A stretch of 64,000 bases of DNA, from the NCBI RefSeq assembly GCF_001937195.1, contig NZ_MSDO01000007.1, positions 1 to 64,000 of the forward strand, given 5' to 3'. The DNA is from Salinicola socius. GTDB lineage: Bacteria > Pseudomonadota > Gammaproteobacteria > Pseudomonadales > Halomonadaceae. Position numbers and translations under genes: made by a program. Shown one piece after another: positions 1 to 64,000 of the stretch. Under the pieces are notes generated by a model that saw only the letters and a list, made by a program, of their open reading frames with translations, did no database searches and had not been told where the DNA came from. Every line of letters starts with the position of its first letter. The first letter of the stretch is position 1.

Positions 1-581
1 CGATGGCCATCGAACTCATCGTCGTCGCCCGCAAACTCTGCATAGTAAAAGAGGCCTTCTTCTTCGCAGAGCCGACTGACGAAGTTGAAGTCGCTCTCTC
101 GGTACTGCACGCAGTAGCTGCGGGCGGGATAGTCGCGACGCAGGTCGAAGCGGTAGCGGCCCTTGGCCAGTTCATGGCCGTCGAACACGGCGGTGAGGAC
201 ATCGGCGACGCTGCGATCCTGGAAGATCCGGCTGTCGCGGCCGAGCTTCAGCATGGTGAGCCACGGCACCAGGGTGAGCTGGTAGTAGGTGACGCCGCCA
301 TCCTCGCCCAGCAATGCGGCCTCGCTGACCAGCCCGTGCAGCGGGCGGTAGCTGCCGTCGGCCTGCAGAATCGAGAGCCGGGCCGGCTGGGCCATCAGCG
401 TCTTGAGCTCGATGTCGCCCTGCTGGGAGATGCAGTCGAGGGTGTAGGTGAACGGCTCGCTCACCCGCTCCTCGCCCACCAGCCGATGGGGCAGCAACGA
501 AGCCCCGGCGATCTCCAGCGTCAGCAGCCGCTGGGACTGCGACAGCCCGATATCGAAGGTGTCGAGAAGGTCGTTGAGCAT
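1..581 (-). CDS. vgrG: Type VI secretion tip protein VgrG (N-terminal part, cut by window edge)
   Basis: The minus frame is open from an ATG at 581 to the left edge, giving about 193 residues with no stop. It begins MLNDLLDTF and contains the typical VgrG N-terminal (gp27-like) signatures: a stretch on Phe-Gln-Asp-Arg-Ser-Val and Leu-Thr-Ala-Val-Phe-Asp-Gly-His, then YCVQYRESDFNFVSRLCEEE followed by GLFYYAEF. VgrG trimers form the membrane-puncturing spike of the type VI secretion system and carry effectors. AGGAAA lies just upstream of the ATG. The beta-helical C-terminus and any effector domain lie outside the window, as do other T6SS genes. The family call is secure; which effector it carries cannot be seen. 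Confidence 0.88.
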   Translation of the reverse strand, partial: MLNDLLDTFDIGLSQSQRLLTLEIAGASLLPHRLVGEERVSEPFTYTLDCISQQGDIELKTLMAQPARLSILQADGSYRPLHGLVSEAALLGEDGGVTYYQLTLVPWLTMLKLGRDSRIFQDRSVADVLTAVFDGHELAKGRYRFDLRRDYPARSYCVQYRESDFNFVSRLCEEEGLFYYAEFAGDDDEFDGH

Positions 582-874
582 ACGGCTTTCCTGATCGCGG
601 TGGCCAAGCCGGGCGACGATGGTCAGAGGAAATGTGCAGAGGGATCAGGATAAAGAATCATGCGAGAAATGTTTGTCAGCGGTAAGCAACAAAACGTGTG
701 AGAGATGGGCCAAAAAAACGATGCAATAACGCAAACTTCGGCCAAAAGAAGGGTTATGGAAGAATACCGATAATGCGATAGGCGAATATCCGTCGAGGTT
801 CGCCCATCGCAGCTGTGATCCCAAACGCGAGCGAGGCGTAATCGGGCCTAGCTGGGCCTGAGAAGTATCACGCG

Positions 875-1357
875 TCAGACCACCACCCGGATCGTCATCG
901 GTCGCTCGTCGAGATTGTCCGAGCCGCCGCGGTCGACGACCAGAAACTCGCCTTCATGCTCCAGCACCGAATGGATCGCATGCCAGGTACCGGCGCGATA
1001 GTTGACGCCCTGGCGACCGTCGGTGACGAAGGCACAGATCCTCATCGGATCGATCTCGTCTCCCGGCGGCGCCACCACGACGATGAAGCGCTCCTCGTGC
1101 AGCGGCATGAACGCCTGGCTGCCCAGCGGATGGCGCTCCAGCAGCTCGATCTCCAGCGGCAACGAGACCGGCTGGCTCACGAACACGCTGATCAGCGCTC
1201 GTGATGGCGCGTCCAGAATCTCCACCCGAGCCAGATCGTGATGTCGCTGGGTGCGCCCGTTGTTGATCGGGAAAGCGGCGCTGGTGCGCGCATCGATCAC
1301 GTCCCCGAACGGCGCGAACGCCTCTGCCGTCAGGGGCCGCGCGGTCAATTCCATCAT
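875..1357 (-). CDS. allA: Ureidoglycolate lyase
   Basis: A 160-residue cytosolic protein matching AllA over its full length (the family is about 160-170 aa). AllA splits (S)-ureidoglycolate into glyoxylate and urea, the last step of allantoin degradation. Visible signatures are the N-terminal TAEAFAPFGDVI, the central QAFMPLHEERFIVVVAP and the C-terminal NYRAGTWHAIHSVL, which belong to the cupin-like barrel. Two ATGs lie in tandem at the start (1357 and 1354); a GA-rich stretch precedes them. It stands alone on the minus strand, separated from the other ureide genes by a membrane protein and the hydroxyproline genes, but completes the pathway of allE at 8.5 kb. Confidence 0.9.
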   Translation of the reverse strand: MMELTARPLTAEAFAPFGDVIDARTSAAFPINNGRTQRHHDLARVEILDAPSRALISVFVSQPVSLPLEIELLERHPLGSQAFMPLHEERFIVVVAPPGDEIDPMRICAFVTDGRQGVNYRAGTWHAIHSVLEHEGEFLVVDRGGSDNLDERPMTIRVVV

Positions 1358-1556
1358 TCCGATTTCTCTCGTCGTTGTTGCCGTGGCGTTGCGGTTTTCA
1401 CTCGGTTCGAGCCCATGCCGCCATTGTCTCGGGTCCAGCGCGACTCGTGCCTCCTCTTACAAGATTGGAGTCGCGACAATGATCCAAGAGGGCCATTCTA
1501 TCCACAGGCATCGCGTTGTGATCCGATTGTCGAAAGGCCGTCGCCCGGGAGGCATC

Positions 1557-2117
1557 GTGAGCAATTTTCCCATCATCGCTACCATGCTTTCCATGGTGCT
1601 GGGGCTTTCCGTTACGCGCCTTCTTCTGGGCGCCGTCACGGTATTCCGTATTCGCCGTACCGCGAAGTTGGATTGGGTACCCATTGTGTGGGCCGTCATA
1701 CTGTTCTCGATTCAGCTGGAGTTTTGGTGGGCGATCAATTCGCTCCCTGAAGTCAAAACGACGTTCTCGTTCCCGGCGTTTTTACTGCTCGTCCTGCTGA
1801 CACTGTCGCTATTCGTGGCATCGGCCTTACTACTGCCGAATCGGAGCGAAGACGAGCTATGTGGGCTTCGCATCTACTTTGAGCAGGATGGTCGCTACGC
1901 GCTGCTTTCCCTCTCGACGTATCTCTTCCTCGGGTTTGTCGTCAATATCGCGTTCCTGCAAACGTCTCCCCTTGCTCTTTGGGGCGCCCTGGATCTCCTC
2001 ATGATCGCGCTTCCCATCGGCGCTTTCTTTGCCAGATCGCGCAAGGTCTATTCCGCCATAGCACTGCTCTACATACCGATCAGTGTTATCGATGTCGTCA
2101 TTTCACTGGCGAGCTGA
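1557..2117 (+). CDS. Hypothetical membrane protein with about six transmembrane segments
   Basis: Not recognised. I chose the GTG at 1557 because GGGAGG sits just upstream and the protein then starts directly in a hydrophobic segment (MSNFPIIATMLSMVLGLSV); the frame stays open further upstream to 1251 but that part looks non-coding. The product is about 186 aa with roughly six hydrophobic stretches separated by short charged loops (for example PNRSEDELCG) and no catalytic motif. Base composition is somewhat lower in GC than the flanking catabolic genes. Its place between allA and the NCS1 permease gives no clear functional hint. Confidence 0.6.
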   Translation: MSNFPIIATMLSMVLGLSVTRLLLGAVTVFRIRRTAKLDWVPIVWAVILFSIQLEFWWAINSLPEVKTTFSFPAFLLLVLLTLSLFVASALLLPNRSEDELCGLRIYFEQDGRYALLSLSTYLFLGFVVNIAFLQTSPLALWGALDLLMIALPIGAFFARSRKVYSAIALLYIPISVIDVVISLAS

Positions 2118-2134
2118 CGCGAAACCGAAGCCCG

Positions 2135-2181
2135 TGCCAATACCAGTACCAGTACCAATGCCAATGCCAATGCCAATGCCG
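2135..2181. repeat. Hexanucleotide tandem repeat
   Basis: About eight imperfect 6-bp units, drifting from GTACCA/ATACCA in the left half to ATGCCA in the right half, just after the stop of the membrane protein. It is non-coding. The uniform right half (four ATGCCA units) suggests replication slippage. In the rest of 2118-2613 I see only the two palindromes listed next and no gene. Confidence 0.85.
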
Positions 2182-2256
2182 GGGCAGGAAAATCTCAGGA
2201 TCAATCGAATCGCGGTCGGCCGTTCGTCGACCTCGTAGACACTCTAAATAGCATTC

Positions 2257-2270
2257 TTAGTATACAAAAT
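2257..2270. promoter_or_regulatory. Degenerate GTATAC palindrome, possible GntR-type operator
   Basis: TTAGTATACAAAAT, a weaker version of the TTGTATACAA palindrome found 300 bp downstream. It lies in the non-coding stretch upstream of the NCS1 permease. A GTATAC core can occur by chance; support comes from several similar sites in neighbouring promoter regions. Confidence 0.35.
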
Positions 2271-2557
2271 TTCACTTTCAGCGCAGGCATCACGACGGCT
2301 CGCGTTCCGTCCCGCGGATACTGGGTTCAACCATGCCCCCCAACCGTGCGAGCGTCGTCAATCTGCCCGCCCATCGTGCAATTCCCGCCCTCATGAGAGA
2401 TCGAAAACGAGTTTCGGCGACACGCGATCGATCCTGGTTTTCACCGGCCCTCGCGATCCAGACGCTTGATGAATGCCCTAATTATCCACGCGCGACGGAT
2501 TCCAGTACCACAACGACGACCTTCTACCATTCGTGGATGGCAGACATGGCACGCATC

Positions 2558-2567
2558 TTGTATACAA
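2558..2567. promoter_or_regulatory. TTGTATACAA palindrome, likely GntR/FCD operator upstream of the permease
   Basis: A perfect 10-bp palindrome TTGTATACAA centred about 50 bp upstream of the permease ATG. Short palindromes of this sort are typical FadR/FCD-family operators, and two FCD regulators are encoded nearby (6435 and 16050). Variants occur before the gntR at 6435, in the puuE/racemase divergent region, before the gntR at 16050, between uraH and uraD, and before the TRAP genes. Which regulator binds is inferred. Confidence 0.55.
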
Positions 2568-2613
2568 AAAATGGAATCACAATCACAAGACGGCCCCGCG
2601 GAGGGCACACGCC

Positions 2614-4041
2614 ATGTCGCAGCATCCTCCCGGCTACAGCGATCGGCTCTACAACGCCGACCTGGCGCCAACCACGCAGAACTGGAACTGGTACAACATC
2701 CTCGCTTTCTGGCTCTCCGACGTCCACAGCGTCGGCGGCTACGTGGTCGCCGCCAGCCTGTTCGCGCTCGGCCTGGCGGGCTGGCAGGTGCTGATTTCGC
2801 TACTGGTGGGTATCTGCATCGTGCAGATCTTCGCCAACCTGATGGCCAGACCGAGTCAGAAAGCCGCAGTGCCGTTCCCGGTGATCTGTCGGCTCTCGTT
2901 CGGTGTACTGGGCGCCAACATTCCGGCGATGATTCGCGGCCTGATCGCGGTGGTGTGGTACGGCATTCAGACGTTTCTCGCCTCCAACGCCCTGACCATC
3001 GTGATCCTGCGGCTGTTCCCCGGCATGGAATCGCTGGCCGGACCCAGCTTCCTGGGGCTCTCCTACCTGGGCTGGATCAGCTTCATGCTGCTGTGGTGTC
3101 TGCAGGCGATCGTATTCTGGCGCGGCATGGATTCGATCCGGCGCTTCATCGACTGGAGCGGCCCGGCGGTCTATCTGGTGATGTTCGCGCTGGCGGCCTG
3201 GCTGGTGTGGCAGGCGGGCTGGGCCAACATCAGCTTCACCCTGAGCGATATCCAGCTCTCCCCCGGCGAACAGCTGTGGCAGATGGTGATCGCCGCCGCC
3301 ATCGTCGCCGGCTACTTCGCCGGCCCGACGCTCAACTTCGGCGACTTCACCCGCTACGCGCGCACCTTCGACGACGTCAAGCGCGGCAACTTCTGGGGCC
3401 TGCCGGTCAACTTCCTGGTGTTCTCGGCGACCACGGTGATGATGGTCTCGGCGACGCTTCCGGTCTTCGGCGAAATGATCGACGACCCCATCGAGACCGT
3501 CTCGCGCCTCGACAACACCTTTATCGCCGTCCTGGGCGCCGCCACCTTCGTGACGACGACGATCGGCATCAACATCGTCGCCAACTTCGTCGCCCCGGCG
3601 TTCGACTTCTCCAACATGGCGCCGAGCAGGATCAGCTTTCGCACCGGCGGCTTCATCGCCGCCGTCGGCTCGATCTTCCTGACCCCGTGGAACCTGTTCA
3701 GCAATCCGGAGATCATCCACTACACCGTCGATCTTCTCGCGGCGGCCATCGGCCCGCTCTACGGCATCCTGATCATGGACTACTACCGCATCCGCCGCGG
3801 GCATATCGATGTCGATGCCCTGTTCAGCGTCGATCCCGACGGCCCCTACTGGTATCGCAACGGCTTCAATCCGGCGGCGGTGAAGGCGGTGGTCGCCGCA
3901 TCGCTGATCGGCATCGTGATCAACTTCCTGCCGCTGGGCGATCTCGGCCACTTCTCGGTCTTCATCGGCGGCGCGCTCGGCGCGACCTTCTACTCGATGG
4001 CGATGCGCCGCGCCACCGCCGCAGCGGCCGTGGCGTCTTGA
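2614..4041 (+). CDS. NCS1-family nucleobase/allantoin:cation symporter
   Basis: A 475-residue inner-membrane protein with about 12 hydrophobic segments, typical of the nucleobase:cation symporter-1 family (Mhp1, PucI, allantoin permeases). Signatures are NWNWYNILAFWLSDVHSVGG near the N-terminus, PFPVICRLSFGVLGANIPA, and the central FAGPTLNFGDFTRYAR. The ATG at 2614 is preceded by GGAGGGC at 2599-2605; the open frame extends upstream without support. The purine genes around it suggest uptake of allantoin or a nucleobase, but NCS1 members cannot be told apart reliably by eye. It follows the TTGTATACAA palindrome and ends in a strong terminator, so it is probably a single-gene unit. Confidence 0.85.
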   Translation: MSQHPPGYSDRLYNADLAPTTQNWNWYNILAFWLSDVHSVGGYVVAASLFALGLAGWQVLISLLVGICIVQIFANLMARPSQKAAVPFPVICRLSFGVLGANIPAMIRGLIAVVWYGIQTFLASNALTIVILRLFPGMESLAGPSFLGLSYLGWISFMLLWCLQAIVFWRGMDSIRRFIDWSGPAVYLVMFALAAWLVWQAGWANISFTLSDIQLSPGEQLWQMVIAAAIVAGYFAGPTLNFGDFTRYARTFDDVKRGNFWGLPVNFLVFSATTVMMVSATLPVFGEMIDDPIETVSRLDNTFIAVLGAATFVTTTIGINIVANFVAPAFDFSNMAPSRISFRTGGFIAAVGSIFLTPWNLFSNPEIIHYTVDLLAAAIGPLYGILIMDYYRIRRGHIDVDALFSVDPDGPYWYRNGFNPAAVKAVVAASLIGIVINFLPLGDLGHFSVFIGGALGATFYSMAMRRATAAAAVAS

Positions 4042-4128
4042 TTCCAAGACCATGCTCTCCGTGAACGCTTCACGAGCTCGTCAAGCGCTTCATGGCCTCA
4101 TTGAATATCTCGACGTTCTCTCCCTCTT

Positions 4129-4155
4129 GCCGGCGCCTTCGACGCCGGCTTTTTT
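4129..4155 (+). terminator. Rho-independent terminator after the NCS1 permease
   Basis: Perfect 7-bp stem GCCGGCG (4129-4135) / CGCCGGC (4143-4149), a 7-nt loop, then six T's (4150-4155). Confidence 0.85.
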
Positions 4156-4201
4156 CCTTTTTCCGTTGCCGCACGGTATGGCTTCACATTGCGCCACGAA
4201 G

Positions 4202-4220
4202 ATTGTATAAAATCTACAAT
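4202..4220. promoter_or_regulatory. Inverted repeat ATTGTA-N7-TACAAT upstream of the hydroxyproline epimerase
   Basis: ATTGTATAAAATCTACAAT. The half-sites equal those of the TTGTATACAA motif but are spread by a 7-bp spacer. It lies about 70 bp upstream of the epimerase ATG. It could be the operator of the GntR regulator at 6435; the AT-rich centre could also be part of the promoter. Confidence 0.45.
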
Positions 4221-4290
4221 ATTGGAAGATTCACACGTTCGACGCCCGCCGGACGTTTCGCAGGTTCGCTCAGATCAGGGGACAATCAGC

Positions 4291-5247
4291 ATGAAGCGCA
4301 TCCACGTCATCGATTCCCACACCGGTGGAGAGCCGACGCGCCTGGTCATGGACGGCTTTCCGACCTTGCCGGGAGACACCCTGGTCGAGAAGCGCGACGC
4401 GCTGCGGGGCACTCACGATCACTGGCGGCGCGCCTGCCTGCTGGAGCCACGCGGCAATGACGTACTGGTCGGCGCGCTCTACTGCGCACCGGTTACGCCA
4501 GGCGCGACCTGCGGCGTGATCTTCTTCAACAACTCGGGCTATCTGGGCATGTGCGGCCACGGCACGATCGGCCTGGTCGCATCGCTGCATCATCTCGGGA
4601 TGATCCAGCCCGGCGAACACAAGATCGACACCACCGTCGGTCCGGTCAGCGCCACGCTGCACCAGGACGGCACGGTGACGGTGCGCAACGTACCCGCCTA
4701 TCGCTATCGCCAGCGCGTGCCGGTGGAGGTGCCGGGCTACGGCGTGGTGCATGGCGATATCGCCTGGGGCGGCAACTGGTTCTTTCTGGTCGGCGAGCAT
4801 GATCAGACGGTGACCCTGGCCAACGAGGAGGCGCTGACGGCCTTTACCTGGGCGAGCCGCCAGGCCCTGGACACACAGGCGATCACCGGTGAAAACGGCG
4901 GCCACATCGATCATGTCGAGCTGTTCGCCGACGACGCTGGCACGGAAAACCCGGCCGATAGCCGCAACTTCGTGCTCTGCCCCGGCAAGGCCTACGACCG
5001 CTCCCCCTGTGGCACCGGCACCAGCGCCAAGCTGGCCTGTCTCGCCGCCGACGGCAAGCTGGCGCCCGGCGAAACCTGGGTCCAGGCCAGCATCACCGGC
5101 AGCCGCTTCGAGGGACGCTATGCATGGGAAGACCAGGCGCAGGGCAGGGTGCGCCCGTTCATTACCGGCAGCGCCTGCATGACCGCCGATACCACCTTGC
5201 TGATCGATGAAAGCGATCCGTTTGCCTGGGGCATCACCGCGTCATAG
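4291..5247 (+). CDS. 4-hydroxyproline 2-epimerase (proline racemase family)
   Basis: A 318-aa cytosolic protein that interconverts trans-4-hydroxy-L-proline and cis-4-hydroxy-D-proline, the entry step of bacterial hydroxyproline degradation. It keeps both catalytic cysteines of the family: MCGHG with Cys88 and SPCGTG with Cys240. The N-terminal [13 protein letters not shown] is also characteristic. The ATG at 4291 begins right at the conserved core; the frame extends upstream but crosses the promoter palindrome. Downstream are the DapA-like deaminase, a GntR regulator and a D-amino-acid dehydrogenase, which is the classic lhp gene set. This context argues for hydroxyproline epimerase rather than proline racemase or trans-3-hydroxyproline dehydratase. 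Confidence 0.9.
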
Positions 5248-5256
5248 CCGTTCGAT

Positions 5257-5323
5257 AAGTCATTTCCGAAAGTTCATTTCCGAAAGTTCATTCCCGAAAA
5301 GCCATTCCGAAAGACATTCACGG
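5257..5323. repeat. Five degenerate 13-14 bp tandem repeats between epimerase and deaminase
   Basis: Units start at 5257, 5270, 5284, 5298 and 5311 with consensus near AAGTTCATTTCCGA. They fill the spacer just upstream of the deaminase ribosome-binding region (CCAGAGGACAACC). No protein function is apparent. Confidence 0.85.
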
Positions 5324-5339
5324 ATTCCAGAGGACAACC

Positions 5340-6287
5340 ATGAACGACTCCATCTTTACCGGCTGCATTCCCGCCCTGATGACCCCCTGCACCGCCGACC
5401 GCACGCCCGACTACGACGCGCTGGTCGCCAAGGGTCGCGAGCTGGTCGATCTCGGCATGCGCGCGGTGGTCTACTGCGGTTCGATGGGCGACTGGCCCTT
5501 GCTGAGCGAGGCCGAGCGCCAGGAAGGCGTGGCGCGACTTGTCGCCGCCGGCGTGCCGGTAATCGTCGGTACCGGCGCGGTCAACTCGAAGGAAGCCGTC
5601 TCCCACGCCGCGCATGCGGCCAGGGTCGGCGCCCAGGGGCTGATGGTCATTCCTCGCGTGCTCTCCCGCGGTACCGCGCCCGCGGCGCAGAAGGCGCACT
5701 TCTCGGCGATTCTGAAAGCCGCCCCCGAGCTGCCGGCGGTGATCTACAACAGCCCCTATTACGGCTTTGCCACCCGCGCCGAGCTGTTCTTCGCGCTGCG
5801 TCGCGAGCACCCGAACCTGATCGGGTTCAAGGAGTTCGGCGGTGCAGACGACCTGCGCTACGCGGCCGAGCACATCACTTCTCAGGATGACGGGGTCAGC
5901 CTGATGGTGGGTGTCGATACCCAGGTGTTCCACGGTTTCGTCAACTGCAACGCCACCGGCGCCATCACCGGGGTCGGCAATGCGCTGCCGCGGGAGGTGC
6001 TGCAGCTGGTCGCGCTGAGCCAGAAAGCCGCCAAGGGCGATCCCCAAGCCCGGCGCCTGGCCCAGGAGCTGGAGTCCGCGCTGGCGGTGCTTTCCTCCTT
6101 CGATGAAGGCGTGGATCTGGTGCTCTACTACAAGCAGCTGATGGTGCTCAACGGCGACAGCGCCTACGAACGCCACTTCAACGAGAGCGACGTCCTGAGC
6201 GATGCGCAGCGCCGCTACGTCGACACCCAGTACGCGCTGTTCCGAGAGTGGTACGCGCAGTGGTCGGCGCAGCTCGACGCGGCGTGA
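5340..6287 (+). CDS. DapA-family lyase, probable 1-pyrroline-4-hydroxy-2-carboxylate deaminase
   Basis: A 315-aa (beta/alpha)8-barrel protein of the dihydrodipicolinate synthase/N-acetylneuraminate lyase superfamily. The Schiff-base lysine is Lys164 in GFKEFGG, and the conserved tyrosine is Tyr136 in VIYNSPYYG. In hydroxyproline clusters this family converts 1-pyrroline-4-hydroxy-2-carboxylate to 2-oxoglutarate semialdehyde and ammonia. It follows the epimerase on the same strand and precedes the GntR regulator and D-amino-acid dehydrogenase, which supports that role. A true DapA is less likely because of the context. The spacers on both sides are made of different 14-bp tandem repeats. Confidence 0.82.
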   Translation: MNDSIFTGCIPALMTPCTADRTPDYDALVAKGRELVDLGMRAVVYCGSMGDWPLLSEAERQEGVARLVAAGVPVIVGTGAVNSKEAVSHAAHAARVGAQGLMVIPRVLSRGTAPAAQKAHFSAILKAAPELPAVIYNSPYYGFATRAELFFALRREHPNLIGFKEFGGADDLRYAAEHITSQDDGVSLMVGVDTQVFHGFVNCNATGAITGVGNALPREVLQLVALSQKAAKGDPQARRLAQELESALAVLSSFDEGVDLVLYYKQLMVLNGDSAYERHFNESDVLSDAQRRYVDTQYALFREWYAQWSAQLDAA

Positions 6288-6288
6288 G

Positions 6289-6358
6289 CCGGTCTTTCCA
6301 CACCGGTCTTGCCATACCGATCTTGCAACGCTGATCTTGCAGAGCTGATCTCGAAGAA
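6289..6358. repeat. Five degenerate 14-bp tandem repeats after the deaminase
   Basis: Exact 14-bp period with units at 6289, 6303, 6317, 6331 and 6345, consensus CCGATCTTGCAACA. It begins one base after the deaminase stop codon. It is unrelated in sequence to the repeat block upstream of the same gene. Confidence 0.88.
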
Positions 6359-6393
6359 AGCACGGGCCTGAAAAGTCGGCGGGAGCCATAGGG

Positions 6394-6405
6394 ATTGCAT
6401 ACAAT
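6394..6405. promoter_or_regulatory. ATTGCATACAAT palindrome upstream of gntR, probable autoregulatory operator
   Basis: A 12-bp near-palindrome, one base away from ATTGTATACAAT, centred about 35 bp upstream of the GntR start. FCD regulators commonly bind their own promoters. Confidence 0.55.
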
Positions 6406-6434
6406 ATCCAGATTCTGCGACACGACGAGACTTC

Positions 6435-7097
6435 ATGGCGACTTTCAAGACCCGAGCCCAGTACGTAGCGGACGATCTGCGCGAACGCATTCTCGGCGGC
6501 GAGTTCAAGGGCGGCTCACAGCTGCGTCAGGATGCGCTGGCCAAGGATTACGAGGTCAGCAGAATCCCCGTCCGTGAGGCACTGCTGACCCTGGAATCCG
6601 AGGGACTGGTGGAATTTCACGCCCATCGTGGCGCTTTCACCACCGAGCTCTCGGTGGCGGCGATTCGCGAGCTTTTCGATCTGCGCGTACTGCTCGAGAC
6701 CTACGTGCTGCGCCACGCGATCCCCAATCTGACAGCGGCGGATCTCGATCACGCCGCGAGCATTCTCCGTCAGTATGATGCGGCGCTCGATTCCGGCAGC
6801 CAGATCGACAACTGGAGCGACTACAACTTCGCGTTTCATCACGCCCTGTACGCGCCCTCCGGGCTGCCCGAGACGCTGGCCATGATCGGTCAGTTGAATA
6901 CCAAGTCCGGGCGTTATATCCGCATGCAGCTGGTCTACACCCGCGAGATCGAGAAGGCGGAAGTCGAGCATCGCCAGCTTCTGGAGCTGGCCCGCCAGGG
7001 CGATGTCGACAGAACCTGCCAGTTGCTGGAAACCCACATCAAGGACGCCGCGGAAGGTATCGCGGCGGTGCTGGAAAAGAGTCTGCGCAGCGCGTGA
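6435..7097 (+). CDS. GntR-family (FadR/FCD) transcriptional regulator of the hydroxyproline cluster
   Basis: 220 aa. The N-terminal winged helix-turn-helix covers about residues 8-70 (LRERILGGEFKGGSQLR, then SRIPVREALLTLESEGLV). An all-helical FCD ligand-binding domain follows to about residue 205 and includes the histidines of FHHALY and LLETHIKD that bind metal in this family. It lies between the deaminase and the D-amino-acid dehydrogenase on the same strand. A probable operator overlaps its own promoter and a related site precedes the epimerase, so it is likely the local regulator responding to hydroxyproline or a breakdown product. The ligand is inferred. Confidence 0.88.
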   Translation: MATFKTRAQYVADDLRERILGGEFKGGSQLRQDALAKDYEVSRIPVREALLTLESEGLVEFHAHRGAFTTELSVAAIRELFDLRVLLETYVLRHAIPNLTAADLDHAASILRQYDAALDSGSQIDNWSDYNFAFHHALYAPSGLPETLAMIGQLNTKSGRYIRMQLVYTREIEKAEVEHRQLLELARQGDVDRTCQLLETHIKDAAEGIAAVLEKSLRSA

Positions 7098-7137
7098 GCG
7101 CTGCCCGCCCCCCATCGATCTGGTCGTGAGGTAGCGC

Positions 7138-8451
7138 ATGTCGGACCCATCTCATCCTGTTCCGCCCGAGACAGAGAGCAATGCCGACATCATCATTGTC
7201 GGGGCCGGTCTCGTCGGTGTCACCAGCGCCCTGGCACTGGCGCGCCGGGGCCACCGCGTGCTGGTGCTGGACAAACAGGAGCCGGGACGTGGCGCTTCCT
7301 ACGGTAACGCCGGACACATGGCAACGGAGCAGGTCTTCCCGATCGCCGATGCCTCGATTCTCCGGTCTCTGCCCGGCATGCTGATGGATCCGATGGGCCC
7401 GCTGCGGCTGGACTGGAAATACCTGCCCCGCGCGCTGCCGTGGCTGACCCGGCTGGTGCTGAACCTGCGCCCGACGCCTTTCCGCCAAAGCGTTGCCGGT
7501 ATCCGCGCCCTCAACGAGCGCAGTCTGGCGGCGTGGCAACGCCTGCTGGCATCGGTCGACAGCAGCCACCTGCTGAAGGCCGACGGCTCGCTGCTGGTCT
7601 ACGAGAAGCCGGAGTCGCACTCGAAGCTCGAAGCGCTCGAGTCGCGCATGCGAGAACAACAGGTGCCGGTCGAGCTTTGGGATAGGGAAGCGATCCAACG
7701 CGCGGCGCCGCAGCTCTCGGACGCGCTGCTGGGCGGGCTGTTCTTTCCCGCCACGGGCCACGTGCTGGATCCGTGGCGGGTGGTCACGACGCTGGTGGAA
7801 GCCGCCCGGCACGAAGGCGTTCGTTTCGAGCAGGAAACCGTGCAGTCGACTCGGTTGACCGCGAAAGGCGCCGCCGTGACGACCCATGCCGGCGAACGCG
7901 AGGCCGGGCAGATGCTCGTCGCCTGTGGCGCCCATTCGGCAGATCTGACCGCCCAGCTCACCGGCAAGCGCGTGCCGCTGGATACCGAGCGCGGCTATCA
8001 CCTGATGCTGCCCCGCGAGTCCGACCGCCTGCCCTTCGCGGTCACATCATTGGAGCGCCGCTTCATCATGACGCCGATGGAAACCGGCCTGAGGCTCGCT
8101 GGCACCGTGGAGTTCGCGGGACTGGAGGCACCGCCCAACATGGGGCGAGCGTGGCAGTTGCATCGCCTGAGCCGGGGCCTGTTCAAGGCCGATCTCGATG
8201 CCGAGGGGGCGACGCCGTGGATGGGCTTTCGCCCGTCGCTGCCGGACTCGCTGCCGATCATCGATCGCGTGTGCGACGGCCGCGTGCTGCTGGCGTTCGG
8301 CCACCACCACCTGGGGCTGACCCAGTCGGCGATCACCGCCGAGCTGATCGCCGAGCTGGCCGGCCCAGGCGAACACGCCGCGACCGTCACGCCGCCCTAC
8401 CGCGACGACCTGCCGTCGCTTGAGCCCTATCGGCTTTCCCGCTTTGGCTGA
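7138..8451 (+). CDS. FAD-dependent D-amino-acid dehydrogenase, probable D-hydroxyproline dehydrogenase
   Basis: 437 aa, DadA-like DAO superfamily. The FAD-binding Rossmann motif is at residues 22-27 (IIVGAGLVGVTSA), followed by an acidic end of the second strand (VLVLDK). The C-terminal FAD-contact region has GFRPSLPDSLPIID and GHHHLGLTQS. In hydroxyproline degraders this enzyme oxidises cis-4-hydroxy-D-proline to 1-pyrroline-4-hydroxy-2-carboxylate, passing electrons to the respiratory chain. It starts 40 bp after the GntR gene. It ends 16 bp before the convergent stop of allE. A general D-amino-acid specificity is possible. Confidence 0.85.
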   Translation: MSDPSHPVPPETESNADIIIVGAGLVGVTSALALARRGHRVLVLDKQEPGRGASYGNAGHMATEQVFPIADASILRSLPGMLMDPMGPLRLDWKYLPRALPWLTRLVLNLRPTPFRQSVAGIRALNERSLAAWQRLLASVDSSHLLKADGSLLVYEKPESHSKLEALESRMREQQVPVELWDREAIQRAAPQLSDALLGGLFFPATGHVLDPWRVVTTLVEAARHEGVRFEQETVQSTRLTAKGAAVTTHAGEREAGQMLVACGAHSADLTAQLTGKRVPLDTERGYHLMLPRESDRLPFAVTSLERRFIMTPMETGLRLAGTVEFAGLEAPPNMGRAWQLHRLSRGLFKADLDAEGATPWMGFRPSLPDSLPIIDRVCDGRVLLAFGHHHLGLTQSAITAELIAELAGPGEHAATVTPPYRDDLPSLEPYRLSRFG

Positions 8452-8467
8452 ACAGCGTTGATCGCCG

Positions 8468-9316
8468 TCAGGTCAGGCTGAGCTTCATGTGCCGGTTGAC
8501 GTCCTTGTAGAGCAGATAGCGGAACGGCGTCGAACCGGCGGCATAGCAGGACTGCGGGCAGAAGGCACGCAGCCACATGTAGTCGCCGGCCTCCACCTCT
8601 ACCCAATCCTGGTTGAGATGATAGACCGCACGGCCCTCGAGCACGTAGAGGCCGTGCTCCATCACGTGGGTCTCGTCGAACGGGATCACGCCGCCCGGCT
8701 GGAAGGTGACGATGGTCACGTGCATGTCGTGGCGCAGGTCTGCGGGATCGACGAAGCGCGTGGTCGCCCAGCGCCCGTCGGTATCCGGCATGGGCGTCGG
8801 TGCGATCGTCTGCTCGTTGGTCACGAACGCCTTCGGCACCTCCAGCCCACCGACGAATTCGTACGCCTTGCGAATCCAGTGGAAGCGCACCGGCGCCTCG
8901 CTCGCGTTGCGAAGTTGCCAATCGCAGCCCGGCGGCAGATAGGCGTAGCCGCCCGGTGCCATCTCGTGCGTTTCGCCCGCAAGGGTCAGCGTCATCTCGC
9001 CCTCGACCACGAACAGCACGCCCTCGGCGCCCGCATCCGGCTCCGGGCGCTCACTGCCGCCACCGGGCGAAACTTCCATGATGTACTGCGAAAACGTCTC
9101 GGCGAAGCCGGAGAGCGGTCGCGACAGCACCCATAGCCGGGTCTTTTCCCAATGCGGCAGGAAACTGGTGACGATGTCGCTCATCACGCCCTTGGGGATC
9201 ACCGCATAGGCCTCGGTGAAGACCGCCCGGCCATGAATCAGCTGACTCTGAGGCGGCAGACCGCCGTGGGGGGCGTAGTAGGTTCTGTCGGGCGTGTCGT
9301 GGCTGCGCTGCGGCAT
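8468..9316 (-). CDS. allE: (S)-ureidoglycine aminohydrolase, bicupin
   Basis: 282 aa, two cupin barrels. AllE (YlbA) releases ammonia from (S)-ureidoglycine to give (S)-ureidoglycolate, the substrate of AllA. Signatures are RTYYAPHGGLPPQ at the N-terminus, VVEGEMTLTLAGE in the first barrel, and DETHVMEHGLYVLEGRAVYHL in the second, where the metal ligands lie. The start at 9316 is fixed by AAGGAGAG just upstream; the open frame runs 17 codons further without support. It is 80 bp downstream of the RpiR gene on the same strand, so it may be the last gene of the ABC importer operon. Confidence 0.9.
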   Translation of the reverse strand: MPQRSHDTPDRTYYAPHGGLPPQSQLIHGRAVFTEAYAVIPKGVMSDIVTSFLPHWEKTRLWVLSRPLSGFAETFSQYIMEVSPGGGSERPEPDAGAEGVLFVVEGEMTLTLAGETHEMAPGGYAYLPPGCDWQLRNASEAPVRFHWIRKAYEFVGGLEVPKAFVTNEQTIAPTPMPDTDGRWATTRFVDPADLRHDMHVTIVTFQPGGVIPFDETHVMEHGLYVLEGRAVYHLNQDWVEVEAGDYMWLRAFCPQSCYAAGSTPFRYLLYKDVNRHMKLSLT

Positions 9317-9396
9317 GCTCTCTCCTTGTTCGGGGGCAACCCTCTTCCGTCCTCTCCAGCGGAGCATTGACGGGAAGGTCTCCAGGCCTTGTAACG

Positions 9397-10266
9397 CTAA
9401 GGGGCCAGTTCGTCCAGCGCCTCATACAGCTCGGCCACTTCGCCGATCCTGGACCTCCCCTGGGCCAGTCTTCGATGCAGCATGGCGTTGGCGAGCAGAC
9501 TGACCAGGCTCATGGCGCTGGCATAGCTGTCGAACGCCGAGATCGTTTCCAGGGCGCACTCCAGCCGCCAGGTGACCCGATCCGCATACTTGGCCGTGGT
9601 CGGGTCGCCGATCAGCAGCACCCGCTGTTCACGAGCGGCCAGCGCTTCCACCAGCGTCTCGAACAGCCTGGGGCGACGGCGAAAGCCGATCAGCACGACC
9701 AGCGCGCCGGGCTCGAGCTCGACCAGTTCCTCGGCCAGCGACTGATTGGGCGCCGGCAGCAGACGCACATTGGCGCGCGCCTGCAGCAACTGCTGGCGCA
9801 GGTGCAGAGCCACCGGATAGCTGTTGCGATAGCCTATCACGGCAACGGCGGGTGCCTTGTCGAGCGCGCGGACGACCTCGTCGAACAGCACCGGCGTCAG
9901 CCCGTCGAGACACTGACGCAGATTCTCCTGCTCGCGCTCGGCGTGCCGGCGGAAGCGTTCGACGCCGTCGTCCAGGGCATCGGAGCGGGACGCCAGCGGC
10001 ACACCGTAATGGCGCAGTTGCCGCGCATGCGCCTTGACCGCCTTGAAGTCGTCATAGCCCAGGCGCCTGAAAAGACGGGTCACGGTTGCCTTCGATACCC
10101 CGCTCAGCCGCGACAGATCGGTCGCGCTGTAGACTGCCAGATCCTCGAGATGGGCCAGAATGAAATCCGCCACCCGACGCTCCTGCGGCCCCAGATCCGG
10201 GAAATGGTGCTGCAGACGACGACCGATATGCGTCTGTGGGCTCGTTTCCGACATGATCATGGTCAC
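9397..10266 (-). CDS. RpiR/MurR-family transcriptional regulator
   Basis: About 289 aa. The N-terminal helix-turn-helix (ATDLSRLSGVSKATVTRLFRR) covers roughly residues 25-85, and a SIS sugar-isomerase-like domain roughly 125-250 (AVIGYRNSYPVALHL, VLLIGDP). The start is uncertain: GTG at 10266 is one base past the stop of the ABC ATPase gene, with ATGs at 10260 and 10254 in the same frame. The tight spacing makes it the fifth gene of the importer operon and its probable regulator. RpiR members usually sense phosphorylated sugars, but those next to purine and amino-acid genes respond to other metabolites; the ligand is unknown. Confidence 0.86.
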   Translation of the reverse strand: MTMIMSETSPQTHIGRRLQHHFPDLGPQERRVADFILAHLEDLAVYSATDLSRLSGVSKATVTRLFRRLGYDDFKAVKAHARQLRHYGVPLASRSDALDDGVERFRRHAEREQENLRQCLDGLTPVLFDEVVRALDKAPAVAVIGYRNSYPVALHLRQQLLQARANVRLLPAPNQSLAEELVELEPGALVVLIGFRRRPRLFETLVEALAAREQRVLLIGDPTTAKYADRVTWRLECALETISAFDSYASAMSLVSLLANAMLHRRLAQGRSRIGEVAELYEALDELAP

Positions 10267-10267
10267 T

Positions 10268-10996
10268 CTAGAGTACGGAGGCGATGAACTGGCTCAGTTC
10301 CGGCGTTTCGGGACGCGTGAACAGCGTCTGCGGATCGCCCGACTCGTGAATCCGCCCCTGGTGCATGAAGACCACCCGGTGACTGACGTCACGGGCAAAC
10401 TTCATCTCGTGGGTGACCAGAATCAGCGTCATCCCCTCCCGGGCCAGATCCTCGAGCACCCGCAGCACCTCACCGACCAGCTCGGGATCGAGTGCCGAGG
10501 TCACCTCGTCGCACAGCAGCACCTTGGGGTTCATCGCCAGCGCACGGGCAATCGCCACGCGCTGCTGCTGGCCACCGGAGAGCTGAGCCGGATAGGCGTC
10601 GATCTTTTCCAGCATCCCCACCTTGTCGAGCACCTGCTCGGCGATCCGGCGTGCCTCGTCTCGCGGTGTCTGCTTGACCACCAGCGGTGCCAGCATCACG
10701 TTCTCGATCACCGTCTTGTGCGGGAACAGGTTGAAGCTCTGGAACACCATGCCGACGTTCTGGCTCAGCTCGCCTGGCGACATTGCCCCGCCGTCGAGGC
10801 GCTGATCGGCCAGATGAATCGTGCCCCAGTCGTGACGCTCGAGCTGGTTGAGGCAGCGCAAAAGCGTGCTCTTGCCCGAGCCGCTGCGACCGATGATCGA
10901 CACCACCTCGCCGGCCTCGATCTCCAGATCGATGCCCTTGAGCACCTCCAGCTCACCGAAGGATTTATGCAGGTCTTTAACGGATACCAGCGCCAT
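10268..10996 (-). CDS. Polar amino-acid ABC transporter ATP-binding protein (GlnQ-like)
   Basis: 242 aa, complete ABC ATPase: Walker A GRSGSGKST (residues 36-44), signature LSGGQQQ (139-145), Walker B ending VLLCDE, D-loop SALD and switch histidine in LVTHEM. The start MALVSVKDLHKSF is set by CTGGAGAAA upstream and by homology; it overlaps the preceding permease gene by 20 bp. It energises the two permeases encoded upstream. The substrate is a polar amino acid or, given the location, perhaps a ureide or purine-derived compound. Confidence 0.92.
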   Translation of the reverse strand: MALVSVKDLHKSFGELEVLKGIDLEIEAGEVVSIIGRSGSGKSTLLRCLNQLERHDWGTIHLADQRLDGGAMSPGELSQNVGMVFQSFNLFPHKTVIENVMLAPLVVKQTPRDEARRIAEQVLDKVGMLEKIDAYPAQLSGGQQQRVAIARALAMNPKVLLCDEVTSALDPELVGEVLRVLEDLAREGMTLILVTHEMKFARDVSHRVVFMHQGRIHESGDPQTLFTRPETPELSQFIASVL

Positions 10997-11633
10997 AGAG
11001 CTTTTTCTCCAGGTGACGGGCGTAGCGCGACAGCGGATAGCAGAGGATGAAGTATCCGAGCGCCACCAGCGCGAAGATGGTGAAGGGGGCAAACGCCGCA
11101 TTGTTGAGCATGGTGCCGGCCTTGGTCAGTTCGACGAAGCCGATCACCGAGGCCAGCGCGGTGCCCTTGATGACCTGGACCGAGAAACCCACGGTCGGCG
11201 GCACCGCGAGTCGAAGCGCCTGGGGCAGGATGACGTGGCGCATCGACTGCAGGTAGTTCAGCCCGAGCACACGGGACGCCTGCCACTGGCCGCTGGGGAC
11301 GGCTTCCACGCAGCCCCGCCAGATGTCGCAGAGGAAGGCGCTGGTGAACAGCGTCAGCGCCACGCTGGCCGCGGTCCAGGCGGAAACATCGAAGCCCAGC
11401 ACGGCGGCGCCGAAATAGGCCAAAAACAGCTGCATCAGCAGCGGCGTGCCCTGGAACACATCGACATAGAGCCGAATCAGCCAGCGAATCGGCGTCAACC
11501 CGCCCATCCGCAGCAGGGTCAGTAGCAGCCCGACGATCGCGCCTCCGGTAAAGGCGATCAGCGACAGCACCACGGTCCAGCGCCCGGCCAGCAGCAGGTT
11601 GCGAACGATGTCCCACAGCGTGAAATCGGTCAT
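10977..11633 (-). CDS. Polar amino-acid ABC transporter permease (HisMQ type), second subunit
   Basis: 218 aa with about five hydrophobic segments. The family's ATPase-contact (EAA) loop is seen as EAVPSGQWQASRVLGLNYLQ with RHVILPQALRLAVPP after it. ATG at 11633 overlaps the stop of the other permease gene by four bases (ATGA), indicating translational coupling. It forms the channel with the 227-aa partner permease. Confidence 0.9.
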   Translation of the reverse strand: MTDFTLWDIVRNLLLAGRWTVVLSLIAFTGGAIVGLLLTLLRMGGLTPIRWLIRLYVDVFQGTPLLMQLFLAYFGAAVLGFDVSAWTAASVALTLFTSAFLCDIWRGCVEAVPSGQWQASRVLGLNYLQSMRHVILPQALRLAVPPTVGFSVQVIKGTALASVIGFVELTKAGTMLNNAAFAPFTIFALVALGYFILCYPLSRYARHLEKKLYGAGIR

Positions 11634-12313
11634 GACGACCCTCCCTGGCGAAACGCGAACAGTCGTCGCCCGACGAATTCGAACGCCAGCCGCAGACCCA
11701 CGGCCAGCAGCAGATAGATCAGCGTCACCACCAGATAGACTTCGAAGCCACGGAAGTTGCGGGACTGGATGAAGTTGGCGGCGTAGGTCAGATCGAACAC
11801 CGAAATCTGGGACACCACCGCCGAGCCCAGCATGACGATGATGCACTGGCTGATCAGCGACGGATAAACCCGCGAGAACGCCGGCACCAGCACCACGTGG
11901 CGAAAGCTCTGCCGGCGCGAAAGCCCCAGTGCGCGGGCGGCTTCATGCTGGCCTTTCAGCGTCGAATCGATACCTGCGCGCAGAATTTCGGCGGTGTAGG
12001 CGCCAAGATTCAGAATCATCGCCAGCAGCGCCGCGGCCGTCGCGCTGATCGGCACGCCCAGCGCCGGCAGACCGAAATAGAGAAAGAACAGCTGCACGAT
12101 GAACGGCGTGTTGCGGACGATTTCAACGTAGCCGCCCAGCAGGCGACTGATGACCGCTCTGGTACCGGTCGGCGAACCATCGCGGACATAGGCGACGAGA
12201 ATCGCCAGCGCAATCCCGGCGGCGGTGGTGACGACGGTGAGCCACAGCGTCGTCACCAGGCCTTCGAGGATCACGTCCGTGTATGGCAGCAGCGTGGAGA
12301 AATCCAGCGTCAT
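11630..12313 (-). CDS. Polar amino-acid ABC transporter permease (HisMQ type), first subunit
   Basis: 227 aa, about five transmembrane segments. The EAA loop reads STLKGQHEAARALGLSRRQS followed by RHVVLVPAFSRVYPS. The region YVEIVRNTPFIVQLFFLYFG is highly typical of this family. It begins 14 bp after the binding-protein gene and overlaps the next permease by four bases. Confidence 0.9.
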   Translation of the reverse strand: MTLDFSTLLPYTDVILEGLVTTLWLTVVTTAAGIALAILVAYVRDGSPTGTRAVISRLLGGYVEIVRNTPFIVQLFFLYFGLPALGVPISATAAALLAMILNLGAYTAEILRAGIDSTLKGQHEAARALGLSRRQSFRHVVLVPAFSRVYPSLISQCIIVMLGSAVVSQISVFDLTYAANFIQSRNFRGFEVYLVVTLIYLLLAVGLRLAFEFVGRRLFAFRQGGSS

Positions 12314-12327
12314 GGACGATCACCCGC

Positions 12328-13143
12328 TCAGGAGGAAAGGTCGTCGGGCAGCGCGGTGTGGAACCACTTCTGCGACATCGATTCCAGCGTGCCATCCTGC
12401 TTGGCCTGCTCGATCAGCGCATTGACGCGATCCTTCAACGCACCGTTGTCCTGCGCCAGACCGATATAGCAGGGCGAGTTCTTGATCTGGAAGACCATGG
12501 TCGGCGCCCGCTCGGCGTTACGCTCGGCGATCTGGGCCGCGACCACGTTACCGGTGGCGATATAGGAGACCTGGCCGGAAAGAAACGCGGAGATCGTGGT
12601 CGCGTTGTCCTCGAAACGCTGGATGGTGGTATCGCTCGGCGCCAGATCGGAAAGCTCCATGTCCTCGACCGAACCACGGGTCACGCCGATGGTCTTGCCG
12701 GAGAGACCCGAGGCATCGTCGATCGCCTCCGCTTCTGGCGTACCGAACACGCCGAGGAAGAACGGCGCGTAGGCGTCGGTGAAGTCGATCACCGCGGCAC
12801 GCTCAGGGTTCCTGCCCAGGCTCGAGATCACCAGATCGACCTTGTCGGTCTGCAGGAACGGGATGCGATTCGCACTGGTGACGGTCACCAGTTTCAGGTC
12901 GACATCCATCTGGTCGGCCAGGTAATGCGCCATGTCGATGTCGTAGCCCTGTGGCTGCAGATCGGTGCCGACCGAGCCGAACGGCGGGAAGTCCTGCGGC
13001 ACCGCGACACGCAGCGTGCCGCGCTGCTCGATGGTTTCCAGATCGCTGGCCTGTGCCGACAGGGCGGCAAGGCCGGCGGCCACGGTGCAGCAGAGTGCCA
13101 GCACGAGCTGGCGCGAGAATCGATTCTTGGCGAAAGCGAACAT
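12328..13143 (-). CDS. Periplasmic amino-acid-type substrate-binding protein of the ABC importer
   Basis: 271 aa with a cleavable signal peptide of about 32 residues (ending SAQA before SDLETI). The mature part is a family 3 solute-binding protein: RGTLRVAVPQDFPPFG, GYDIDMAHYLADQMD, then DLVISSLGRNPERA and DFTDAYAP. It lacks the usual strictly conserved arginine context for one known substrate, so specificity is open. First gene of the SBP-permease-permease-ATPase-rpiR operon, with a GGAGGTATG ribosome-binding site. Confidence 0.9.
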   Translation of the reverse strand: MFAFAKNRFSRQLVLALCCTVAAGLAALSAQASDLETIEQRGTLRVAVPQDFPPFGSVGTDLQPQGYDIDMAHYLADQMDVDLKLVTVTSANRIPFLQTDKVDLVISSLGRNPERAAVIDFTDAYAPFFLGVFGTPEAEAIDDASGLSGKTIGVTRGSVEDMELSDLAPSDTTIQRFEDNATTISAFLSGQVSYIATGNVVAAQIAERNAERAPTMVFQIKNSPCYIGLAQDNGALKDRVNALIEQAKQDGTLESMSQKWFHTALPDDLSS

Positions 13144-13214
13144 GCCATACCTCCTGAAGGGAGCTTTGTACGTCGTTGTGCCGGCAAAGAAACGATTGGC
13201 GACTTCTCTGCCGG

Positions 13215-13248
13215 GTGAGAAACGTTTGTTTCACACTGCTACGTAGCA
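13215..13248. promoter_or_regulatory. Two adjacent palindromes upstream of the ABC importer operon, possible RpiR operator
   Basis: GTGAGAAACGTTTGTTTCAC (13215-13234) is an inverted repeat with GAAAC/GTTTC arms, similar in style to RpiR-family GAAA-N-TTTC sites. Directly next to it is the perfect 12-bp palindrome TGCTACGTAGCA (13237-13248). Both lie 70-105 bp upstream of the binding-protein ATG in the otherwise empty stretch 13144-13446. The operon's last gene encodes an RpiR regulator, so autoregulation is plausible but inferred. Confidence 0.45.
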
Positions 13249-13446
13249 AGCTTGGCGCCAACCTGGGTTTCAGCGTCGACGATTCAGGGGGTTAGCCAAC
13301 GATCGAGGGGCCCAGTGCCTCTTCTCGACGACTCGGGCAGAGGGGACGATGATCGAACCAGAGGCACGAATCCTCTCGTTCGCACCATGAAGAAGCACGA
13401 TTGGCGCCAGATTCGGTCTCTGGATTGGCGCGAAGCGATCGATCCG

Positions 13447-14370
13447 CTATGCGGCCGGGTGCACCGTCGCCCAGTGGCGGGCGATATCCACACGCCGGGT
13501 TATCCACACCCGGTCATGGGCTTCGAGATGATCGAGAAAGCGCTGCAACGCCCGGAAGCGCCCGGGACGCCCGATCAGCCGACAGTGCAGCCCGATCGAC
13601 AGCATCTTCGGCGTCTCCGCGCCTTCTTCGTAAAGCACGTCGAAGGCATCGCGCAGGTACTGGAAAAACGGTTCGCCGTGATCGAAACCGGTCGGCGAGG
13701 CGAAGCGCATGTCATTGGTATCCAGCGTGTAGGGGACGACAAGATGCTGATGCGTCTGGCCCTGACTGTCCTCGGCCGACATCCAGAACGGCAGGTCGTC
13801 GCCGTAGTAGTCGCTGTCGTAGAGGAAACCGCCCTGGTCGAGCAGCAGACGCCGGGTGTTGGGACTGTCGCGACCGGTGTACCAGCCCAGCGGCAGCTCG
13901 CCAAAGAGTGACCGAAAGATCGCCAGCGCGCGCTCGAGATGTTCGCGCTCGACCGCTTCGGGCACGTTCTGATAATGGATCCAGCGATAGCCGTGACAGG
14001 CGATCTCGTGGCCAAGCGCCTTGAACGCCTGGGCCACCTCCGGGTTGCGCTGCAGCGCCATCGCCACGCCGAAGATCGTCAGCGGCAGGCCGCGGCGCTC
14101 GAATTCGCGCAATACCCGCCACACCCCGGCCCGGGAGCCATATTCGTAGATCGACTCCATGCTCAGGTGGCGGTCGGGATAGGCGTCGGCGCCGGCGATT
14201 TCGGACAGAAACTGTTCGGAATGGCTATCGCCATGCAGAACGCTGTTCTCGCCGCCCTCTTCGTAATTGAGCACGAACTGCACCGCCACGCGCGCCCCGC
14301 CCGGCCAGTTGGCGTGCGGTGGCGTACGGCCGTAGCCGATCAGGTCGCGAGGATAGTCTGGGGAGATCAT
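13447..14370 (-). CDS. puuE: Cofactor-independent allantoinase PuuE (polysaccharide-deacetylase fold)
   Basis: 307 aa, the family's normal length. It hydrolyses allantoin to allantoate. Starting from the ATG at 14370 the protein shows YPRDLIGYGRTPPHANWPGG, FVLNYEEGGENSVLHGD and the later HGYRWIHYQ and GWYTGRDSPNTRRLL, all characteristic of PuuE and distinct from the metal-dependent AllB. The open frame extends 38 codons upstream over the shared promoter region, which I regard as non-coding. It is divergent from the racemase-like gene at 14551. Confidence 0.92.
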   Translation of the reverse strand: MISPDYPRDLIGYGRTPPHANWPGGARVAVQFVLNYEEGGENSVLHGDSHSEQFLSEIAGADAYPDRHLSMESIYEYGSRAGVWRVLREFERRGLPLTIFGVAMALQRNPEVAQAFKALGHEIACHGYRWIHYQNVPEAVEREHLERALAIFRSLFGELPLGWYTGRDSPNTRRLLLDQGGFLYDSDYYGDDLPFWMSAEDSQGQTHQHLVVPYTLDTNDMRFASPTGFDHGEPFFQYLRDAFDVLYEEGAETPKMLSIGLHCRLIGRPGRFRALQRFLDHLEAHDRVWITRRVDIARHWATVHPAA

Positions 14371-14473
14371 GCGCAGCGCCTTTTTGTCTTTTGTCGAGAT
14401 GGCCGTCGTCGCAAGGGTCGTCATCAAGCCTATCGCTACCGACGCCAATGACATCGATACCGGCGGCATCGAT

Positions 14474-14508
14474 ATTGTATTCAAACTCGGCTATTTTTGT
14501 GGACAAAA
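14474..14508. promoter_or_regulatory. Palindromic sites in the puuE / racemase divergent promoter region
   Basis: ATTGTATTCAAA (14474-14485) is a variant of the TTGTATACAA motif; TTTTGTGGACAAAA (14495-14508) is a second AT-flanked inverted repeat. One control region could regulate both allantoin genes. Confidence 0.45.
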
Positions 14509-14550
14509 TAACCCTATCGCGATTCGCTCGAATCGCCAAGGTGCCATGCC

Positions 14551-15282
14551 ATGCAGATCCACGTCATCAATCCCAATACGACCGCCAGCATGACCGACAA
14601 GATCGGTGCCTGTGCCAACCACGTAGCCGCGGAGAGCACGCAGATCCACGTCAGCCAGCCGGATAGCGGCCCGGTGTCGATCGAAAGCCACTTCGACGAG
14701 GCGATCGGCGCGGTTGGCGTGCTCGAAGAAGTTCGCCGTGGCGAGGCGATGGGCATGGACGCCTATGTCATCGCCTGCTTCGGCGACCCCGGTCTGCTCG
14801 CCGCCCGTGAACTGACCCGTGCGCCGGTGATCGGTATCGCCGAAGCGGGCTTTCACCTGGCGACGCTGATCAGCACGCGTTTCTCGGTCGTCACCACACT
14901 CACGCGCACCGCGATCATCGCCGAGCATCTGCTCGACCAGTATGGGTTCCGCCATCATTGCCGCCGCGTACGAGCCACCGACCTGCCGGTGCTGGAGCTG
15001 GAAAACCCGGCGGGCAACGCTTATCAGGCGCTACTCGACGAGTGCCTGCGGGCCAAGGCGGAAGATGGCATCGGTGCCATCGTGCTCGGCTGCGGCGGCA
15101 TGGCCGATCTCACCGAGCGGTTGACGCATGACCTCGGCATGCCGGTGATCGAAGGCGTCAGCGCCGCGGTGAAACTGGCGGAATCGCTGGTATCGCTGGG
15201 CCTGGGGACCAGCAAGCATGGCGATCTCGCCTTTCCACGGCCGAAGCCGTTCTTGGGCCGTTTCGCCGACTGGGGCGAGTAA
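14551..15282 (+). CDS. Asp/Glu/hydantoin racemase family protein, probable allantoin racemase
   Basis: 243 aa. Two catalytic cysteines are present: Cys76 in VIACFGDPG and Cys181 in VLGCGGMADL. The start MQIHVINPNTTASMT is the canonical opening of the HyuE/allantoin racemase group. Allantoin racemase interconverts (R)- and (S)-allantoin so that both enantiomers reach the stereospecific allantoinase. Its divergent pairing with puuE supports allantoin over hydantoin as substrate. Confidence 0.83.
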   Translation: MQIHVINPNTTASMTDKIGACANHVAAESTQIHVSQPDSGPVSIESHFDEAIGAVGVLEEVRRGEAMGMDAYVIACFGDPGLLAARELTRAPVIGIAEAGFHLATLISTRFSVVTTLTRTAIIAEHLLDQYGFRHHCRRVRATDLPVLELENPAGNAYQALLDECLRAKAEDGIGAIVLGCGGMADLTERLTHDLGMPVIEGVSAAVKLAESLVSLGLGTSKHGDLAFPRPKPFLGRFADWGE

Positions 15283-15300
15283 TCGAATCCAGCCGGAGCA

Positions 15301-16050
15301 TTAACCGAAGATGGCTCTCAAGTCCGGCGCGTCATCGGTGCTTTCTTCAATCGACAGCGACGCCTCGATCGCCTTGAGGTGACGCTGCATGAAGGCGATC
15401 GCGCGCTCCTCCTTGCCGGTTTCCAGCAGCGTGATCAGCTCGTCGTGATCGTGGGATTCACAGCCCAGATGGCCGGAGGATCCATACACCGCCAGGATCA
15501 GCGAGGACCGCGAGCAGAGCCGTTCGATGAACTCCGCCAGCGGGGTGTTGCCGGAAAGCTCGGCCAGGCGTCGATGGAACTGGGCCGAGAGCTGGATCGC
15601 ACGACTCTGTTCGCCGGTCCGCAAGGCCTGACGTTCGCTCGATGCCAGCTCGCGCAACGCCTTGGCGTCCGCCGGTTTGAGGCGCCGCGCCACCCATGGC
15701 ATCAACTGGCACTCGACCAACTGGCGCGCGGCGAAGACGTCTCGCGCCTCCTCGATGCTGGGCCGGCTGACACTGGCACCACGCCGGGGGGTCAGCGTCA
15801 CCAGGTATTCCAGTGCCAGGCGCTGAAGAATCTTGCGAACGCCGGTGCGACTGACATCGAACACGTCCGCCAGCGCATCCTCGCGCAGACGCGCCCCCGG
15901 CTTGAGGCGATGTTCGACGATCGCCTCACGAATCTGCTGATAGATCGTTTCGTGACGCTCGGCCCCGTCACCCGCTTTGCCGGCACCCCGGCTGCGTTTC
16001 GCCTTTGCGGGCTCTTCCATGTGATTCGCCGCGTTCGCGCTTCTTGCCAT
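15301..16050 (-). CDS. GntR-family (FCD) regulator, probable regulator of purine/allantoin genes
   Basis: 249 aa. A basic N-terminal extension of about 30 residues precedes the winged helix (IREAIVEHRLKPGARLREDA, VSRTGVRKILQRLALEYLV). The FCD domain follows, with metal-site histidines in FHRRLAEL and ESHDHDELI. It lies convergent to the racemase gene (18 bp apart) and upstream of the 8-oxoguanine deaminase operon. A GTATAC site precedes it. The second FCD regulator at 6435 may recognise the same motif. Confidence 0.86.
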   Translation of the reverse strand: MARSANAANHMEEPAKAKRSRGAGKAGDGAERHETIYQQIREAIVEHRLKPGARLREDALADVFDVSRTGVRKILQRLALEYLVTLTPRRGASVSRPSIEEARDVFAARQLVECQLMPWVARRLKPADAKALRELASSERQALRTGEQSRAIQLSAQFHRRLAELSGNTPLAEFIERLCSRSSLILAVYGSSGHLGCESHDHDELITLLETGKEERAIAFMQRHLKAIEASLSIEESTDDAPDLRAIFG

Positions 16051-16101
16051 TGTCGTTCGCCCATCCAGCGCCGGTCACATCGATGATTCACGTCGTTAAC
16101 G

Positions 16102-16111
16102 ATTGTATACG
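16102..16111. promoter_or_regulatory. ATTGTATACG site upstream of the purine-cluster gntR
   Basis: One intact half (ATTGTA) of the TTGTATACAA motif with a degenerate second half, about 50 bp upstream of the GntR start. Confidence 0.4.
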
Positions 16112-16148
16112 CCCCGCCGTCGGATGACAGCCGCCCGGAGACAGGTGC

Positions 16149-17516
16149 TCAGCCCTCCACCAGCCGCCTGGCACTGGCGTTGTGTCTCGCCACCATGCGA
16201 TCGAGATCGTGGCCGAGCAGTTGGCCGTGCTCGACGCGGCGTACGCCGTTAACGATCGACAGATCGACCTGCGGCGGCTGGCAGAACACCAGCGATGCCA
16301 GCGGGTCGTGCAGCGCGCCACCGGCCAGGGCCAGCGAGTCCAGCCGGAAGCCGATGATATCGGCGGCCTTGCCCACCGCGAGCTGGCCGATATCGTCACG
16401 CCCGAGCGTGGATGCGCCGCCGCGCGTGGCGAACCACAGCATCCGGCGCGCGGTGAATTCGCCCATATCACCCTGAAGTCGGCCCAGCAGCATCGCCTGG
16501 CGCGCCTCCGCCAGCAGGTGCGAGCCATCGTTGGAAGCGCTGCCATCGACGCCAAGACCGACACGCATGCCGGCCTGGTGCATCGCCATCACCGGCGCGA
16601 TGCCGGAGCCGAGGCGCATGTTGGAGCTGGGGCAGTGCGCCGCGCCGCAGCAGTGGCCACCGAGGCGCGTGATCTCGTCGGCGTGCGGATGCACCATGTG
16701 GGCGAACCAGACATCACTGCCGACCCAGCCCACCTGCTCGGCGTACTCCACTGGTGTGCAGCCGAAGCGCTCGCGGCAATAGGCCTCCTCGTCGCGGGTC
16801 TCGGCCAAGTGCGTGTGCAGATGCACGCCGTAATGACGGGCCAGTTCGGCACTGGCGATCATCAGCTCGCGGGAGACCGAGAACGGCGAGCATGGCGCCA
16901 CCACGATGCGGGTCATCGCCCGCTCGGCGGTGTCGTGATAGCGCTCGATGGCGCGCTGGGTGTCGGCGAGAATCGACGGCTCGGACTCGACCACGCTGTC
17001 CGGTGGCAGCCCGCCCTGGGACTCTCCCACCGACATCGAGCCCCGCGAGGCGTGAAAGCGCAGGCCGAGTTCGGAAACCGCCGCGATCTGATCGTCGATA
17101 CGCGCCCCGTTGGGCCACAGGTAGGTGTGATCCGCCGCCGTGGTGCAGCCCGACAGCAGCAGTTCCGCCGCCGCGATCTGGCTGCTGGCGAACATCGACT
17201 CCGGATCGAGCCTTGCCCAGATCGGGTAATGGGTCACCAGCCAGTCGAACAGCTCGGCATTCTGCCCCGCCGGCAAGTTCCGCGTCAGCGTCTGATAGAA
17301 GTGGTGGTGCGTGTTCACCAGTCCCGGCAGGATGACCTGACCGCGCGCATCGATAACATTGTCGGCAGGACCGACGAGCCTGGCCGTGACGTCCGGCGTC
17401 GGACCGATCGCAACGATGTGATCGTCTCGGACGAGAATACTGGCATCGCGCAGCTCACGGGCGTCGTCGTCGAAGGTCGCGATCAGCTCGGCATCGCGGA
17501 TCAGGGTCGTGGTCAT
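16149..17516 (-). CDS. 8-oxoguanine deaminase-type amidohydrolase
   Basis: 455 aa, amidohydrolase superfamily with a single metal. The first metal pair is His70/His72 in LVNTHHHFYQTLTRN; later ligands are in HLHTHLAETRDEE and GVDGSASNDGSHLL. The sequence most resembles the 8-oxoguanine deaminase/hydroxydechloroatrazine ethylaminohydrolase branch, which makes urate from 8-oxoguanine. It overlaps the uraH stop by one base (TGATG), so urate formation and the urate-derived step are co-translated. Guanine deaminase or another aminohydrolase activity cannot be excluded. Confidence 0.82.
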   Translation of the reverse strand: MTTTLIRDAELIATFDDDARELRDASILVRDDHIVAIGPTPDVTARLVGPADNVIDARGQVILPGLVNTHHHFYQTLTRNLPAGQNAELFDWLVTHYPIWARLDPESMFASSQIAAAELLLSGCTTAADHTYLWPNGARIDDQIAAVSELGLRFHASRGSMSVGESQGGLPPDSVVESEPSILADTQRAIERYHDTAERAMTRIVVAPCSPFSVSRELMIASAELARHYGVHLHTHLAETRDEEAYCRERFGCTPVEYAEQVGWVGSDVWFAHMVHPHADEITRLGGHCCGAAHCPSSNMRLGSGIAPVMAMHQAGMRVGLGVDGSASNDGSHLLAEARQAMLLGRLQGDMGEFTARRMLWFATRGGASTLGRDDIGQLAVGKAADIIGFRLDSLALAGGALHDPLASLVFCQPPQVDLSIVNGVRRVEHGQLLGHDLDRMVARHNASARRLVEG

Positions 17517-17902
17517 CAGCTACCCCGGTACGTCGAATAACTGTAGGGAGAGAGAAGAAGCGGGACGTGATAGTGCTCAGCTGGCGCATCGACCGTGAAC
17601 TGCAGCGGTATGCGGTCGAGGAAATGCCCCGCGCCCGACTGGCTGGCAGGTAAGCCGGATGTGTGGCCGGCCCGTAAATAGTCGCCGGCATGGAACAGCA
17701 ACTCGTAGACGCCGGCGATGAAATCCTTGCCCTCCAGCAGCGGCGCCTCGCAGCGGCCATCGGCATTGGTGGTGACATCGGCCAGGCGAAGGCGAGTGCC
17801 GCCCTCCAACCGATAGAGTTCGATACGCAGATCGCTGGCGGGACGGCCAAGCGCCGTGTCCAGCACGTGCGTGGTCAGATAACCTCGAGGGGAATCGCTC
17901 AT
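17516..17902 (-). CDS. uraH: 5-hydroxyisourate hydrolase (transthyretin-like)
   Basis: 128 aa. It hydrolyses 5-hydroxyisourate to OHCU in the urate-to-allantoin route. The C-terminal YRGS tetrapeptide (last four residues) and the N-terminal [14 protein letters not shown] are diagnostic for the enzyme as opposed to transthyretin. I chose the ATG at 17902 because it starts next to the conserved core; the frame extends 25 codons upstream. First gene of a two-gene operon with the 8-oxoguanine deaminase, divergent from uraD. Confidence 0.93.
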
Positions 17903-17986
17903 GATGGCCTCAATGGGATGATGGGCGCGAACGGCTCGAAACAGTGGATTGCCGAGCGCGCCAGGCGTTAGCCTCATTCAATTGCC

Positions 17987-17998
17987 TTCGTATACAAA
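17987..17998. promoter_or_regulatory. TTCGTATACAAA palindrome between uraH and uraD
   Basis: A variant of TTGTATACAA placed in the 113-bp divergent region, 18 bp upstream of the uraD ATG, where a bound repressor could block uraD initiation. Confidence 0.5.
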
Positions 17999-18015
17999 GG
18001 TCAACCGGAGTCCTC

Positions 18016-18555
18016 ATGACCCTAGCGCTTCTTTCCCCCAGACCCAGCCAGCTGGGCCGCGATGCATTCATCGAAAGTTACGGCGAAATCTACGAACATT
18101 CACCGTGGATCGCGGCGCAGAGCTGGGATCGCGGCCTCGGCGAGACGCAGGATACGCCCGCCGGGCTGGCCGAGCGGCTACGCCAGCAGGTGGATGCGGC
18201 CTCGGCCGATGCCCAACTGGCGCTGATCCGCGCCCACCCCGACCTGGCCGGCAAGGCGGCGGTCGCCGGCGAGCTGACCGACGACTCCCGTTCGGAACAG
18301 GCCGGAGCCGGGCTCGATCAATGCACGCCGGCCGAGTTCGCGCGCTTCGAACGGCTCAATCACGCTTACCGTGAACGTTTCGAATTCCCCTTCGTCATCG
18401 CCGTGCGCGGCCTTGATCGTCACGCGATCCTCGAGGCGTTCGAGACGCGACTGCACCACCGGCCGCAACAGGAGCGCCGTACCGCCATCGAGCAGATCCA
18501 CCGGATCGCGCGGCTACGGCTGGAACAGCGAGCGGCCGAAAGTCGTAGCCGATAG
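18016..18555 (+). CDS. uraD: 2-oxo-4-hydroxy-4-carboxy-5-ureidoimidazoline (OHCU) decarboxylase
   Basis: 179 aa, all-helical. It decarboxylates OHCU to (S)-allantoin. The catalytic histidine is His74 in RAHPDLAGKAA, and the C-terminal FPFVIAVRGLDRHAILEAFE is typical. ATG at 18016 lies shortly after CCGGAG; the frame extends upstream across the operator. It is divergent from uraH, the enzyme of the preceding step, and followed by an IclR regulator. Confidence 0.92.
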   Translation: MTLALLSPRPSQLGRDAFIESYGEIYEHSPWIAAQSWDRGLGETQDTPAGLAERLRQQVDAASADAQLALIRAHPDLAGKAAVAGELTDDSRSEQAGAGLDQCTPAEFARFERLNHAYRERFEFPFVIAVRGLDRHAILEAFETRLHHRPQQERRTAIEQIHRIARLRLEQRAAESRSR

Positions 18556-18624
18556 CGCACAGACACCACCGGATCGAGCGGTTATCCTGAGCGCCTGATA
18601 CGGGCGGACACGAGAGCGGCGCGA

Positions 18625-19506
18625 GTGACGGACAGAGAGCGGAACCGGACGACTGAACGGCAGCAGGATCAGCAAACAGAACCCAAGCGGCGATCCGTCG
18701 GTCGACCGGCGGGCGGCGCCAAGAGCAGCGGCGGGCACAGCCAGTCGCTGGTTCGGGGTCTGACCATTCTGGAGGGGCTGGCCGCGGCGCCGGATGGGCT
18801 GGCACTCTCCGATATCGCCGAAGACGTCGAGCTGGCGCCCTCGACCACCCACCGCCTGCTGCAGGCGTTGTTCCAGCAGGGCTTCATCACCCAGGACATC
18901 GAGAGCGGGCTGTGGAAGATCGACGTCAAGACCTTCCGCATCGGCAACAGCTTTCTCGAAGCGCGGGACTTCGTCGCCACCGCCCGCCCCTTCCTGCGTC
19001 GGCTGACCGCCACCAGCGGGGAAACGGCCAATCTCGGTATCCGCGACGACGGCATGGTGGTCTATCTCGCCCAGAGCGAATCCAAGCAGATGATGCGCAT
19101 GATCACCCGACTCGGCTCGCGGGCACCGCTGCATGCCTCCGGCGTCGGCAAGGCGTTGCTGGCGTGGATGCCGCCACAGGAGTTCGAGCAGATCGTCGCC
19201 GGACGCACGCTGGAAGGCGAGACACCCAACACCCTGACCGACGTCGACAGGCTACGCGAGCAGCTGGTCGAGATTCGCCGCCAGGGCTACGCCGTCGATC
19301 GCGAAGAGCACGCCATCGGGCTCAACTGCGTCGCCGCCACACTGCACGACGAAAGCGGCCTGCCGCTGGCGGCGATCTCGGTCTCCGGCCCGGTGGCCCG
19401 GATCGACGATTCCCGCCTGCCCGAACTCGCCGCCCTGGTCGCGGAGACCGCCCGCGAGATCACCGCCAAGATCGGCGGCAAGACCCCCACCGAACCGCCA
19501 GCGTAG
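18625..19506 (+). CDS. IclR-family transcriptional regulator
   Basis: 293 aa from a GTG start. A polar, charged N-terminal tail of about 35 residues precedes the winged helix-turn-helix (SLVRGLTILEGLAA to QALFQQGFITQD, about 42-92). The effector-binding domain follows with APLHASGVGKALLAW and GYAVDREEHAIGLNCVAA. It lies 69 bp after uraD on the same strand and is a plausible third local regulator of purine breakdown, like AllR. The effector (glyoxylate or allantoin in relatives) is inferred. Confidence 0.87.
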   Translation: MTDRERNRTTERQQDQQTEPKRRSVGRPAGGAKSSGGHSQSLVRGLTILEGLAAAPDGLALSDIAEDVELAPSTTHRLLQALFQQGFITQDIESGLWKIDVKTFRIGNSFLEARDFVATARPFLRRLTATSGETANLGIRDDGMVVYLAQSESKQMMRMITRLGSRAPLHASGVGKALLAWMPPQEFEQIVAGRTLEGETPNTLTDVDRLREQLVEIRRQGYAVDREEHAIGLNCVAATLHDESGLPLAAISVSGPVARIDDSRLPELAALVAETAREITAKIGGKTPTEPPA

Positions 19507-19557
19507 GCGTTGGGCCCGAAAACCCGCCGAACGCAGGCGCTTTTCGCCCGGAAACCA

Positions 19558-20412
19558 TCAGGTATTCAGGATCACGCCGCCGTTGAGGTGGATCGTCTGA
19601 CCGGTCATATAGGAAGACTCCTGACTGGCCAGATAGACGTAGGCCGGGCCCATCTCGCTGGGCTGGCCGGCCCGCTTCATCGGCACCTGGCCACCGAAGC
19701 CCTCGACCTTCTCGTCATCGAAGCTGGCCGGAATCAACGGCGTCCACACCGGTCCCGGCGCCACCGCATTGACACGAATATCGCGATCCACCAGCGACTG
19801 TGCCAGCGAGCGCACCAGCCCTTGAATCGCACCCTTGGTCGATGAGTAATCGATCAGCGTGGCGTTGCCCTTGAAGGCGTTGACCGACGAGGTCGCGATG
19901 ATGGTGTCGCCAGCGCCCATGTGAGGCAGCGCTTCACGCACGAAATAGAAGTGGCTGAAGATGTTGGTGGCGAAGGTGCGCTGCAGCTGCTCGTCGGTGA
20001 TCTGTGTCACGTCGTCCCAGTCATGCTGCTCGGCCGCGTTGTTGACCAGAATGTTGAGCCCACCCAGTTCGCTGCGCGTGCGCTCGACGGCTTCCCGGCA
20101 AAAAGTGGAGTCGACCACGTCGCCCTTGAGCAGCAGACAACGCTGGCCTTCGGCTTCGACCAAGGCTTTGGTGTCTTCCGCATCGCGGTCTTCATCGAGG
20201 TAGACCACGGCGCAGTCGGCCCCTTCTCGGGCGTAGTGCACTGCCACGGCGCGGCCGATGCCGCTGTCGCCGCCGGTAATCAGCGCCACCTTGCCCTTGA
20301 GCTTGTCGGTGCCGCGATAGTCGTCACGAATGAACTCCGGCTCGGGCTGCATGCTGTGCTCGTCGCCCGGCTGATGGGTCTGGTGCTGCGGGGGAAAATG
20401 CGATTCTGACAT
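19558..20412 (-). CDS. SDR oxidoreductase of the YghA / stress-type family
   Basis: 284 aa. NAD(P)-binding TGGDSGIGRA, NNAA motif, and the catalytic Tyr-x-x-x-Lys in DYSSTKG. An N-terminal extension rich in Gln, His and Pro (residues 1-25) precedes the Rossmann fold, as in YghA and the Bacillus general-stress dehydrogenases. The start at 20412 is supported by AGGAGGGAG; the frame extends further upstream. The substrate is unknown. It stands alone, convergent with the IclR gene. Confidence 0.86.
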   Translation of the reverse strand: MSESHFPPQHQTHQPGDEHSMQPEPEFIRDDYRGTDKLKGKVALITGGDSGIGRAVAVHYAREGADCAVVYLDEDRDAEDTKALVEAEGQRCLLLKGDVVDSTFCREAVERTRSELGGLNILVNNAAEQHDWDDVTQITDEQLQRTFATNIFSHFYFVREALPHMGAGDTIIATSSVNAFKGNATLIDYSSTKGAIQGLVRSLAQSLVDRDIRVNAVAPGPVWTPLIPASFDDEKVEGFGGQVPMKRAGQPSEMGPAYVYLASQESSYMTGQTIHLNGGVILNT

Positions 20413-20811
20413 TCCGGCTCCCTCCTGAATGGAATCGAATGAAACGGTGCCTGTGAAACCAGATGCGCGATCGACAGGCCGGCTCGTCGCGGCCTCCTCC
20501 AATGGATTGCCACGACGCCTCCTGAGCATAGAGAGCCTGACCGGAATCATTCAAATCTCGATGGCGAACGTTAAGCCAGGTTAACGATAGCGCTGACGCC
20601 GCGGAAAATGCGCCAGAAAGGTGGTGGATATGAAAAAGTCGTTGATACGGACAGATTGGGACAGACAGATGCAGAGGTGTATGGCCGGTCGTCAGGGCGA
20701 TGTCGCCGCCACGCGTGAAGCCGGTGACGCACGGCGCTACACTATCGCCCGACCGAGGTCGCCAGACTCGGCCAGTTCGCTTTCGCCACCTGCCGCCAAC
20801 GAGGTTTCCCG

Positions 20812-21843
20812 ATGCCCGCGCACCTGCTCTCCGTCGACTCTCTCTGCCGTGATGACGTCGATCATCTGATCCGCATCGCCGAACGCATGGAGCCGATCGC
20901 CCAGCGTCGCAAGGTGACCCGCGTGCTCGAAGGCGCCGTGCTCGGCAATCTGTTCTTCGAAGCCAGCACCCGAACCCGGATCAGCTTCAACGCCGCCTTC
21001 TGCCGCCTCGGCGGCAGCGTCTGCGATACCACCGGCTTCACCTTTTCATCGATGGCCAAGGGCGAATCGCTCTACGACACCAGCCGGGTGATGGGCGGCT
21101 ACGTCGACGCCATCGTCATGCGCCACCCCGAGCAGGGCTCGGTGGCGGAGTTTGCCGAAGCGACCCAGGTGCCGGTGATCAACGGTGGTGACGGCCCCGG
21201 CGAGCACCCGAGCCAGGCGCTGCTGGACGTCTACACCATCACCAAGGAGTTCGCCCGGCTGGGCAAGCCGCTGGCGGGCGCGCATCTGCTGCTGACCGGG
21301 GATCTCAAGTACGGCCGCACGGTGCACTCGCTGATCAAGCTGCTGTCGCTCTACGAACCGCTGCGGATCACGCTGGTCTCGCCGCCGGGGCTGGAGATGC
21401 CCCCGCATCTGGTCGACCTGGTGGCGTCGCGGGGACATCGCATCGAGACACGACCCAATCTGGCGGAGTCGTTCGACGACGTGGACGTGATCTACGCCAC
21501 CCGCATCCAGCGCGAGCGCTTCACCGCGGAGATGTCGGAAAGCTTTGCCGAACTGACCTCGGATTTCGTCGTCGATCGTGACTTTCTCGACCGCCGCTGC
21601 TCGCCGACGACCCTCGTCATGCACCCGCTGCCGCGGGACAGCCGCCCCGGCGCCAACGATCTCAGCACCGACCTCAACGGCGATCCGCGCCTGGCGATCT
21701 TCCGCCAGACCGACAACGGCATCCCGATGCGCATGGCGATCTTCGCCCATTTGCTGCAGGTGGAGGATCTGATCGAGAAGGATCTGCGCGACGTGGGTTG
21801 GTTCGTGCCGCCCAGCTTCGGTGTCGACGACGCCAGCTTCTAG
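20812..21843 (+). CDS. pyrB: Aspartate carbamoyltransferase catalytic chain
   Basis: 343 aa. It condenses carbamoyl phosphate and aspartate to carbamoyl-aspartate in de novo pyrimidine synthesis. The carbamoyl-phosphate motif is STRTR at residues 52-56, with IVMRHPEQGS and GEHPSQALLD downstream. Ala replaces the usual Pro before STRTR (FFEASTRTR). The C-terminal tail after LLQVED is about 25 residues longer than in E. coli. No pyrI or dihydroorotase gene is adjacent, so the enzyme probably works without a regulatory chain. The interval 20413-20811 shows no gene. Confidence 0.9.
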   Translation: MPAHLLSVDSLCRDDVDHLIRIAERMEPIAQRRKVTRVLEGAVLGNLFFEASTRTRISFNAAFCRLGGSVCDTTGFTFSSMAKGESLYDTSRVMGGYVDAIVMRHPEQGSVAEFAEATQVPVINGGDGPGEHPSQALLDVYTITKEFARLGKPLAGAHLLLTGDLKYGRTVHSLIKLLSLYEPLRITLVSPPGLEMPPHLVDLVASRGHRIETRPNLAESFDDVDVIYATRIQRERFTAEMSESFAELTSDFVVDRDFLDRRCSPTTLVMHPLPRDSRPGANDLSTDLNGDPRLAIFRQTDNGIPMRMAIFAHLLQVEDLIEKDLRDVGWFVPPSFGVDDASF

Positions 21844-21846
21844 GGC

Positions 21847-21991
21847 TTAGGCTGCGCCTGAAAAGTTGTCGAGCGATGGCCAGGCAAGGCGAAAATGAGC
21901 GAGAAGGCGGAGTTTACGGGGTGTAAATGAGTACTTTGAGCTCATTTTTAACGCCGCATGGACGAGCGCAGCACTTTTGAGGCAAGCCTAA
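21847..21991. repeat. Dispersed 145-bp repeat with terminal inverted repeats, copy 1
   Basis: The outer ends TTAGGCTGCGCCTGAAAAGT and, inverted, TTAGGCTTGCCTCAAAAGT form imperfect terminal inverted repeats. The interior carries GCGAGCGATGGCCAGGCAAG, GCGGAGTTTACG and TTTTTAACGCCG, all also present in inverted orientation at 59370-59524. It has no ORF. Its right end supplies the stop codon of the convergent LuxR gene. Confidence 0.85.
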
Positions 21992-22809
21992 CGGCGCGCC
22001 TGCCAGAACAGCGAAAACAACTCCGACTGGGAATTGACTCCCAGCTTGGCGTAGAGATGCTTCTTGTGGGCGCGCACCGTTTCGACCGAGATCGCCAGTC
22101 GGCGGGCAATCTCCTTGGTCGAGCTGCCTCCCAGCATCAGTTGACTCACTTCGCGCTCGCGTTCGGTCAGCGCATAGCGGGAATCGAATTCAAGTACTCT
22201 GTCCGGCAGCGGATGCCAGGGATGGGGGCCAGCCTCTCCGTCGTCTTGCGGTTCGAAATGCATGCGCAAGCGCATCAGCGCCAGCAACCACGGCTGCATC
22301 AACGTAAGGCTGCCCAATGCCTGACGGGAAAAGGAACGGGTCGAGCCCAGCGACAGGCACAGGGTTCGGCCCGCATCCAGCGTCTGATTGAAGTGAATCT
22401 CGTCGGCGACGATGTTGCGTCGAAAATAGCGCTGATAGTACTCGGTGCGGGTGAAGTGTTGCGGCGCCACTTCCGCCAGTGTGAATAGCCCGCAGCGATC
22501 GCGCTCGCAGGCATCGATATAGAACGGATCGAGCAGATACAGGCCGCGCTGATAGTCCTGAAACAGCGCGTCGTCGGCGCCATCGTCTTCGTCGCTCTCG
22601 GCGAGAATACGGGGCGGCTGCTGGCGGTCGAAGACCAGCGCCACCCAGGTATCGAAATGCACTTCCCCCGCCAATCGCCGAACCAGCGCCAGCCAGAAGC
22701 CGGCACGATCGACGTTTTCCGCCAACTGGCCGAAGGCGCGATGCCACTCCAGGCTCTCCAGCGGCGTCATGTCATCGGTACTTGTCTTCAGCCGGGGTCG
22801 ATGGGTCAT
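21988..22809 (-). CDS. LuxR-type helix-turn-helix regulator, orphan
   Basis: 273 aa. The C-terminal LuxR helix-turn-helix (about residues 212-265) reads LTEREREVSQLMLGGSSTKE and then VETVRAHKKHLYAKLGV. The N-terminal 200 residues do not show the autoinducer-binding signature or a receiver aspartate, and I do not recognise the domain. The TAG stop lies inside the terminal inverted repeat of the dispersed element, so the C-terminus (WQARR) may have been shaped by that insertion. It is divergent from the nitrilase/APC gene pair, which it may control. Confidence 0.82.
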   Translation of the reverse strand: MTHRPRLKTSTDDMTPLESLEWHRAFGQLAENVDRAGFWLALVRRLAGEVHFDTWVALVFDRQQPPRILAESDEDDGADDALFQDYQRGLYLLDPFYIDACERDRCGLFTLAEVAPQHFTRTEYYQRYFRRNIVADEIHFNQTLDAGRTLCLSLGSTRSFSRQALGSLTLMQPWLLALMRLRMHFEPQDDGEAGPHPWHPLPDRVLEFDSRYALTEREREVSQLMLGGSSTKEIARRLAISVETVRAHKKHLYAKLGVNSQSELFSLFWQARR

Positions 22810-22964
22810 CGTTTTTCTCTTTCAAGCCACACCTTATCGAAGCCACCGTCGAGCTTTTGCGTCCCCCGATCGGGTTACCCCGCTCGCGGGATAGGCAGTG
22901 GCGCGGGATTGGGGATACTGGAGGTCAGCGGCTTCCGTCCCAATCACAACTCCCGGAGTGTTCC

Positions 22965-23777
22965 ATGCAGCTTGTCCTGGCACAACTCGCCAGCCGCGAA
23001 GGCGACGTCGCGCATAACCTCGGTCGCGCGCTCGAGGTCGTGCATGCCGCCGACGACGGCACTGCGCTGATCGTCTTCCCCGAAACGCATCTGAGCGGCT
23101 TTGCCGAACCTGAGCATGTGCTCGACCGCGCCCTGACGCTCGACGGACCGGAACTCGAGGCATTGATCGAGGCCAGTCGCGAGCGCGATCTGGCGATCGC
23201 CATCGGTCTGTTGGAGCGGGATGGCGAGATCGTGTTCAACACCACCGTGCTGATCACGCCCGAAAGCGGGATCGCGCTGCGCTACCGCAAGACCCACTTG
23301 TGGCCGGACGAACGCACGCTGGTTGAGCCCGGCGATGCGCTTCACTGCCTCGAATGGCGCGGCCGATGCATCGGGCTGCTGATCTGCTACGACCTGGAGT
23401 TCCCCGAACCGGCGCGCGCGCTGGCTGCCATGGGTGCCGATCTGCTGGTGGTGACCAACGGCAACATGGACCCCTACGGCCCCATACACGCTCGCGCCGC
23501 CCAGGTCAGAGCCCAGGAAAATCAGTGTTTTCTGGCCATGAGCAACCGGGTCGGTCAGGGCGCCGGGCTCATCTTCGCCGGCGAGAGCGCGCTGATCGGC
23601 CCCGACGGCGAGGCGCTGTTTCGGGCCGGTCGCGAGGAGACGATCCAGCCGCTGCATCTCGATCCGGCGCGCCTGTCCAGCGCCAGGCAGGACTACGACT
23701 ACCACGGAGATCGCCGTCTGAGTCTGCAGGGTCAGCTCGAAACCCAGGGCTCGCAGCGCAGTTGGCATTTCGGCTGA
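22965..23777 (+). CDS. Carbon-nitrogen hydrolase (nitrilase superfamily amidase)
   Basis: 270 aa with the complete catalytic triad: Glu40 in VFPETHLSG, Lys109 in YRKTHLWPDE and Cys141 in LLICYDLEFPE. It hydrolyses a C-N bond, probably an amide, in the cytosol. CCGGAG precedes the ATG at 22965; the frame is open further upstream. Next to an APC permease of the PuuP type and a LuxR regulator, a role in polyamine- or lysine-derived amides (5-aminopentanamide, N-carbamoylputrescine) is possible but unproven. Confidence 0.86.
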   Translation: MQLVLAQLASREGDVAHNLGRALEVVHAADDGTALIVFPETHLSGFAEPEHVLDRALTLDGPELEALIEASRERDLAIAIGLLERDGEIVFNTTVLITPESGIALRYRKTHLWPDERTLVEPGDALHCLEWRGRCIGLLICYDLEFPEPARALAAMGADLLVVTNGNMDPYGPIHARAAQVRAQENQCFLAMSNRVGQGAGLIFAGESALIGPDGEALFRAGREETIQPLHLDPARLSSARQDYDYHGDRRLSLQGQLETQGSQRSWHFG

Positions 23778-23866
23778 ACACGGTAACGGCTTCCCGTGTT
23801 CATCACGACGACCGCTGTTAGCCGCAAAAAACACGATTCACACAATAACCACAACAGGAAACGACG

Positions 23867-25186
23867 ATGTCGGAAATGAAGAAGACCCTTACCCTCTCCC
23901 AGGTCGTGCTGTTCGGCCTGGCCTACATGACCCCGATCATCGTGCTCGGCACTTTCGGAGTACTGGCGGTGGTCACCCAGGGCGCGGTGGCGGGTGCGTA
24001 TCTCGCCGCGCTGGTAGCGATGCTGTTCACCGCCCACAGCTATGGCCGCATGGCCGCGGCCTACCCCGTCGCCGGCTCCGCCTATGCCTACGTTCGTCAC
24101 GCCATCGACGATCGGCTGGGCTTTCTCGCCGGTTGGGCCATTCTGCTCGACTATCTGTTCCTGCCGATGGTGATCTGGCTGATCGGGGCGGCCTATCTGA
24201 ACTCAGCCTTCCCGAGCATTCCAACGGCGCTGTGGCTGCTGGCGTTCATTGGTGTCACCACGATGATCAACGTGCTCGGCCTGAAGCTGGCCAGCCTGAT
24301 CAACAGTGCCATGATGCTGATCCAGATGCTGGTTCTGGTGGCCTTCGTGGGTCTCAGCGTGCACTACATTCTCGGCGATCCCACTCAGCCACTGTTCAGC
24401 CTGGCGCCGTTTCTGGGTACCGACAACGGTTCACTGCCGGTGCTGATGGCTGGTGCCGCCGTCGCCTGCTATTCGTTTCTCGGCTTCGATGCTGTGACCA
24501 CGCTGACGGAGGAGACTCGCGACCCGCAGCGCACGCTGCCGCGGGCGATCCTGCTGATCACGCTGCTGGGCGGGCTGATCTTCATCGTCGTCTCCTACTG
24601 CGTACAGCTCGCGGCGCCGGGCTTCGACTTCGCCAACCCGGACGCCGCCGCCTACACCATCGCCCGTAACATCGGCGGCGATCTTTTCGTCTCGATCTTT
24701 CTGATCGGATTGGTCGTGGGCCAGTTCGCCTCAGGTATTGCCGCCCAGGCCAGCGGCGCTCGACTGATCTACGCGATGGGCCGGGACGACGTGCTGCCGC
24801 GACGCTGGCTGGGGACGCTGGGTCGCTATGGAACACCGCTGGGGGGACTGATTCTGAGCGCCCTGGTGGCGCTGCTGGCACTGACGATGGACGTGCTGTC
24901 AGCGGCCTCGTTCATCAACTTCGGCGCGTTTCTGGCCTTTGCCCTGGTCAACCTGGCGGTGGTCTTCCACTACTATCTCAAGGAGGGCCGCCGTGGCCCG
25001 GGCGATACCCTGCGCTTTCTGGTATGCCCGGCGATCGGGCTCGGCGCGATCGTGTGGCTGCTGTTCAGCCTCGATCACAGAGCGATCATGCTTGGCTCGA
25101 TATGGCTACTGGCGGGATTGGGCTGGCTGGTGTGGCTGACTCGTGGCTTCCGCCGTCCGACGCCGGAACTGCATATCGACGCTTGA
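23867..25186 (+). CDS. APC-superfamily amino-acid/polyamine permease (PuuP-like)
   Basis: 439 aa with about 12 transmembrane segments. Typical APC features are the first helix LSQVVLFGLAYMTPIIVLGTFG, AAAYPVAGSAYAYVRHAI and SFLGFDAVTTLTEETRDPQR. It resembles putrescine importers. It follows the nitrilase gene by 89 bp on the same strand, so uptake and hydrolysis of one nitrogen compound may be linked. Confidence 0.85.
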   Translation: MSEMKKTLTLSQVVLFGLAYMTPIIVLGTFGVLAVVTQGAVAGAYLAALVAMLFTAHSYGRMAAAYPVAGSAYAYVRHAIDDRLGFLAGWAILLDYLFLPMVIWLIGAAYLNSAFPSIPTALWLLAFIGVTTMINVLGLKLASLINSAMMLIQMLVLVAFVGLSVHYILGDPTQPLFSLAPFLGTDNGSLPVLMAGAAVACYSFLGFDAVTTLTEETRDPQRTLPRAILLITLLGGLIFIVVSYCVQLAAPGFDFANPDAAAYTIARNIGGDLFVSIFLIGLVVGQFASGIAAQASGARLIYAMGRDDVLPRRWLGTLGRYGTPLGGLILSALVALLALTMDVLSAASFINFGAFLAFALVNLAVVFHYYLKEGRRGPGDTLRFLVCPAIGLGAIVWLLFSLDHRAIMLGSIWLLAGLGWLVWLTRGFRRPTPELHIDA

Positions 25187-25210
25187 GAAGGCGTATTCGG
25201 GAAGGCGGGG

Positions 25211-25654
25211 TCAGCCATCGCGGTTGAACCAGCCTTCCAGGATCAGTTGGGCGGCGATGCCGTCGACCCCGCGGTCACGGTAGTTGCCCTTGTGCCCCTG
25301 ACCCTGGGCGATCAGCTTGGCGGCGCGGGTGGTGCCGCGCTCGTCGACCATCTCCACCGGCTTGCCGAAGCGCCCGTGGAGACGGTTACCGAACTTGCGC
25401 GCGCGCACGCTCATGTCGGATTCGCTGCCGTCATCGTGAATCGGCAGTCCGACCACCAGCAGATCCGGCTGCCACTCCTTCAGCAGCTTTTCGACGGCGA
25501 CCCAATCGGGGATCCCGTCTCGCGCGATCAACGGCTCCAGGCCACTGGCGGAGCGCAACATCTCGTTGCCCACCGAGACACCGATGCGTCGCGTGCCGTA
25601 GTCGAACGCCATGACCAGGCGCTGACCAGTTCTGTCGACCGTTGCCGACGCCAT
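25211..25654 (-). CDS. ruvX: Putative pre-16S rRNA nuclease / Holliday junction resolvase-like protein
   Basis: 147 aa YqgF/RuvX, RNase H-like fold: MAFDYGTRRIGVSVG with the first catalytic Asp, LVVGLPIHDDGSES, and a final Asp in DRGVDGIAAQLIL. The family matures the 16S rRNA 5' end and was first proposed as a resolvase. The ATG overlaps the yqgE stop by one base (TGATG). The gshB-yqgE-ruvX order is conserved in gammaproteobacteria. Confidence 0.94.
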   Translation of the reverse strand: MASATVDRTGQRLVMAFDYGTRRIGVSVGNEMLRSASGLEPLIARDGIPDWVAVEKLLKEWQPDLLVVGLPIHDDGSESDMSVRARKFGNRLHGRFGKPVEMVDERGTTRAAKLIAQGQGHKGNYRDRGVDGIAAQLILEGWFNRDG

Positions 25655-26247
25655 CAGGCGTGCCCGACGTGGCGGGTCATCAGGTTGAGATCGACCCCGA
25701 GGATGCCGGCAGCCGCGCTCAGGCGCTGCTCCGGGGGGCGATCGAACAGAATGCCGGCGTCGCCCTCGGAGATCAGCCAGGAGTTCTCCTTGAGCTCATC
25801 CTCGAGCTGCCCGGACTTCCATCCGGCGCAGCCCAGCATCACCAGAAACTGTTCAGGGCCGCGGCGCTGGGCGATCGCCTGCAGGATATCCACCGACGTG
25901 GTCAGCGCCAGGCCGTCTGCGACCTGAATACTGGAATCCCACGCATCCGCGTTGCCGCGATGAAGGATGAAGCCGCGATCGCGATAGGTCGGTCCGCCGT
26001 TGTAGACCAGCACGTCGTTGTGCGGCCCCGACTCGGATTCGATATCGAGCTGCTCGAACAGTCCGTCCAGGGTCAGATCGGAAGGACGATTGACGATGAC
26101 CCCCAGGGTGCCGTCATCGTCGTGATCGCACAGATACGTCAGCGTACCCGCGAAGTTGGGATCTTCCAGGTGCGGCATCGCCATCAGGAAATAGTGCTTG
26201 AGGCTCTGCATCGGCGTCGGCATGGATGTTGGCCTGATCGTTGACAT
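25654..26247 (-). CDS. yqgE: UPF0301 protein YqgE
   Basis: 197 aa, AlgH/YqgE family (UPF0301). Signatures are SLKHYFLMAMPHLEDPNFAG and TLGVIVNRPSDLTL near the N-terminus, then VYNGGPTYRDRGFILH and LGCAGWKSGQLEDEL. The biochemical role is not established. Alternative Met codons exist at residues 9 and 13 of the reading frame; the conserved part begins near residue 14. Co-translated with ruvX. Confidence 0.93.
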   Translation of the reverse strand: MSTIRPTSMPTPMQSLKHYFLMAMPHLEDPNFAGTLTYLCDHDDDGTLGVIVNRPSDLTLDGLFEQLDIESESGPHNDVLVYNGGPTYRDRGFILHRGNADAWDSSIQVADGLALTTSVDILQAIAQRRGPEQFLVMLGCAGWKSGQLEDELKENSWLISEGDAGILFDRPPEQRLSAAAGILGVDLNLMTRHVGHA

Positions 26248-26363
26248 AGGACTCCATCGGGCTTCGCGCGACGGCCCGGCGATCTTGCCGGGAGCCGTCA
26301 GTCGTAGAGGAAATGGGCCATTGTACCACCTCTGCCGAATCCCCTCTGTCGGGCGCGGTCGGA

Positions 26364-27359
26364 TCAGCCCCGTTTTGCCAGCCGCTGGGCGATCGCCGTC
26401 ATCAGCTGGGCGGCAATATCGGTGCCGCGCTGATCGTCGATCTCGCGCACGCAGGTCGGGCTGGTGACGTTGATCGCGGTGATGTAGTCGCCGATCACGT
26501 CGAGACCGACGAACAGCAGCCCCTTCTCGCGAATCATCGGCTGCACCTGTTCGACCAGCCAGTAGTCGCGGTCGGTCAGCTCGCGGGAGACGCCGCGGCC
26601 GCCGGCGGCCAGATTGCCACGCGTCTCGCCGGCGCTGGGAATGCGCGCCAGACCGTAGGGCACCGGTTCACCGTCGATCAGCAGAATCCGGGTATCGCCA
26701 TCCTTGATCTCCGGCAGGTAGCGCTGGGCCATGATCTGGCGCTGACCGCGCTCGGTGAGCTGCTCGATCACCGCGCCGAGATTGCGGCCCTCGGGGCCGA
26801 TATGGAAGATGCCGGTACCGCCCATGCCGTCCAGCGGCTTGAAGATGGTATCGCCATGTTCGGCCTGGAAGGCGCGCAGCACGGCATCGCGGCAGGAGAC
26901 CACCGTCGGCGGAATGCAGTGGGCGAACTGCTGCGCGAATAGTTTCTCGTTGCACTCGAACAGCGCTCGGGTCGGGTTGACCACCAGCGTGCCTTCCCGC
27001 TCGGCGAACGCCAGCAGGTGCACCGCGTTGAGAAAGTGGCTGTCCACCGGCGGATCCTTGCGCATCAGGATCACGTCGAGCTCGGCAAGCGCCATGGACT
27101 CGCGCTCGCCCAGTTCAAACCAGTGCTGCGGATCGCGATACACCTTGAGCGGACGCACGCTGCCCATCGCCCGCCCTTCGTAGAGGTAGAGGTCTTCCTG
27201 CTCGAGATAGTGGAGCGACCAGCCCAGCGCCTCCGCCGCCCACAACAGGGCCAGGGTGGTGTCCTTCTTGTAGGTGATGTCGGCGATGGGATCCATCACC
27301 ACGCCGAGTTTTACCGTGTCGGATTTCAACGCGCTCGATGTCGACGTGCCTTGGCTCAT
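26364..27359 (-). CDS. gshB: Glutathione synthetase
   Basis: 331 aa, ATP-grasp enzyme joining gamma-glutamylcysteine and glycine. KLGVVMDPIADITYKKDTTL at the N-terminus, FKPLDGMGGTGIF in the ATP-grasp loop and FVGLDVIGDYITAINVTSPT near the C-terminus are diagnostic. The start MSQGTS at 27359 is preferred; the frame runs 17 codons upstream without support. First gene of the gshB-yqgE-ruvX group. Confidence 0.95.
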   Translation of the reverse strand: MSQGTSTSSALKSDTVKLGVVMDPIADITYKKDTTLALLWAAEALGWSLHYLEQEDLYLYEGRAMGSVRPLKVYRDPQHWFELGERESMALAELDVILMRKDPPVDSHFLNAVHLLAFAEREGTLVVNPTRALFECNEKLFAQQFAHCIPPTVVSCRDAVLRAFQAEHGDTIFKPLDGMGGTGIFHIGPEGRNLGAVIEQLTERGQRQIMAQRYLPEIKDGDTRILLIDGEPVPYGLARIPSAGETRGNLAAGGRGVSRELTDRDYWLVEQVQPMIREKGLLFVGLDVIGDYITAINVTSPTCVREIDDQRGTDIAAQLMTAIAQRLAKRG

Positions 27360-27540
27360 TGATCGGATTCCCCAAAAGACTTGAATGGGCCGCAGTATGA
27401 CGCAGCTCACCTATCATCTACAGGGGGATTGCAGGGGTGATCGAGGTGGGCGATCGAGGCGACCGATCTCCTCGATCCGCCATCGCACTCTTGCGGGACT
27501 CATGGCCAGCAGGAAAAAGGCACCGAAACGACCAACGTAT

Positions 27541-27552
27541 AATGTATACATT
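27541..27552. promoter_or_regulatory. AATGTATACATT perfect palindrome upstream of the TRAP operon
   Basis: A 12-bp perfect palindrome sharing the GTATAC core of the purine and hydroxyproline sites, in the gene-free stretch 27360-27782, about 230 bp upstream of dctP. I saw no other convincing feature in that stretch. The outer bases differ (AAT/ATT instead of TTG/CAA), so a different FCD regulator may bind. Confidence 0.45.
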
Positions 27553-27782
27553 GACTGTTTGAGCGCAATCTCCGTAATGAAGAGTATCGGACGATGGACG
27601 GAAAAGGATCGCTTCGTCTCTCTGCCTCGGCGCCGTCGCTAACCCTGGGTCGCCGTTTTCCGACGGCGCTTGAGGATTCGGCGCCGGTCTCTTCAACAGG
27701 CACTGCACCTGACGCCAGTGTCTCGGCGCATCGCTCAGCGAAGTGATGCGCCAACGGATGCCCCTACTCGGAGATCGCCCGC

Positions 27783-28790
27783 ATGACTGCCCAGAGCTCG
27801 ACGTCGCACCCCCTTCTCACCAGCCTGCTGACGGCGGTACTCATTGTGCCCTCCGCCAATGCCCTGGCCGCCACCACGCTCAATTTCGCCCACACTCATC
27901 CGGTGGAAGACGCTCAGCATCTCGCAGCGGAGCACTTCGCCGAACTCGTCGACGAGCGCAGCGGCGGTGAGCTGCAGATTCGCGTCTTTCCCAGCGGCCA
28001 ACTGGGCAGCGATAACGCCCTGGTCGCCAGTGCCCGCGGCGGCCAGGTCGATATCGTGCTGACCGGCAATCCTTACTACACCGGGCTGGTCGGTGAACTG
28101 AACGTTCTCGATCTGCCGTTTCTGTTCGACAACTACGCGCAAGCGTATGCCGTACTGGATGGCGAGATCGGTCAATCGCTGCTGGCCAAGCTGGGGGATC
28201 ACGACCTCAAGGGCCTGGCGTTCTGGGAGATCGGCTTTCGCAACCTGACCAACTCCCGGCATCCGGTCAAGACTGCCGCCGATATCCAGGGGCTGAAGCT
28301 GCGTACCACGCCCAATCCCGCGCATATCGCCGCATTCGAAGCGCTGGGGGCCAACCCGACGCCGATGCCGTTCACCGAACTGTTCACGGCGCTGGAAACG
28401 CGCACCGTGGACGGTCAGGAAAACCCGGTCAGCCTGATCCGCTCGGCCAACCTCTATGAAGTTCAGGACTACCTGTCGCTGACGGCTCATGCCTATACCG
28501 CGGCGCCACTGGTGATGAACAAGGCCAAGTTCGAGGGCCTGAGTCCGGAATATCAAAAGCTTCTGGTGCAGGCGTCCATCGATTCCGCGACGTTCGAGCG
28601 TGAGGAACTGGCCAAGCGCCTGACCGGAGATCTGGAATTTCTCAAGCAGCAGGGCATGCAGATCGTCGAGGATCCTGATCGTGCCTCGATGCGCGACATC
28701 GTCGAAGGCCCGGTGGAGGCCAGCTTCACGGAAAAATACGGCCCCGAGTTGATCGAGGCGATCAAGGCCGCGCGCCCTGCTGGCGAATAG
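27783..28790 (+). CDS. TRAP transporter substrate-binding protein (DctP family)
   Basis: 335 aa with an N-terminal signal peptide of about 28-30 residues. Mature-domain features are LNFAHTHPVEDAQHLAAEHF, LQIRVFPSGQLGSDNALV and WEIGFRNLTNSRHPVKT. The Arg in LKLRTTPNP lies where TRAP binding proteins grip the substrate carboxylate. It delivers an organic acid to the DctQM membrane part encoded downstream. The adjacent lactonase-like amidohydrolase hints at a sugar acid or lactone-derived acid. Confidence 0.9.
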   Translation: MTAQSSTSHPLLTSLLTAVLIVPSANALAATTLNFAHTHPVEDAQHLAAEHFAELVDERSGGELQIRVFPSGQLGSDNALVASARGGQVDIVLTGNPYYTGLVGELNVLDLPFLFDNYAQAYAVLDGEIGQSLLAKLGDHDLKGLAFWEIGFRNLTNSRHPVKTAADIQGLKLRTTPNPAHIAAFEALGANPTPMPFTELFTALETRTVDGQENPVSLIRSANLYEVQDYLSLTAHAYTAAPLVMNKAKFEGLSPEYQKLLVQASIDSATFEREELAKRLTGDLEFLKQQGMQIVEDPDRASMRDIVEGPVEASFTEKYGPELIEAIKAARPAGE

Positions 28791-28987
28791 GGCGACGCTG
28801 CCCGGTCGACCCGGTTGCAGCGCCAACTGGCCATCGATGTCACGAGGCCGAGAAAGCCTCGATCGATGCGCGAGCGCCTGTGGCCGGTCGTCGACGACCC
28901 AGTCCTGCGGTCAGCCAATGTCAGTCGGATGCCTTCGAATCCCCGCAGGCCAAAGACATCGTTTTCGTCTCCCCGGAGAGAATGTTC

Positions 28988-29539
28988 ATGTCCAGAACGC
29001 CGAAAATCACGGCTCAACCGGGCTCGGGCTCGCTCCAGACGACGCTGATTCGTCTGTCGCGTGTTACCGAGTGGATGCTCAATCTGCTCATGGTGGTGGC
29101 GCTGGTCGCGATGATTGCGCTGGTGTTCACCAATGTCGTGCTGCGCTACGGCTTCAACAGCGGCATTTCGATCAGTGTCGAGCTATCCCGGTTTCTGTTC
29201 GTGTGGGTCATCTTTCTCGGCACGGTCGTGGGCCTGATGCGCCATGAGCATCTCAGCGTGACGACGTTCTCCGATCGCCTGCCGCAGAAGGTTCAGGGTG
29301 TACTGCGGCGTCTGGTGACACTGGCGATGCTGGGTTGCTGCCTGATGCTGGTCAAGGGCAGCTATGCGCAGACGCTGCTCAACTGGAGCGATCGGTCGCC
29401 GATCAGCGGTATCCCGGTCGGCGTCTTCTATCTTGCCGCGCTGATCGCCGGCGTGCTGATGTCGCTGATCCTGATATTCCGGTTGCTGACGCCGAGGCAC
29501 CTGCAGTCGCTGCCGAAAAACACGGAGATGGCGCCATGA
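28988..29539 (+). CDS. TRAP transporter small membrane subunit (DctQ family)
   Basis: 183 aa with four hydrophobic segments, including VALVAMIALVFTNVVLRYGF and SRFLFVWVIFLGTVVGL. I chose ATG 28988 because the GGAGAGA stands 7-9 bases before it; ATG 28982 is too close to that site. Its TGA overlaps the ATG of dctM (29536-29539), showing coupled translation. Confidence 0.87.
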   Translation: MSRTPKITAQPGSGSLQTTLIRLSRVTEWMLNLLMVVALVAMIALVFTNVVLRYGFNSGISISVELSRFLFVWVIFLGTVVGLMRHEHLSVTTFSDRLPQKVQGVLRRLVTLAMLGCCLMLVKGSYAQTLLNWSDRSPISGIPVGVFYLAALIAGVLMSLILIFRLLTPRHLQSLPKNTEMAP

Positions 29540-30816
29540 CGATCGGACTGTTCCTCGCCTCGCTATTGGCATCGATCGGCCTCAGCCTGCCGATCGCGTT
29601 CGCCCTGCTGGTCAGCGCCATCGTGCTGATGCTGCATCTGGGGCTGTTCGATTCGCAGATTCTGGCTCAGAACCTGGTCAACGGCGCCGACAGCTACACG
29701 CTGCTGGCGATTCCCTTCTTCCTGGTGGCCGGCGAGGTCATGGCGCAGGGTGGGCTGTCGAAGCGCATCGTGCTGCTGGCGATGAGCATGGTCGGGCATC
29801 GCAAGGGCGGGCTCGGCTTCGTTGCCATCTTCGCTGCCATCGTCATGGCCAGCCTGTCCGGTTCGGCCGTCGCCGATACCGCGGCGCTGGGTTCCATGCT
29901 GCTGCCGATGATGCGTCAGGCGGGTTATCCCCAAGGCCGCTCGGCCGGGCTGATGGCGGCTGGCGGGATCATCGCGCCGATCATCCCGCCGTCGATTCCG
30001 CTGATCATCATCGGGGTGGCCGGCAGCATCTCGATCAGCAAGCTGTTCCTGGCCGGTATCGTGCCAGGGCTGATCATGGGGGTGACCCTGGTATTGATGT
30101 GGATGTTCATCACCCGCAAGGAGGATCTGGTGGTGGCGAAGAAGGCCACCGGTGCCGAGCGGTTGACCGCGCTGCGCCAGAGCTTCTGGGCCATATTGCT
30201 GCCGGTGATCATCATCGGCGGCATCAAGACCGGCATTTTCACCCCCACCGAGGCCGGTGTCGTGGCGGCGGTCTACGCCATGCTGGTGTCCACCCTGATC
30301 TATCGGGAACTCGATCTCGGCGGGCTGTACCAGGTGCTGGTGCAGGCCGCGCGCAACACGGCCGTGGTGATGTTCCTGGTGGCGGCGGCCAGCGTCGCCT
30401 CGTGGCTGATCAGCATTGCCCAACTGCCGATGATGGTGGCGGATCTGCTGGCGCCGCTGGCCGACAGTCCACGCCTTTTGATGCTGGCCATCATGGCCAT
30501 CGTGCTGATCGTCGGCATGGTGATGGACCTGACCCCGACCATTCTGGTGCTGACCCCGATCCTGATGCCGATCGTCAAGATCGCCGGCATCGACCCGGTC
30601 TACTTCGGCATCATGTTCGTGCTCAATTGCGCCATCGGCCTGATCACGCCGCCGGTGGGCAACGTGCTCAACGTCATCACCAGCGTGGGGCAGCTCAAGT
30701 TCGAGAAGGCCGTGATGGGCGTGCTGCCCTTCGTCATGGCCTATGTCGTGCTGTTGCTGCTGTTCGTGGCGTTCCCGCAAATCATCACCGTGCCGCTGTA
30801 CTGGCTGGCAAACTGA
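29536..30816 (+). CDS. TRAP transporter large membrane subunit (DctM family)
   Basis: 426 aa, about 12 transmembrane segments. Family motifs include AIPFFLVAGEVMAQGGLSKR, MASLSGSAVADTAALGSMLL and the GGIIAPIIPPSIPLIIIG loop. Forms the sodium-driven channel with DctQ. It starts with a 4-bp overlap and is followed after 10 bp by the amidohydrolase gene. Confidence 0.92.
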   Translation: MTIGLFLASLLASIGLSLPIAFALLVSAIVLMLHLGLFDSQILAQNLVNGADSYTLLAIPFFLVAGEVMAQGGLSKRIVLLAMSMVGHRKGGLGFVAIFAAIVMASLSGSAVADTAALGSMLLPMMRQAGYPQGRSAGLMAAGGIIAPIIPPSIPLIIIGVAGSISISKLFLAGIVPGLIMGVTLVLMWMFITRKEDLVVAKKATGAERLTALRQSFWAILLPVIIIGGIKTGIFTPTEAGVVAAVYAMLVSTLIYRELDLGGLYQVLVQAARNTAVVMFLVAAASVASWLISIAQLPMMVADLLAPLADSPRLLMLAIMAIVLIVGMVMDLTPTILVLTPILMPIVKIAGIDPVYFGIMFVLNCAIGLITPPVGNVLNVITSVGQLKFEKAVMGVLPFVMAYVVLLLLFVAFPQIITVPLYWLAN

Positions 30817-30826
30817 GGCCCCTCCC

Positions 30827-31765
30827 ATGAGCGAACAGCTCCTGATCGACAGCCATCACCACTTCTGGGCGCTGGATGGCAGCGTGCACTATCCGTGGCT
30901 CGAGGATGAGATCGACGATCACTTCTTCCTCGGCGATTACGCCCCGATCCGCCGGCCGTTCCTGCCGGCGGACCTCCGGGCGCTGGTTCCGCCCGGCTAT
31001 CGCCTGGCGGGCACCGTGCACTGCGAGGCCGAAGCCGCGCGCCGCGAGCCGGAAGTGGAAACCCGCTGGCTGACGCAGCTGGCCGAGCAACAGGGGCTGC
31101 CGGTGGCACTGGTCGGCTGGGCCGCCTTTGCCGACCCGGGCTGTGAAACGCAGCTCGATCGCCAGAGGGAGTCGCCGCTGTTTCGTGGCGTGCGCGCCAA
31201 GCCGGTGACGGCGGCGAGACCGGATCAGTACGCCGCCACGCTTGGCGCGCCGGGCTCGCTGCAGGATTCGGGCTGGACCCGCGGGCTGCGTCTGCTGGAG
31301 GACCGCGAGCTGTCCTGGGATCTGCGGGTGCCGGCCTGGCACCTTGCGGATGCCGCCAGGGCGCTGGAAGAGACCCCCAGCCTGCGCGTGATTCTCAACC
31401 ATACCGGCCTGCCCTGGGACCGCAGTGAAGCAGGGCTGGAACACTGGCGCGAGGGAATGCGGGCGCTGGCCGCCAACCCCAATGTCGCGGTCAAGCTTTC
31501 GGAGCTGGGAAGCCCCATGGCCGCTTGGGACGAGCAGCGAAATATTGCACTGCTCGCCGAGACCATCGACATCTTCGGCCCCGAGCGCTGCCTCTTTGCC
31601 AGCAACTTCCCGGTCACCGGACTCAACGTCAGCTACGCGACCTGGCTCGCCATGGTCGAGCAGGCCATCGCCGACGCCGATGCCGGCCCCGGCGCCCGCC
31701 AGGCGGTCCTGCACGACAGCGCCGTCCACTGGTATCGGCTTCCCGACCCGCGGATCACGGGCTAG
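30827..31765 (+). CDS. Amidohydrolase_2 family hydrolase, lactonase-like
   Basis: 312 aa, TIM-barrel amidohydrolase of the L-fuconolactonase/2-pyrone-4,6-dicarboxylate lactonase group. The N-terminal metal motif is His10-x-His12 in IDSHHHFWALDG; downstream are LNHTGLP, VKLSELG and FASNFPV, which mark the barrel strands of this family. It follows dctM by 10 bp, so it very likely acts on the TRAP substrate or its first oxidation product, opening a lactone in sugar-acid breakdown. The sugar is unknown. Confidence 0.82.
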   Translation: MSEQLLIDSHHHFWALDGSVHYPWLEDEIDDHFFLGDYAPIRRPFLPADLRALVPPGYRLAGTVHCEAEAARREPEVETRWLTQLAEQQGLPVALVGWAAFADPGCETQLDRQRESPLFRGVRAKPVTAARPDQYAATLGAPGSLQDSGWTRGLRLLEDRELSWDLRVPAWHLADAARALEETPSLRVILNHTGLPWDRSEAGLEHWREGMRALAANPNVAVKLSELGSPMAAWDEQRNIALLAETIDIFGPERCLFASNFPVTGLNVSYATWLAMVEQAIADADAGPGARQAVLHDSAVHWYRLPDPRITG

Positions 31766-31798
31766 GACTCGCGCTACAGACCCGCGCTACAGACCCGC

Positions 31799-34054
31799 TT
31801 AGCGAACGCTCGGGCTGTCGCTCAGCCGGTCCCATAGAAAGCGCCACGCCAATGCGCTCAGCTTCGCCCGCTGGGCGTTGTCCGCCGCGCCGCCGTGGCC
31901 GCCTTCGGTATTCTCGAAATAGTGGACGTCGTTCGCACCCATCGCCGCCATTTTCGCCATCATCTTGCGGGCATGGCCGGGATGGACGCGATCGTCGCGG
32001 GTCGAGGTGGTGAACAGCACCGCCGGGTAGTCCACGCCTTCGCGCAGGTTGTGGTAGGGCGAAGACTCCTTGAGGAAGTCGTCCCAGTCGGCGCTGTCCG
32101 GGTCGCCGTATTCCGCCATCCACGAGGCACCCGCCAGCAGCTGGTGATAGCGCTGCATGTCCAGCAGCGGCACTTCGCAGACTGCGGCTGCGAACAGATC
32201 CGGATAGCGGGTGATCATGTTGCCCACCAGCAGCCCGCCGTTGGAGCCGCCCTGAATGCCGAGCTGTGCCGGGGTGGTGATGCCAGTGGCGACAAGATCC
32301 TGGGCGACGGCGGCGAAATCCTCGAACGCCTTGTGGCGTTCGCCCTGGAGCGCGGCACGATGCCAGCGCGGGCCATACTCGCCGCCGCCGCGAATGTTGG
32401 CGACCACGTAGGCGCCGCCACGCGAAAGCCAACTGCGCCCGGCCCCGGCAATGTAGTGCGGTGTCAGTGATATCTCGAAGCCGCCGTAGCCGTAGAGCAG
32501 CGTCGGCATAGGCGCCGCCGGCCCATCATTGCCGTTCGTCGAGCCTTCACCGCCGGCCGGCAATACCAGAAAGTAGGGAATCGACGTGCCGTCCAGGCTG
32601 GTGGCGAAACGCTGCGTCACCTGCATGCCGTCGGTCTCGAAGAAGCCCGGCGCCCGCTTGATCGTTTCCGCGGCGCGCGCTTTGCCCGTCGATTGGGTCT
32701 GTGCCAGATCCATCTTCAATAGCGATGTCGGCGTGAGATAGTCGGTGACGATCAGGAAAACCTCGTCGCTCTCTTCATCGTCCACCGCCGCAATCCCGAT
32801 CTCGCCGGTGGCGGGCAAGCCGTCCAGCGGACGCGGCGACCAGTCGGCGCCCTGCCCCGGCGTCAGCACCTGCAGCCGGTGTTTGACGTCCTCGAGGATA
32901 TCCAGCACCAGGTAATGGCGCGTCCACTCGAACCCTTCCAGCGAGCGGTGCGCATCCGGCGTGAACAGCGTGGTGAAATCACGGCCACCGCGCTTGAAAC
33001 TCTCGTAGTCGATCGCCAGCAGCGCGCCGCTTTGGAAATTCAGGTCGTTTTCCTCGATCCGCCAGTCGTCGCGCAGATGGACCAGCAGCCATTCACGATG
33101 CACCACCGCCTGCGCCGACAGCGGTACCTCGATGGGGAACGCCTCGCCGTCCGGCATCAGCTCGATCAGTCGCTGCTCGTAGAATGCCAGCGCATGGTGA
33201 ATGAAGTCGCGCTCGAAACCGCGAGTGCTGTCGTGGAACGCCAGCGCCATCAGGTCCTGTTCGGCGGCCTCGAAGATCGTCTCCGCCGCAGCCATCGGCT
33301 CGCCCCGGCGCCAGCGCTTGACCAGGCGGGGGTAGCCAGAACTGGTCAAAGCGCTTTCACCCGAGCTCGATGTACCGAAATCGGTGTAGACGAACACCGT
33401 GTCGCGGTCGATCCAACTCATGCCGCCCTTGGCCTCCGGGCGCTCGAAACCGGCCTCTCCATGGTCGTCACGCCCGATCCAGCGCCTCCTGATCAGATCG
33501 AACTCGCGGGTCACATCGGCATCCGCGCCGCCGCGGGAGAGCGAGACCAGCGCGCGCTCCCACGGTCCACCCGGCTGCTCCGGCTCCAGACAACTGGCAC
33601 CGTGCCAGACCCAGTTCTCGCCCTCGGCGGTGTTGAGCGCATCGACGTCGATCAGCACGTCCCACTCCGGCCGCGGCTGGCGGTAGGATTCCCAGGTGGT
33701 GCGACGCCACAGCCCGCGCGGATGTTCGGCGTCCTGCCAGAAGTTGTAGTAATGCTCGCCGCGCTTGACCACGAACGGGATCCGATCGTCGGCGTCGAGA
33801 ATCTCCCGCAGGCCGCTCTCCAGCGACTCGAACTCGGCGTTTTCGAAGCGCTCGAGCGTCCGGCGGTTCTGCGTCTCGACCCAGGCCAGCGCCTCGGCGC
33901 TGTCGACCGCTTCCAGCCAGCGATGAGGGTCGCTGTCTGTATGATCGACGCCTGTATGATCGACGCCTGAGTGGTCGATGCCTGTGCGACCGTCGCCGGT
34001 TTCACCGGAGGCGGAATCGGCGGATTGATAAAGATGGAGAGGAAAATGAAACAT
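31799..34054 (-). CDS. Prolyl oligopeptidase family serine peptidase (S9A)
   Basis: 751 aa. An N-terminal beta-propeller precedes the alpha/beta-hydrolase domain. The catalytic triad is Ser604 in GGSNGG, Asp688 in TSTRDDRVHP and His720 in EGGHGG. The conserved family start DPHRWLEAVDSAEALAW begins only near residue 47; before it lies a low-complexity extension with short (G/V)DH(S/T) repeats. The ATG at 34054 is preceded by GAGG; the frame runs another 97 codons upstream into the gntP promoter region and is not supported. No signal peptide is evident, so it probably cleaves small peptides in the cytosol. Confidence 0.87.
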   Translation of the reverse strand: MFHFPLHLYQSADSASGETGDGRTGIDHSGVDHTGVDHTDSDPHRWLEAVDSAEALAWVETQNRRTLERFENAEFESLESGLREILDADDRIPFVVKRGEHYYNFWQDAEHPRGLWRRTTWESYRQPRPEWDVLIDVDALNTAEGENWVWHGASCLEPEQPGGPWERALVSLSRGGADADVTREFDLIRRRWIGRDDHGEAGFERPEAKGGMSWIDRDTVFVYTDFGTSSSGESALTSSGYPRLVKRWRRGEPMAAAETIFEAAEQDLMALAFHDSTRGFERDFIHHALAFYEQRLIELMPDGEAFPIEVPLSAQAVVHREWLLVHLRDDWRIEENDLNFQSGALLAIDYESFKRGGRDFTTLFTPDAHRSLEGFEWTRHYLVLDILEDVKHRLQVLTPGQGADWSPRPLDGLPATGEIGIAAVDDEESDEVFLIVTDYLTPTSLLKMDLAQTQSTGKARAAETIKRAPGFFETDGMQVTQRFATSLDGTSIPYFLVLPAGGEGSTNGNDGPAAPMPTLLYGYGGFEISLTPHYIAGAGRSWLSRGGAYVVANIRGGGEYGPRWHRAALQGERHKAFEDFAAVAQDLVATGITTPAQLGIQGGSNGGLLVGNMITRYPDLFAAAVCEVPLLDMQRYHQLLAGASWMAEYGDPDSADWDDFLKESSPYHNLREGVDYPAVLFTTSTRDDRVHPGHARKMMAKMAAMGANDVHYFENTEGGHGGAADNAQRAKLSALAWRFLWDRLSDSPSVR
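33939..33998. repeat. In-frame 15-bp tandem repeat in the peptidase gene
   Basis: Four units at 33939, 33954, 33969 and 33984. The first two are identical (GTATGATCGACGCCT) and the others degenerate. On the minus strand they encode a five-residue repeat of the form G-V-D-H-T. The multiple-of-three length lets copy number change without a frameshift. Confidence 0.88.
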
Positions 34055-34249
34055 GCGATGCCTCGATGACAGGGTAACTGCCATCGAGGTTAGCACGCGC
34101 GTCCTCGAACGGCGGAAAGGCCGAGGCTGCTCGACATCTTTGTCGAACATTTCCAACGCTTGGTCCGACATGCAAACCAACGTCGTATTTTTCATGACAG
34201 CCGTTCGTGCAACCGTGGGAGCGCACCACTCACTCCCGGAGAAAGCCTC

Positions 34250-35629
34250 ATGGACGACTGGACGCAGACCCTGACGGCAGCACCGCTGCTGGGCATTGCC
34301 GCGGCGGCGATCGCGCTGCTGCTGATCTTGATCATCCGCTTTCATCTACACGCCTTTCCGACGCTGGTCCTGGTCAGCCTGCTGACCGCATTCGCCACCG
34401 GCATTCCCGCCGGCGCCATCGTCGATACCATGACCGACAGTTTCGCCGGCACGCTGGGCTCGGTGGCGCTGCTGGTCGGTTTCGGTGCGATGCTGGGCAA
34501 GCTGGTGGAGCACTCCGGCGGCGCTCAGGTACTGTCCGAGAAGATGGTGTCGCTGTTCGGCGAGGCCCGGGCACCGTTCGCGCTGGGCATCGCGTCGCTG
34601 ATCATGGGTTTCCCGATCTTCTTCGATGCCGGCCTGATCGTGATGCTGCCGATCATCTTCGCCGTGGCCAAGCGCCTGGGCGGCCCGGTGCTGCTCTATG
34701 CGCTGCCGGCGGCAGCGGCGTTCTCGGTGATGCACGTGTTCGTGCCGCCGCACCCCGGCCCGGTCACCGCCACCGAGCTCTACGGCGCCAATCTGGGTCT
34801 GGTGCTGCTGGTGGGGATCATCATCGCCTTTCCGATGTGGTATCTCTCCGGCTATCTGTGGGGGCGCTTCGCCGCCAGCCGCTTCGACTTCAAGCTGGAA
34901 GTGAGCCTGTTCGGCGGCCAGGACGACGACGAAATGGAGAATCCGCCCAGCGTGGGCACGGTCATCGGGCTGCTGCTGCTGCCGCTGGCACTGATCTTCC
35001 TCAATACCGGGCTCGACTTCGCCCGCGCCGCTGGCGTGGCTGACAGCGACGCCACCTGGTTCCAGTTTCTCTCCTCGCTGGGCGAGACCCCGATCGCACT
35101 GCTGATCTCGGTGCTGGTGGCGATCTACGTGCTGGGCAGCCGTCGCGGCGAAGGCGGCAGCGCGCTGGAGAAGATCGTCGACTCCTCGCTGGGGCCGATC
35201 TGCTCGGTGATCCTGATCACCGGCGCCGGCGGCATGTTCGGCGGCGTGCTGCAGGCGTCAGGGATCGGCGATGCGCTGTCGGATTCGATGAGCGACCTGG
35301 GCCTGCCGGTGATCGGCGCTGCGTATCTCGTCGCGGTGGTCATGCGACTGGCGCAGGGCTCCGCCACCGTGGCACTGGTCACCGCCGCCGGGCTGATGGC
35401 ACCGGCCGTTTCCGGCGGCGATTTTTCCGCCATGCAGATCGTCGCGATCACGCTGGCCACCGCCGCCGGCTCGGTATTCGCCGGCCACGTCAACGATTCC
35501 GGCTTCTGGCTGGTGGGTCGCCTGCTGGGCATGGACGTCAAGACCACGCTGATGACCTGGACCGTGCAGCAGGCGCTGGAATCGGTGATCGGGTTCATAT
35601 TGGCCTGCGCGGTCTATCTGATCTTCTAG
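34250..35629 (+). CDS. GntP-family gluconate/sugar-acid:H+ symporter
   Basis: 459 aa, about 12-14 transmembrane segments. Diagnostic stretches are LVGFGAMLGKLVEHSGGAQ, MGFPIFFDAGLIVMLPIIF, VFVPPHPGPVTAT and the C-terminal FAGHVNDSGFWLVGR. The ATG at 34250 follows CCGGAGAAAGC. It is 25 bp upstream of a gluconate 5-dehydrogenase gene, which supports gluconate or 5-ketogluconate as substrate. Confidence 0.92.
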   Translation: MDDWTQTLTAAPLLGIAAAAIALLLILIIRFHLHAFPTLVLVSLLTAFATGIPAGAIVDTMTDSFAGTLGSVALLVGFGAMLGKLVEHSGGAQVLSEKMVSLFGEARAPFALGIASLIMGFPIFFDAGLIVMLPIIFAVAKRLGGPVLLYALPAAAAFSVMHVFVPPHPGPVTATELYGANLGLVLLVGIIIAFPMWYLSGYLWGRFAASRFDFKLEVSLFGGQDDDEMENPPSVGTVIGLLLLPLALIFLNTGLDFARAAGVADSDATWFQFLSSLGETPIALLISVLVAIYVLGSRRGEGGSALEKIVDSSLGPICSVILITGAGGMFGGVLQASGIGDALSDSMSDLGLPVIGAAYLVAVVMRLAQGSATVALVTAAGLMAPAVSGGDFSAMQIVAITLATAAGSVFAGHVNDSGFWLVGRLLGMDVKTTLMTWTVQQALESVIGFILACAVYLIF

Positions 35630-35654
35630 AGCACTCACCGATACGAGGACAACG

Positions 35655-36422
35655 ATGACCAATCTATTCGATATTCAAGGTCGCCTGGCGCTGGTCACCG
35701 GCTCCACCCGCGGGCTCGGCAACGCGCTGGCCCGCGGGTTGGCCGAACGGGGCGCCCGGGTGATTCTTCACGGGCGACAGCAGCATGCGGCCGAGGAAGC
35801 GGCCCGCAAACTGGCGTCAGAAACCGGCGCCGAGGTCGAGGCCGTGGCCTTCGACGTCACCGACGCCGATGCCGTGAAAGCCGCCGTCGATCCGTTGATC
35901 GAACGTCTCGGCGTGCCGGACATTCTGGTCAACAACGCCGGGCTGCAGAAACGCGCGCCGTTCAACGACTTCGACCCCGCCGACTGGGATGCGGTGATCG
36001 CCACCAATCTCTCCAGCGCCTTCTACGTTGCCAAGGCGCTGAGCCCGGCGATGTCCGAGCGCGGCAGCGGCAAGATCGTCAATATCGGCTCGGTGCAGTC
36101 GAAGCTCGCCCGGGAAACCATCGTGCCCTATGCGGCTTCCAAGGGCGGCGTGGCGCTGCTGACCCAGGGCATGGCAGCGGATCTGGCGCGCTACGGGATC
36201 CAGGTCAACTGCCTCTCCCCCGGCTACTTCCAGACCGACATGAACCAGGCGCTATGGCAGGACGCCGACTTCAACGCCTGGATCGAAAAGCGCACGCCGG
36301 CGCAGCGCTGGGGCCAGGTCGAGGAACTGGTCGGCACGCTGATCTATCTCTGCGCCGACGCCTCGAACTTCGTCTCCGGGCAGAACATTTTCGTCGACGG
36401 CGGCATGACCTCGGTGGTCTGA
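35655..36422 (+). CDS. Gluconate 5-dehydrogenase-like SDR
   Basis: 255 aa. NAD(P) motif TGSTRGLGNALA, NNAG motif (VNNAGLQKRAP) and catalytic YAASKGG. The stretch LQKRAPFNDFDPADWD is typical of IdnO-type gluconate 5-dehydrogenases, which interconvert gluconate and 5-ketogluconate. Together with the upstream GntP it forms a short two-gene unit. The L-idonate dehydrogenase, gluconokinase and GntR/LacI regulator usually found with it are absent here. Confidence 0.85.
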   Translation: MTNLFDIQGRLALVTGSTRGLGNALARGLAERGARVILHGRQQHAAEEAARKLASETGAEVEAVAFDVTDADAVKAAVDPLIERLGVPDILVNNAGLQKRAPFNDFDPADWDAVIATNLSSAFYVAKALSPAMSERGSGKIVNIGSVQSKLARETIVPYAASKGGVALLTQGMAADLARYGIQVNCLSPGYFQTDMNQALWQDADFNAWIEKRTPAQRWGQVEELVGTLIYLCADASNFVSGQNIFVDGGMTSVV

Positions 36423-36429
36423 ATACATT

Positions 36430-36461
36430 CGCCACAGCGCCACAGCGCCACAGCGCCACAG
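36430..36461. repeat. Four perfect 8-bp tandem repeats (CGCCACAG)
   Basis: Four identical units just after the gluconate 5-dehydrogenase stop. Perfect identity suggests recent slippage or expansion. A separate direct repeat of GCCAAGTCAG occurs at 36592 and 36610, upstream of the next gene. Confidence 0.88.
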
Positions 36462-36634
36462 CGGGGTTTCACGGCGGGTTCCGGCAGGCGATAGCTTTCC
36501 TGCATCGATACAGTCGTCAGGATTCATTGTTGGCTGGCTAATCATTTCCTAGACTTTGGTCTATCTCTTTAGCCACCTCTGGCCGAAGCAGGCCAAGTCA
36601 GGCAAGCAAGCCAAGTCAGAAAGGAATCCACGAT

Positions 36635-37768
36635 ATGGCAGCACTGTTCGAACCGTTCGATCTCGCCGGCACCCGCTTGAACAATCGCATCGTCATGGCG
36701 CCAATGACCCGTGCCCGCGCCAAGGGCGACGTGCCCGACGAAATGGGCGCGCTCTATTATCGCCAGCGTGCCAGCGCCGGGCTGATCATCTCCGAAGGCA
36801 GCCCGATCTCTCGTGAGGGGCAGGGCTACCTGTTCAATCCGGGCATCTACGGTCCGGATCAGATCGCCGGGTGGAAGAAAGCGACCCAGGCCGTGCACGA
36901 GCGCGGAGGCGTGATCTTCTGCCAGACCTGGCACGTCGGCCGTGTCTCGCACACTTCGATCCAGCAGAATGGCGCCGCGCCGATCAGCAGCGCCGCCAAG
37001 CAGGGTGGCATGGCGTTCGGCTACAACGAAGACGGCCAGCCCGACATGATGGCTGCGACCACGCCGCGCGCTGCCACCACCGAAGAGTGCCGCCGGCTCG
37101 TCAACGATTTCGCCCAGGCGGCGCTGAATGCGCGTAACGCCGGTTTCGACGGCGTCGAGCTGCACGGCGCCAACGGCTACCTGCTGGAGCAGTTCATCAA
37201 CGCCGGCCTCAACGATCGCACCGACGAGTACGGCGGCTCGCGCGAGAATCGCTGCCGGCTGCTGCTCGAAGCGATCGACGCCTCCATCGCGCTGATCGGC
37301 GCGCATCGCGTCGGTGTGCGACTGACGCCGTATGGCACGCTGTTCGACATGCCGATCTACGACGATATCGAAGGCACCTATCTCTATCTCGCCGCCGAGC
37401 TGAGCAAGCGCGATCTGGCCTACGTCCACCTGATGGATCAGGGTGCTCAGGGGCAGGACGGTCTGCCGCGCGAGTTCCTGCGTCGGTTCCGCGATGCCTA
37501 TCACGGTACGCTGCTGTTCGCCGGCAATCTCGACAAGGCGGAAGCGCACAAGCTGGTCGACGACGGCGTCATCGATCTGCCGGTATTCGGTCGCCCGTTC
37601 ACCTCTAACCCGGACCTGGTCGAGCGCCTGCAGAACGACTGGCCGCTGGCCGAGTTCGATCCGGACACTTTCTATGGCGGAGATGCCCGCGGCTACGTCG
37701 ACTTCCCCACCTACGAGGAAGAGCAGGCGCGTCTGGCGCGGGAAAAGATGCTCGCAGAGAAGTCCTGA
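36635..37768 (+). CDS. Old Yellow Enzyme family alkene reductase (NemA-like)
   Basis: 377 aa, FMN-dependent TIM barrel. It reduces activated C=C bonds such as N-ethylmaleimide, enones and nitro esters with NAD(P)H. Seen are NRIVMAPMTRARA, the substrate-binding His-x-x-Asn plus Tyr in ELHGANGYLLEQFI, NDRTDEYGGS and the FMN-phosphate region VFGRPFTSNPDLVERL. It is single-gene and ends in a clear terminator. No regulator is adjacent. Confidence 0.92.
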   Translation: MAALFEPFDLAGTRLNNRIVMAPMTRARAKGDVPDEMGALYYRQRASAGLIISEGSPISREGQGYLFNPGIYGPDQIAGWKKATQAVHERGGVIFCQTWHVGRVSHTSIQQNGAAPISSAAKQGGMAFGYNEDGQPDMMAATTPRAATTEECRRLVNDFAQAALNARNAGFDGVELHGANGYLLEQFINAGLNDRTDEYGGSRENRCRLLLEAIDASIALIGAHRVGVRLTPYGTLFDMPIYDDIEGTYLYLAAELSKRDLAYVHLMDQGAQGQDGLPREFLRRFRDAYHGTLLFAGNLDKAEAHKLVDDGVIDLPVFGRPFTSNPDLVERLQNDWPLAEFDPDTFYGGDARGYVDFPTYEEEQARLAREKMLAEKS

Positions 37769-37829
37769 TCGCCCGATGTGGTCAGACACGCCGACAGTGC
37801 GCTGTCCGTTTCGTGTCGGTCAGATGACG

Positions 37830-37857
37830 AAGGCCCCGCAATCGCGGGGCCTTCTTC
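37830..37857 (+). terminator. Rho-independent terminator after the Old Yellow Enzyme gene
   Basis: Perfect 10-bp stem AAGGCCCCGC / GCGGGGCCTT (37830-37839, 37844-37853) with a 4-base loop, then CTTCGTT. It could also serve the convergent ridA gene. Confidence 0.82.
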
Positions 37858-37876
37858 GTTGAGAGGCGATCCGGCA

Positions 37877-38293
37877 TCAACCGCCGTTCGGAATTCGCGC
37901 CACCACCTTGATCTCGAAATCGAACCCGGCCAGCCAGGTCACGCCCACGGCCGTCCAGTTGGGATAGGGCGGCGCCGGGAAGTGACGCGACTTGACCGCC
38001 AGGATCGTCTCGAACTGAGTTTCCGGGTCGGTGTGGAAGGTGGTGACATCGACGAGATCCGCCAGCCCGCAGCCGGCGGCGGCCAGCACCGCCTTGAGAT
38101 TGTCGAAGGCGAGCGCGACCTGGCGTTCGAAATCGGGCTCCGGCGAACCGTCCTCGCGGCTTCCGACCTGGCCGGAGACGAACAGCAGATCACCGGAGCG
38201 AATCGCGGCCGAATAGCCGTGCTTCTCGTAAAGGGCGCTGCGGCTGGCGGGAAAGACCGGCTGCGGCGACTGGGCAGATTGAGCTTGCAACAT
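37877..38293 (-). CDS. RidA/YjgF-family protein
   Basis: 138 aa. The family (Rid) deaminates reactive enamine/imine intermediates or acts in substrate-specific pathways. Visible are GYSAAIRSGDLLFVSGQVG, a central ATFHTD-like VTTFHTD, and NWTAVGVTWLAG. ATG 38293 follows GAGGAG at a good distance; the frame extends ten codons more. It is divergent from a TetR regulator with three strong operator-like sites between them, so it is probably repressed by that regulator. No catabolic partner gene is adjacent. Confidence 0.87.
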   Translation of the reverse strand: MLQAQSAQSPQPVFPASRSALYEKHGYSAAIRSGDLLFVSGQVGSREDGSPEPDFERQVALAFDNLKAVLAAAGCGLADLVDVTTFHTDPETQFETILAVKSRHFPAPPYPNWTAVGVTWLAGFDFEIKVVARIPNGG

Positions 38294-38343
38294 GGAATGA
38301 CTCCTCGCGAGGGCGCGACGCATGAAAGCGTCGGGAAGTTGAC

Positions 38344-38404
38344 ATACGACACGTATATTAATTGCTCATACGTCGTGTATGTCAAATTAATATACGCTTC
38401 GTAT
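38344..38404. promoter_or_regulatory. Three 13-bp inverted repeats at exact 24-bp spacing, TetR operator array
   Basis: Sites are ATACGACACGTAT (38344-38356), ATACGTCGTGTAT (38368-38380) and ATACGCTTCGTAT (38392-38404). The first and third are perfect ATACG-N3-CGTAT palindromes; the middle has one mismatch. Start-to-start distance is 24 bp both times. They lie in the divergent region between ridA and tetR. Confidence 0.85.
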
Positions 38405-38474
38405 GCCAATGTCCGCCGTCTCGCGATACTCTTCCGGCGGCGTGGAGGAAGCTATCTTGAACACAGGAGGGATC

Positions 38475-39068
38475 ATGACCCGACGCAGTCGCGCCGAAAT
38501 GCTGGAAGAGACGCGCGCCAAGCTGATCGATGCCGCGCGAGCGGCCTTTGCCGAGAAGGGCTACGCCGGTGCCTCAATGGACGAGCTCACTGCCCGCGCC
38601 GGCCTGACCCGTGGCGCGCTATATCATCATTTCGGTGACAAGCGCGGCCTGCTCGCCGCCGTGGTCGATCGACTCGACAGCGAGATGGCCGCTCGCGCCC
38701 ACGAGATCGGGCAGCGCCATACGAACGCCTGGGAGGGGTTGCTGGCAGAGGGTGGCGCCTACATCGAGCTGGCGCGCGATCCTGAGATCCAGCGCATCGT
38801 GCTGCTGGATGGCCCGGCGGTACTGGGAGATCCCTCCCAGTGGCCGAGCCAGAACCGCTGCCTGCTGGCGACGATGACGACGCTGGAGGCGTTGACCAAG
38901 GCGGGAATCGTCAAACCGGTCGACGTGGAAGCCGCCGCCCGGCTGATCAATGGCGCGGCACTCAACGCCGCGCTCTGGGTTGCCGCCAGCGACGACCCAG
39001 ACGTGATGGACAGAGCCACCGACGCCTTCCGCCAGCTGGCGTCCGGGCTATTGGTGACGCGCGACTGA
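38475..39068 (+). CDS. TetR/AcrR-family transcriptional repressor
   Basis: 197 aa. The N-terminal helix-turn-helix (about residues 12-58) reads ARAAFAEKGYAGASMDELTA and TRGALYHHFGDKRGLLAAVV. The C-terminal ligand domain (PSQWPSQNRCLLATM, AARLINGAALNAALW) resembles the common family C-terminal type. ACAGGAGGG before the ATG fixes the start. It probably represses itself and ridA through the three ATACG-N3-CGTAT sites. Confidence 0.9.
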   Translation: MTRRSRAEMLEETRAKLIDAARAAFAEKGYAGASMDELTARAGLTRGALYHHFGDKRGLLAAVVDRLDSEMAARAHEIGQRHTNAWEGLLAEGGAYIELARDPEIQRIVLLDGPAVLGDPSQWPSQNRCLLATMTTLEALTKAGIVKPVDVEAAARLINGAALNAALWVAASDDPDVMDRATDAFRQLASGLLVTRD

Positions 39069-39083
39069 CGGCAGGCCTGGCGC

Positions 39084-39806
39084 CTAGCGACGAATGCCCA
39101 GCGCTTCGTGCTGCTTGGCGAACAGGGTCTGACAGCCGCTCTCGGCCAGATCGAGCATGGTGTTGAGCTCGGCGCGGGAGAACGCCTGGGTTTCCGCCGT
39201 GCCCTGCACCTCGATCAGCTTGCCGTCTTCGGTCATCACCACGTTCATGTCGGTGCCGGCGGCGCTGTCTTCCGGGTAATCCAGATCGAGCACCGGGGTG
39301 CCCTTGTAGACGCCCACCGAGATCGAGCTGACCAGCTGACGGAACGGATCGGTCTTGATCATCTTCTTGCGCTGCATGTACTGCAGCGCCTCGATCAGCG
39401 CCACGCAGGCCCCGGTGATCGACGCCGTGCGGGTGCCGCCATCGGCCTGCAGCACGTCGCAGTCGACGGTGATGGTGTATTCGCCGAGCTTCTTCAGATC
39501 CACCGCCGCGCGCAGGCTGCGGCCGATCAGACGCTGGATTTCCAGCGTGCGCCCGCCCTGCTTGCCTCGCGTCGCTTCACGGCCGCCGCGGGTGTGGGTC
39601 GCGCGCGGCAGCATGCCGTACTCCGCCGTCACCCAACCCTGGTTCTTGCCGCGCAGCCAGCGCGGCACGCCGGCCTCGACGCTGGCGTTGCACAGCACCT
39701 GGGTATCCCCGAAGCTCACCAGCACCGAGCCTTCGGCGTGACGGGTAAAACCGCGGGTCAGCGTGACCTCACGGGGCTGATCGGGTTGTCGTCCACTCGG
39801 GCGCAT
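39084..39806 (-). CDS. rph: Ribonuclease PH
   Basis: 240 aa, phosphorolytic 3'-5' exoribonuclease that trims tRNA 3' ends. [14 protein letters not shown] at the start, [37 protein letters not shown] and [20 protein letters not shown] are diagnostic; the protein is full length. Divergent from yicC, an arrangement conserved in many gammaproteobacteria. Confidence 0.96.
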
Positions 39807-39980
39807 GAAAGCCTCTCGATCCAAAACATCAATGACAGAAGCGCCACACTTTCGGCGCTCCACAGCAGGCCGGCCATTCTACACGGGTCAGCCATACATT
39901 CACGGCCAACGGGCGGCGGCCAACGCCGTCACGGATGGGTTACACTCGACCGATCAGCTCGACGATTCAAGGAATTCCCC

Positions 39981-40844
39981 ATGCCCCATAGCATGACCGC
40001 GTTCTCCCGCCAGACCCGTGATGCCGACTGGGGCAGCCTGCAGCTCGAACTGCGCTCGGTGAACCAGCGCTACCTGGAGCCCCACTTCCGCCTGCCCGAC
40101 GCCCTGCGCGATCTCGAACCGCATTTCCGCGAAGCGATGCGCCAGCGTCTCGCTCGCGGCAAGGTGGAGTGCTCGCTGCGCTTCGACCCGGCCGAAGGCA
40201 ACGCCGCGCCCGGGATCAACGCCGATCAGCTCACCGCGCTTTCCCGGGCGCTGGAGCAGGTCCGCGCCCAGCTGCCGGAAGCGCCGATGCCCAACGCCCT
40301 GGAGCTGCTCGCCCATCCCGGCGTGATGGCCACCCAGCGCCTGGATATCGATCGGGTCAAAGCCGCAGGCCTCGAACTGTTCGACGCCGCGCTGAAGGAT
40401 CTGGAAACCGGCCGCGCCCGCGAAGGCGAGCGCCTGGCGGAACTGATTCGCGAGCGCCTGAGCGGGATTCGCCAACAGGTCAACCTGGTGCGCGAGCACC
40501 TGCCATTGATTCTCGAGCGCCAGCGCGCGCAGCTACTGGAACGTCTCGAAACCGCCAAGACCGAACTCGACCCGCAGCGCCTGGAAGCGGAAATGGTGAT
40601 GATGGCGCACAAGGCCGACGTCGCCGAAGAACTCGACCGGCTCGAAACCCACGTCACCGAAGTGGAGCGTCAGTTGAAGCAAAAGGGCCCGATCGGCCGG
40701 CGCCTCGACTTCCTGATGCAGGAACTCAACCGCGAAGCCAACACCCTCTCCTCCAAGGCCATCGTCGCCGACACCACCCGCTGCGCGGTGGAGCTGAAGG
40801 TGCTGATCGAGCAGATGCGGGAGCAGATCCAGAATCTGGAGTGA
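39981..40844 (+). CDS. yicC: YicC-family endoribonuclease
   Basis: 287 aa. YicC proteins are linked to sRNA/mRNA cleavage in E. coli. The N-terminus has MTAFSRQTRDADWGSLQLEL and LRSVNQRYLEPHFRLP, and the C-terminus (DUF1732) has RLDFLMQELNREANTLSSKA and VLIEQMREQIQN. ATG 39981 follows AAGGAATT. The region between rph and yicC (39807-39980) looks like a normal divergent promoter. In related genomes gmk often follows yicC; here the next genes are an organic-acid locus. Confidence 0.94.
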   Translation: MPHSMTAFSRQTRDADWGSLQLELRSVNQRYLEPHFRLPDALRDLEPHFREAMRQRLARGKVECSLRFDPAEGNAAPGINADQLTALSRALEQVRAQLPEAPMPNALELLAHPGVMATQRLDIDRVKAAGLELFDAALKDLETGRAREGERLAELIRERLSGIRQQVNLVREHLPLILERQRAQLLERLETAKTELDPQRLEAEMVMMAHKADVAEELDRLETHVTEVERQLKQKGPIGRRLDFLMQELNREANTLSSKAIVADTTRCAVELKVLIEQMREQIQNLE

Positions 40845-40984
40845 GGTGTCTTTCCAGCGGATGACGATCAATCATAGCCACCACATGACACTACCTATCA
40901 CCAATGCGATGCTGGCACGGTATCGACATCAGCCCAGGGTTCCGGACGACCGCCATGACGGTCTAGCGTGATCGTATTCAAGCC

Positions 40985-41668
40985 ATGACAAAGCTCACAG
41001 ATCGGGTCTACACGACACTCAGAAGAAAAATCATGTCGGGAGAGTTGTCTTCGGACATGCAGATCAAGGAAGCCCATCTGGCCGAGACGCTTTCGGTGAG
41101 CCGGACGCCAGTTCGAGCGGCCATTCAGCGTCTCGCGGACGACGGCCTGATCTATCACGAGAAAGGCCGCGGCTCATTCGTTTCGCCCTGGCAGCAAGAC
41201 GATATCGTCGACATCTACGAGCTACGCATCCTGTTGGAATCACGCGCGGCCAGGCTGGCCGCCAGCCGTGCGACGGCGGAGCAGATCGCGCAATTGCATC
41301 GTCATGCCGACGTGATCGAAGGGCTCTATCGGGACCAGCCCGATAAATACCTGTTCAGCATCCAGGCGGAAAATCAGAAATTCCATCAGATCCTGATGAC
41401 GGCATCGGGCTCTGCGCAGCTCAAGCAGATGGTCAGGATGCTGGTCGATTCACCGATCACGGTGGGCTCTTATTACCTCTACTCCGACGCAGAGATGCAG
41501 CGCTCGATGCAGCAACACAGGGACATCATCGATGCGATCGAGAAGCGGGAGGAGAGCTACGCCGAAGACCTCATGCGCGTGCACCTGCGCATGGCCTATT
41601 GCGTTTTCATGGCCAGGCAATCGGCCCAGTCGAAAGGGGAGCCTTGGGACAGGACGGATAAGCCATAG
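40985..41668 (+). CDS. GntR-family (FCD) regulator of the tct/rraA locus
   Basis: 227 aa. Winged helix (TTLRRKIMSGELSSDMQIKE, VSRTPVRAAIQRLADDGLI) at residues 9-67, then FCD domain with metal-site histidines in FHQILMTA and MQQHRDIIDAI. It is convergent with tctA (57 bp apart), so it likely controls the tctCBA and rraA/dehydrogenase transcripts that start from the divergent region at 44.8-45.1 kb. Confidence 0.86.
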   Translation: MTKLTDRVYTTLRRKIMSGELSSDMQIKEAHLAETLSVSRTPVRAAIQRLADDGLIYHEKGRGSFVSPWQQDDIVDIYELRILLESRAARLAASRATAEQIAQLHRHADVIEGLYRDQPDKYLFSIQAENQKFHQILMTASGSAQLKQMVRMLVDSPITVGSYYLYSDAEMQRSMQQHRDIIDAIEKREESYAEDLMRVHLRMAYCVFMARQSAQSKGEPWDRTDKP

Positions 41669-41724
41669 CGCGCCTCGAGTTCACCAGAGGCGCTCTGGAC
41701 TGTCCTATCCCGGATCACTGACGC

Positions 41725-43266
41725 TCAAGGCTCGAACCGTTGACGGGCCCGCTCAGGGTCGCTCGCCATCGCCAGTTTCGACGGCCGCCCCCGGTAGTGG
41801 GTGAGCAGGCGCCGAATGATCGGTACCAGTATGGTCAGCACGATGATCGTCACCATCACGATGGCGATGGTACTGGAGAAGAGATAGCTCACCTCGTGCC
41901 GGCCGATGAGCATCGCCCGACGCAGGCTCGACTCCGCCACCGGCCCCAGAATGACGGCCAGCACCGCAGGCGCCAGCGGAATTTTCAGCCGCTCCATGCC
42001 CCACCCCATGACCCCGAACGCCAGCATGAGCCACACATCGAACAGGCTGTTGTTAATGGCGTAGACGCCGATGGTGGTCAGGGCAATGATGATCGGCGCC
42101 AGAAGCAGTGGCGGCATGTACATCACATTGATGAACAGCCTCGCGCCGAGTCGGCCGATCACGAACAGCATGATCGAGGTCACCAGCATGGCCAGAATAA
42201 AACCGTAGGTGACGGGAGCGGAACGCGTAAACAGGTCCGGGCCTGGGAGCATGCCGTGGACCAGCAAGCCGCCCAGGATGACCGCAGAAACGCTGCTGCC
42301 CGGAATCCCCAGGGTCAGCGCGGGAATCAGGGAAGCCGCGTTGTCAGCGTTGTTGGCGCACTCCGCCGCCGCCACGCCTTCGGGCGCTCCCTTGCCGAAC
42401 CGCGATTTGTCCTTCGCCACACGTCGCGCCTCGTTCCATGAAAGCATGGCTGCGATATTTCCCCCTGTGCCGGGAATGATGCCTACGATCACGCCGATGA
42501 CCGATGCCCGGCACCAGGTCGGCACCAGTCGTCTCCAACCGATGCCGCTCCGCGTCTTGCCGCCACTGCCGATGCTGGTCTTGCTCAGCAGCATGGCTTC
42601 TTGCGCCAGCGTCAGAGCCGGCGGGATGGCGTAGAGCCCGGTGAGCAGCACCAAAATATCGATACCCCCCATGAGATCCATGACGTTGAACGTGAAGCGC
42701 TCGTTACCTGTCATCGAGTCGATGCCAACCATGCCGATGACGAGACCGAGGCAGGCGCTGATGAGCCCCTTGATGGGCGCATCGCTCAACAACACGGAGA
42801 TGGCCGCCAGCCCGAAGATCGCCAGCCAGAAAATCTCCACCGGGCCGAACTTCAGCGCCACTGCGGCCAGAGGCGGACTCAGGAAAAGCAACGCCAGCGC
42901 ACTGACCGAACCGCCGATCGCCGAAGATGTCAACGCGATCTTCATCGCCTCTAGCCCCTGACCCTTTTGCGCCATGGGATGGCCGTCGAAGACCGTGGCG
43001 ATACCGGCAGGCGTACCCGGAATACGCAAGAGAATGGCGGGAATTGCGCCGCCGTACATGGCGCCATTGTAGATACCCGCCATCATGCCGAGCGCAACCA
43101 ACGGGTCCATGGTGAACGTCAGCGGGATCAGTACGGCGATGCCCATCGTCGCCGAAAGCCCAGGCAGCGCGCCAATGAGCACGCCGATGGTCGTACCACC
43201 GGCCATGGCAAGCAGGACAGCGGGCGAAAATAGCAACGGCAGGGCGGAAAGAATGGAATCCCACAT
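41725..43266 (-). CDS. Tripartite tricarboxylate transporter large permease (TctA)
   Basis: 513 aa, about 12 transmembrane segments. Family motifs are GALPGLSATMGIAVLIPLTF and IPAILLRIPGTPAGIATVFDG near the N-terminus, then IPGTGGNIAAMLSWNEARR and LTLGIPGSSVSAVILGGLL. The C-terminal tail after the last helix is charged. Third gene of tctC-tctB-tctA; it starts 3 bp after the tctB stop. Confidence 0.92.
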   Translation of the reverse strand: MWDSILSALPLLFSPAVLLAMAGGTTIGVLIGALPGLSATMGIAVLIPLTFTMDPLVALGMMAGIYNGAMYGGAIPAILLRIPGTPAGIATVFDGHPMAQKGQGLEAMKIALTSSAIGGSVSALALLFLSPPLAAVALKFGPVEIFWLAIFGLAAISVLLSDAPIKGLISACLGLVIGMVGIDSMTGNERFTFNVMDLMGGIDILVLLTGLYAIPPALTLAQEAMLLSKTSIGSGGKTRSGIGWRRLVPTWCRASVIGVIVGIIPGTGGNIAAMLSWNEARRVAKDKSRFGKGAPEGVAAAECANNADNAASLIPALTLGIPGSSVSAVILGGLLVHGMLPGPDLFTRSAPVTYGFILAMLVTSIMLFVIGRLGARLFINVMYMPPLLLAPIIIALTTIGVYAINNSLFDVWLMLAFGVMGWGMERLKIPLAPAVLAVILGPVAESSLRRAMLIGRHEVSYLFSSTIAIVMVTIIVLTILVPIIRRLLTHYRGRPSKLAMASDPERARQRFEP

Positions 43267-43269
43267 GAG

Positions 43270-43734
43270 TTATATCCCCGTGAAAAAACGCAGCGCCATT
43301 TCGGGAGGTAGCGGTCTGTCGAGCACCACCTGAAAAATCAGATAGATCAGCAGCGAGAAAGTGATTGCCGTTACCACCAACCACTTGCCTTTGCGATAGC
43401 CGAGGAGCATTCCACTCAGAGGCACGAACAACAGGAACGTAGTGGCGAATCCCAGCCTGGGGGCAGCGACGATCATGACGATGGAGGTCGCCAGTAGGAT
43501 GAAAAATCTTTTGACGTGACCTGGTGCGGGTCGTATTGAATCGCCACCGTCGTGACGTAGGGTAAGCGCAGATCTCACGCCCCATATCACCAGCAGGAGG
43601 GTCAGAAGTCCCATCACGGCGACGGGCAAATAGGCGGAATCTCGTGTGAAACCCAGCGCATGGATAAGCCCGAAGACGCTGATTACCGTGCCAGCGAGTG
43701 CCACTCCCGTCTCTACCACTGCCTGACGCATCAT
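43270..43734 (-). CDS. Tripartite tricarboxylate transporter small subunit (TctB)
   Basis: About 154 aa with four hydrophobic segments (for example DSAYLPVAVMGLLTLLLVIW and FATTFLLFVPLSGMLLGYRK), typical of TctB. Two ATGs in tandem (43734, 43731) follow GAGGAG; either may be used. It lies between tctC (64 bp upstream) and tctA. Confidence 0.83.
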   Translation of the reverse strand: MMRQAVVETGVALAGTVISVFGLIHALGFTRDSAYLPVAVMGLLTLLLVIWGVRSALTLRHDGGDSIRPAPGHVKRFFILLATSIVMIVAAPRLGFATTFLLFVPLSGMLLGYRKGKWLVVTAITFSLLIYLIFQVVLDRPLPPEMALRFFTGI

Positions 43735-43798
43735 CGCGCTCCTCTCAAATGCGACGGAAAAAGCGGCGAGCCAGCCAGCGACCGGCTCGCTCGTCCTA

Positions 43799-44758
43799 TC
43801 ACTCACTCCAGGGAGATTCATCCCAAAGCGCCTGAAAACGTGCCTGCAGGTCCTGAAGTGTTTGCTGGTAGATGGTCGGATCCTGATAGTCGAGTGGTAA
43901 CGACTGCTGCGCGGCCGCCTTCTGGAAGTCTTCGTTGTTCATGGCCGCTTCGACGGCACTGGAGAGCTTCTGAACGATCGCATCCGGGACCCCGGCAGGA
44001 ACGGCGATGCCACGGTTTGAGCCAATAGTCAGCTCGTAACCGGCTTCGGCGGTCGTCGGCACGTCGGGCAACTCCTTCGAACGCTGACTTGCGGCCTGCG
44101 CTAGCATCTTGATTCGCCCGGCTTTCACATCCGCCGCCGCTTCACCAATGTTGAATATCCCCATGTCGATGTGCCCGCCCATCAATGCCTGACGTACGTC
44201 GGCAGCACCGGGAAAGGGCACGTGGGTCATCTCGATTCCCGCCAGGCGCTGCAGCGCCAGCGCGGCCAGGTGATCGTCCGAGCCGACCCCGGTCGTGCCG
44301 TAGGTGATCTCGCCGGGGTGCTCCTTCGCGTAGGCGACCAGATCCTTGAGCGAGGCGAACTCGCTATCCGGCCCCACGTTGAAGCCATCGGGGTCGTCGA
44401 CGACGCTGGCCACCGGCTGGAAATCAGAAAGTTCGTAACGCGTGTCGCGTTCGATCGGAATGGTCAGCACGTTGGGCGTATTGATGAAGCCGATGGTGTA
44501 ACCGTCAGGCTCGGCATTGGCAAGTGCCGTGAAGCCGACCTCACCACCGGCGCCGGGACGGTTGATGACGGTGATATCGGTGCCCAATTCCTTCTCGATA
44601 TAGGGGACCAGTGTTCGCGCTGCGATATCCGTACCGCCTCCAGCGGAATAGCCGATGATCATCTGCACGGCGCGCTCGGGATAATCGGCCATGGCCGACA
44701 ACGGCATCAACATGATGGCGGCCATCGCAACGGTTCTTGTCTTCATGCCAGGCTTCAT
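43799..44758 (-). CDS. Tripartite tricarboxylate transporter substrate-binding protein (TctC/Bug family)
   Basis: 319 aa with a signal peptide cleaved after about residue 24 (SAMA before DYPE). Bug-family features are VQMIIGYSAGGGTDIAARTL, VINRPGAGGEVGFTAL and YGTTGVGSDDHLAALALQRL. AAAGGAGAGG precedes the ATG at 44758; the frame extends 43 codons upstream across the AT-rich promoter. First gene of tctCBA. Bug proteins bind carboxylates, so uptake of a di- or tricarboxylic hydroxy acid is likely. Confidence 0.9.
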   Translation of the reverse strand: MKPGMKTRTVAMAAIMLMPLSAMADYPERAVQMIIGYSAGGGTDIAARTLVPYIEKELGTDITVINRPGAGGEVGFTALANAEPDGYTIGFINTPNVLTIPIERDTRYELSDFQPVASVVDDPDGFNVGPDSEFASLKDLVAYAKEHPGEITYGTTGVGSDDHLAALALQRLAGIEMTHVPFPGAADVRQALMGGHIDMGIFNIGEAAADVKAGRIKMLAQAASQRSKELPDVPTTAEAGYELTIGSNRGIAVPAGVPDAIVQKLSSAVEAAMNNEDFQKAAAQQSLPLDYQDPTIYQQTLQDLQARFQALWDESPWSE

Positions 44759-45130
44759 GGACCTCTCCTTTCTCGCCGCCATCGCCTCGACGGACGTATT
44801 GGCTTGGCGACCTGTACTCAGATGGATGTCGAAAACGACTGATATCGCTCGACTCTCAATTATTGTTCTAATAAAAAACAAAATCATCGAATCATAGGTG
44901 CCTCATTGGCTCAAGCAGCGATTTCCATCATTGCTGCCGTAGATCGATAAAAACAACCAAATCCTTGATTAATAAATAATTTATTTTAACTTATACTTTT
45001 GTCTCGCATGAGAAAAGCGAAGATTTGATAGACACGCGATTAATATTGTTTTTTTATTGTTCGCGATGCTTTTCTGCGCCGGCCAGACCTTACGCATCGG
45101 ACGATCTCCTCATTAGAGAAGGAACAAAGA
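44759..45130. promoter_or_regulatory. AT-rich divergent control region between tctC and rraA
   Basis: 372 bp without a gene and clearly AT-rich compared with its flanks. It contains AAATAATTTATTT (44974-44986), a 13-bp palindrome. Promoters for tctCBA (leftward) and rraA-dehydrogenase genes (rightward) should lie here. I did not find the TTGTATACAA motif. The nearby FCD regulator is the likely binder. Confidence 0.5.
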
Positions 45131-45769
45131 ATGACCTCACAGACCGTCATGGACACGCTGAAGATCTTGGGCAGTGCAACGATTCACGAAGCTCAGGGCC
45201 AGCGTGGCGCCATGGATTCCGGCATCAAGCCGCTGGATCCAACGCTGAGAATGGCCGGCAGGGCACTGACCGTGGACTGCTCGCCCGGCGACAATCTGCT
45301 GATTCACTACGCCATCTCCAAGGCAAGACCGGGTGACGTGCTGGTCGTCGATGCCAAGGGCTTCACCGAAGGAGGGCCATGGGGGGATATTCTGACGCTA
45401 GCGGCTACGCTGGCGGGCATCCGCGGCCTGATCATCGACGGCATGGTGCGTGACACCGACACCATCATCGAATCCCAGTTCCCGGTGTTCTGCCGCGGGC
45501 TCTCGATCAAGGGAACGCACAAGCATCAATCGGGCAGGGTCAACGAAACGATCCAGTGCGGCGGCGTGGCGATACGTGCCGGCGACATCGTGGTCGGCGA
45601 TCGGGATGGCGTAGTGGTAGTGGCGGCCGAGGAGCTCGATGACGTCATCAGGGCCTCCCAGGCGCGCGAAGAGAAGGAAGAGGCATTTCGCCGCGAACTG
45701 GAGCAGGGGGCCAGCACGCTCGATCTACTGAATCTACGCGGCACCCTCGATCGCCTGGGTTTGAAGTAG
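45131..45769 (+). CDS. RraA-like / HMG-CHA aldolase family protein, first paralogue
   Basis: 212 aa. The family includes the RNase E inhibitor RraA and class II pyruvate aldolases that cleave 4-hydroxy-4-methyl-2-oxoglutarate and 4-carboxy-4-hydroxy-2-oxoadipate. It has the D-x20-R-D metal-site motif I associate with the aldolases: Asp86 then Arg107-Asp108 (WGD to VRDTD). The start is set by AAGGAAC. With a carboxylate importer on one side and two 2-hydroxyacid dehydrogenases downstream, a retro-aldol role releasing pyruvate is much likelier than RNase E control. Confidence 0.85.
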   Translation: MTSQTVMDTLKILGSATIHEAQGQRGAMDSGIKPLDPTLRMAGRALTVDCSPGDNLLIHYAISKARPGDVLVVDAKGFTEGGPWGDILTLAATLAGIRGLIIDGMVRDTDTIIESQFPVFCRGLSIKGTHKHQSGRVNETIQCGGVAIRAGDIVVGDRDGVVVVAAEELDDVIRASQAREEKEEAFRRELEQGASTLDLLNLRGTLDRLGLK

Positions 45770-45860
45770 AGCCTGGCGAGTCAATGACCGGCGCGTCGCG
45801 GGATGAGGGTATCGCGCGAAGACCCAATCCCCTTGATCGCCGGCCCCGCGAGACTGACTG

Positions 45861-47204
45861 ATGGAACGCTCGATGCCGATCTCAATCCGCACCCTTCTCG
45901 CTGACGCCCGATCGGCGGTAACCCGTCGCCGGCTGGCCCGTATTCACAATTTGCACGACTTTGAGGCGGCGGCTCGTCGATACCTGCCCCACTCCGTTTT
46001 TTCCTACATCGCCAATGCCGCAGAAGATGGTCAATCGTCCAGAGCCAACCGGCATGCCTTTGGCGATTATGGCTTCATGCCACGCGTGCTGGTGGATGTC
46101 TCCCAAGTGAGCCAGGCCACGATCCTCTTCGACCTGCCGGTGTCCTCACCATTCGGTATCGCGCCGATGGGACTCGGCGCACTGTGGGCCTACCGGGCCG
46201 ATATCGTCCTCGCTGATGCCTCAGCATCGGCGGGCATCCCGATGATCATGAGCGGCTCATCGCTGATTCGCATGGAAACCCTCGCCGACCGGGGAGACGC
46301 GACCTGGTTCCAGGCCTATCTACCGGCCGGGCGCGAGGCCATTCGGTCGCTGGTGGCGCGCGTCCAGGCAGCGGGGTTCACCACGCTGGTGATTACCCTG
46401 GACACGCCGGTTGCCACGAACCCGGACAACAACCGCCGAGCCGGTTTCTCCTCCCCCATGAAGCCGTCGGTCAGACTTGCCTGGGATGGCATTTCACATC
46501 CCGGATGGCTGTTCAACACGTTCCTGAGAACGCTCCATCACCACGGGATGCCGCACTTCGAGAACAACTACGCTTCCCGCGGAGCCCCCATTTTCTCCCC
46601 CCACGTCAACCGAGACATTTCCGACCGTGGCCATTTGAACTGGGACGACCTGGCATTCATTCGCGACATCTGGCCGGGCCGGCTGGTGCTCAAGAGTGTC
46701 CTGCATCCCACCGATGCGAAAAGAGCCCAGGCGCTCGGGGTCGACGCGCTCATCGTTTCCAACCACGGCGGTCGCCAGCTGGATGGCGCGGTCTCGCCGT
46801 TGTATGCGCTGGCCGACATCATCGCGGCAGTGGGAGACCTGCCGGTCATGATCGATAGCGGATTCCGTCGCGGCACGGACGTGCTGAAAGCCCTGGCTCT
46901 CGGGGCGCGCTTCGTGTTTATCGGGCGACCGTTCGCCTATGCCGCCGCCGTCGGCGGCGAGCCGGGCGTCGCGCACGCCATCGAGCTCATGACAGCCGAG
47001 ATCCGGCGAGACATGGCACTACTGGGCATCACCCGACTAGATCAGTTGCGCCGGGATCACCTGGTCGCGCTGACCTCGATGGCGGAGCGCTGCTTGTCGA
47101 ATGACAGCGACCCAGGTCGTCACGACAGCCTGGAGCATCCGTTATGTCGAGATCATCACACCGACCGAGAGAATCATCGTCAGGAAGCGAGGACCGAAAA
47201 TTGA
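45861..47204 (+). CDS. FMN-dependent L-2-hydroxyacid dehydrogenase (LldD family)
   Basis: 447 aa by the first ATG (a second ATG at 45873 is also possible). The flavin/substrate motif SNHGGRQLDG carries the catalytic His and substrate Arg; also seen are FSYIANAAEDG and FGIAPMGLGALWAYRADI, and MIDSGFRRGTDVLKALALGA. It oxidises an L-2-hydroxy acid to the 2-oxo acid. The last 30 residues or so are His/Arg-rich and unlike the family, and overlap the next gene. Between an RraA aldolase and a D-2-hydroxyacid dehydrogenase it probably prepares a 4-hydroxy-2-oxo acid. Confidence 0.85.
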   Translation: MERSMPISIRTLLADARSAVTRRRLARIHNLHDFEAAARRYLPHSVFSYIANAAEDGQSSRANRHAFGDYGFMPRVLVDVSQVSQATILFDLPVSSPFGIAPMGLGALWAYRADIVLADASASAGIPMIMSGSSLIRMETLADRGDATWFQAYLPAGREAIRSLVARVQAAGFTTLVITLDTPVATNPDNNRRAGFSSPMKPSVRLAWDGISHPGWLFNTFLRTLHHHGMPHFENNYASRGAPIFSPHVNRDISDRGHLNWDDLAFIRDIWPGRLVLKSVLHPTDAKRAQALGVDALIVSNHGGRQLDGAVSPLYALADIIAAVGDLPVMIDSGFRRGTDVLKALALGARFVFIGRPFAYAAAVGGEPGVAHAIELMTAEIRRDMALLGITRLDQLRRDHLVALTSMAERCLSNDSDPGRHDSLEHPLCRDHHTDRENHRQEARTEN

Positions 47205-48307
47205 ATCATCAACACAGTGCGTCGACACCGCTAGAGACAACGTCGCGGCAACGGTCTCTCAACAAGTCGGTCTTCCGACTCGATGTCTGGTACGACGAAT
47301 CGATGCAGGCTATTTACAAGACCCGACCCGATATCACGCTGACCACGCTTCCCGTCACCAGCCGCCTCGACGACTGTGCAGAGGTGCTGCAGGCGGCACA
47401 CGCCTACCAGATATCTTCGGCCAAGGATGAAACGCCTCCGATCTGGTTCGCCAACGAGGCCCTGCTCGCCAGAGCGCCCAATCTTCTTTGCGTCTCCACG
47501 TCGGGGTCCGGCTATGACACGGTCGATATCGAGGCCTGCACCCGTGCCGGCGTCCTTGTGATGAATCAAGCCGGCGCCAACGCCCAATCGGTGGCCGAAC
47601 ATACCTTGGGCATGATGCTGGGAGTCAACAAGCGACTCGCGGAGAATGACCACCGCCTGAGGCAGGGCGGCACGTTCTCCCGCGAGGATCTCATGGGACG
47701 CGAGCTCCAAGGCAAGACAGTCGGATTAGTGGGCATCGGCCATATCGGAAAGCGCGTCGCCGCGCTGGCCAAAGCGTTCGGCATGGACGTGATCGCCTAT
47801 GATCCGCTCCTGGATGCGGACACGGTTCGAGAGAGAGGAGCTCGGCCGGTGGCCCTATCGGCGCTGCTGGCCGAGTCGGATATCGTATCGCTGCACTGCC
47901 CGAGGAAGACCGACACGCTTGGGATGTTTGACGCTTCCGCCTTCGCTGCCATGAAACCTGGCGCTCTCTTCGTTACCACGGCACGCGGCGGAATTCACTC
48001 GGAAGCGGCGCTGGCCGACGCACTTCGTAGCGGGCACCTCGGTGGGGCAGGTATCGATGTCTGGGACGTTGAACCCCCACCCCTGGATCATCCATTGCTG
48101 GCCATGCCCAACGTGATGGCGACGTATCACACCGCCGGCGTCACGCACGAGGCACGGCGCAATATTGCGACCTGGGCAACACGGCAACTGATCGAAACGC
48201 TGGATGGTGAATTCCTGCCACGCTTGCTCAATCCCGAAGCCTGGCCAATTTATGCTGGGCGTTACTATGCGATCTTCGGAAAATATCCAACAAAGGCTTC
48301 TCGATAA
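47144..48307 (+). CDS. D-2-hydroxyacid dehydrogenase, NAD-dependent
   Basis: 387 aa from ATG 47144 (GGAG upstream). A TTG at 47201, overlapping the previous stop as TTGA, would give 368 aa and is a good alternative. NAD-binding GLVGIGHIGKRVAALA, then catalytic Arg in TTARGGIHSE, Glu region in DVWDVEPPPLDHP and catalytic His in TYHTAGVTHEARRN. It oxidises or makes a D-2-hydroxy acid. Co-translated with the FMN enzyme, which handles the opposite configuration, so both stereoisomers of one substrate could reach the same 2-oxo acid. Confidence 0.84.
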   Translation: MSRSSHRPRESSSGSEDRKLNHQHSASTPLETTSRQRSLNKSVFRLDVWYDESMQAIYKTRPDITLTTLPVTSRLDDCAEVLQAAHAYQISSAKDETPPIWFANEALLARAPNLLCVSTSGSGYDTVDIEACTRAGVLVMNQAGANAQSVAEHTLGMMLGVNKRLAENDHRLRQGGTFSREDLMGRELQGKTVGLVGIGHIGKRVAALAKAFGMDVIAYDPLLDADTVRERGARPVALSALLAESDIVSLHCPRKTDTLGMFDASAFAAMKPGALFVTTARGGIHSEAALADALRSGHLGGAGIDVWDVEPPPLDHPLLAMPNVMATYHTAGVTHEARRNIATWATRQLIETLDGEFLPRLLNPEAWPIYAGRYYAIFGKYPTKASR

Positions 48308-48755
48308 AGCACGAAAGCCTTGGCTTCTTTTCAAGACCGCCGGCCTAGCATGTTCGTGCAATCGAGAGACCAAATCGATTGGTATCGCATCCTGGTGGTT
48401 TGATTTCGAGCGCTGGACTTGGAAATGATGACACGCCTTGACCCGGCCAGCGCCGGACTGACGCTATCCGAGTGCTATCGCCGACCGCCTGCTGGCGACG
48501 GGCGACTCGTGTCGCAGCCAGGTCAAGCGACTCTCGGCGCAGACCTTGCCTCACCCGCTGCAGCCGCTGTTGTATCAACTAACGAGGCAGCAATAACAGA
48601 TTGCGTATCGTTGCGGGGAGCATCGAATTTCTTGGGTCGCATCTAAGCTTGGCTTCATTCAATGAGGCATATAAAGTCTATTTAGTGATGCTTTATCTAC
48701 GATAAGAATTCTTTTTTAGAATAAAGCCTTCAGCCCTAGATCCAAGGATTCCCGC
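48308..48755. other. Gene-free, partly AT-rich interval upstream of lysR
   Basis: 448 bp. The first 300 bp hold short frames but nothing I can defend as a gene. The last 100 bp are AT-rich and contain an inverted repeat ATAAAG/CTTTAT (48671-48676, 48691-48696) and the LysR-type box listed next. Confidence 0.6.
48708..48722. promoter_or_regulatory. T-N11-A box ATTCTTTTTTAGAAT, probable LysR autoregulatory site
   Basis: A 15-bp near-palindrome fitting the LysR consensus T-N11-A, 33 bp upstream of the lysR ATG. It differs by a single base from ATTCTTTTTAAGAAT at 52966-52980, upstream of the rraA-aminotransferase-symporter operon. Confidence 0.65.
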
Positions 48756-49661
48756 ATGATCACCTTCAAGCAGCTCGACGCGATCTACTGGGTCAATGAG
48801 TTGGGCAGTTTCGAGGCGGCAGCCAACAAGCTGCACACCACGCAGTCGGCGATTTCCAAGCGCATCCAAGAGCTCGAGGATGCGTTCGGCGTGGCGCTGT
48901 TCGACCGCAGCCGGCGGTCCGCGCGCCTGACCGACAAGGGTCTTGAACTATTGACGCTGGGTAGAGATTTGCTGGAGCGGCGCGATCATCTGCTCGAGCG
49001 GATCAGCGATGAGTCGGTGATCCAAAGCCACTTTCGCATCGGCGTGACCGAACTCACCGGTCTGACCTGGTTGCCACAGCTGATCGAAAGCATTCGCAAG
49101 CGCTTTCCCCGGCTCAATATCGAACCGTCGATCGGCCTTAGCAGTGACCTGTTCGGAAAGCTGGAGCAGGACAAACTGGATATGGTGGTCGTCCCTGACG
49201 TGTTCTCGGATACGCGATTCGTCTCTCAGCCGCTGCAAAACGTGGAGAACGTCTGGATGGCGGCTCACGGAACAGTCGCTGAGGGTCGCGAATTGACGCT
49301 TCAGGAGATCGGCGAATTTACGGTGCTCACTCAAGGCAGCCACTCCGGCACCGGTTTGATCTACGAGCGCTGGTTCTCGCAACATGGCACGCGAATGCGC
49401 AATTCTTTGGTGAGCGATTACCTGTTGGCTCAGGTTGGCCTGACGCTGGCAGGGGTAGGTATCAGCTACCTACCCCGTCAATGCCTTCAGTTTCTGGTAA
49501 ACCGGCGGTTGCTACAGGTACTGAATACCACGCCCGGGTTGCCCCGCGTTCAATACTGCGCGCTTTACCGCAGCGATCGTCAGTCAGGTTTGAGCGCGTC
49601 GATCTGTGAGCTAGCAAAGGAGACTTGCCAATTCAGCCAACTCTATTTCGATCGCCACTGA
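48756..49661 (+). CDS. LysR-family regulator of the aminotransferase/rraA operon
   Basis: 301 aa. Helix-turn-helix at residues 2-60 (FKQLDAIYWVNELGSFEAAA, TTQSAISKRIQELEDAFG). The substrate-binding domain follows (FRIGVTELTGLTWLPQLIE, VGISYLPRQC). AAGGA precedes the ATG. It is convergent with the symporter gene at 49685. The shared T-N11-A box upstream of its own gene and of the rraA operon links it to that operon. The inducer is probably the imported amino acid or its 2-oxo acid (inferred). Confidence 0.9.
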   Translation: MITFKQLDAIYWVNELGSFEAAANKLHTTQSAISKRIQELEDAFGVALFDRSRRSARLTDKGLELLTLGRDLLERRDHLLERISDESVIQSHFRIGVTELTGLTWLPQLIESIRKRFPRLNIEPSIGLSSDLFGKLEQDKLDMVVVPDVFSDTRFVSQPLQNVENVWMAAHGTVAEGRELTLQEIGEFTVLTQGSHSGTGLIYERWFSQHGTRMRNSLVSDYLLAQVGLTLAGVGISYLPRQCLQFLVNRRLLQVLNTTPGLPRVQYCALYRSDRQSGLSASICELAKETCQFSQLYFDRH

Positions 49662-49684
49662 CCCCGCCATGTCGATCGGAAATC

Positions 49685-50938
49685 TCAAGTCTTGCTATCG
49701 ATGGGTGAAGGAGCCGGCGCCGATGCCTGGATCGTATCCAGCAGGCGCTCACTCTTCGCCACCAACAATGCGCCAATCACATCCCCGGAGACGTTGAGCG
49801 TGGTATGTCCCATGTCGACGATGCGATAGATGCCGGCAATCACGCCGACGAGTTCGAACGGCAGGTTCATCAGCTGCAGTATCAGCGTGCCCATGACGAT
49901 ACCGCCACCGGGAATGCCCGGCGCCGCCATCGAGAGGATGGTGCCGATGAAAATCACGTTCACCATCTGCGACAGGCTCAACGGCAGGTCGTAGAAGCCC
50001 GCGGCGAACACCACCAACACCGAGAGATAAGCAGCGGCCCCCATCAAATTGATCGTGGCCCCCAGCGGCAGCATGAACGAGCACAGCCATTTCGGTACGC
50101 CAAGATCCTGATTGGTGACCTTCATCGTCACCGGCAGCGTGGCGTTGCTGCTGGTGGTCGACAGGGTCATTAGCCAGATCGGCACCATCTTGCGGACGAA
50201 GCGCGAGTAGGAGATTCGTGTGAACAGCACCAGCAGGATCGATGCCAGGGTCCAGATCGCCAGCAAAGAAGCGTAGTCCGCCAGCACGAACTTGCCGATC
50301 TGACCGAAGATATCGATGCCGTAGTTGGCGACCGCGTACGCCATCAGCGCGAAGATACCGAGCGGAGAGACGGCCATGACCATGTCGAGGATACGAAACG
50401 AGACCGCCGCACCCTCGTCGAATAGCTCACGCAGCCTGGCGGCACGCTCGCCCAGCATGACCATGGCGACACCAACCAGAATGGTGAACACGATCAACTG
50501 GATGACATTGCCACTGGCCATGGCCTCGACGGGATTGCTGGGAATCATCTGAAGCAGAAACTGGCCGATATCCAAACCGTTCGCCGCTGCATTCACTGGC
50601 GCACTAGCGTCGAGATCGAGCCCCTGTCCGGGCTGAATGATGGAAGCCACGGTCAGTCCGATCATCCCGGCAATGACTGTCATCACCGTGTAGACCAACA
50701 GCGTCTTGCCACCCACTCGCTTGAGCTGCTGGACATCGCCCATGTTGGCGATGCCGCCGGCCACCGAGAAGAAGATGATTGGCACGATGAGCATCTTGAT
50801 GCCACTGATGAAGGCATCACCCAGCGGCTTGATCGCCAAGGAGAAATTCTGAAAAAGTAAACCGCAGGCAATACCCAGCACGAAGCCGATGAAAATTCGC
50901 ACGGGCAAGCCCCGAGCGCCTCGGATAGTGATCGTCAT
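49685..50938 (-). CDS. Dicarboxylate/amino acid:cation symporter (GltP/DctA family)
   Basis: 417 aa, eight-helix DAACS fold. Family motifs are MLIVPIIFFSVAGGIANMGD, TLSTTSSNATLPVTMK (serine-rich hairpin), LGATINLMGAAAYLSV and GIPGGGIVMGTLIL, followed by RIVDMGHTTLNVSGDVIGAL. It imports dicarboxylates or acidic amino acids with H+ or Na+. Third gene of the rraA-aminotransferase-symporter operon (60 bp after the aminotransferase). Confidence 0.92.
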   Translation of the reverse strand: MTITIRGARGLPVRIFIGFVLGIACGLLFQNFSLAIKPLGDAFISGIKMLIVPIIFFSVAGGIANMGDVQQLKRVGGKTLLVYTVMTVIAGMIGLTVASIIQPGQGLDLDASAPVNAAANGLDIGQFLLQMIPSNPVEAMASGNVIQLIVFTILVGVAMVMLGERAARLRELFDEGAAVSFRILDMVMAVSPLGIFALMAYAVANYGIDIFGQIGKFVLADYASLLAIWTLASILLVLFTRISYSRFVRKMVPIWLMTLSTTSSNATLPVTMKVTNQDLGVPKWLCSFMLPLGATINLMGAAAYLSVLVVFAAGFYDLPLSLSQMVNVIFIGTILSMAAPGIPGGGIVMGTLILQLMNLPFELVGVIAGIYRIVDMGHTTLNVSGDVIGALLVAKSERLLDTIQASAPAPSPIDSKT

Positions 50939-50998
50939 GAGAACCTCGTTGTCGTCATTGTGAATTGTTAGATGGTTGCCATCAGGGTGCCGCCCGTA

Positions 50999-52204
50999 TC
51001 AGCGCAACGCACGGCATGCTTCGCCGAGCCGTCGACACCCCTCTTGAATCGCGGCCTCACCGATAGCGAAGGAGAGCCGGACATAGGGGGACAGCCCGTA
51101 GGCCTTGCCGCTGACCCCCGCCACCCCGACCGATTCGAGCCAATAGAGCACCACGTCATCGTCACTCCGGAGTCGCTGCCCGGTCGGCGTCTCGCGACCG
51201 ATCAGACCACCGACATCGAGATAGACGTAGAAGGCGCCATCCGGGGCGAAACTACTCACACCGATCACCGACTGAAGCCCCTCCAACATCAGCCGTCGAC
51301 GCTCGGTATAACGAGCGGCCATCTCGCGCACCGGTGCCTGGTCACCAGAGAAGGCCGCCACCGCGGCAGCCTGGCTGAGTGAACTCGGGCAGGTCGTCGT
51401 CTGCGAGATCAGCTTGACGATCCCCCGCACCAGATCGCTCGGCCCGGCACCGAAACCGATGCGCCATCCCGTCATGGCATAGCCCTTGGAGGCGCCATTG
51501 ACGATCAGCGTGCGCGCCTTGAGGTCCGGTGCGACGTTGATCAGGGAAAGATGGCAGGCCGGCGCATAGACGAAGTGCTCGTAGATCTCGTCGGAGATCA
51601 CGCCCACATGGGGGTTCTCGCGAAGCACAGCCGCCAGGGCATCGAGTTCAGCCGCGGTATAGACCGCACCGGTGGGATTGGACGGCGTATTGAGCACCAG
51701 CCAACGTGTCTTGCGGGTAATCGCGCAGGCCAAGGCCTTCGCCGTAAGTTTGAAACCACAGGTGGCATCGCAGATGACGATGCGCGGCACGCCCTCATTG
51801 AGCGCGACGAGGTCGGGATAGGAGACCCAATACGGCGCCGGCACGATCACCTCGTCGCCGGGATTCAGCGTTGCCGCCAAAGCGTGATAGAGGATTGGCT
51901 TGCCACCGGCACCGATTACGATCTCGTCGCGGGTGTAGTCGAGCCCGTTGTCACGTGCGAGCTTGTCGGCGACTGCCTGGCGAAGCGTCGGCGTGCCCGC
52001 TGACGGCGTATAGTGGGTATCGCCCGCTTTCAGTGCCGCGATCGCCGCCTCGGCAATATGCGCCGGCGTATCGAAATCGGGCTCACCGATGGTGAAGTTG
52101 ATGATATCCCTGCCCTGGGCGCGCAGTTCGGTGACGCGGGCATTGGCTTCGACGCTGGGTGACGGCTGAATGCGCGCAAGGCGATCGGCAAACGGTTGGC
52201 TCAT
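50999..52204 (-). CDS. Class I/II PLP aminotransferase, aspartate-aminotransferase type
   Basis: 401 aa, fold-type I. The PLP lysine is Lys240 in NGASKGYAMTGWRIGFG; NTPSNPTGAVY and DEIYEHFVY are the other cofactor-contact regions. It resembles the AspC/AAT-I-gamma group. Its ATG overlaps the rraA-like stop by four bases (ATGA), so transamination and the aldolase step are translationally coupled. I infer that it converts an imported 4-hydroxyglutamate-type amino acid to the 2-oxo acid. General aspartate or aromatic transamination remains possible. Confidence 0.88.
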   Translation of the reverse strand: MSQPFADRLARIQPSPSVEANARVTELRAQGRDIINFTIGEPDFDTPAHIAEAAIAALKAGDTHYTPSAGTPTLRQAVADKLARDNGLDYTRDEIVIGAGGKPILYHALAATLNPGDEVIVPAPYWVSYPDLVALNEGVPRIVICDATCGFKLTAKALACAITRKTRWLVLNTPSNPTGAVYTAAELDALAAVLRENPHVGVISDEIYEHFVYAPACHLSLINVAPDLKARTLIVNGASKGYAMTGWRIGFGAGPSDLVRGIVKLISQTTTCPSSLSQAAAVAAFSGDQAPVREMAARYTERRRLMLEGLQSVIGVSSFAPDGAFYVYLDVGGLIGRETPTGQRLRSDDDVVLYWLESVGVAGVSGKAYGLSPYVRLSFAIGEAAIQEGCRRLGEACRALR

Positions 52205-52884
52205 GCGGACTCCCTGCCGTACTCGAGCCCCTGCGCCGACAGCACTGCATCGAGCCAGCTTTGATGATGCGCACCAGTGGCGATTTCCTCCATGATGCCA
52301 GCTTCCTTCTGATCGCTGGCATGGGCCGCAGCGATCAGCGACTCAGCCTCCGACTGAGGGAAGGTGACCAGCCCATCCGCGTCGCCGACGACGATGTCGC
52401 CCGGATTGACCACCTGACCGCCAACCGAAACCGGCACGTTGAGCGCGCCGGGGCCGTGCTTGTAAGGGCCGCGATGCACGGAACCCCGGGCGTAACACGG
52501 CAGGCTGTCGCCCGCGAACGCCTCGACGTCGCGAATGGCGCCGTCCACCACGAAACCCGCGCAACCGCGCTGCTGGGCATATTGCTTGATCAGATCACCG
52601 ATCAAGGCATTGTCGAGGTGCCCCCCACCTTCTAGCACCAGGACATGCCCGGGGCGGATCAGCGTCAGTGCCTGGTAGATATAGAGATTATCGCCGGGGC
52701 GGCACTTGACCGTGAACGCGGTGCCGACCAGTTTGGTGCCATCGTGGTAGGGCGTTAGCCCCCGGATGCCGCTCAACCGATCGAGGTTGTCACTGAGATG
52801 CGGCGTGACGATGCTCTGAAGCGCCTCGATAAGCTCAGGATCGGCCAGCGTGGGAACGGTAGGAACGTGGGGGGAAAGACTCAT
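52201..52884 (-). CDS. RraA-like / HMG-CHA aldolase family protein, second paralogue
   Basis: 227 aa. It also has the aldolase-type D-x20-R-D motif: Asp97 then Arg118-Asp119 (IGD to AIRDVE). Start ATG 52884 follows CGGAG; the frame runs ten codons further. First gene of the operon with an aspartate-type aminotransferase and a DAACS symporter, downstream of the LysR-type box. Clearly related to the paralogue at 45131 (shared CRPGDNL/CSPGDNL, DG-x-x-RD, NPGDIVVGDADG-like ends) but too different for a recent duplication. Confidence 0.85.
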   Translation of the reverse strand: MSLSPHVPTVPTLADPELIEALQSIVTPHLSDNLDRLSGIRGLTPYHDGTKLVGTAFTVKCRPGDNLYIYQALTLIRPGHVLVLEGGGHLDNALIGDLIKQYAQQRGCAGFVVDGAIRDVEAFAGDSLPCYARGSVHRGPYKHGPGALNVPVSVGGQVVNPGDIVVGDADGLVTFPQSEAESLIAAAHASDQKEAGIMEEIATGAHHQSWLDAVLSAQGLEYGRESA

Positions 52885-52965
52885 GTCGGACTCCGGGCTT
52901 GCGGTTTCGATCACGGTAAGCGACGGCTATAAACTCAAAAAAGCGATATTTTTGTATCTTTAGAC

Positions 52966-52980
52966 ATTCTTTTTAAGAAT
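52966..52980. promoter_or_regulatory. T-N11-A box ATTCTTTTTAAGAAT upstream of the second rraA operon
   Basis: Perfect 6-bp arms ATTCTT/AAGAAT around TTT, about 80 bp upstream of the rraA-like ATG and 16 bp past the gltS stop. It is near-identical to the box in front of lysR at 48708. It could also act as a weak terminator for gltS. Confidence 0.6.
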
Positions 52981-52996
52981 CTTTTGCCGTGCGCTA

Positions 52997-54178
52997 TCAC
53001 GCAAACAGATTGATGAACAGCGTGATGACCAGCGGGTTGAAGATGTTGATGAACACCACGGTGATGATCGGTAGCACGAACCACGCCCGAGGCGCAGGCC
53101 CCCGGTCCTCGATGACCGCGGACATGTTCGCCAAGGCGTTGGGCGTCTGGCCCAGCCCCACGCCACAATGCCCAGCCGCCATCACGGCCGCGTCGTAGTC
53201 TCTCCCCATGCACCGAAAGGTAACGACATAGGCATAAAGCGCCATGACCGTCATCTGCGCCAGGAGAATGAGCACCATGGGCAGCGCCAGCCCAATCAGC
53301 GCCGCGATGTTGAGACTCATGAGCGTGATCGAGAGAAAGAGATTGAGCGAAATGTCCCCTATCACATCGATCTCGGGCATGCGCAGCGAGAACCGGCCTG
53401 CATCGGCAAGATTACGCACCAGCGCGCCGCCAAACAGGCAGCCGACGTAATAGGGGAATTGGATTCCCGTCAGGTTGAGCAGCCAGGAGATCACGGTACC
53501 GATGGCGGCGGCGATCAGAATGACCAGGGTCGACCGGAACAACCCGCTACCGGTCAACGGAGTCGACGCTTCTGTCGACTGAACGTCATGACTCTCTTTT
53601 CCCGCCGGCCGCAGGCCATGCCGATCGATCAGGCGTTTGGCAACGGGGCCACCGATGAGACTGCCCATCAGTAACCCGAAGGTGGCCGCCGCGATGCCGA
53701 TCGTCGTCGCGCCAGCTGCGCCAGCCGCTTCCAGTGTCGGCCCGAATGCTGCGCCCGAACCGACGCCACCGGACATCGAGATGGAACCCATGGCGATGCC
53801 CAGCAACTCATTGATGCCCAGCAATCGGCTCAAGCCCACGCCGACGAGGTTCTGAATCACCAGAAAAGCCACCGCGATGACAGCAAGCAGCGCACCCTGC
53901 CGGCCACTGGAGCGAATCAACGCGGCGCTGACCGTGAAACCGACACAAGTAAAGAACAGGTTCATGAAGAAGTTCTGCAGGATCTTGTCGAAGTGCACCT
54001 CGACCCCGAATCCCTGGGATGTCCCGAACAAAAGCAGGCTGACGACGAGCCCGCCGATGACCGGTGCCGGAATGAAAAAGCGTCGAAGCACCGCCACCCG
54101 ATGCTTGATCGACATACCAAAGAAATAGACCACCGCCGCGATACCCGCGGTCTGGATAATATCCAACGAGACCACCAT
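52997..54178 (-). CDS. gltS: Sodium/glutamate symporter
   Basis: 393 aa, ESS family. Two inverted five-helix halves with the GGVGSGAAFGPTLEA loop and the second-half HCGVGLGQTPNALANMSAV motif; FFIPAPVIGGLVVSLLL is also typical. GGAGGGC precedes the ATG. It imports L-glutamate, or a close analogue, with Na+. It stands upstream of the rraA-aminotransferase-symporter operon on the same strand, giving that locus two glutamate-type importers. Confidence 0.93.
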   Translation of the reverse strand: MVVSLDIIQTAGIAAVVYFFGMSIKHRVAVLRRFFIPAPVIGGLVVSLLLFGTSQGFGVEVHFDKILQNFFMNLFFTCVGFTVSAALIRSSGRQGALLAVIAVAFLVIQNLVGVGLSRLLGINELLGIAMGSISMSGGVGSGAAFGPTLEAAGAAGATTIGIAAATFGLLMGSLIGGPVAKRLIDRHGLRPAGKESHDVQSTEASTPLTGSGLFRSTLVILIAAAIGTVISWLLNLTGIQFPYYVGCLFGGALVRNLADAGRFSLRMPEIDVIGDISLNLFLSITLMSLNIAALIGLALPMVLILLAQMTVMALYAYVVTFRCMGRDYDAAVMAAGHCGVGLGQTPNALANMSAVIEDRGPAPRAWFVLPIITVVFINIFNPLVITLFINLFA

Positions 54179-54799
54179 TGCCGCCCTCCTCTCGATTTGC
54201 CATCAACACGGCGACAGGGAGCAAGCCGTGCAATCGGGCGCATTATCAGAGAAGGCGCGATACAGCGATATTGAACTTAGGTATTTGTTTTTAAAGCATT
54301 TATTAAATTACCAACCTGTCAGGTTACTGCAATTGTCCCGTCCTTACCGGGACTTATATTCGTGTAAATAGATGCCCTTAATCGATGATCGACGCGTCTA
54401 CTTAATCGAACTATGTGATGACGACCGCCACTTACCTCATTCATCTTTCGGTACGGAATTATTCTGTTCGCCTTAGGGCGCCAAGCAAATGAGCAGCGCA
54501 AGCGGAGTCATCTTATGAGGTTGTCCAATGCAGTGAGTGCTTCACCACCAAATGCCGTAGCCAGAGGGGTAACAACTCGAGGGCAGTCACTCAAAACTCA
54601 CCCAAATACAATCACATCACTTTGATATTTATGGATTTTATTTCCCATCCTGTACTTAGATTCAGGGCTTGGAGTAGCGTCCAGCGAAACGCAGGGAACT
54701 AAAAGTGAGGGAGAGCCGTGCATGGCAGCTCTCCCTCGCTTTTAATGATATGACTTTTGGTCACATCGGCTTACTGACTTGCTAACTATCCGGCCAAAC
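54179..54799. other. Long AT-rich gene-free interval with hairpins
   Basis: 621 bp. The first 130 bp should hold the gltS promoter. A hairpin GTCCCG/CGGGAC is at 54335-54340 and 54348-54353. The rest up to 54700 shows no ORF with a plausible start and no recognisable RNA. A strong terminator follows at 54701. Confidence 0.6.
54701..54743 (-). terminator. Long hairpin terminator downstream of the cytoplasmic cupin gene
   Basis: Stem of 16 bp with one G-T type mismatch: AAAAGTGAGGGAGAGC (54701-54716) and GCTCTCCCTCGCTTTT (54728-54743). A/T-rich ends on both sides would allow termination in either direction; the cupin gene read leftward ends 57 bp before it. Confidence 0.75.
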
Positions 54800-55201
54800 T
54801 CAAACCTTACCCTCATACTGCGCGTCTTCTACCTTCTCCATCCAGGTCACTGGAGAACCATCAATCGACTCTTGGATGGCGATGTGCGTCATCGCGACTT
54901 CGGGTGCAGCACCGTGCCAGTGCTTTTCGCCAGCCGGAAACCAGACGGTGTCCCCCGGACGAATCTCCTCGATCGGCCCACCTTCTCGCTGGACTCGCCC
55001 AAATCCAGCCGTCACGATCAGCGTCTGACCGGCTGGATGAGTGTGCCAAGCGGTCCGTGCACCGGGCTCAAAAGTCACCGCGGCGCCGCTGGTACGGCCT
55101 GGCTCTTCCGCCGTAAAGAGCGGGTCGATTCGAACCGTACCGGTGAAGTAATCTTCAGGGCCCGGGGTTGAAGCTTGGCTACCAACTCGATTGATCTTCA
55201 T
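54800..55201 (-). CDS. Small cupin of the hydroxynitrile-lyase type, cytoplasmic
   Basis: 133 aa, single cupin barrel without signal peptide. Metal ligands are His53, His55 and Gln59 (AWHTHPAGQ) and His94 (EKHWHGA). Size and these positions agree with the manganese-dependent cupin hydroxynitrile lyase of Granulicella tundricola as I recall it, including Ala40, Val42 and Gln110. Such cupins are often annotated (R)-mandelonitrile lyase; the natural substrate is usually unknown. CAGGAGC precedes ATG 55201. It is divergent from a LysR regulator that probably controls it. An exported paralogue lies at 56475. Confidence 0.83.
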
Positions 55202-55311
55202 CAAAAGCTCCTGATTTCTAGGTAACAGTGGAATAACTTCTGACATCTTAGCAGTTCACCCAGCGGTCATGATGACGTACACGAGGCAGGAGATATGAAA
55301 AGGAATCATAA

Positions 55312-56202
55312 ATGCTCAAGAAAAACATGACGGGGCTCGTCGCTTTTGCCACTGTCGCGAAAGCGGGGACGTTCACCAAAGCAGCAGCTCAGCTTGGCGT
55401 ATCACAATCCGCGCTGAGTCACACCGTCAAAGACCTCGAGGAAAGGCTGGGAGTGAAGGTCCTGGCCCGCACCACTCGACAGGTCGCTCCTACACCGGAA
55501 GGGCAACGATTGCTGGACCGGATTGGGCCAATGCTGGAGGAAATCGAGCACGAGTTGTGGTCCATGGTGGACACCCAGAGCAATCCCACCGGAGACTTCC
55601 GCATTACCGCTGCCGACCACTCGGCGGAGTCTCTGCTATGGCCAAAACTCCGCCCGATGCTCAAGCAATATCCCAACATCCGCGTCGAGATCCATACGGA
55701 TTACCAACTCATCGATATCGTAAAGTCCCAGTTCGATGCCGGGGTCAGATTGGGCGAGCAGGTGAGCGAGGGCATGATTGCGGTGAAAATCGGGCCAGAT
55801 TTTTCGATGAGAGCAGTCGCCTCCCCAGCGTACCTAAGCAGAAAAGGATGTCCCGAAACACCCCAAGAACTGACTCGACACGACTGTATCAATCTACGCT
55901 TTCCGACCCACGGCGGCCTCTACGCCTGGGAGTTCGAGAAGGATGGGCGAGAAATCAAGGTAAAAGTTTCGGGACAGCTTACCTTCAACAGCATCAATCC
56001 GATCATTCAGGCTGCTATTGACGGGCATGGCATTGGCTACGTTCCCGAGGATACGGTTACGAAAGCGATCGCCAATGGCGAACTCGTGTCCATATTGGAA
56101 GAATGGTCTCCTCCCTTCCCGGGATACTATCTCTACTACCCTCATCGACGCTTGAGCTCCCCCGCCTTTTCCATTCTGGTAAACGCCTTGAGTATCGAAT
56201 AG
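55312..56202 (+). CDS. LysR-family regulator next to the cupin genes
   Basis: 296 aa. N-terminal helix-turn-helix LVAFATVAKAGTFTKAAAQL with VSQSALSHTVKDLEERLG, then the effector domain of the AaeR/DmlR subgroup (NPTGDFRITAADHSAESLLW, HDCINLRFP, PIIQAAIDGHGIGYVPED). It is divergent from the cytoplasmic cupin and upstream of the exported cupin. Members of this subgroup control nearby oxidoreductase genes. The inducer is unknown. Confidence 0.9.
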   Translation: MLKKNMTGLVAFATVAKAGTFTKAAAQLGVSQSALSHTVKDLEERLGVKVLARTTRQVAPTPEGQRLLDRIGPMLEEIEHELWSMVDTQSNPTGDFRITAADHSAESLLWPKLRPMLKQYPNIRVEIHTDYQLIDIVKSQFDAGVRLGEQVSEGMIAVKIGPDFSMRAVASPAYLSRKGCPETPQELTRHDCINLRFPTHGGLYAWEFEKDGREIKVKVSGQLTFNSINPIIQAAIDGHGIGYVPEDTVTKAIANGELVSILEEWSPPFPGYYLYYPHRRLSSPAFSILVNALSIE

Positions 56203-56474
56203 CTGCCATATCGTGGTGCTCGTCATCACGCTATCGACCTTCCTTATTGTCATTTTTGATGCGATGAAATTAGCCGTCTCGGAGGTGGCTAGTCGAACCC
56301 GGCGTCGAATTCATGATTTAAACTCATGATTGTTATTTTAAGCTTTTCATGGTTGTACTTCGCAACCTATGCAAGAGTTCCTATGGCAGATTATTTTACC
56401 TAATTTCATTTTGATGTCTTTTTCAATACTCACTGGCCAGCTCCTTTAAAACCAACGACATAGAGGTCTAATCC

Positions 56475-56942
56475 ATGAATGCCAAGCAACTATTAATTGC
56501 AACCGGTCTCTTACTGGTAGCCAGCGTTTCTCATGCGCAGAGCCTGGAGATTACCCATAGCGAAGATCGACCAACCGTATTAGGGAGCAGCACCGAATTC
56601 TTCACTGGAGAGTCCGTGATCAATCCGCTCTTCGACGCCACTGAACATACCCGTGCCACTGCGGCCGAGGTAACGTTTCTGCCCAAATCACGTTCGAACT
56701 GGCATACCCATCCCGCCGGGCAAATGCTAGTCGTGACATCCGGCAAGGGCTGGGTACAGGCGGAAGGCGAAGACAAGCAGGTCATGCAGGCGGGTGACGT
56801 CATATGGACACCACCCGGGGTCAAGCACTGGCACGGCGCAACATCCGACAAGTCGGTTTCTCACATCGCCATTCAGGAGCAGGTTGATGGTGCCAATGTG
56901 AACTGGATGGAGCCTGTCACAGATGAGCAGTACGACGACTAG
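56475..56942 (+). CDS. Exported cupin, paralogue of the 54800 cupin
   Basis: 155 aa with a clear signal peptide (residues 1-21, ending SHAQ). The mature cupin has the same ligand set: His77, His79, Gln83 (NWHTHPAGQ) and His118 (VKHWHGA), plus Gln134. It shares HIAIQE and NWMEPV-type stretches with the cytoplasmic copy. It is followed after 100 bp by a lipoprotein with carboxymuconolactone-decarboxylase domains, so both act outside the inner membrane. The interval 56203-56474 holds no gene but two TCATGAT direct repeats (56311, 56324). Confidence 0.85.
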   Translation: MNAKQLLIATGLLLVASVSHAQSLEITHSEDRPTVLGSSTEFFTGESVINPLFDATEHTRATAAEVTFLPKSRSNWHTHPAGQMLVVTSGKGWVQAEGEDKQVMQAGDVIWTPPGVKHWHGATSDKSVSHIAIQEQVDGANVNWMEPVTDEQYDD

Positions 56943-57042
56943 CTGATGGACATTCGGTAAAGAACACTGGCAAGTGGCGTAAATCCCACGCGCCTAATTT
57001 TTCATTTTCCATTCATGATTGAATCGTTAAAGGAACTTGGGT

Positions 57043-57837
57043 ATGCCTTCGAAGGGTCTTTTGATATTGCCACTCGTCAGTCTGCTTTCGGCGTGTAGCA
57101 GCCTTCAGGAATCAGAAAAAAAAGTAGATTATGCGCAGGCCCCTTCCGCCGCTGAGATGCAACGGGTTTCGCCCGCCTTCGCGCACTACACCAACGATGT
57201 TGTCATCGGCGACCTATGGCAACGTCCCGGCCTGACGCCGCGCGACCGCAGCCTGATAACGATCACGACTTTGATTACCCAGCAACAGGCGGTCGAACTG
57301 CCTTACCACTTCGGCCGTGCACTGGACAACGGCGTGACCCCGGAAGAGCTTTCGGAGATCATCACACACCTGGCGTTTTATACCGGCTGGGGCCATAGCA
57401 CAGCCGCAGCGGCCATCTTGAGCGACGTATTCAAGGAGCGCGGCATCGACAACTCAGATCTACCTGCCGTGCCAGCCAATCCGTTGCCGATCGACAGGGA
57501 ATCGGAGCGGAACCGAGAGCGGTTGGTCGAAGACAATTTCGGAGTGGTATCCCCCGGCGTCGTCGACTACACCACCAACGTACTTTTCCGCGATCTATGG
57601 ATACGTCCGGGACTGGCACCGCGAGACCGCAGCCTGGTCACGGTCAGCGCGCTGGTGGCAGCGGGTCAAGCGGAACAGGTGACTTTCCATCTGAATCGCG
57701 CCATGGATAGCGGCCTGACCCAGGCAGAGGCTCAAGAAACACTGACGCAACTCGCCTTCTATGCAGGTTGGCCCCGAGTGTTCTCGGCGATGCCGGTGTT
57801 CAAATCCGTGTTCGAGTCCCGCGGACTTGAAAGCTGA
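57043..57837 (+). CDS. Lipoprotein with two carboxymuconolactone-decarboxylase domains
   Basis: 264 aa. Signal peptide with lipobox LLSAC and lipidated Cys18. Two homologous CMD domains follow, about 45-135 and 165-260; each has DLW-x-RPGL-x-PRDRSL, then a histidine helix (LPYHFGRALDNGVT, VTFHLNRAMDSGLT) and an LAFYxGW element. The AhpD CxxC motif is absent, so a peroxidase-type thiol role is unlikely. I preferred ATG 57043 over the TTG at 57037. CMD proteins decarboxylate or isomerise lactones; an exported, membrane-anchored tandem version is unusual. Likely works with the exported cupin upstream. Confidence 0.85.
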   Translation: MPSKGLLILPLVSLLSACSSLQESEKKVDYAQAPSAAEMQRVSPAFAHYTNDVVIGDLWQRPGLTPRDRSLITITTLITQQQAVELPYHFGRALDNGVTPEELSEIITHLAFYTGWGHSTAAAAILSDVFKERGIDNSDLPAVPANPLPIDRESERNRERLVEDNFGVVSPGVVDYTTNVLFRDLWIRPGLAPRDRSLVTVSALVAAGQAEQVTFHLNRAMDSGLTQAEAQETLTQLAFYAGWPRVFSAMPVFKSVFESRGLES

Positions 57838-57941
57838 CAATCGTCTTGTGCTTGAAGCTGGAAACAGCCGTATCGTCGATGTTGTTTGCTCGTCGTCGGC
57901 TAGCATGACTACCTTATAACCCCCTTACGGCGGACCATTAC

Positions 57942-58262
57942 ATGAACAGCAAAGCACTTGGAATTCTAAGCCTGACGACCACGCTGGCATGTGGTTTCAG
58001 CGGCGTTGCAACCGCGCAGAGCGATGCGGAAGCCGAAGCTTATCAGAACATCTCAAAACCATTGTCGCCCGGCGATGGTGTCACTGCGGATGATGCCAGT
58101 GGCGAGGAATTCAGCGGTAGCAGCCAGGCCAGTGCTGAGTCATTGGGCAACGTAAAGAACGAAACCGACGAGCCCACCGAAGTCGAGAACTCGGAATCCC
58201 TCGACCAGCTAAGCGCGGACGGTCATAGCGATGCCGCAGCGGACGCTATTGAAAATCAGTGA
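57942..58262 (+). CDS. Small acidic exported protein of unknown function
   Basis: 106 aa. A signal peptide ends near residue 25 (VATAQ), and the mature part is very rich in Asp, Glu, Ser and Asn with no cysteine or recognisable motif. It ends just before a rho-independent terminator, which supports it being real. The acidic composition fits a protein exposed to high salt. Its place after the exported cupin and CMD lipoprotein suggests co-expression. The function is unknown. Confidence 0.6.
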   Translation: MNSKALGILSLTTTLACGFSGVATAQSDAEAEAYQNISKPLSPGDGVTADDASGEEFSGSSQASAESLGNVKNETDEPTEVENSESLDQLSADGHSDAAADAIENQ

Positions 58263-58284
58263 GGTCATTGATCGATTTGAGGAC

Positions 58285-58317
58285 GATACCCCGCTATCTA
58301 GCGGAGTATCGTATTTT
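58285..58317 (+). terminator. Rho-independent terminator after the small acidic protein
   Basis: Arms GATACCCCGCTA (58285-58296) and TAGCGGAGTATC (58299-58310) with one mismatch, followed by GTATTTTT. The rest of 58318-58553 is AT-rich and holds no gene I can support. Confidence 0.82.
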
Positions 58318-58553
58318 TAACACGGTCATGGCCAGCACTAGACAGCGGGGGATGCAGCACACCGCAATTTTGCATGCAGCCATTAAAAATCTGTGCGGCT
58401 ATCGAAAAAACTCAATCACCATTACGTCATGTCAAAACGATTCACAAGATAAGATAAAGCGCGATGTGAAAACAATAAAAGACAGAAATAAATGGAAAAA
58501 ATGCTCTACGCCGCTTGCATCATAATTGTGAAAACTTCTGAAACCTATAAAAA

Positions 58554-58583
58554 GACGCCCCGCAAATGTACAGCAGGGGCGTC
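58554..58583 (-). terminator. Rho-independent terminator of the minus-strand SDR
   Basis: Stem GACGCCCC (58554-58561) / GGGGCGTC (58576-58583). Read leftward the hairpin is followed by TTTTTATAGG, just 7 bp beyond the SDR stop. Confidence 0.85.
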
Positions 58584-58590
58584 GATCGGG

Positions 58591-59337
58591 TTATAGCTGC
58601 TGAGCCGTAGGACGGAAAATGATCTCGTTGACATCGACATCTTCCGGCTGCTCGATGACAAACGCGGCCATTCGAGCGTAGCTGTCGGCGGGTATGCCGA
58701 CTTGGCCGACATACTCCTGGTTGGCGGCCTGCACGTCCTTATCGGAAATGTGATCAAGCAACTCGGTTTTCACCGCCCCTGGTGAGAGAATGGTGGTGCG
58801 GATATTGTAGTCCTTGACCTCTTGACGGAAGCCCTCGCTGATAGCGATTACCGCGTGTTTGGTACCTGAATAGACGGCCGATGCGGGAAATATCAGATGA
58901 CCGGCGACCGATGACGTATTGATGATATGACCGCTTTTCTGCGCTTTCATGTGCGGCAGGGCTGCCGCGATACCGTAGAGTACACCTTTGATATTGACGT
59001 CGATCATGGTGTCCCATTCGTCGATCTTGAGCTTCTCGATCGGTGAGAGCGGCATGACACCGGCATTGTTGATCAGAACGTCGATGCGCCCATGCGCTTC
59101 GATGGCGACGTTGACCAGTGCTTCCAGATCCTGGGCACGAGTCACATCGATTGCTTTTGCATGAGCCTCGCCGCCCGCATCTCTGATCTCACTGACCAGG
59201 GCTTCCAATCGATCGGCACGACGCGCGCCTAGTACGACCTTGGCACCCCTGCTTGCCAGATGACGTGCGGTAGCCTCGCCCATGCCGCTGGAGGCACCGG
59301 TAATGACAATGACTTTTCCTTCGATATTGCTAGCCAT
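58591..59337 (-). CDS. SDR-family oxidoreductase (clavaldehyde-dehydrogenase / YdfG-like)
   Basis: 248 aa. NAD(P) motif [23 protein letters not shown] and catalytic YSGTKHA. The C-terminal [17 protein letters not shown] and ending [16 protein letters not shown] are typical of the YdfG/clavaldehyde group, NADPH-dependent alcohol/aldehyde reductases. GGAG stands nine bases before the ATG. Single gene with its own terminator, and a dispersed repeat immediately upstream. Confidence 0.88.
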
Positions 59338-59369
59338 GAAGCTGTATCTCCGAGGTTATTGCGACTTAC

Positions 59370-59524
59370 GCTCTGTCTGAAAAATGCCTGTGCTCGCCCA
59401 TACGGCGTTAAAAATTGACTGGTGCGCCAGCCCGATCAAAATGCTCATTTGCACCTCGTAAACTCCGCTTTTTCGTCAATTTTTGCCTAGTCTGGCCATC
59501 GCTCGCCGATTTTTCAGACAGAGC
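59370..59524. repeat. Dispersed 155-bp repeat with perfect 16-bp terminal inverted repeats, copy 2
   Basis: GCTCTGTCTGAAAAAT (59370-59385) and its exact inverse at 59509-59524 bound the element. In inverted orientation the interior matches copy 1 at 21847-21991: GCGAGCGATGGCCAG, GCGGAGTTTACG, AAATGAG and TTTTTAACGCCG. It has no ORF. The structure is MITE-like. No target-site duplication is evident. Confidence 0.88.
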
Positions 59525-59802
59525 TTAGATAGTTCGATTATCAACAATAGATGTAGTAGCAAAAATTAGTCACTACAATCTCCTGTTAGCTATCTTGAGG
59601 AAATCTCATATATACCCTAACGTTTTACCGGTATATTTCAGACACATTGTATTTGACCGCATTGATGACAGCGTTGCCTCACTCTCCTGGCGGCTCTAAT
59701 GGCAATTCTACTCGCGCATACCATCTAGCATCGCGGTGGAAAACTTCGATGCCGCCGCAGCAGCATCTTCAGTTTAGAAGGATTTCTTACCGTGCCCCTC
59801 GT
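59525..59802. other. AT-rich gene-free interval between the repeat and the MFS gene
   Basis: Together with the repeat this leaves 59338-59802 without a gene. A 67-codon frame at 59647 has no ribosome-binding site or recognisable product and is not called. I see no RNA or terminator with certainty. Confidence 0.5.
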
Positions 59803-60963
59803 TCAGCCGGGAAAGGCCTGACGCCGGTTCAACCCCACGATACTGAATGACACCAGCAACATGAGCAGCGAGAAAATTTCCAATGCACCGACATTGCCAA
59901 GGCTAAGAAGCCCTCCGCCGATCGCACCGCCCGCAAAGATACCGAGGTTGTATATCGTCGTCAGCATGGCGGTCGCGAGTTCGGCGGACTTGCCGGATAC
60001 CCGACCAACGGCCGACTGAAATACCGTGGGCATGGCGCCGAATGATGCCCCCCAAAGCAGCACGGCAACACTGGCGATAAGCCATTGCGGCCCCGTCATC
60101 AGCAACACCATCATGATGCCGCCGCATGTCAGGGCTGAAAGCGCGAGACGCCGCTGCCAAACGTCGACCAGCCTCCCCGCCAACAAGACACCCAATAGCG
60201 CTCCGCCTCCAAACAAGAGCAGCCCACGAGCGACCCCACCAGGCAGCTGCAGAGCTTCGGTCAGTGGCGCCATGTACGTGTAGAGTGTGTAGTGGGCGAG
60301 AATGGTGAACAGGGTTGCGCCAAGAATCGGTATTAAGCCGGGAAGGCGCAGTACCTCCATGACCGACCCCTGCTCACGTTTGGCATCGCCCTCGACCGGC
60401 GGGACGACGATCATGACCCATGCAATCAGTATCAGAGCCAGCACCGAAAGTATGCCGAAGGAAAAACGCCAGCCAAGGGCTTCTCCCAGTGCCGTGCCGA
60501 TCGGTAGTCCAGCGACCATCGCCACGGTGCTGCCACCCAGCGTAATCGCCACGGCGCGTCCCATTTGGCCTGGGTCGACCAGTCGAATGGCATAGCCGCA
60601 GATGACAGGCCAGATAACCCCCGCAGCCAATCCGGCCAGTACGCGAGAGGCCATTGTCAGCCAATAAGAGGTCGAAAAAGCCGTGACCGCGTTGGCGGCA
60701 GCGAAAGACAGCACCAAGATGATATAGAGCATTCGCCGCGGCAATCGACGCGTCACGGCAACGATGGGAATGGCTGCAGCGGCAGAAGCCAGCGCATAGA
60801 TCGAGACCAGCATCCCAACCTGCGCCGAGGAGACCCCTAGCGCTTCGGTCATCGGCGGCATGAGTGCCGCTGGCATGGTTTCGGTCAGTATGGTGAGAAA
60901 CGCTGTCGTCGATAGCGCGATGAGGCCCATTATCGGAAGCGGGTTACGTGCGGCGCCGGACAT
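59803..60963 (-). CDS. MFS transporter, sugar-efflux/AraJ-like
   Basis: 386 aa, 12 transmembrane segments. It opens with PIMGLIALSTTAFLTILTET and has the motif A region AVTRRLPRRMLYIILVL and SRVLAGLAAGVIWPVICGYA, common to the DHA1 drug/sugar exporter family. CAAGGAG fixes the ATG at 60963. Likely exports a small molecule made or detoxified by the neighbouring oxidoreductases. It ends near the AT-rich stretch with no obvious terminator. Confidence 0.86.
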   Translation of the reverse strand: MSGAARNPLPIMGLIALSTTAFLTILTETMPAALMPPMTEALGVSSAQVGMLVSIYALASAAAAIPIVAVTRRLPRRMLYIILVLSFAAANAVTAFSTSYWLTMASRVLAGLAAGVIWPVICGYAIRLVDPGQMGRAVAITLGGSTVAMVAGLPIGTALGEALGWRFSFGILSVLALILIAWVMIVVPPVEGDAKREQGSVMEVLRLPGLIPILGATLFTILAHYTLYTYMAPLTEALQLPGGVARGLLLFGGGALLGVLLAGRLVDVWQRRLALSALTCGGIMMVLLMTGPQWLIASVAVLLWGASFGAMPTVFQSAVGRVSGKSAELATAMLTTIYNLGIFAGGAIGGGLLSLGNVGALEIFSLLMLLVSFSIVGLNRRQAFPG

Positions 60964-61153
60964 CCATTCTCCTTGCTTTTCAGATAACACTAATCGACCG
61001 ACCAGTGGAGGATATTCCCGCACCAGGAACTCAATGCGCCCACTGTCCTACCGGAACTTCTGGCCTGTCACACTTATCATTTCAAGGCTATTCGCAAATT
61101 ATTTTCCGAGGCCGGGAATATAACGTAGCGCCAGATTCAATACGGACCAGAGT

Positions 61154-61675
61154 TCAAGGTTTCGGAAACTCGATCAGCACATCGCCACTACCCAACGCTT
61201 GGGCAAGTCCTTTCGCATCATCTACCTGTCCCAGTCGGGTGTAGGAATATGTAGAATCGAAAGTTTTATAGAAAACCACCAGCGTCTTCGATCCATAGAG
61301 CATGACATCTCCTTCGCGGATCGTGCCGGGGCGACTCGCATTCGTCGGCAAAGCGCGCGGCAGTTCGGCGTGCTTTTCATTTCGGTTCAAGTCACCCATC
61401 TCGATCGAGAGAGGAAGCATCTCTGCAAATTCCTTGGCCGCTGCCGTATCGGCCAGCGAGATCGAAAAACGTCGATCGTTGACTGTCATCTGCACGATAG
61501 AGCCCTCTTTTCGGTCTAATTTTGGCAAATCGGGAGTGATCCCCTCTGCGCGAACTGAACCCACAGAGCAGACAACCAGCATGAGTGCGGCGCAAAAGCC
61601 ATAGATCGCGCCACTGGCGAGCCAAGGCAGCGATGGCGTGCTGCTGATGATCGACACTTTTCGACTACGATCCAT
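61154..61675 (-). CDS. Exported cyclophilin-like-fold protein
   Basis: 173 aa. A long N-terminal hydrophobic segment (about residues 20-43, ending SVRAEG) acts as signal peptide or anchor. The remaining 125 residues match the cyclophilin-like family often annotated with TM0957-type domains: MTVNDRRFSISLADTAAAKE, FAEMLPLSIEMGDLNRNEK, GDVMLYGSKTLVVFYK and YSYTRLGQVDDAKGLAQ. The proline-isomerase residues of real cyclophilins are not present. The function is unknown; such proteins often sit beside SDRs, aldo-keto reductases and MFS pumps, as here. Confidence 0.82.
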   Translation of the reverse strand: MDRSRKVSIISSTPSLPWLASGAIYGFCAALMLVVCSVGSVRAEGITPDLPKLDRKEGSIVQMTVNDRRFSISLADTAAAKEFAEMLPLSIEMGDLNRNEKHAELPRALPTNASRPGTIREGDVMLYGSKTLVVFYKTFDSTYSYTRLGQVDDAKGLAQALGSGDVLIEFPKP

Positions 61676-61812
61676 GGAGTTCTCCTTGAGTGATATGCCC
61701 TGACATCAGGCGCGGGGCGTGAGCCCGGCGCCCGCCGAAAACGATCCAGCGTGATGACCAAGAGAAAATTCTTGCGCGAGACAAAATCGCCTCATGCTAT
61801 CGTCATCATCAG

Positions 61813-62577
61813 TCAGGCCGTTTGGCCACCGTCCACGGTGAAAGCCGCGCCTACCGTGAATCCTGCCGACTCCGAGCACAGCCACAACACAGTCGCTGCG
61901 ATCTCTTCTGGACGACCCAAGCGACCGATAGGCTCCTGGGAAACCGCCCCGGCATATCCTTCATCCGTTCCGCCCGTGACGCGGGCAATCATCGCCGTAT
62001 CGATGATACCGGGGCATACCGCATTGATTCTCACGCCTTGGTCCGCATAATCGAGTGCTGCAGACTTGGTCAACCCGATGATCCCGAACTTGGATGCACA
62101 GTAGTCAGCGTGCGCCGGGAAACCGGTAACGCCCGCGCCGGAGGAGACATTGACGATGGCGCCGCTACCTTGCTTCAGCATGTGCGGTATCTGATGTTTC
62201 ATGCAGTAAAAAATGCCGTGAAGATTGATCGCGACATTTTTCTCAAACGTCTCACTGGATAGTTCCAGCAGTGGCACACCAGTGGGTTCGACTCCCGCAT
62301 TGTTGTAGGCGTAATCAAGCCGTCCAAAAGACTCGACGGTTTTCTCGACTGCCGCCTCGACTTGCTCTTCTTTCGAGACATCACAGAGGATCGCTAATGC
62401 CTTTCCCCCTGACTTCTCGATCATGGCCACGGTTTCCGCCGTATTGTCATGGGAGCGTCCAACCACCGCGACGCTGGCGCCAGCCTCAGCAAAGGCAAGG
62501 GCCGTGGCCCGACCAAGACCGTCGCCACCACCCGTGATGAAAGCGACCTTACCGGTGTAATCGAATTGCGGATTCAT
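61813..62577 (-). CDS. SDR-family oxidoreductase (glucose-dehydrogenase-like)
   Basis: 254 aa. NAD(P) motif [17 protein letters not shown] ([11 protein letters not shown]), and catalytic YCASKFG, with the classic C-terminus [15 protein letters not shown] and [18 protein letters not shown] precedes the ATG. The substrate is not predictable. It lies between the cyclophilin-like and NepI-like genes on the same strand, 137 and 132 bp away, so the three may be separate units under one regulator. Confidence 0.88.
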
Positions 62578-62709
62578 TGGCTTGCTCCTCCTTGAGTAAA
62601 ACGCATTCCATGCATGAGTATCTCGTCTATTGGCTCTCTTGGTACCGCTTGAAGGGAGCCTAAAATACTTCCGATGACGCTTACGACGCCAAATTGATCG
62701 ATCCCCACA

Positions 62710-63897
62710 TTAAGCAGGCTTCAGCAACTTGCGTCCGGAGCCGATCAGAAGCAGGGCGATCGCAGAAAGCGCCGCACTGCCCACGAAAGTTCCCGTAATC
62801 CCCAGGTGATCCAGCAGCACGCCACCAAAGGCGGCACCGACCAGAATGGCGCCCTGGATGGCTGCGACGATCAGGCTGCCCGCCGCTTCCGGCGCGTCAT
62901 CCATGTTCTGTGAAACCCAGGACATCCAGCCCACTGACATGGCCGTATTCATCGCTCCCCACACGCCAAGCAGCATGGCGACGATCAACACGATATGGCC
63001 GAATCCCAGCAGCGCCAGTGTCACCAATCCCATGACCGTGGGTAATATCTTCAGCAGAAGGATCACCCTTCCGTTGGCGAGCTTGCCGCCGAGCCACGTG
63101 CCCATGAAACCTGCACAACCCAAGACCAGAAACATCAGCGACAGCATGCCCACGTCAAGCGATGTGAAGGTCTCGAGAAAGGGTCGCAGATAGGTGAACA
63201 TCGAAAACGCGCCGGCGAACGTGAAGATGACCGCCACGATCCCTCTGGCAAAGTAGGGACGTTTGAGAACCGAGAGCAAAGATTTGAGGGACTGGCGGCT
63301 TGATGAGGGCAGCGATGGCAACGCAAACCAGTGCCATAGGAGATTGATGGCAACGATGGGCACCAGTGCCCAGAACACGCCACGCCATCCGATGAGCCCC
63401 CCCAGGTAACTACCTATAGGTGCTGCGAATGCCGCAGCCGTCGCCTGCCCCGTATACATGACCGCCAACGCTTTCGAGACTTTTTCAGCCGGCACCAGTC
63501 GCATGATCACCGCTGTCGCAAGCGCCCAGAAACCGCCAATGCAGACACCCAGTAGCGCGCGGGCGGCCATGAGAACCGTGAAATTGGGCGCGGTCGCGAT
63601 CAGCACGAGTGAAGCAAGCATGCACGCGGTCATCGCCATCAAGACCCATTTGCGGTTGAGCTTACCGACCAGCGTCGTGATGAGCAGACTCGCAGCGACG
63701 GCGAAGAAGCCGCTGACCGAAATCGCCTGACCGGTTTGCCCCGCCGTGGCATCCAGGCTTTCGGCAATCGGCGTCAACAGACTGACTGGCATAAATTCTG
63801 AAGCGATCAACATGGCAACGCTCAGCGTCATGGAGAGCACCGCTCCCCATGAGTTTGCTGTCGGCGAGCCATTTGCCGTGGAAGTTTTTTGAACCAT
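62710..63897 (-). CDS. MFS exporter, NepI-like (purine-ribonucleoside-efflux type)
   Basis: 395 aa, 12 transmembrane segments. SEFMPVSLLTPIAESLDATA, GVCIGGFWALATAVIMRLVP and APIGSYLGGLIGWRGVFWAL closely resemble NepI/YicM exporters. The start is uncertain: ATG 63897 gives a short polar leader before the first helix, while upstream ATG 63960 lacks a good ribosome-binding site. 63898-64000 holds only the upstream region and the window edge. Confidence 0.84.
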   Translation of the reverse strand: MVQKTSTANGSPTANSWGAVLSMTLSVAMLIASEFMPVSLLTPIAESLDATAGQTGQAISVSGFFAVAASLLITTLVGKLNRKWVLMAMTACMLASLVLIATAPNFTVLMAARALLGVCIGGFWALATAVIMRLVPAEKVSKALAVMYTGQATAAAFAAPIGSYLGGLIGWRGVFWALVPIVAINLLWHWFALPSLPSSSRQSLKSLLSVLKRPYFARGIVAVIFTFAGAFSMFTYLRPFLETFTSLDVGMLSLMFLVLGCAGFMGTWLGGKLANGRVILLLKILPTVMGLVTLALLGFGHIVLIVAMLLGVWGAMNTAMSVGWMSWVSQNMDDAPEAAGSLIVAAIQGAILVGAAFGGVLLDHLGITGTFVGSAALSAIALLLIGSGRKLLKPA

Positions 63898-64000
63898 GTT
63901 TATCACTGTCGAAGGTCGAGGCGGCACAGCTTTACGAAGGCCACGATTTATGAAGAACATCAATCAATCAGCTCACTAGCCAATCTGTAGAGCTGACGAT

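Follow-up and report, generated by a model that had tools for sequence, protein, structure and literature searches.

A locus of Salinicola socius that may serve the catabolism of an unusual glutamate-type amino acid

Results

An rraA-aminotransferase operon with amino acid carriers

Analysis of the window, that is, the whole 64,000-nt stretch of DNA, revealed an operon on the minus strand of the contig from this salt-tolerant Salinicola (49685-54178) that joins an rraA gene to genes for an aminotransferase and two amino acid carriers, with a lysR gene convergent with its far end. Our preferred reading, held with a little less than even confidence, is that this locus, regulated by LysR, serves to degrade an unusual amino acid of the glutamate type; the likeliest substrate is 4-hydroxyglutamate or a 4-hydroxy-4-substituted glutamate. 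Every gene of the original prediction was found where it had been placed, and the proposed ATGA overlap between rraA and the aminotransferase gene is present at 52201-52204. The features are as follows:

48756-49661, plus strand: LysR-type regulator gene, lysR (PF00126 and PF03466)
49685-50938, minus strand: atypical DAACS (SDF) symporter gene (PF00375, E 6e-117; alignments with GltTk and 9bgz)
50999-52204, minus strand: aspartate-type PLP aminotransferase gene (PF00155; PRK06107 as best NCBIfam model)
52201-52914, minus strand: rraA, encoding RraA2, an HMG/CHA-type pyruvate aldolase homologue (PF03737, E 5.6e-45; PRK06201)
52936-52975, minus strand: conserved operator TAAAAAGAATGTCTAAAGATACAAAAATATCGCTTTTTTG, 5' of rraA (matrix trained without Salinicola)
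52997-54178, minus strand: gltS, GltS-type sodium/glutamate symporter (TIGR00210, 334.9 bits, above cut-off)
54264-54272, minus strand: possible half-site AATATCGCT, tentative, 5' of gltS (rare 9-mer in the window)

Joint conservation of the gene set had been named beforehand as a point on which the prediction could fail. It withstood this test: the pair of rraA and aminotransferase genes is found again in Halomonadaceae, Pseudomonadaceae, Herbaspirillum, Cupriavidus and Alphaproteobacteria, and this recurrence in many genera places the rraA-aminotransferase-carrier set far beyond chance. A cluster just upstream (45131-48307), encoding RraA1, an FMN dehydrogenase and a 2-hydroxyacid dehydrogenase, was considered for the same pathway and rejected. 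A second Salinicola keeps this cluster at 93-96% at a locus that lacks the RraA2-aminotransferase pair, and S. endophyticus has the pair without the RraA1-cluster neighbours; the cluster was therefore treated as a separate module. Homologues of RraA (~40%) that many Salinicola encode beside TctC and a 2-hydroxyacid dehydrogenase lie in a different context and were left out.

The best NCBIfam model for the aminotransferase is the aspartate transaminase PRK06107, at 552.3 bits and below the cut-off of 617, and its closest solved chains are AatA and AatB. In the aminotransferase tree, the protein falls in a clade that holds only RraA- or Pxp-linked members (SH-aLRT 99), with AatA and AatB outside. 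The main rival explanation, which we regard as somewhat unlikely, is that pyroglutamate, glutamate and aspartate are used in the ordinary way: the amino acids would be supplied by carriers and PxpABC, the aminotransferase would yield oxaloacetate, and RraA2 would decarboxylate it to pyruvate. Every gene fits this explanation by family, and the nearest solved relatives of the aminotransferase are aspartate aminotransferases. Furthermore, class II pyruvate aldolases also decarboxylate oxaloacetate (PMC5065237), an activity general to the class, which would let the plain aspartate/glutamate reading stand. However, the separate aminotransferase clade argues against it, and the distribution is rare for such common nutrients, at 5 of 250 Halomonadaceae genomes and, counted by the aminotransferase, 6 of the 198 sampled from Pseudomonadaceae.

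A conserved operator supports LysR control of the operon

The operon had been predicted to lie under LysR control. Its lysR gene is not upstream but convergent with the far end; control is nonetheless supported by the conserved operator before rraA, and on this evidence we rejected the notion that a convergent lysR is irrelevant. Orthologues of the regulator, 41-85% identical, lie beside rraA and the aminotransferase gene in other genomes, and most loci with a lysR orthologue carry a 40-bp operator (AAAAGYGATG...AAATATCGCTWWWW) 5' of rraA, conserved from Salinicola to Herbaspirillum, Oleispirillum and Haematobacter. No such operator was found in loci under a different, NAC-like LysR. When the window was scanned with a matrix trained on other organisms, without Salinicola, the site before rraA ranked first by 18 bits; it scored 42.2 bits, and the next distinct site 20.1 bits. 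The operator core pattern has two occurrences in the whole genome. The 9-mer AATATCGCT occurs only twice in the window (expected 0.24), once 5' of gltS, and no left operator half is recognisable upstream of that gene.

RraA2 retains the fold and catalytic residues of a pyruvate aldolase

HMG/CHA aldolase stands for 4-hydroxy-4-methyl-2-oxoglutarate/4-carboxy-4-hydroxy-2-oxoadipate aldolase; most RraA-like proteins that lie outside aromatic pathways carry annotations as hypothetical proteins or RNase regulators. The likely start of RraA2 is the ATG at 52884 (227 aa), preceded at a distance of 8 bases by a GGAG ribosome site; the alternative is a GTG at 52914. The predicted D-x20-R-D motif is present, and its numbering as Asp97/Arg118-Asp119 is right if translation starts at this ATG, but its first residue is not typical of the subfamily: Asp (GAT) in the window gives way to Glu (GAA) in the 88% orthologue, as in almost every relative, so the subfamily motif is E-x20-R-D. 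RraA2 carries D107, R128, D129 and E204, corresponding to the catalytic Arg, the metal ligands and D-x20-R-D, and R128, D129, E204, N76 and K152 are invariant in the alignment. T145 (replaced by Pro) and R195 of the Pseudomonas putida aldolase are not kept. The protein scores above the cut-off of the NCBIfam subfamily PRK06201 (268.8 vs 231); those of the HMG/CHA aldolase equivalogs are not reached (TIGR02798 ligK, 114.3 vs 304.5; PRK09262, 124.7 vs 179). Its AF2 model (pLDDT 87) matches 3noj with a Z score of 26.4 over residues 15-230 (212 aligned), and the RraA-type fold of the model includes the N- and C-terminal parts of the aldolase. In the RraA tree, 15 members of a clade of 18 (SH-aLRT 98) lie beside an aminotransferase gene, and further, separate aminotransferase associations appear elsewhere.

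That RraA2 is an RNase E regulator in an incidental neighbourhood is highly improbable. RraA proteins are indeed included in PF03737, but the full-length aldolase match comprises terminal parts absent from RNase-inhibitor RraA proteins, the NCBIfam RraA models score far below cut-off, and the gene is tied to the aminotransferase by operonic overlap and wide conservation.

The operator also precedes pxp genes in relatives

In the Pseudomonadaceae genome G1072, the operator precedes MFS-oprD-pxpB-pxpC-BCCP-pxpA, rraA-aminotransferase and BCCP-accC, and in G948 it precedes MFS-oprD-pxpB and rraA. The closest solved relative of the OprD-type porin of this regulon is the pyroglutamate porin OpdO (E 6e-145); among the channels tested, OccK3/OpdO performed best with pyroglutamate (PMC3260308). 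That a single regulon holds 5-oxoprolinase genes together with a porin like OpdO indicates a glutamate-type carbon skeleton; the probable substrates are a five-ring lactam and the glutamate-type amino acid formed when it opens. These genes also fit plain pyroglutamate, as the main rival would have it. In G1072, the PxpA subfamily and PxpB models score above cut-off, while PxpC falls below that of PxpC_5OPro (282.5 vs 500), and the lactam may therefore differ from 5-oxoproline. No pxp genes adjoin the Salinicola locus; the single pxpA of that genome lies elsewhere. The Haematobacter operon has a glutamate dehydrogenase gene after its ABC carrier, consistent with a transaminase substrate that is not glutamate; for glutamate itself, this enzyme would make the transaminase unnecessary, contrary to ordinary glutamate use.

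Some linked DAACS symporters probably depart from glutamate selectivity

GltS, DAACS/GltP and polar amino acid ABC carriers are encoded beside the conserved pair. The prediction of glutamate-type symporters holds for GltS, which exceeds the TIGR00210 equivalog cut-off of 310.75 and is kept next to rraA in S. endophyticus (92%) and Oleispirillum (66%), but not for the DAACS protein, which is no typical glutamate symporter. Alignments with GltTk and 9bgz revealed D390 of GltPh changed to Tyr, R397 to His and NMD to NLM. Among linked DAACS proteins, the R397 equivalent is His in the window, S. endophyticus, G045/G070 and G1130, Thr in G948 and G1122, and Arg in C. basilensis. In two lineages, the Arg responsible for binding the side-chain carboxylate has thus given way to His or Thr, and the window protein and its Pseudomonadaceae counterparts have lost this determinant of selectivity for acidic side chains. 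Because of the Arg-to-His change, binding of a plain carboxylate side chain by the window protein appears doubtful. These symporters provide natural examples of altered substrate selectivity within the glutamate transporter family.

Loss of this Arg in two lineages further disfavours ordinary glutamate or aspartate use, which is in turn favoured by the canonical GltP beside the pair in C. basilensis. The substrate could also be another unusual amino acid, for example a 3-substituted aspartate, whose 2-oxo acid RraA2 would decarboxylate, or one with an uncharged side chain and a 4-hydroxyl in its 2-oxo acid. R397 replaced by His or Thr together with D390 by Tyr supports this explanation, as does the R397C exchange, which turns GltPh from an aspartate into a serine and alanine transporter (PMC5750217). 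We nevertheless deem it unlikely: GltS and GltP adjoin the same pair, and the pxp genes and OpdO-like porin speak for a five-ring lactam, a form not available to amino acids of the aspartate type.

Discussion

Under our preferred reading, a 4-hydroxyglutamate-type amino acid would be imported by GltS and the atypical DAACS symporter, or in relatives by GltP or a polar amino acid ABC carrier, as their families suggest. The aminotransferase would move its amino group to 2-oxoglutarate, and RraA2, a putative metal-dependent pyruvate aldolase by fold and conserved residues, would cleave the resulting 4-hydroxy-2-oxo acid to pyruvate and glyoxylate or, if C4 is substituted, to pyruvate and another 2-oxo acid, for example pyruvate. 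In relatives, a lactam form would enter via the OpdO-like porin and the MFS carrier, and PxpABC with biotin carboxylase would open it. The original prediction of such substrates stands in part: the pair is kept with amino acid carriers and an orthologous lysR, and the aldolase catalytic residues are retained, but the DAACS protein lacks the acidic-side-chain residue. Substrates of the 4-hydroxyglutamate type probably fit best.

What the sequence work itself establishes is the conserved pair, the separate aminotransferase clade and the conserved operator, common to pxp, rraA-aminotransferase and accC genes. The sequence does not require the substrate to bear a 4-hydroxyl group. Oxaloacetate decarboxylation, the DAACS Arg-to-His change, the lack of adjoining pxp genes in Salinicola, the low PxpC score and the loss of R195 and T145 were counted against the proposed pathway.

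With slightly less confidence, we suggest that bacteria possess a route, not described before, for using 4-hydroxylated (or 4-hydroxy-4-substituted) glutamate together with its lactam; a pyruvate aldolase of the RraA family would replace the HOGA1/KDPG type, and the route would have a dedicated LysR and operator and symporters of altered specificity. 4-Hydroxyglutamate is found in plants and formed from hydroxyproline in mammals (PMC6350885). The literature searched yielded no bacterial route for its use and nothing relevant on RraA and an aminotransferase with 5-oxoprolinase or hydroxyglutamate. Through this locus, one RraA subfamily gains a metabolic role that can be tested, together with a defined partner enzyme, regulator, operator and set of carriers.

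HOGA1 belongs to the DHDPS-type class I aldolases and has no relationship to RraA. In the mammalian hydroxyproline route, 4-hydroxyglutamate is converted to 4-hydroxy-2-oxoglutarate and, by HOGA1, to pyruvate and glyoxylate (PMC3188589); the proposed chemistry is alike, transamination followed by aldol cleavage, but the aldolase is HOGA1 there and would be RraA2 here. The pxpTABC operon for 5-oxoproline use in Corynebacterium glutamicum (PMC13274462) resembles the relatives' loci in its lactam-opening PxpABC, carrier and dedicated regulator. It differs in lacking RraA, aminotransferase and biotin carboxylase and in being under GntR rather than LysR, and the Salinicola locus has no pxp genes. 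With rhizobial AatA/AatB (6f77, 6f35), the window aminotransferase shares ~50% identity, the Lys of the GGK motif and the SK-x-AMTGW PLP site, whereas the signatures FTIGEPD and SDEIYEHF differ. Finally, RraA2 shares with the HMG/CHA aldolase (LigK/PcmE, GalC; 3noj) the full-length fold and the equivalents of Arg123, Asp124, Glu199, Asn71 and Lys147, yet it is 31% identical, belongs to the PRK06201 subfamily with its E(D)-x20-R-D motif, and is encoded outside any aromatic catabolic locus.

A conserved rraA-aminotransferase block in Salinicola

The locus comprises five genes, of which lysR is convergent with the other four:

52997-54178, reverse strand, gltS
52201-52914, reverse strand, rraA (product RraA2)
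50999-52204, reverse strand, aspartate-type aminotransferase
49685-50938, reverse strand, DAACS symporter
48756-49661, forward strand, lysR

The ATGA overlap by which the original prediction coupled rraA to the aminotransferase gene is present in the window. S. endophyticus, the nearest genome within the genus and the closest named match, retains the block, gltS included, with proteins that are 85-92% identical. Changes between the two fall mostly at third codon positions, a bias indicating that the block's proteins are under selection. Codon 107 of window rraA (from GTG; 52594-52596) reads GAT (Asp), as against GAA (Glu) in the 88% orthologue; the D-x20-R-D of RraA2 is a single-codon departure, with Glu in nearly all relatives.

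Recurrence of the pair

The original prediction had called for a survey of the pair with its carriers, and this revealed it beside lysR orthologues and carriers in other genomes. Identities to the window in two further Halomonadaceae are 80% for RraA, 80% for the aminotransferase, 88% for DAACS and 79% for LysR. Among relatives' genomes with G numbers, whose genes were called from open frames, GC by codon position and homology and whose family names are inferred from kinship, RraA and aminotransferase share 59% and 64% (G549), 59% and 61% (G948), and 57-60% and 62-65% (G1072, G1130, G1122). Cupriavidus basilensis (61% and 57%) carries GltP, and three Herbaspirillum genomes (58-59% and 56-58%) a polar amino acid ABC carrier; ABC carriers also occur at the loci of a betaproteobacterial MAG, G974 and Haematobacter, and in Oleispirillum LysR and RraA are accompanied by GltS but the aminotransferase is missing. 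Because RraA had been the route to most loci, the survey was repeated in Pseudomonadaceae from the aminotransferase: RraA adjoins it in all four genomes with a homologue of at least 61%, and two 52% homologues adjoin pxp genes without RraA.

The linked aminotransferases group together in a single clade (17 rows, SH-aLRT 99), outside which fall the rhizobial AatA and AatB, unlinked Halomonadaceae homologues and a few Pxp-linked enzymes (Microvirga, Mesorhizobium ciceri). Fifteen members of an 18-row RraA clade (SH-aLRT 98) are aminotransferase-linked, with separate joinings elsewhere in that tree; both trees are quick, supported by SH-aLRT only.

Lactam-opening genes and a common operator

Pxp-type (5-oxoprolinase-type) and biotin carboxylase genes adjoin the pair, or one member of it, in G1072, G549, two Microvirga, Variovorax, Burkholderia pyrrocinia, M. 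ciceri, G659, G052, G1099 and G1113. In G549, accC is cut short and followed by an IS30-type transposase gene. One ABC carrier type (41-75% identity) is common to Pxp-linked and Pxp-free loci, and the G1072 porin best matches OpdO (OccK3), the most efficient pyroglutamate channel among those tested (PMC3260308). In M. ciceri and G659 (loci L097, 11992-22860, and L144), biotin-dependent pxp genes stand between those for the aminotransferase and RraA; in M. ciceri the interval also contains genes for a proline racemase family protein and an Ldh-type oxidoreductase, a possible link to hydroxyproline.

A 40-bp imperfect inverted repeat, WAAAAGYGATG-N13-AAATATCGCTWWWW, lies 5' of rraA (or the aminotransferase gene) in Salinicola, Pseudomonadaceae, Oleispirillum, Herbaspirillum and Haematobacter. 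With a matrix built from 12 sites of other genera, the window site scores 42.2 bits, against 23.7 for the same site read on the opposite strand and 20.1 for the best other site in the window; two matches to the loose core WWWWATCGCTWWWW occur across the whole genome. The element precedes three operons in G1072 (MFS-oprD-pxpB-pxpC-BCCP-pxpA, rraA-aminotransferase and BCCP-accC) and both MFS-oprD-pxpB and rraA in G948, and was absent from the searched loci with a different LysR regulator. Lactam-opening genes and the pair have one regulator's predicted sites in common, which is our main new evidence. Separately, a Pseudomonas syringae plasmid locus (L068, 5966-8477) holds LysR (45%), RraA (50%) and an operator-like site of 26 bits, with no aminotransferase adjoining RraA.

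Neighbouring genes

A second RraA, above the cut-off of PRK09262 (CHA aldolase/oxaloacetate decarboxylase model), clusters with FMN-dependent 2-hydroxyacid and D-2-hydroxyacid dehydrogenases (45131-48307, forward) beside TctC (43799-44887, reverse). Homologues of the FMN enzyme (55-61%) lie near the pair in C. basilensis and G948. In many Salinicola (loci L055, L056, L057, L059, L060) another RraA (~40%) recurs by a 2-hydroxyacid dehydrogenase and TctC-type receptors. Two similar small cupins are encoded at 54800-55246 (reverse; above the cut-off of NF049940, (R)-mandelonitrile lyase) and 56475-56942 (forward).

Proposed pathway, carriers and enzymes

In some relatives, PxpABC-AccBC would open a lactam to a glutamate-type amino acid; the genes for this step are absent beside the Salinicola locus. 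Judging by family, fold and residues, transamination would then give a 4-hydroxy-2-oxo acid, which RraA2 would split into pyruvate and either glyoxylate or a second 2-oxo acid. What the sequences show directly is limited to the conservation, the clades, the operator and the changed residues. No description was found in the literature searched, which took in few subscription journals, so this is weak evidence of novelty.

Plain use of pyroglutamate, glutamate or aspartate, with RraA2 as an oxaloacetate decarboxylase, is a serious rival, on which the carriers bear. Relative to GltPh, the window DAACS has R397 changed to His, D390 to Tyr and NMD to NLM; those of G948 and G1122, a separate GltP-like lineage, have Thr and Tyr at the first two positions. 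The R397C substitution in GltPh abolishes aspartate transport and allows that of serine and alanine (PMC5750217). Given this behaviour, the R397 changes argue that these pair-linked symporters probably do not carry plain glutamate or aspartate in the canonical way. As a same-genus baseline, the main DAACS protein has Arg at this position, which SstT and a Cys-type homologue lack. Cys at this position, as in ASCT2, in a further Salinicola DAACS subfamily (L169-L176) suggests a neutral amino acid carrier.

The aminotransferase retains the GGK lysine, which in the Thermus aspartate aminotransferase touches the distal carboxylate; because glutamate is the likely co-substrate, it does not discriminate between substrates. 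For the proposed cleavage, RraA2 models as an HMG/CHA aldolase, its predicted structure matching 3noj with Z 26.4 and 2.1 Å over 212 residues. RraA2 shares with the P. putida aldolase its catalytic Arg, the Asp and Glu of the metal site, and Asn71 and Lys147, but T145 and R195 of that enzyme are not conserved.
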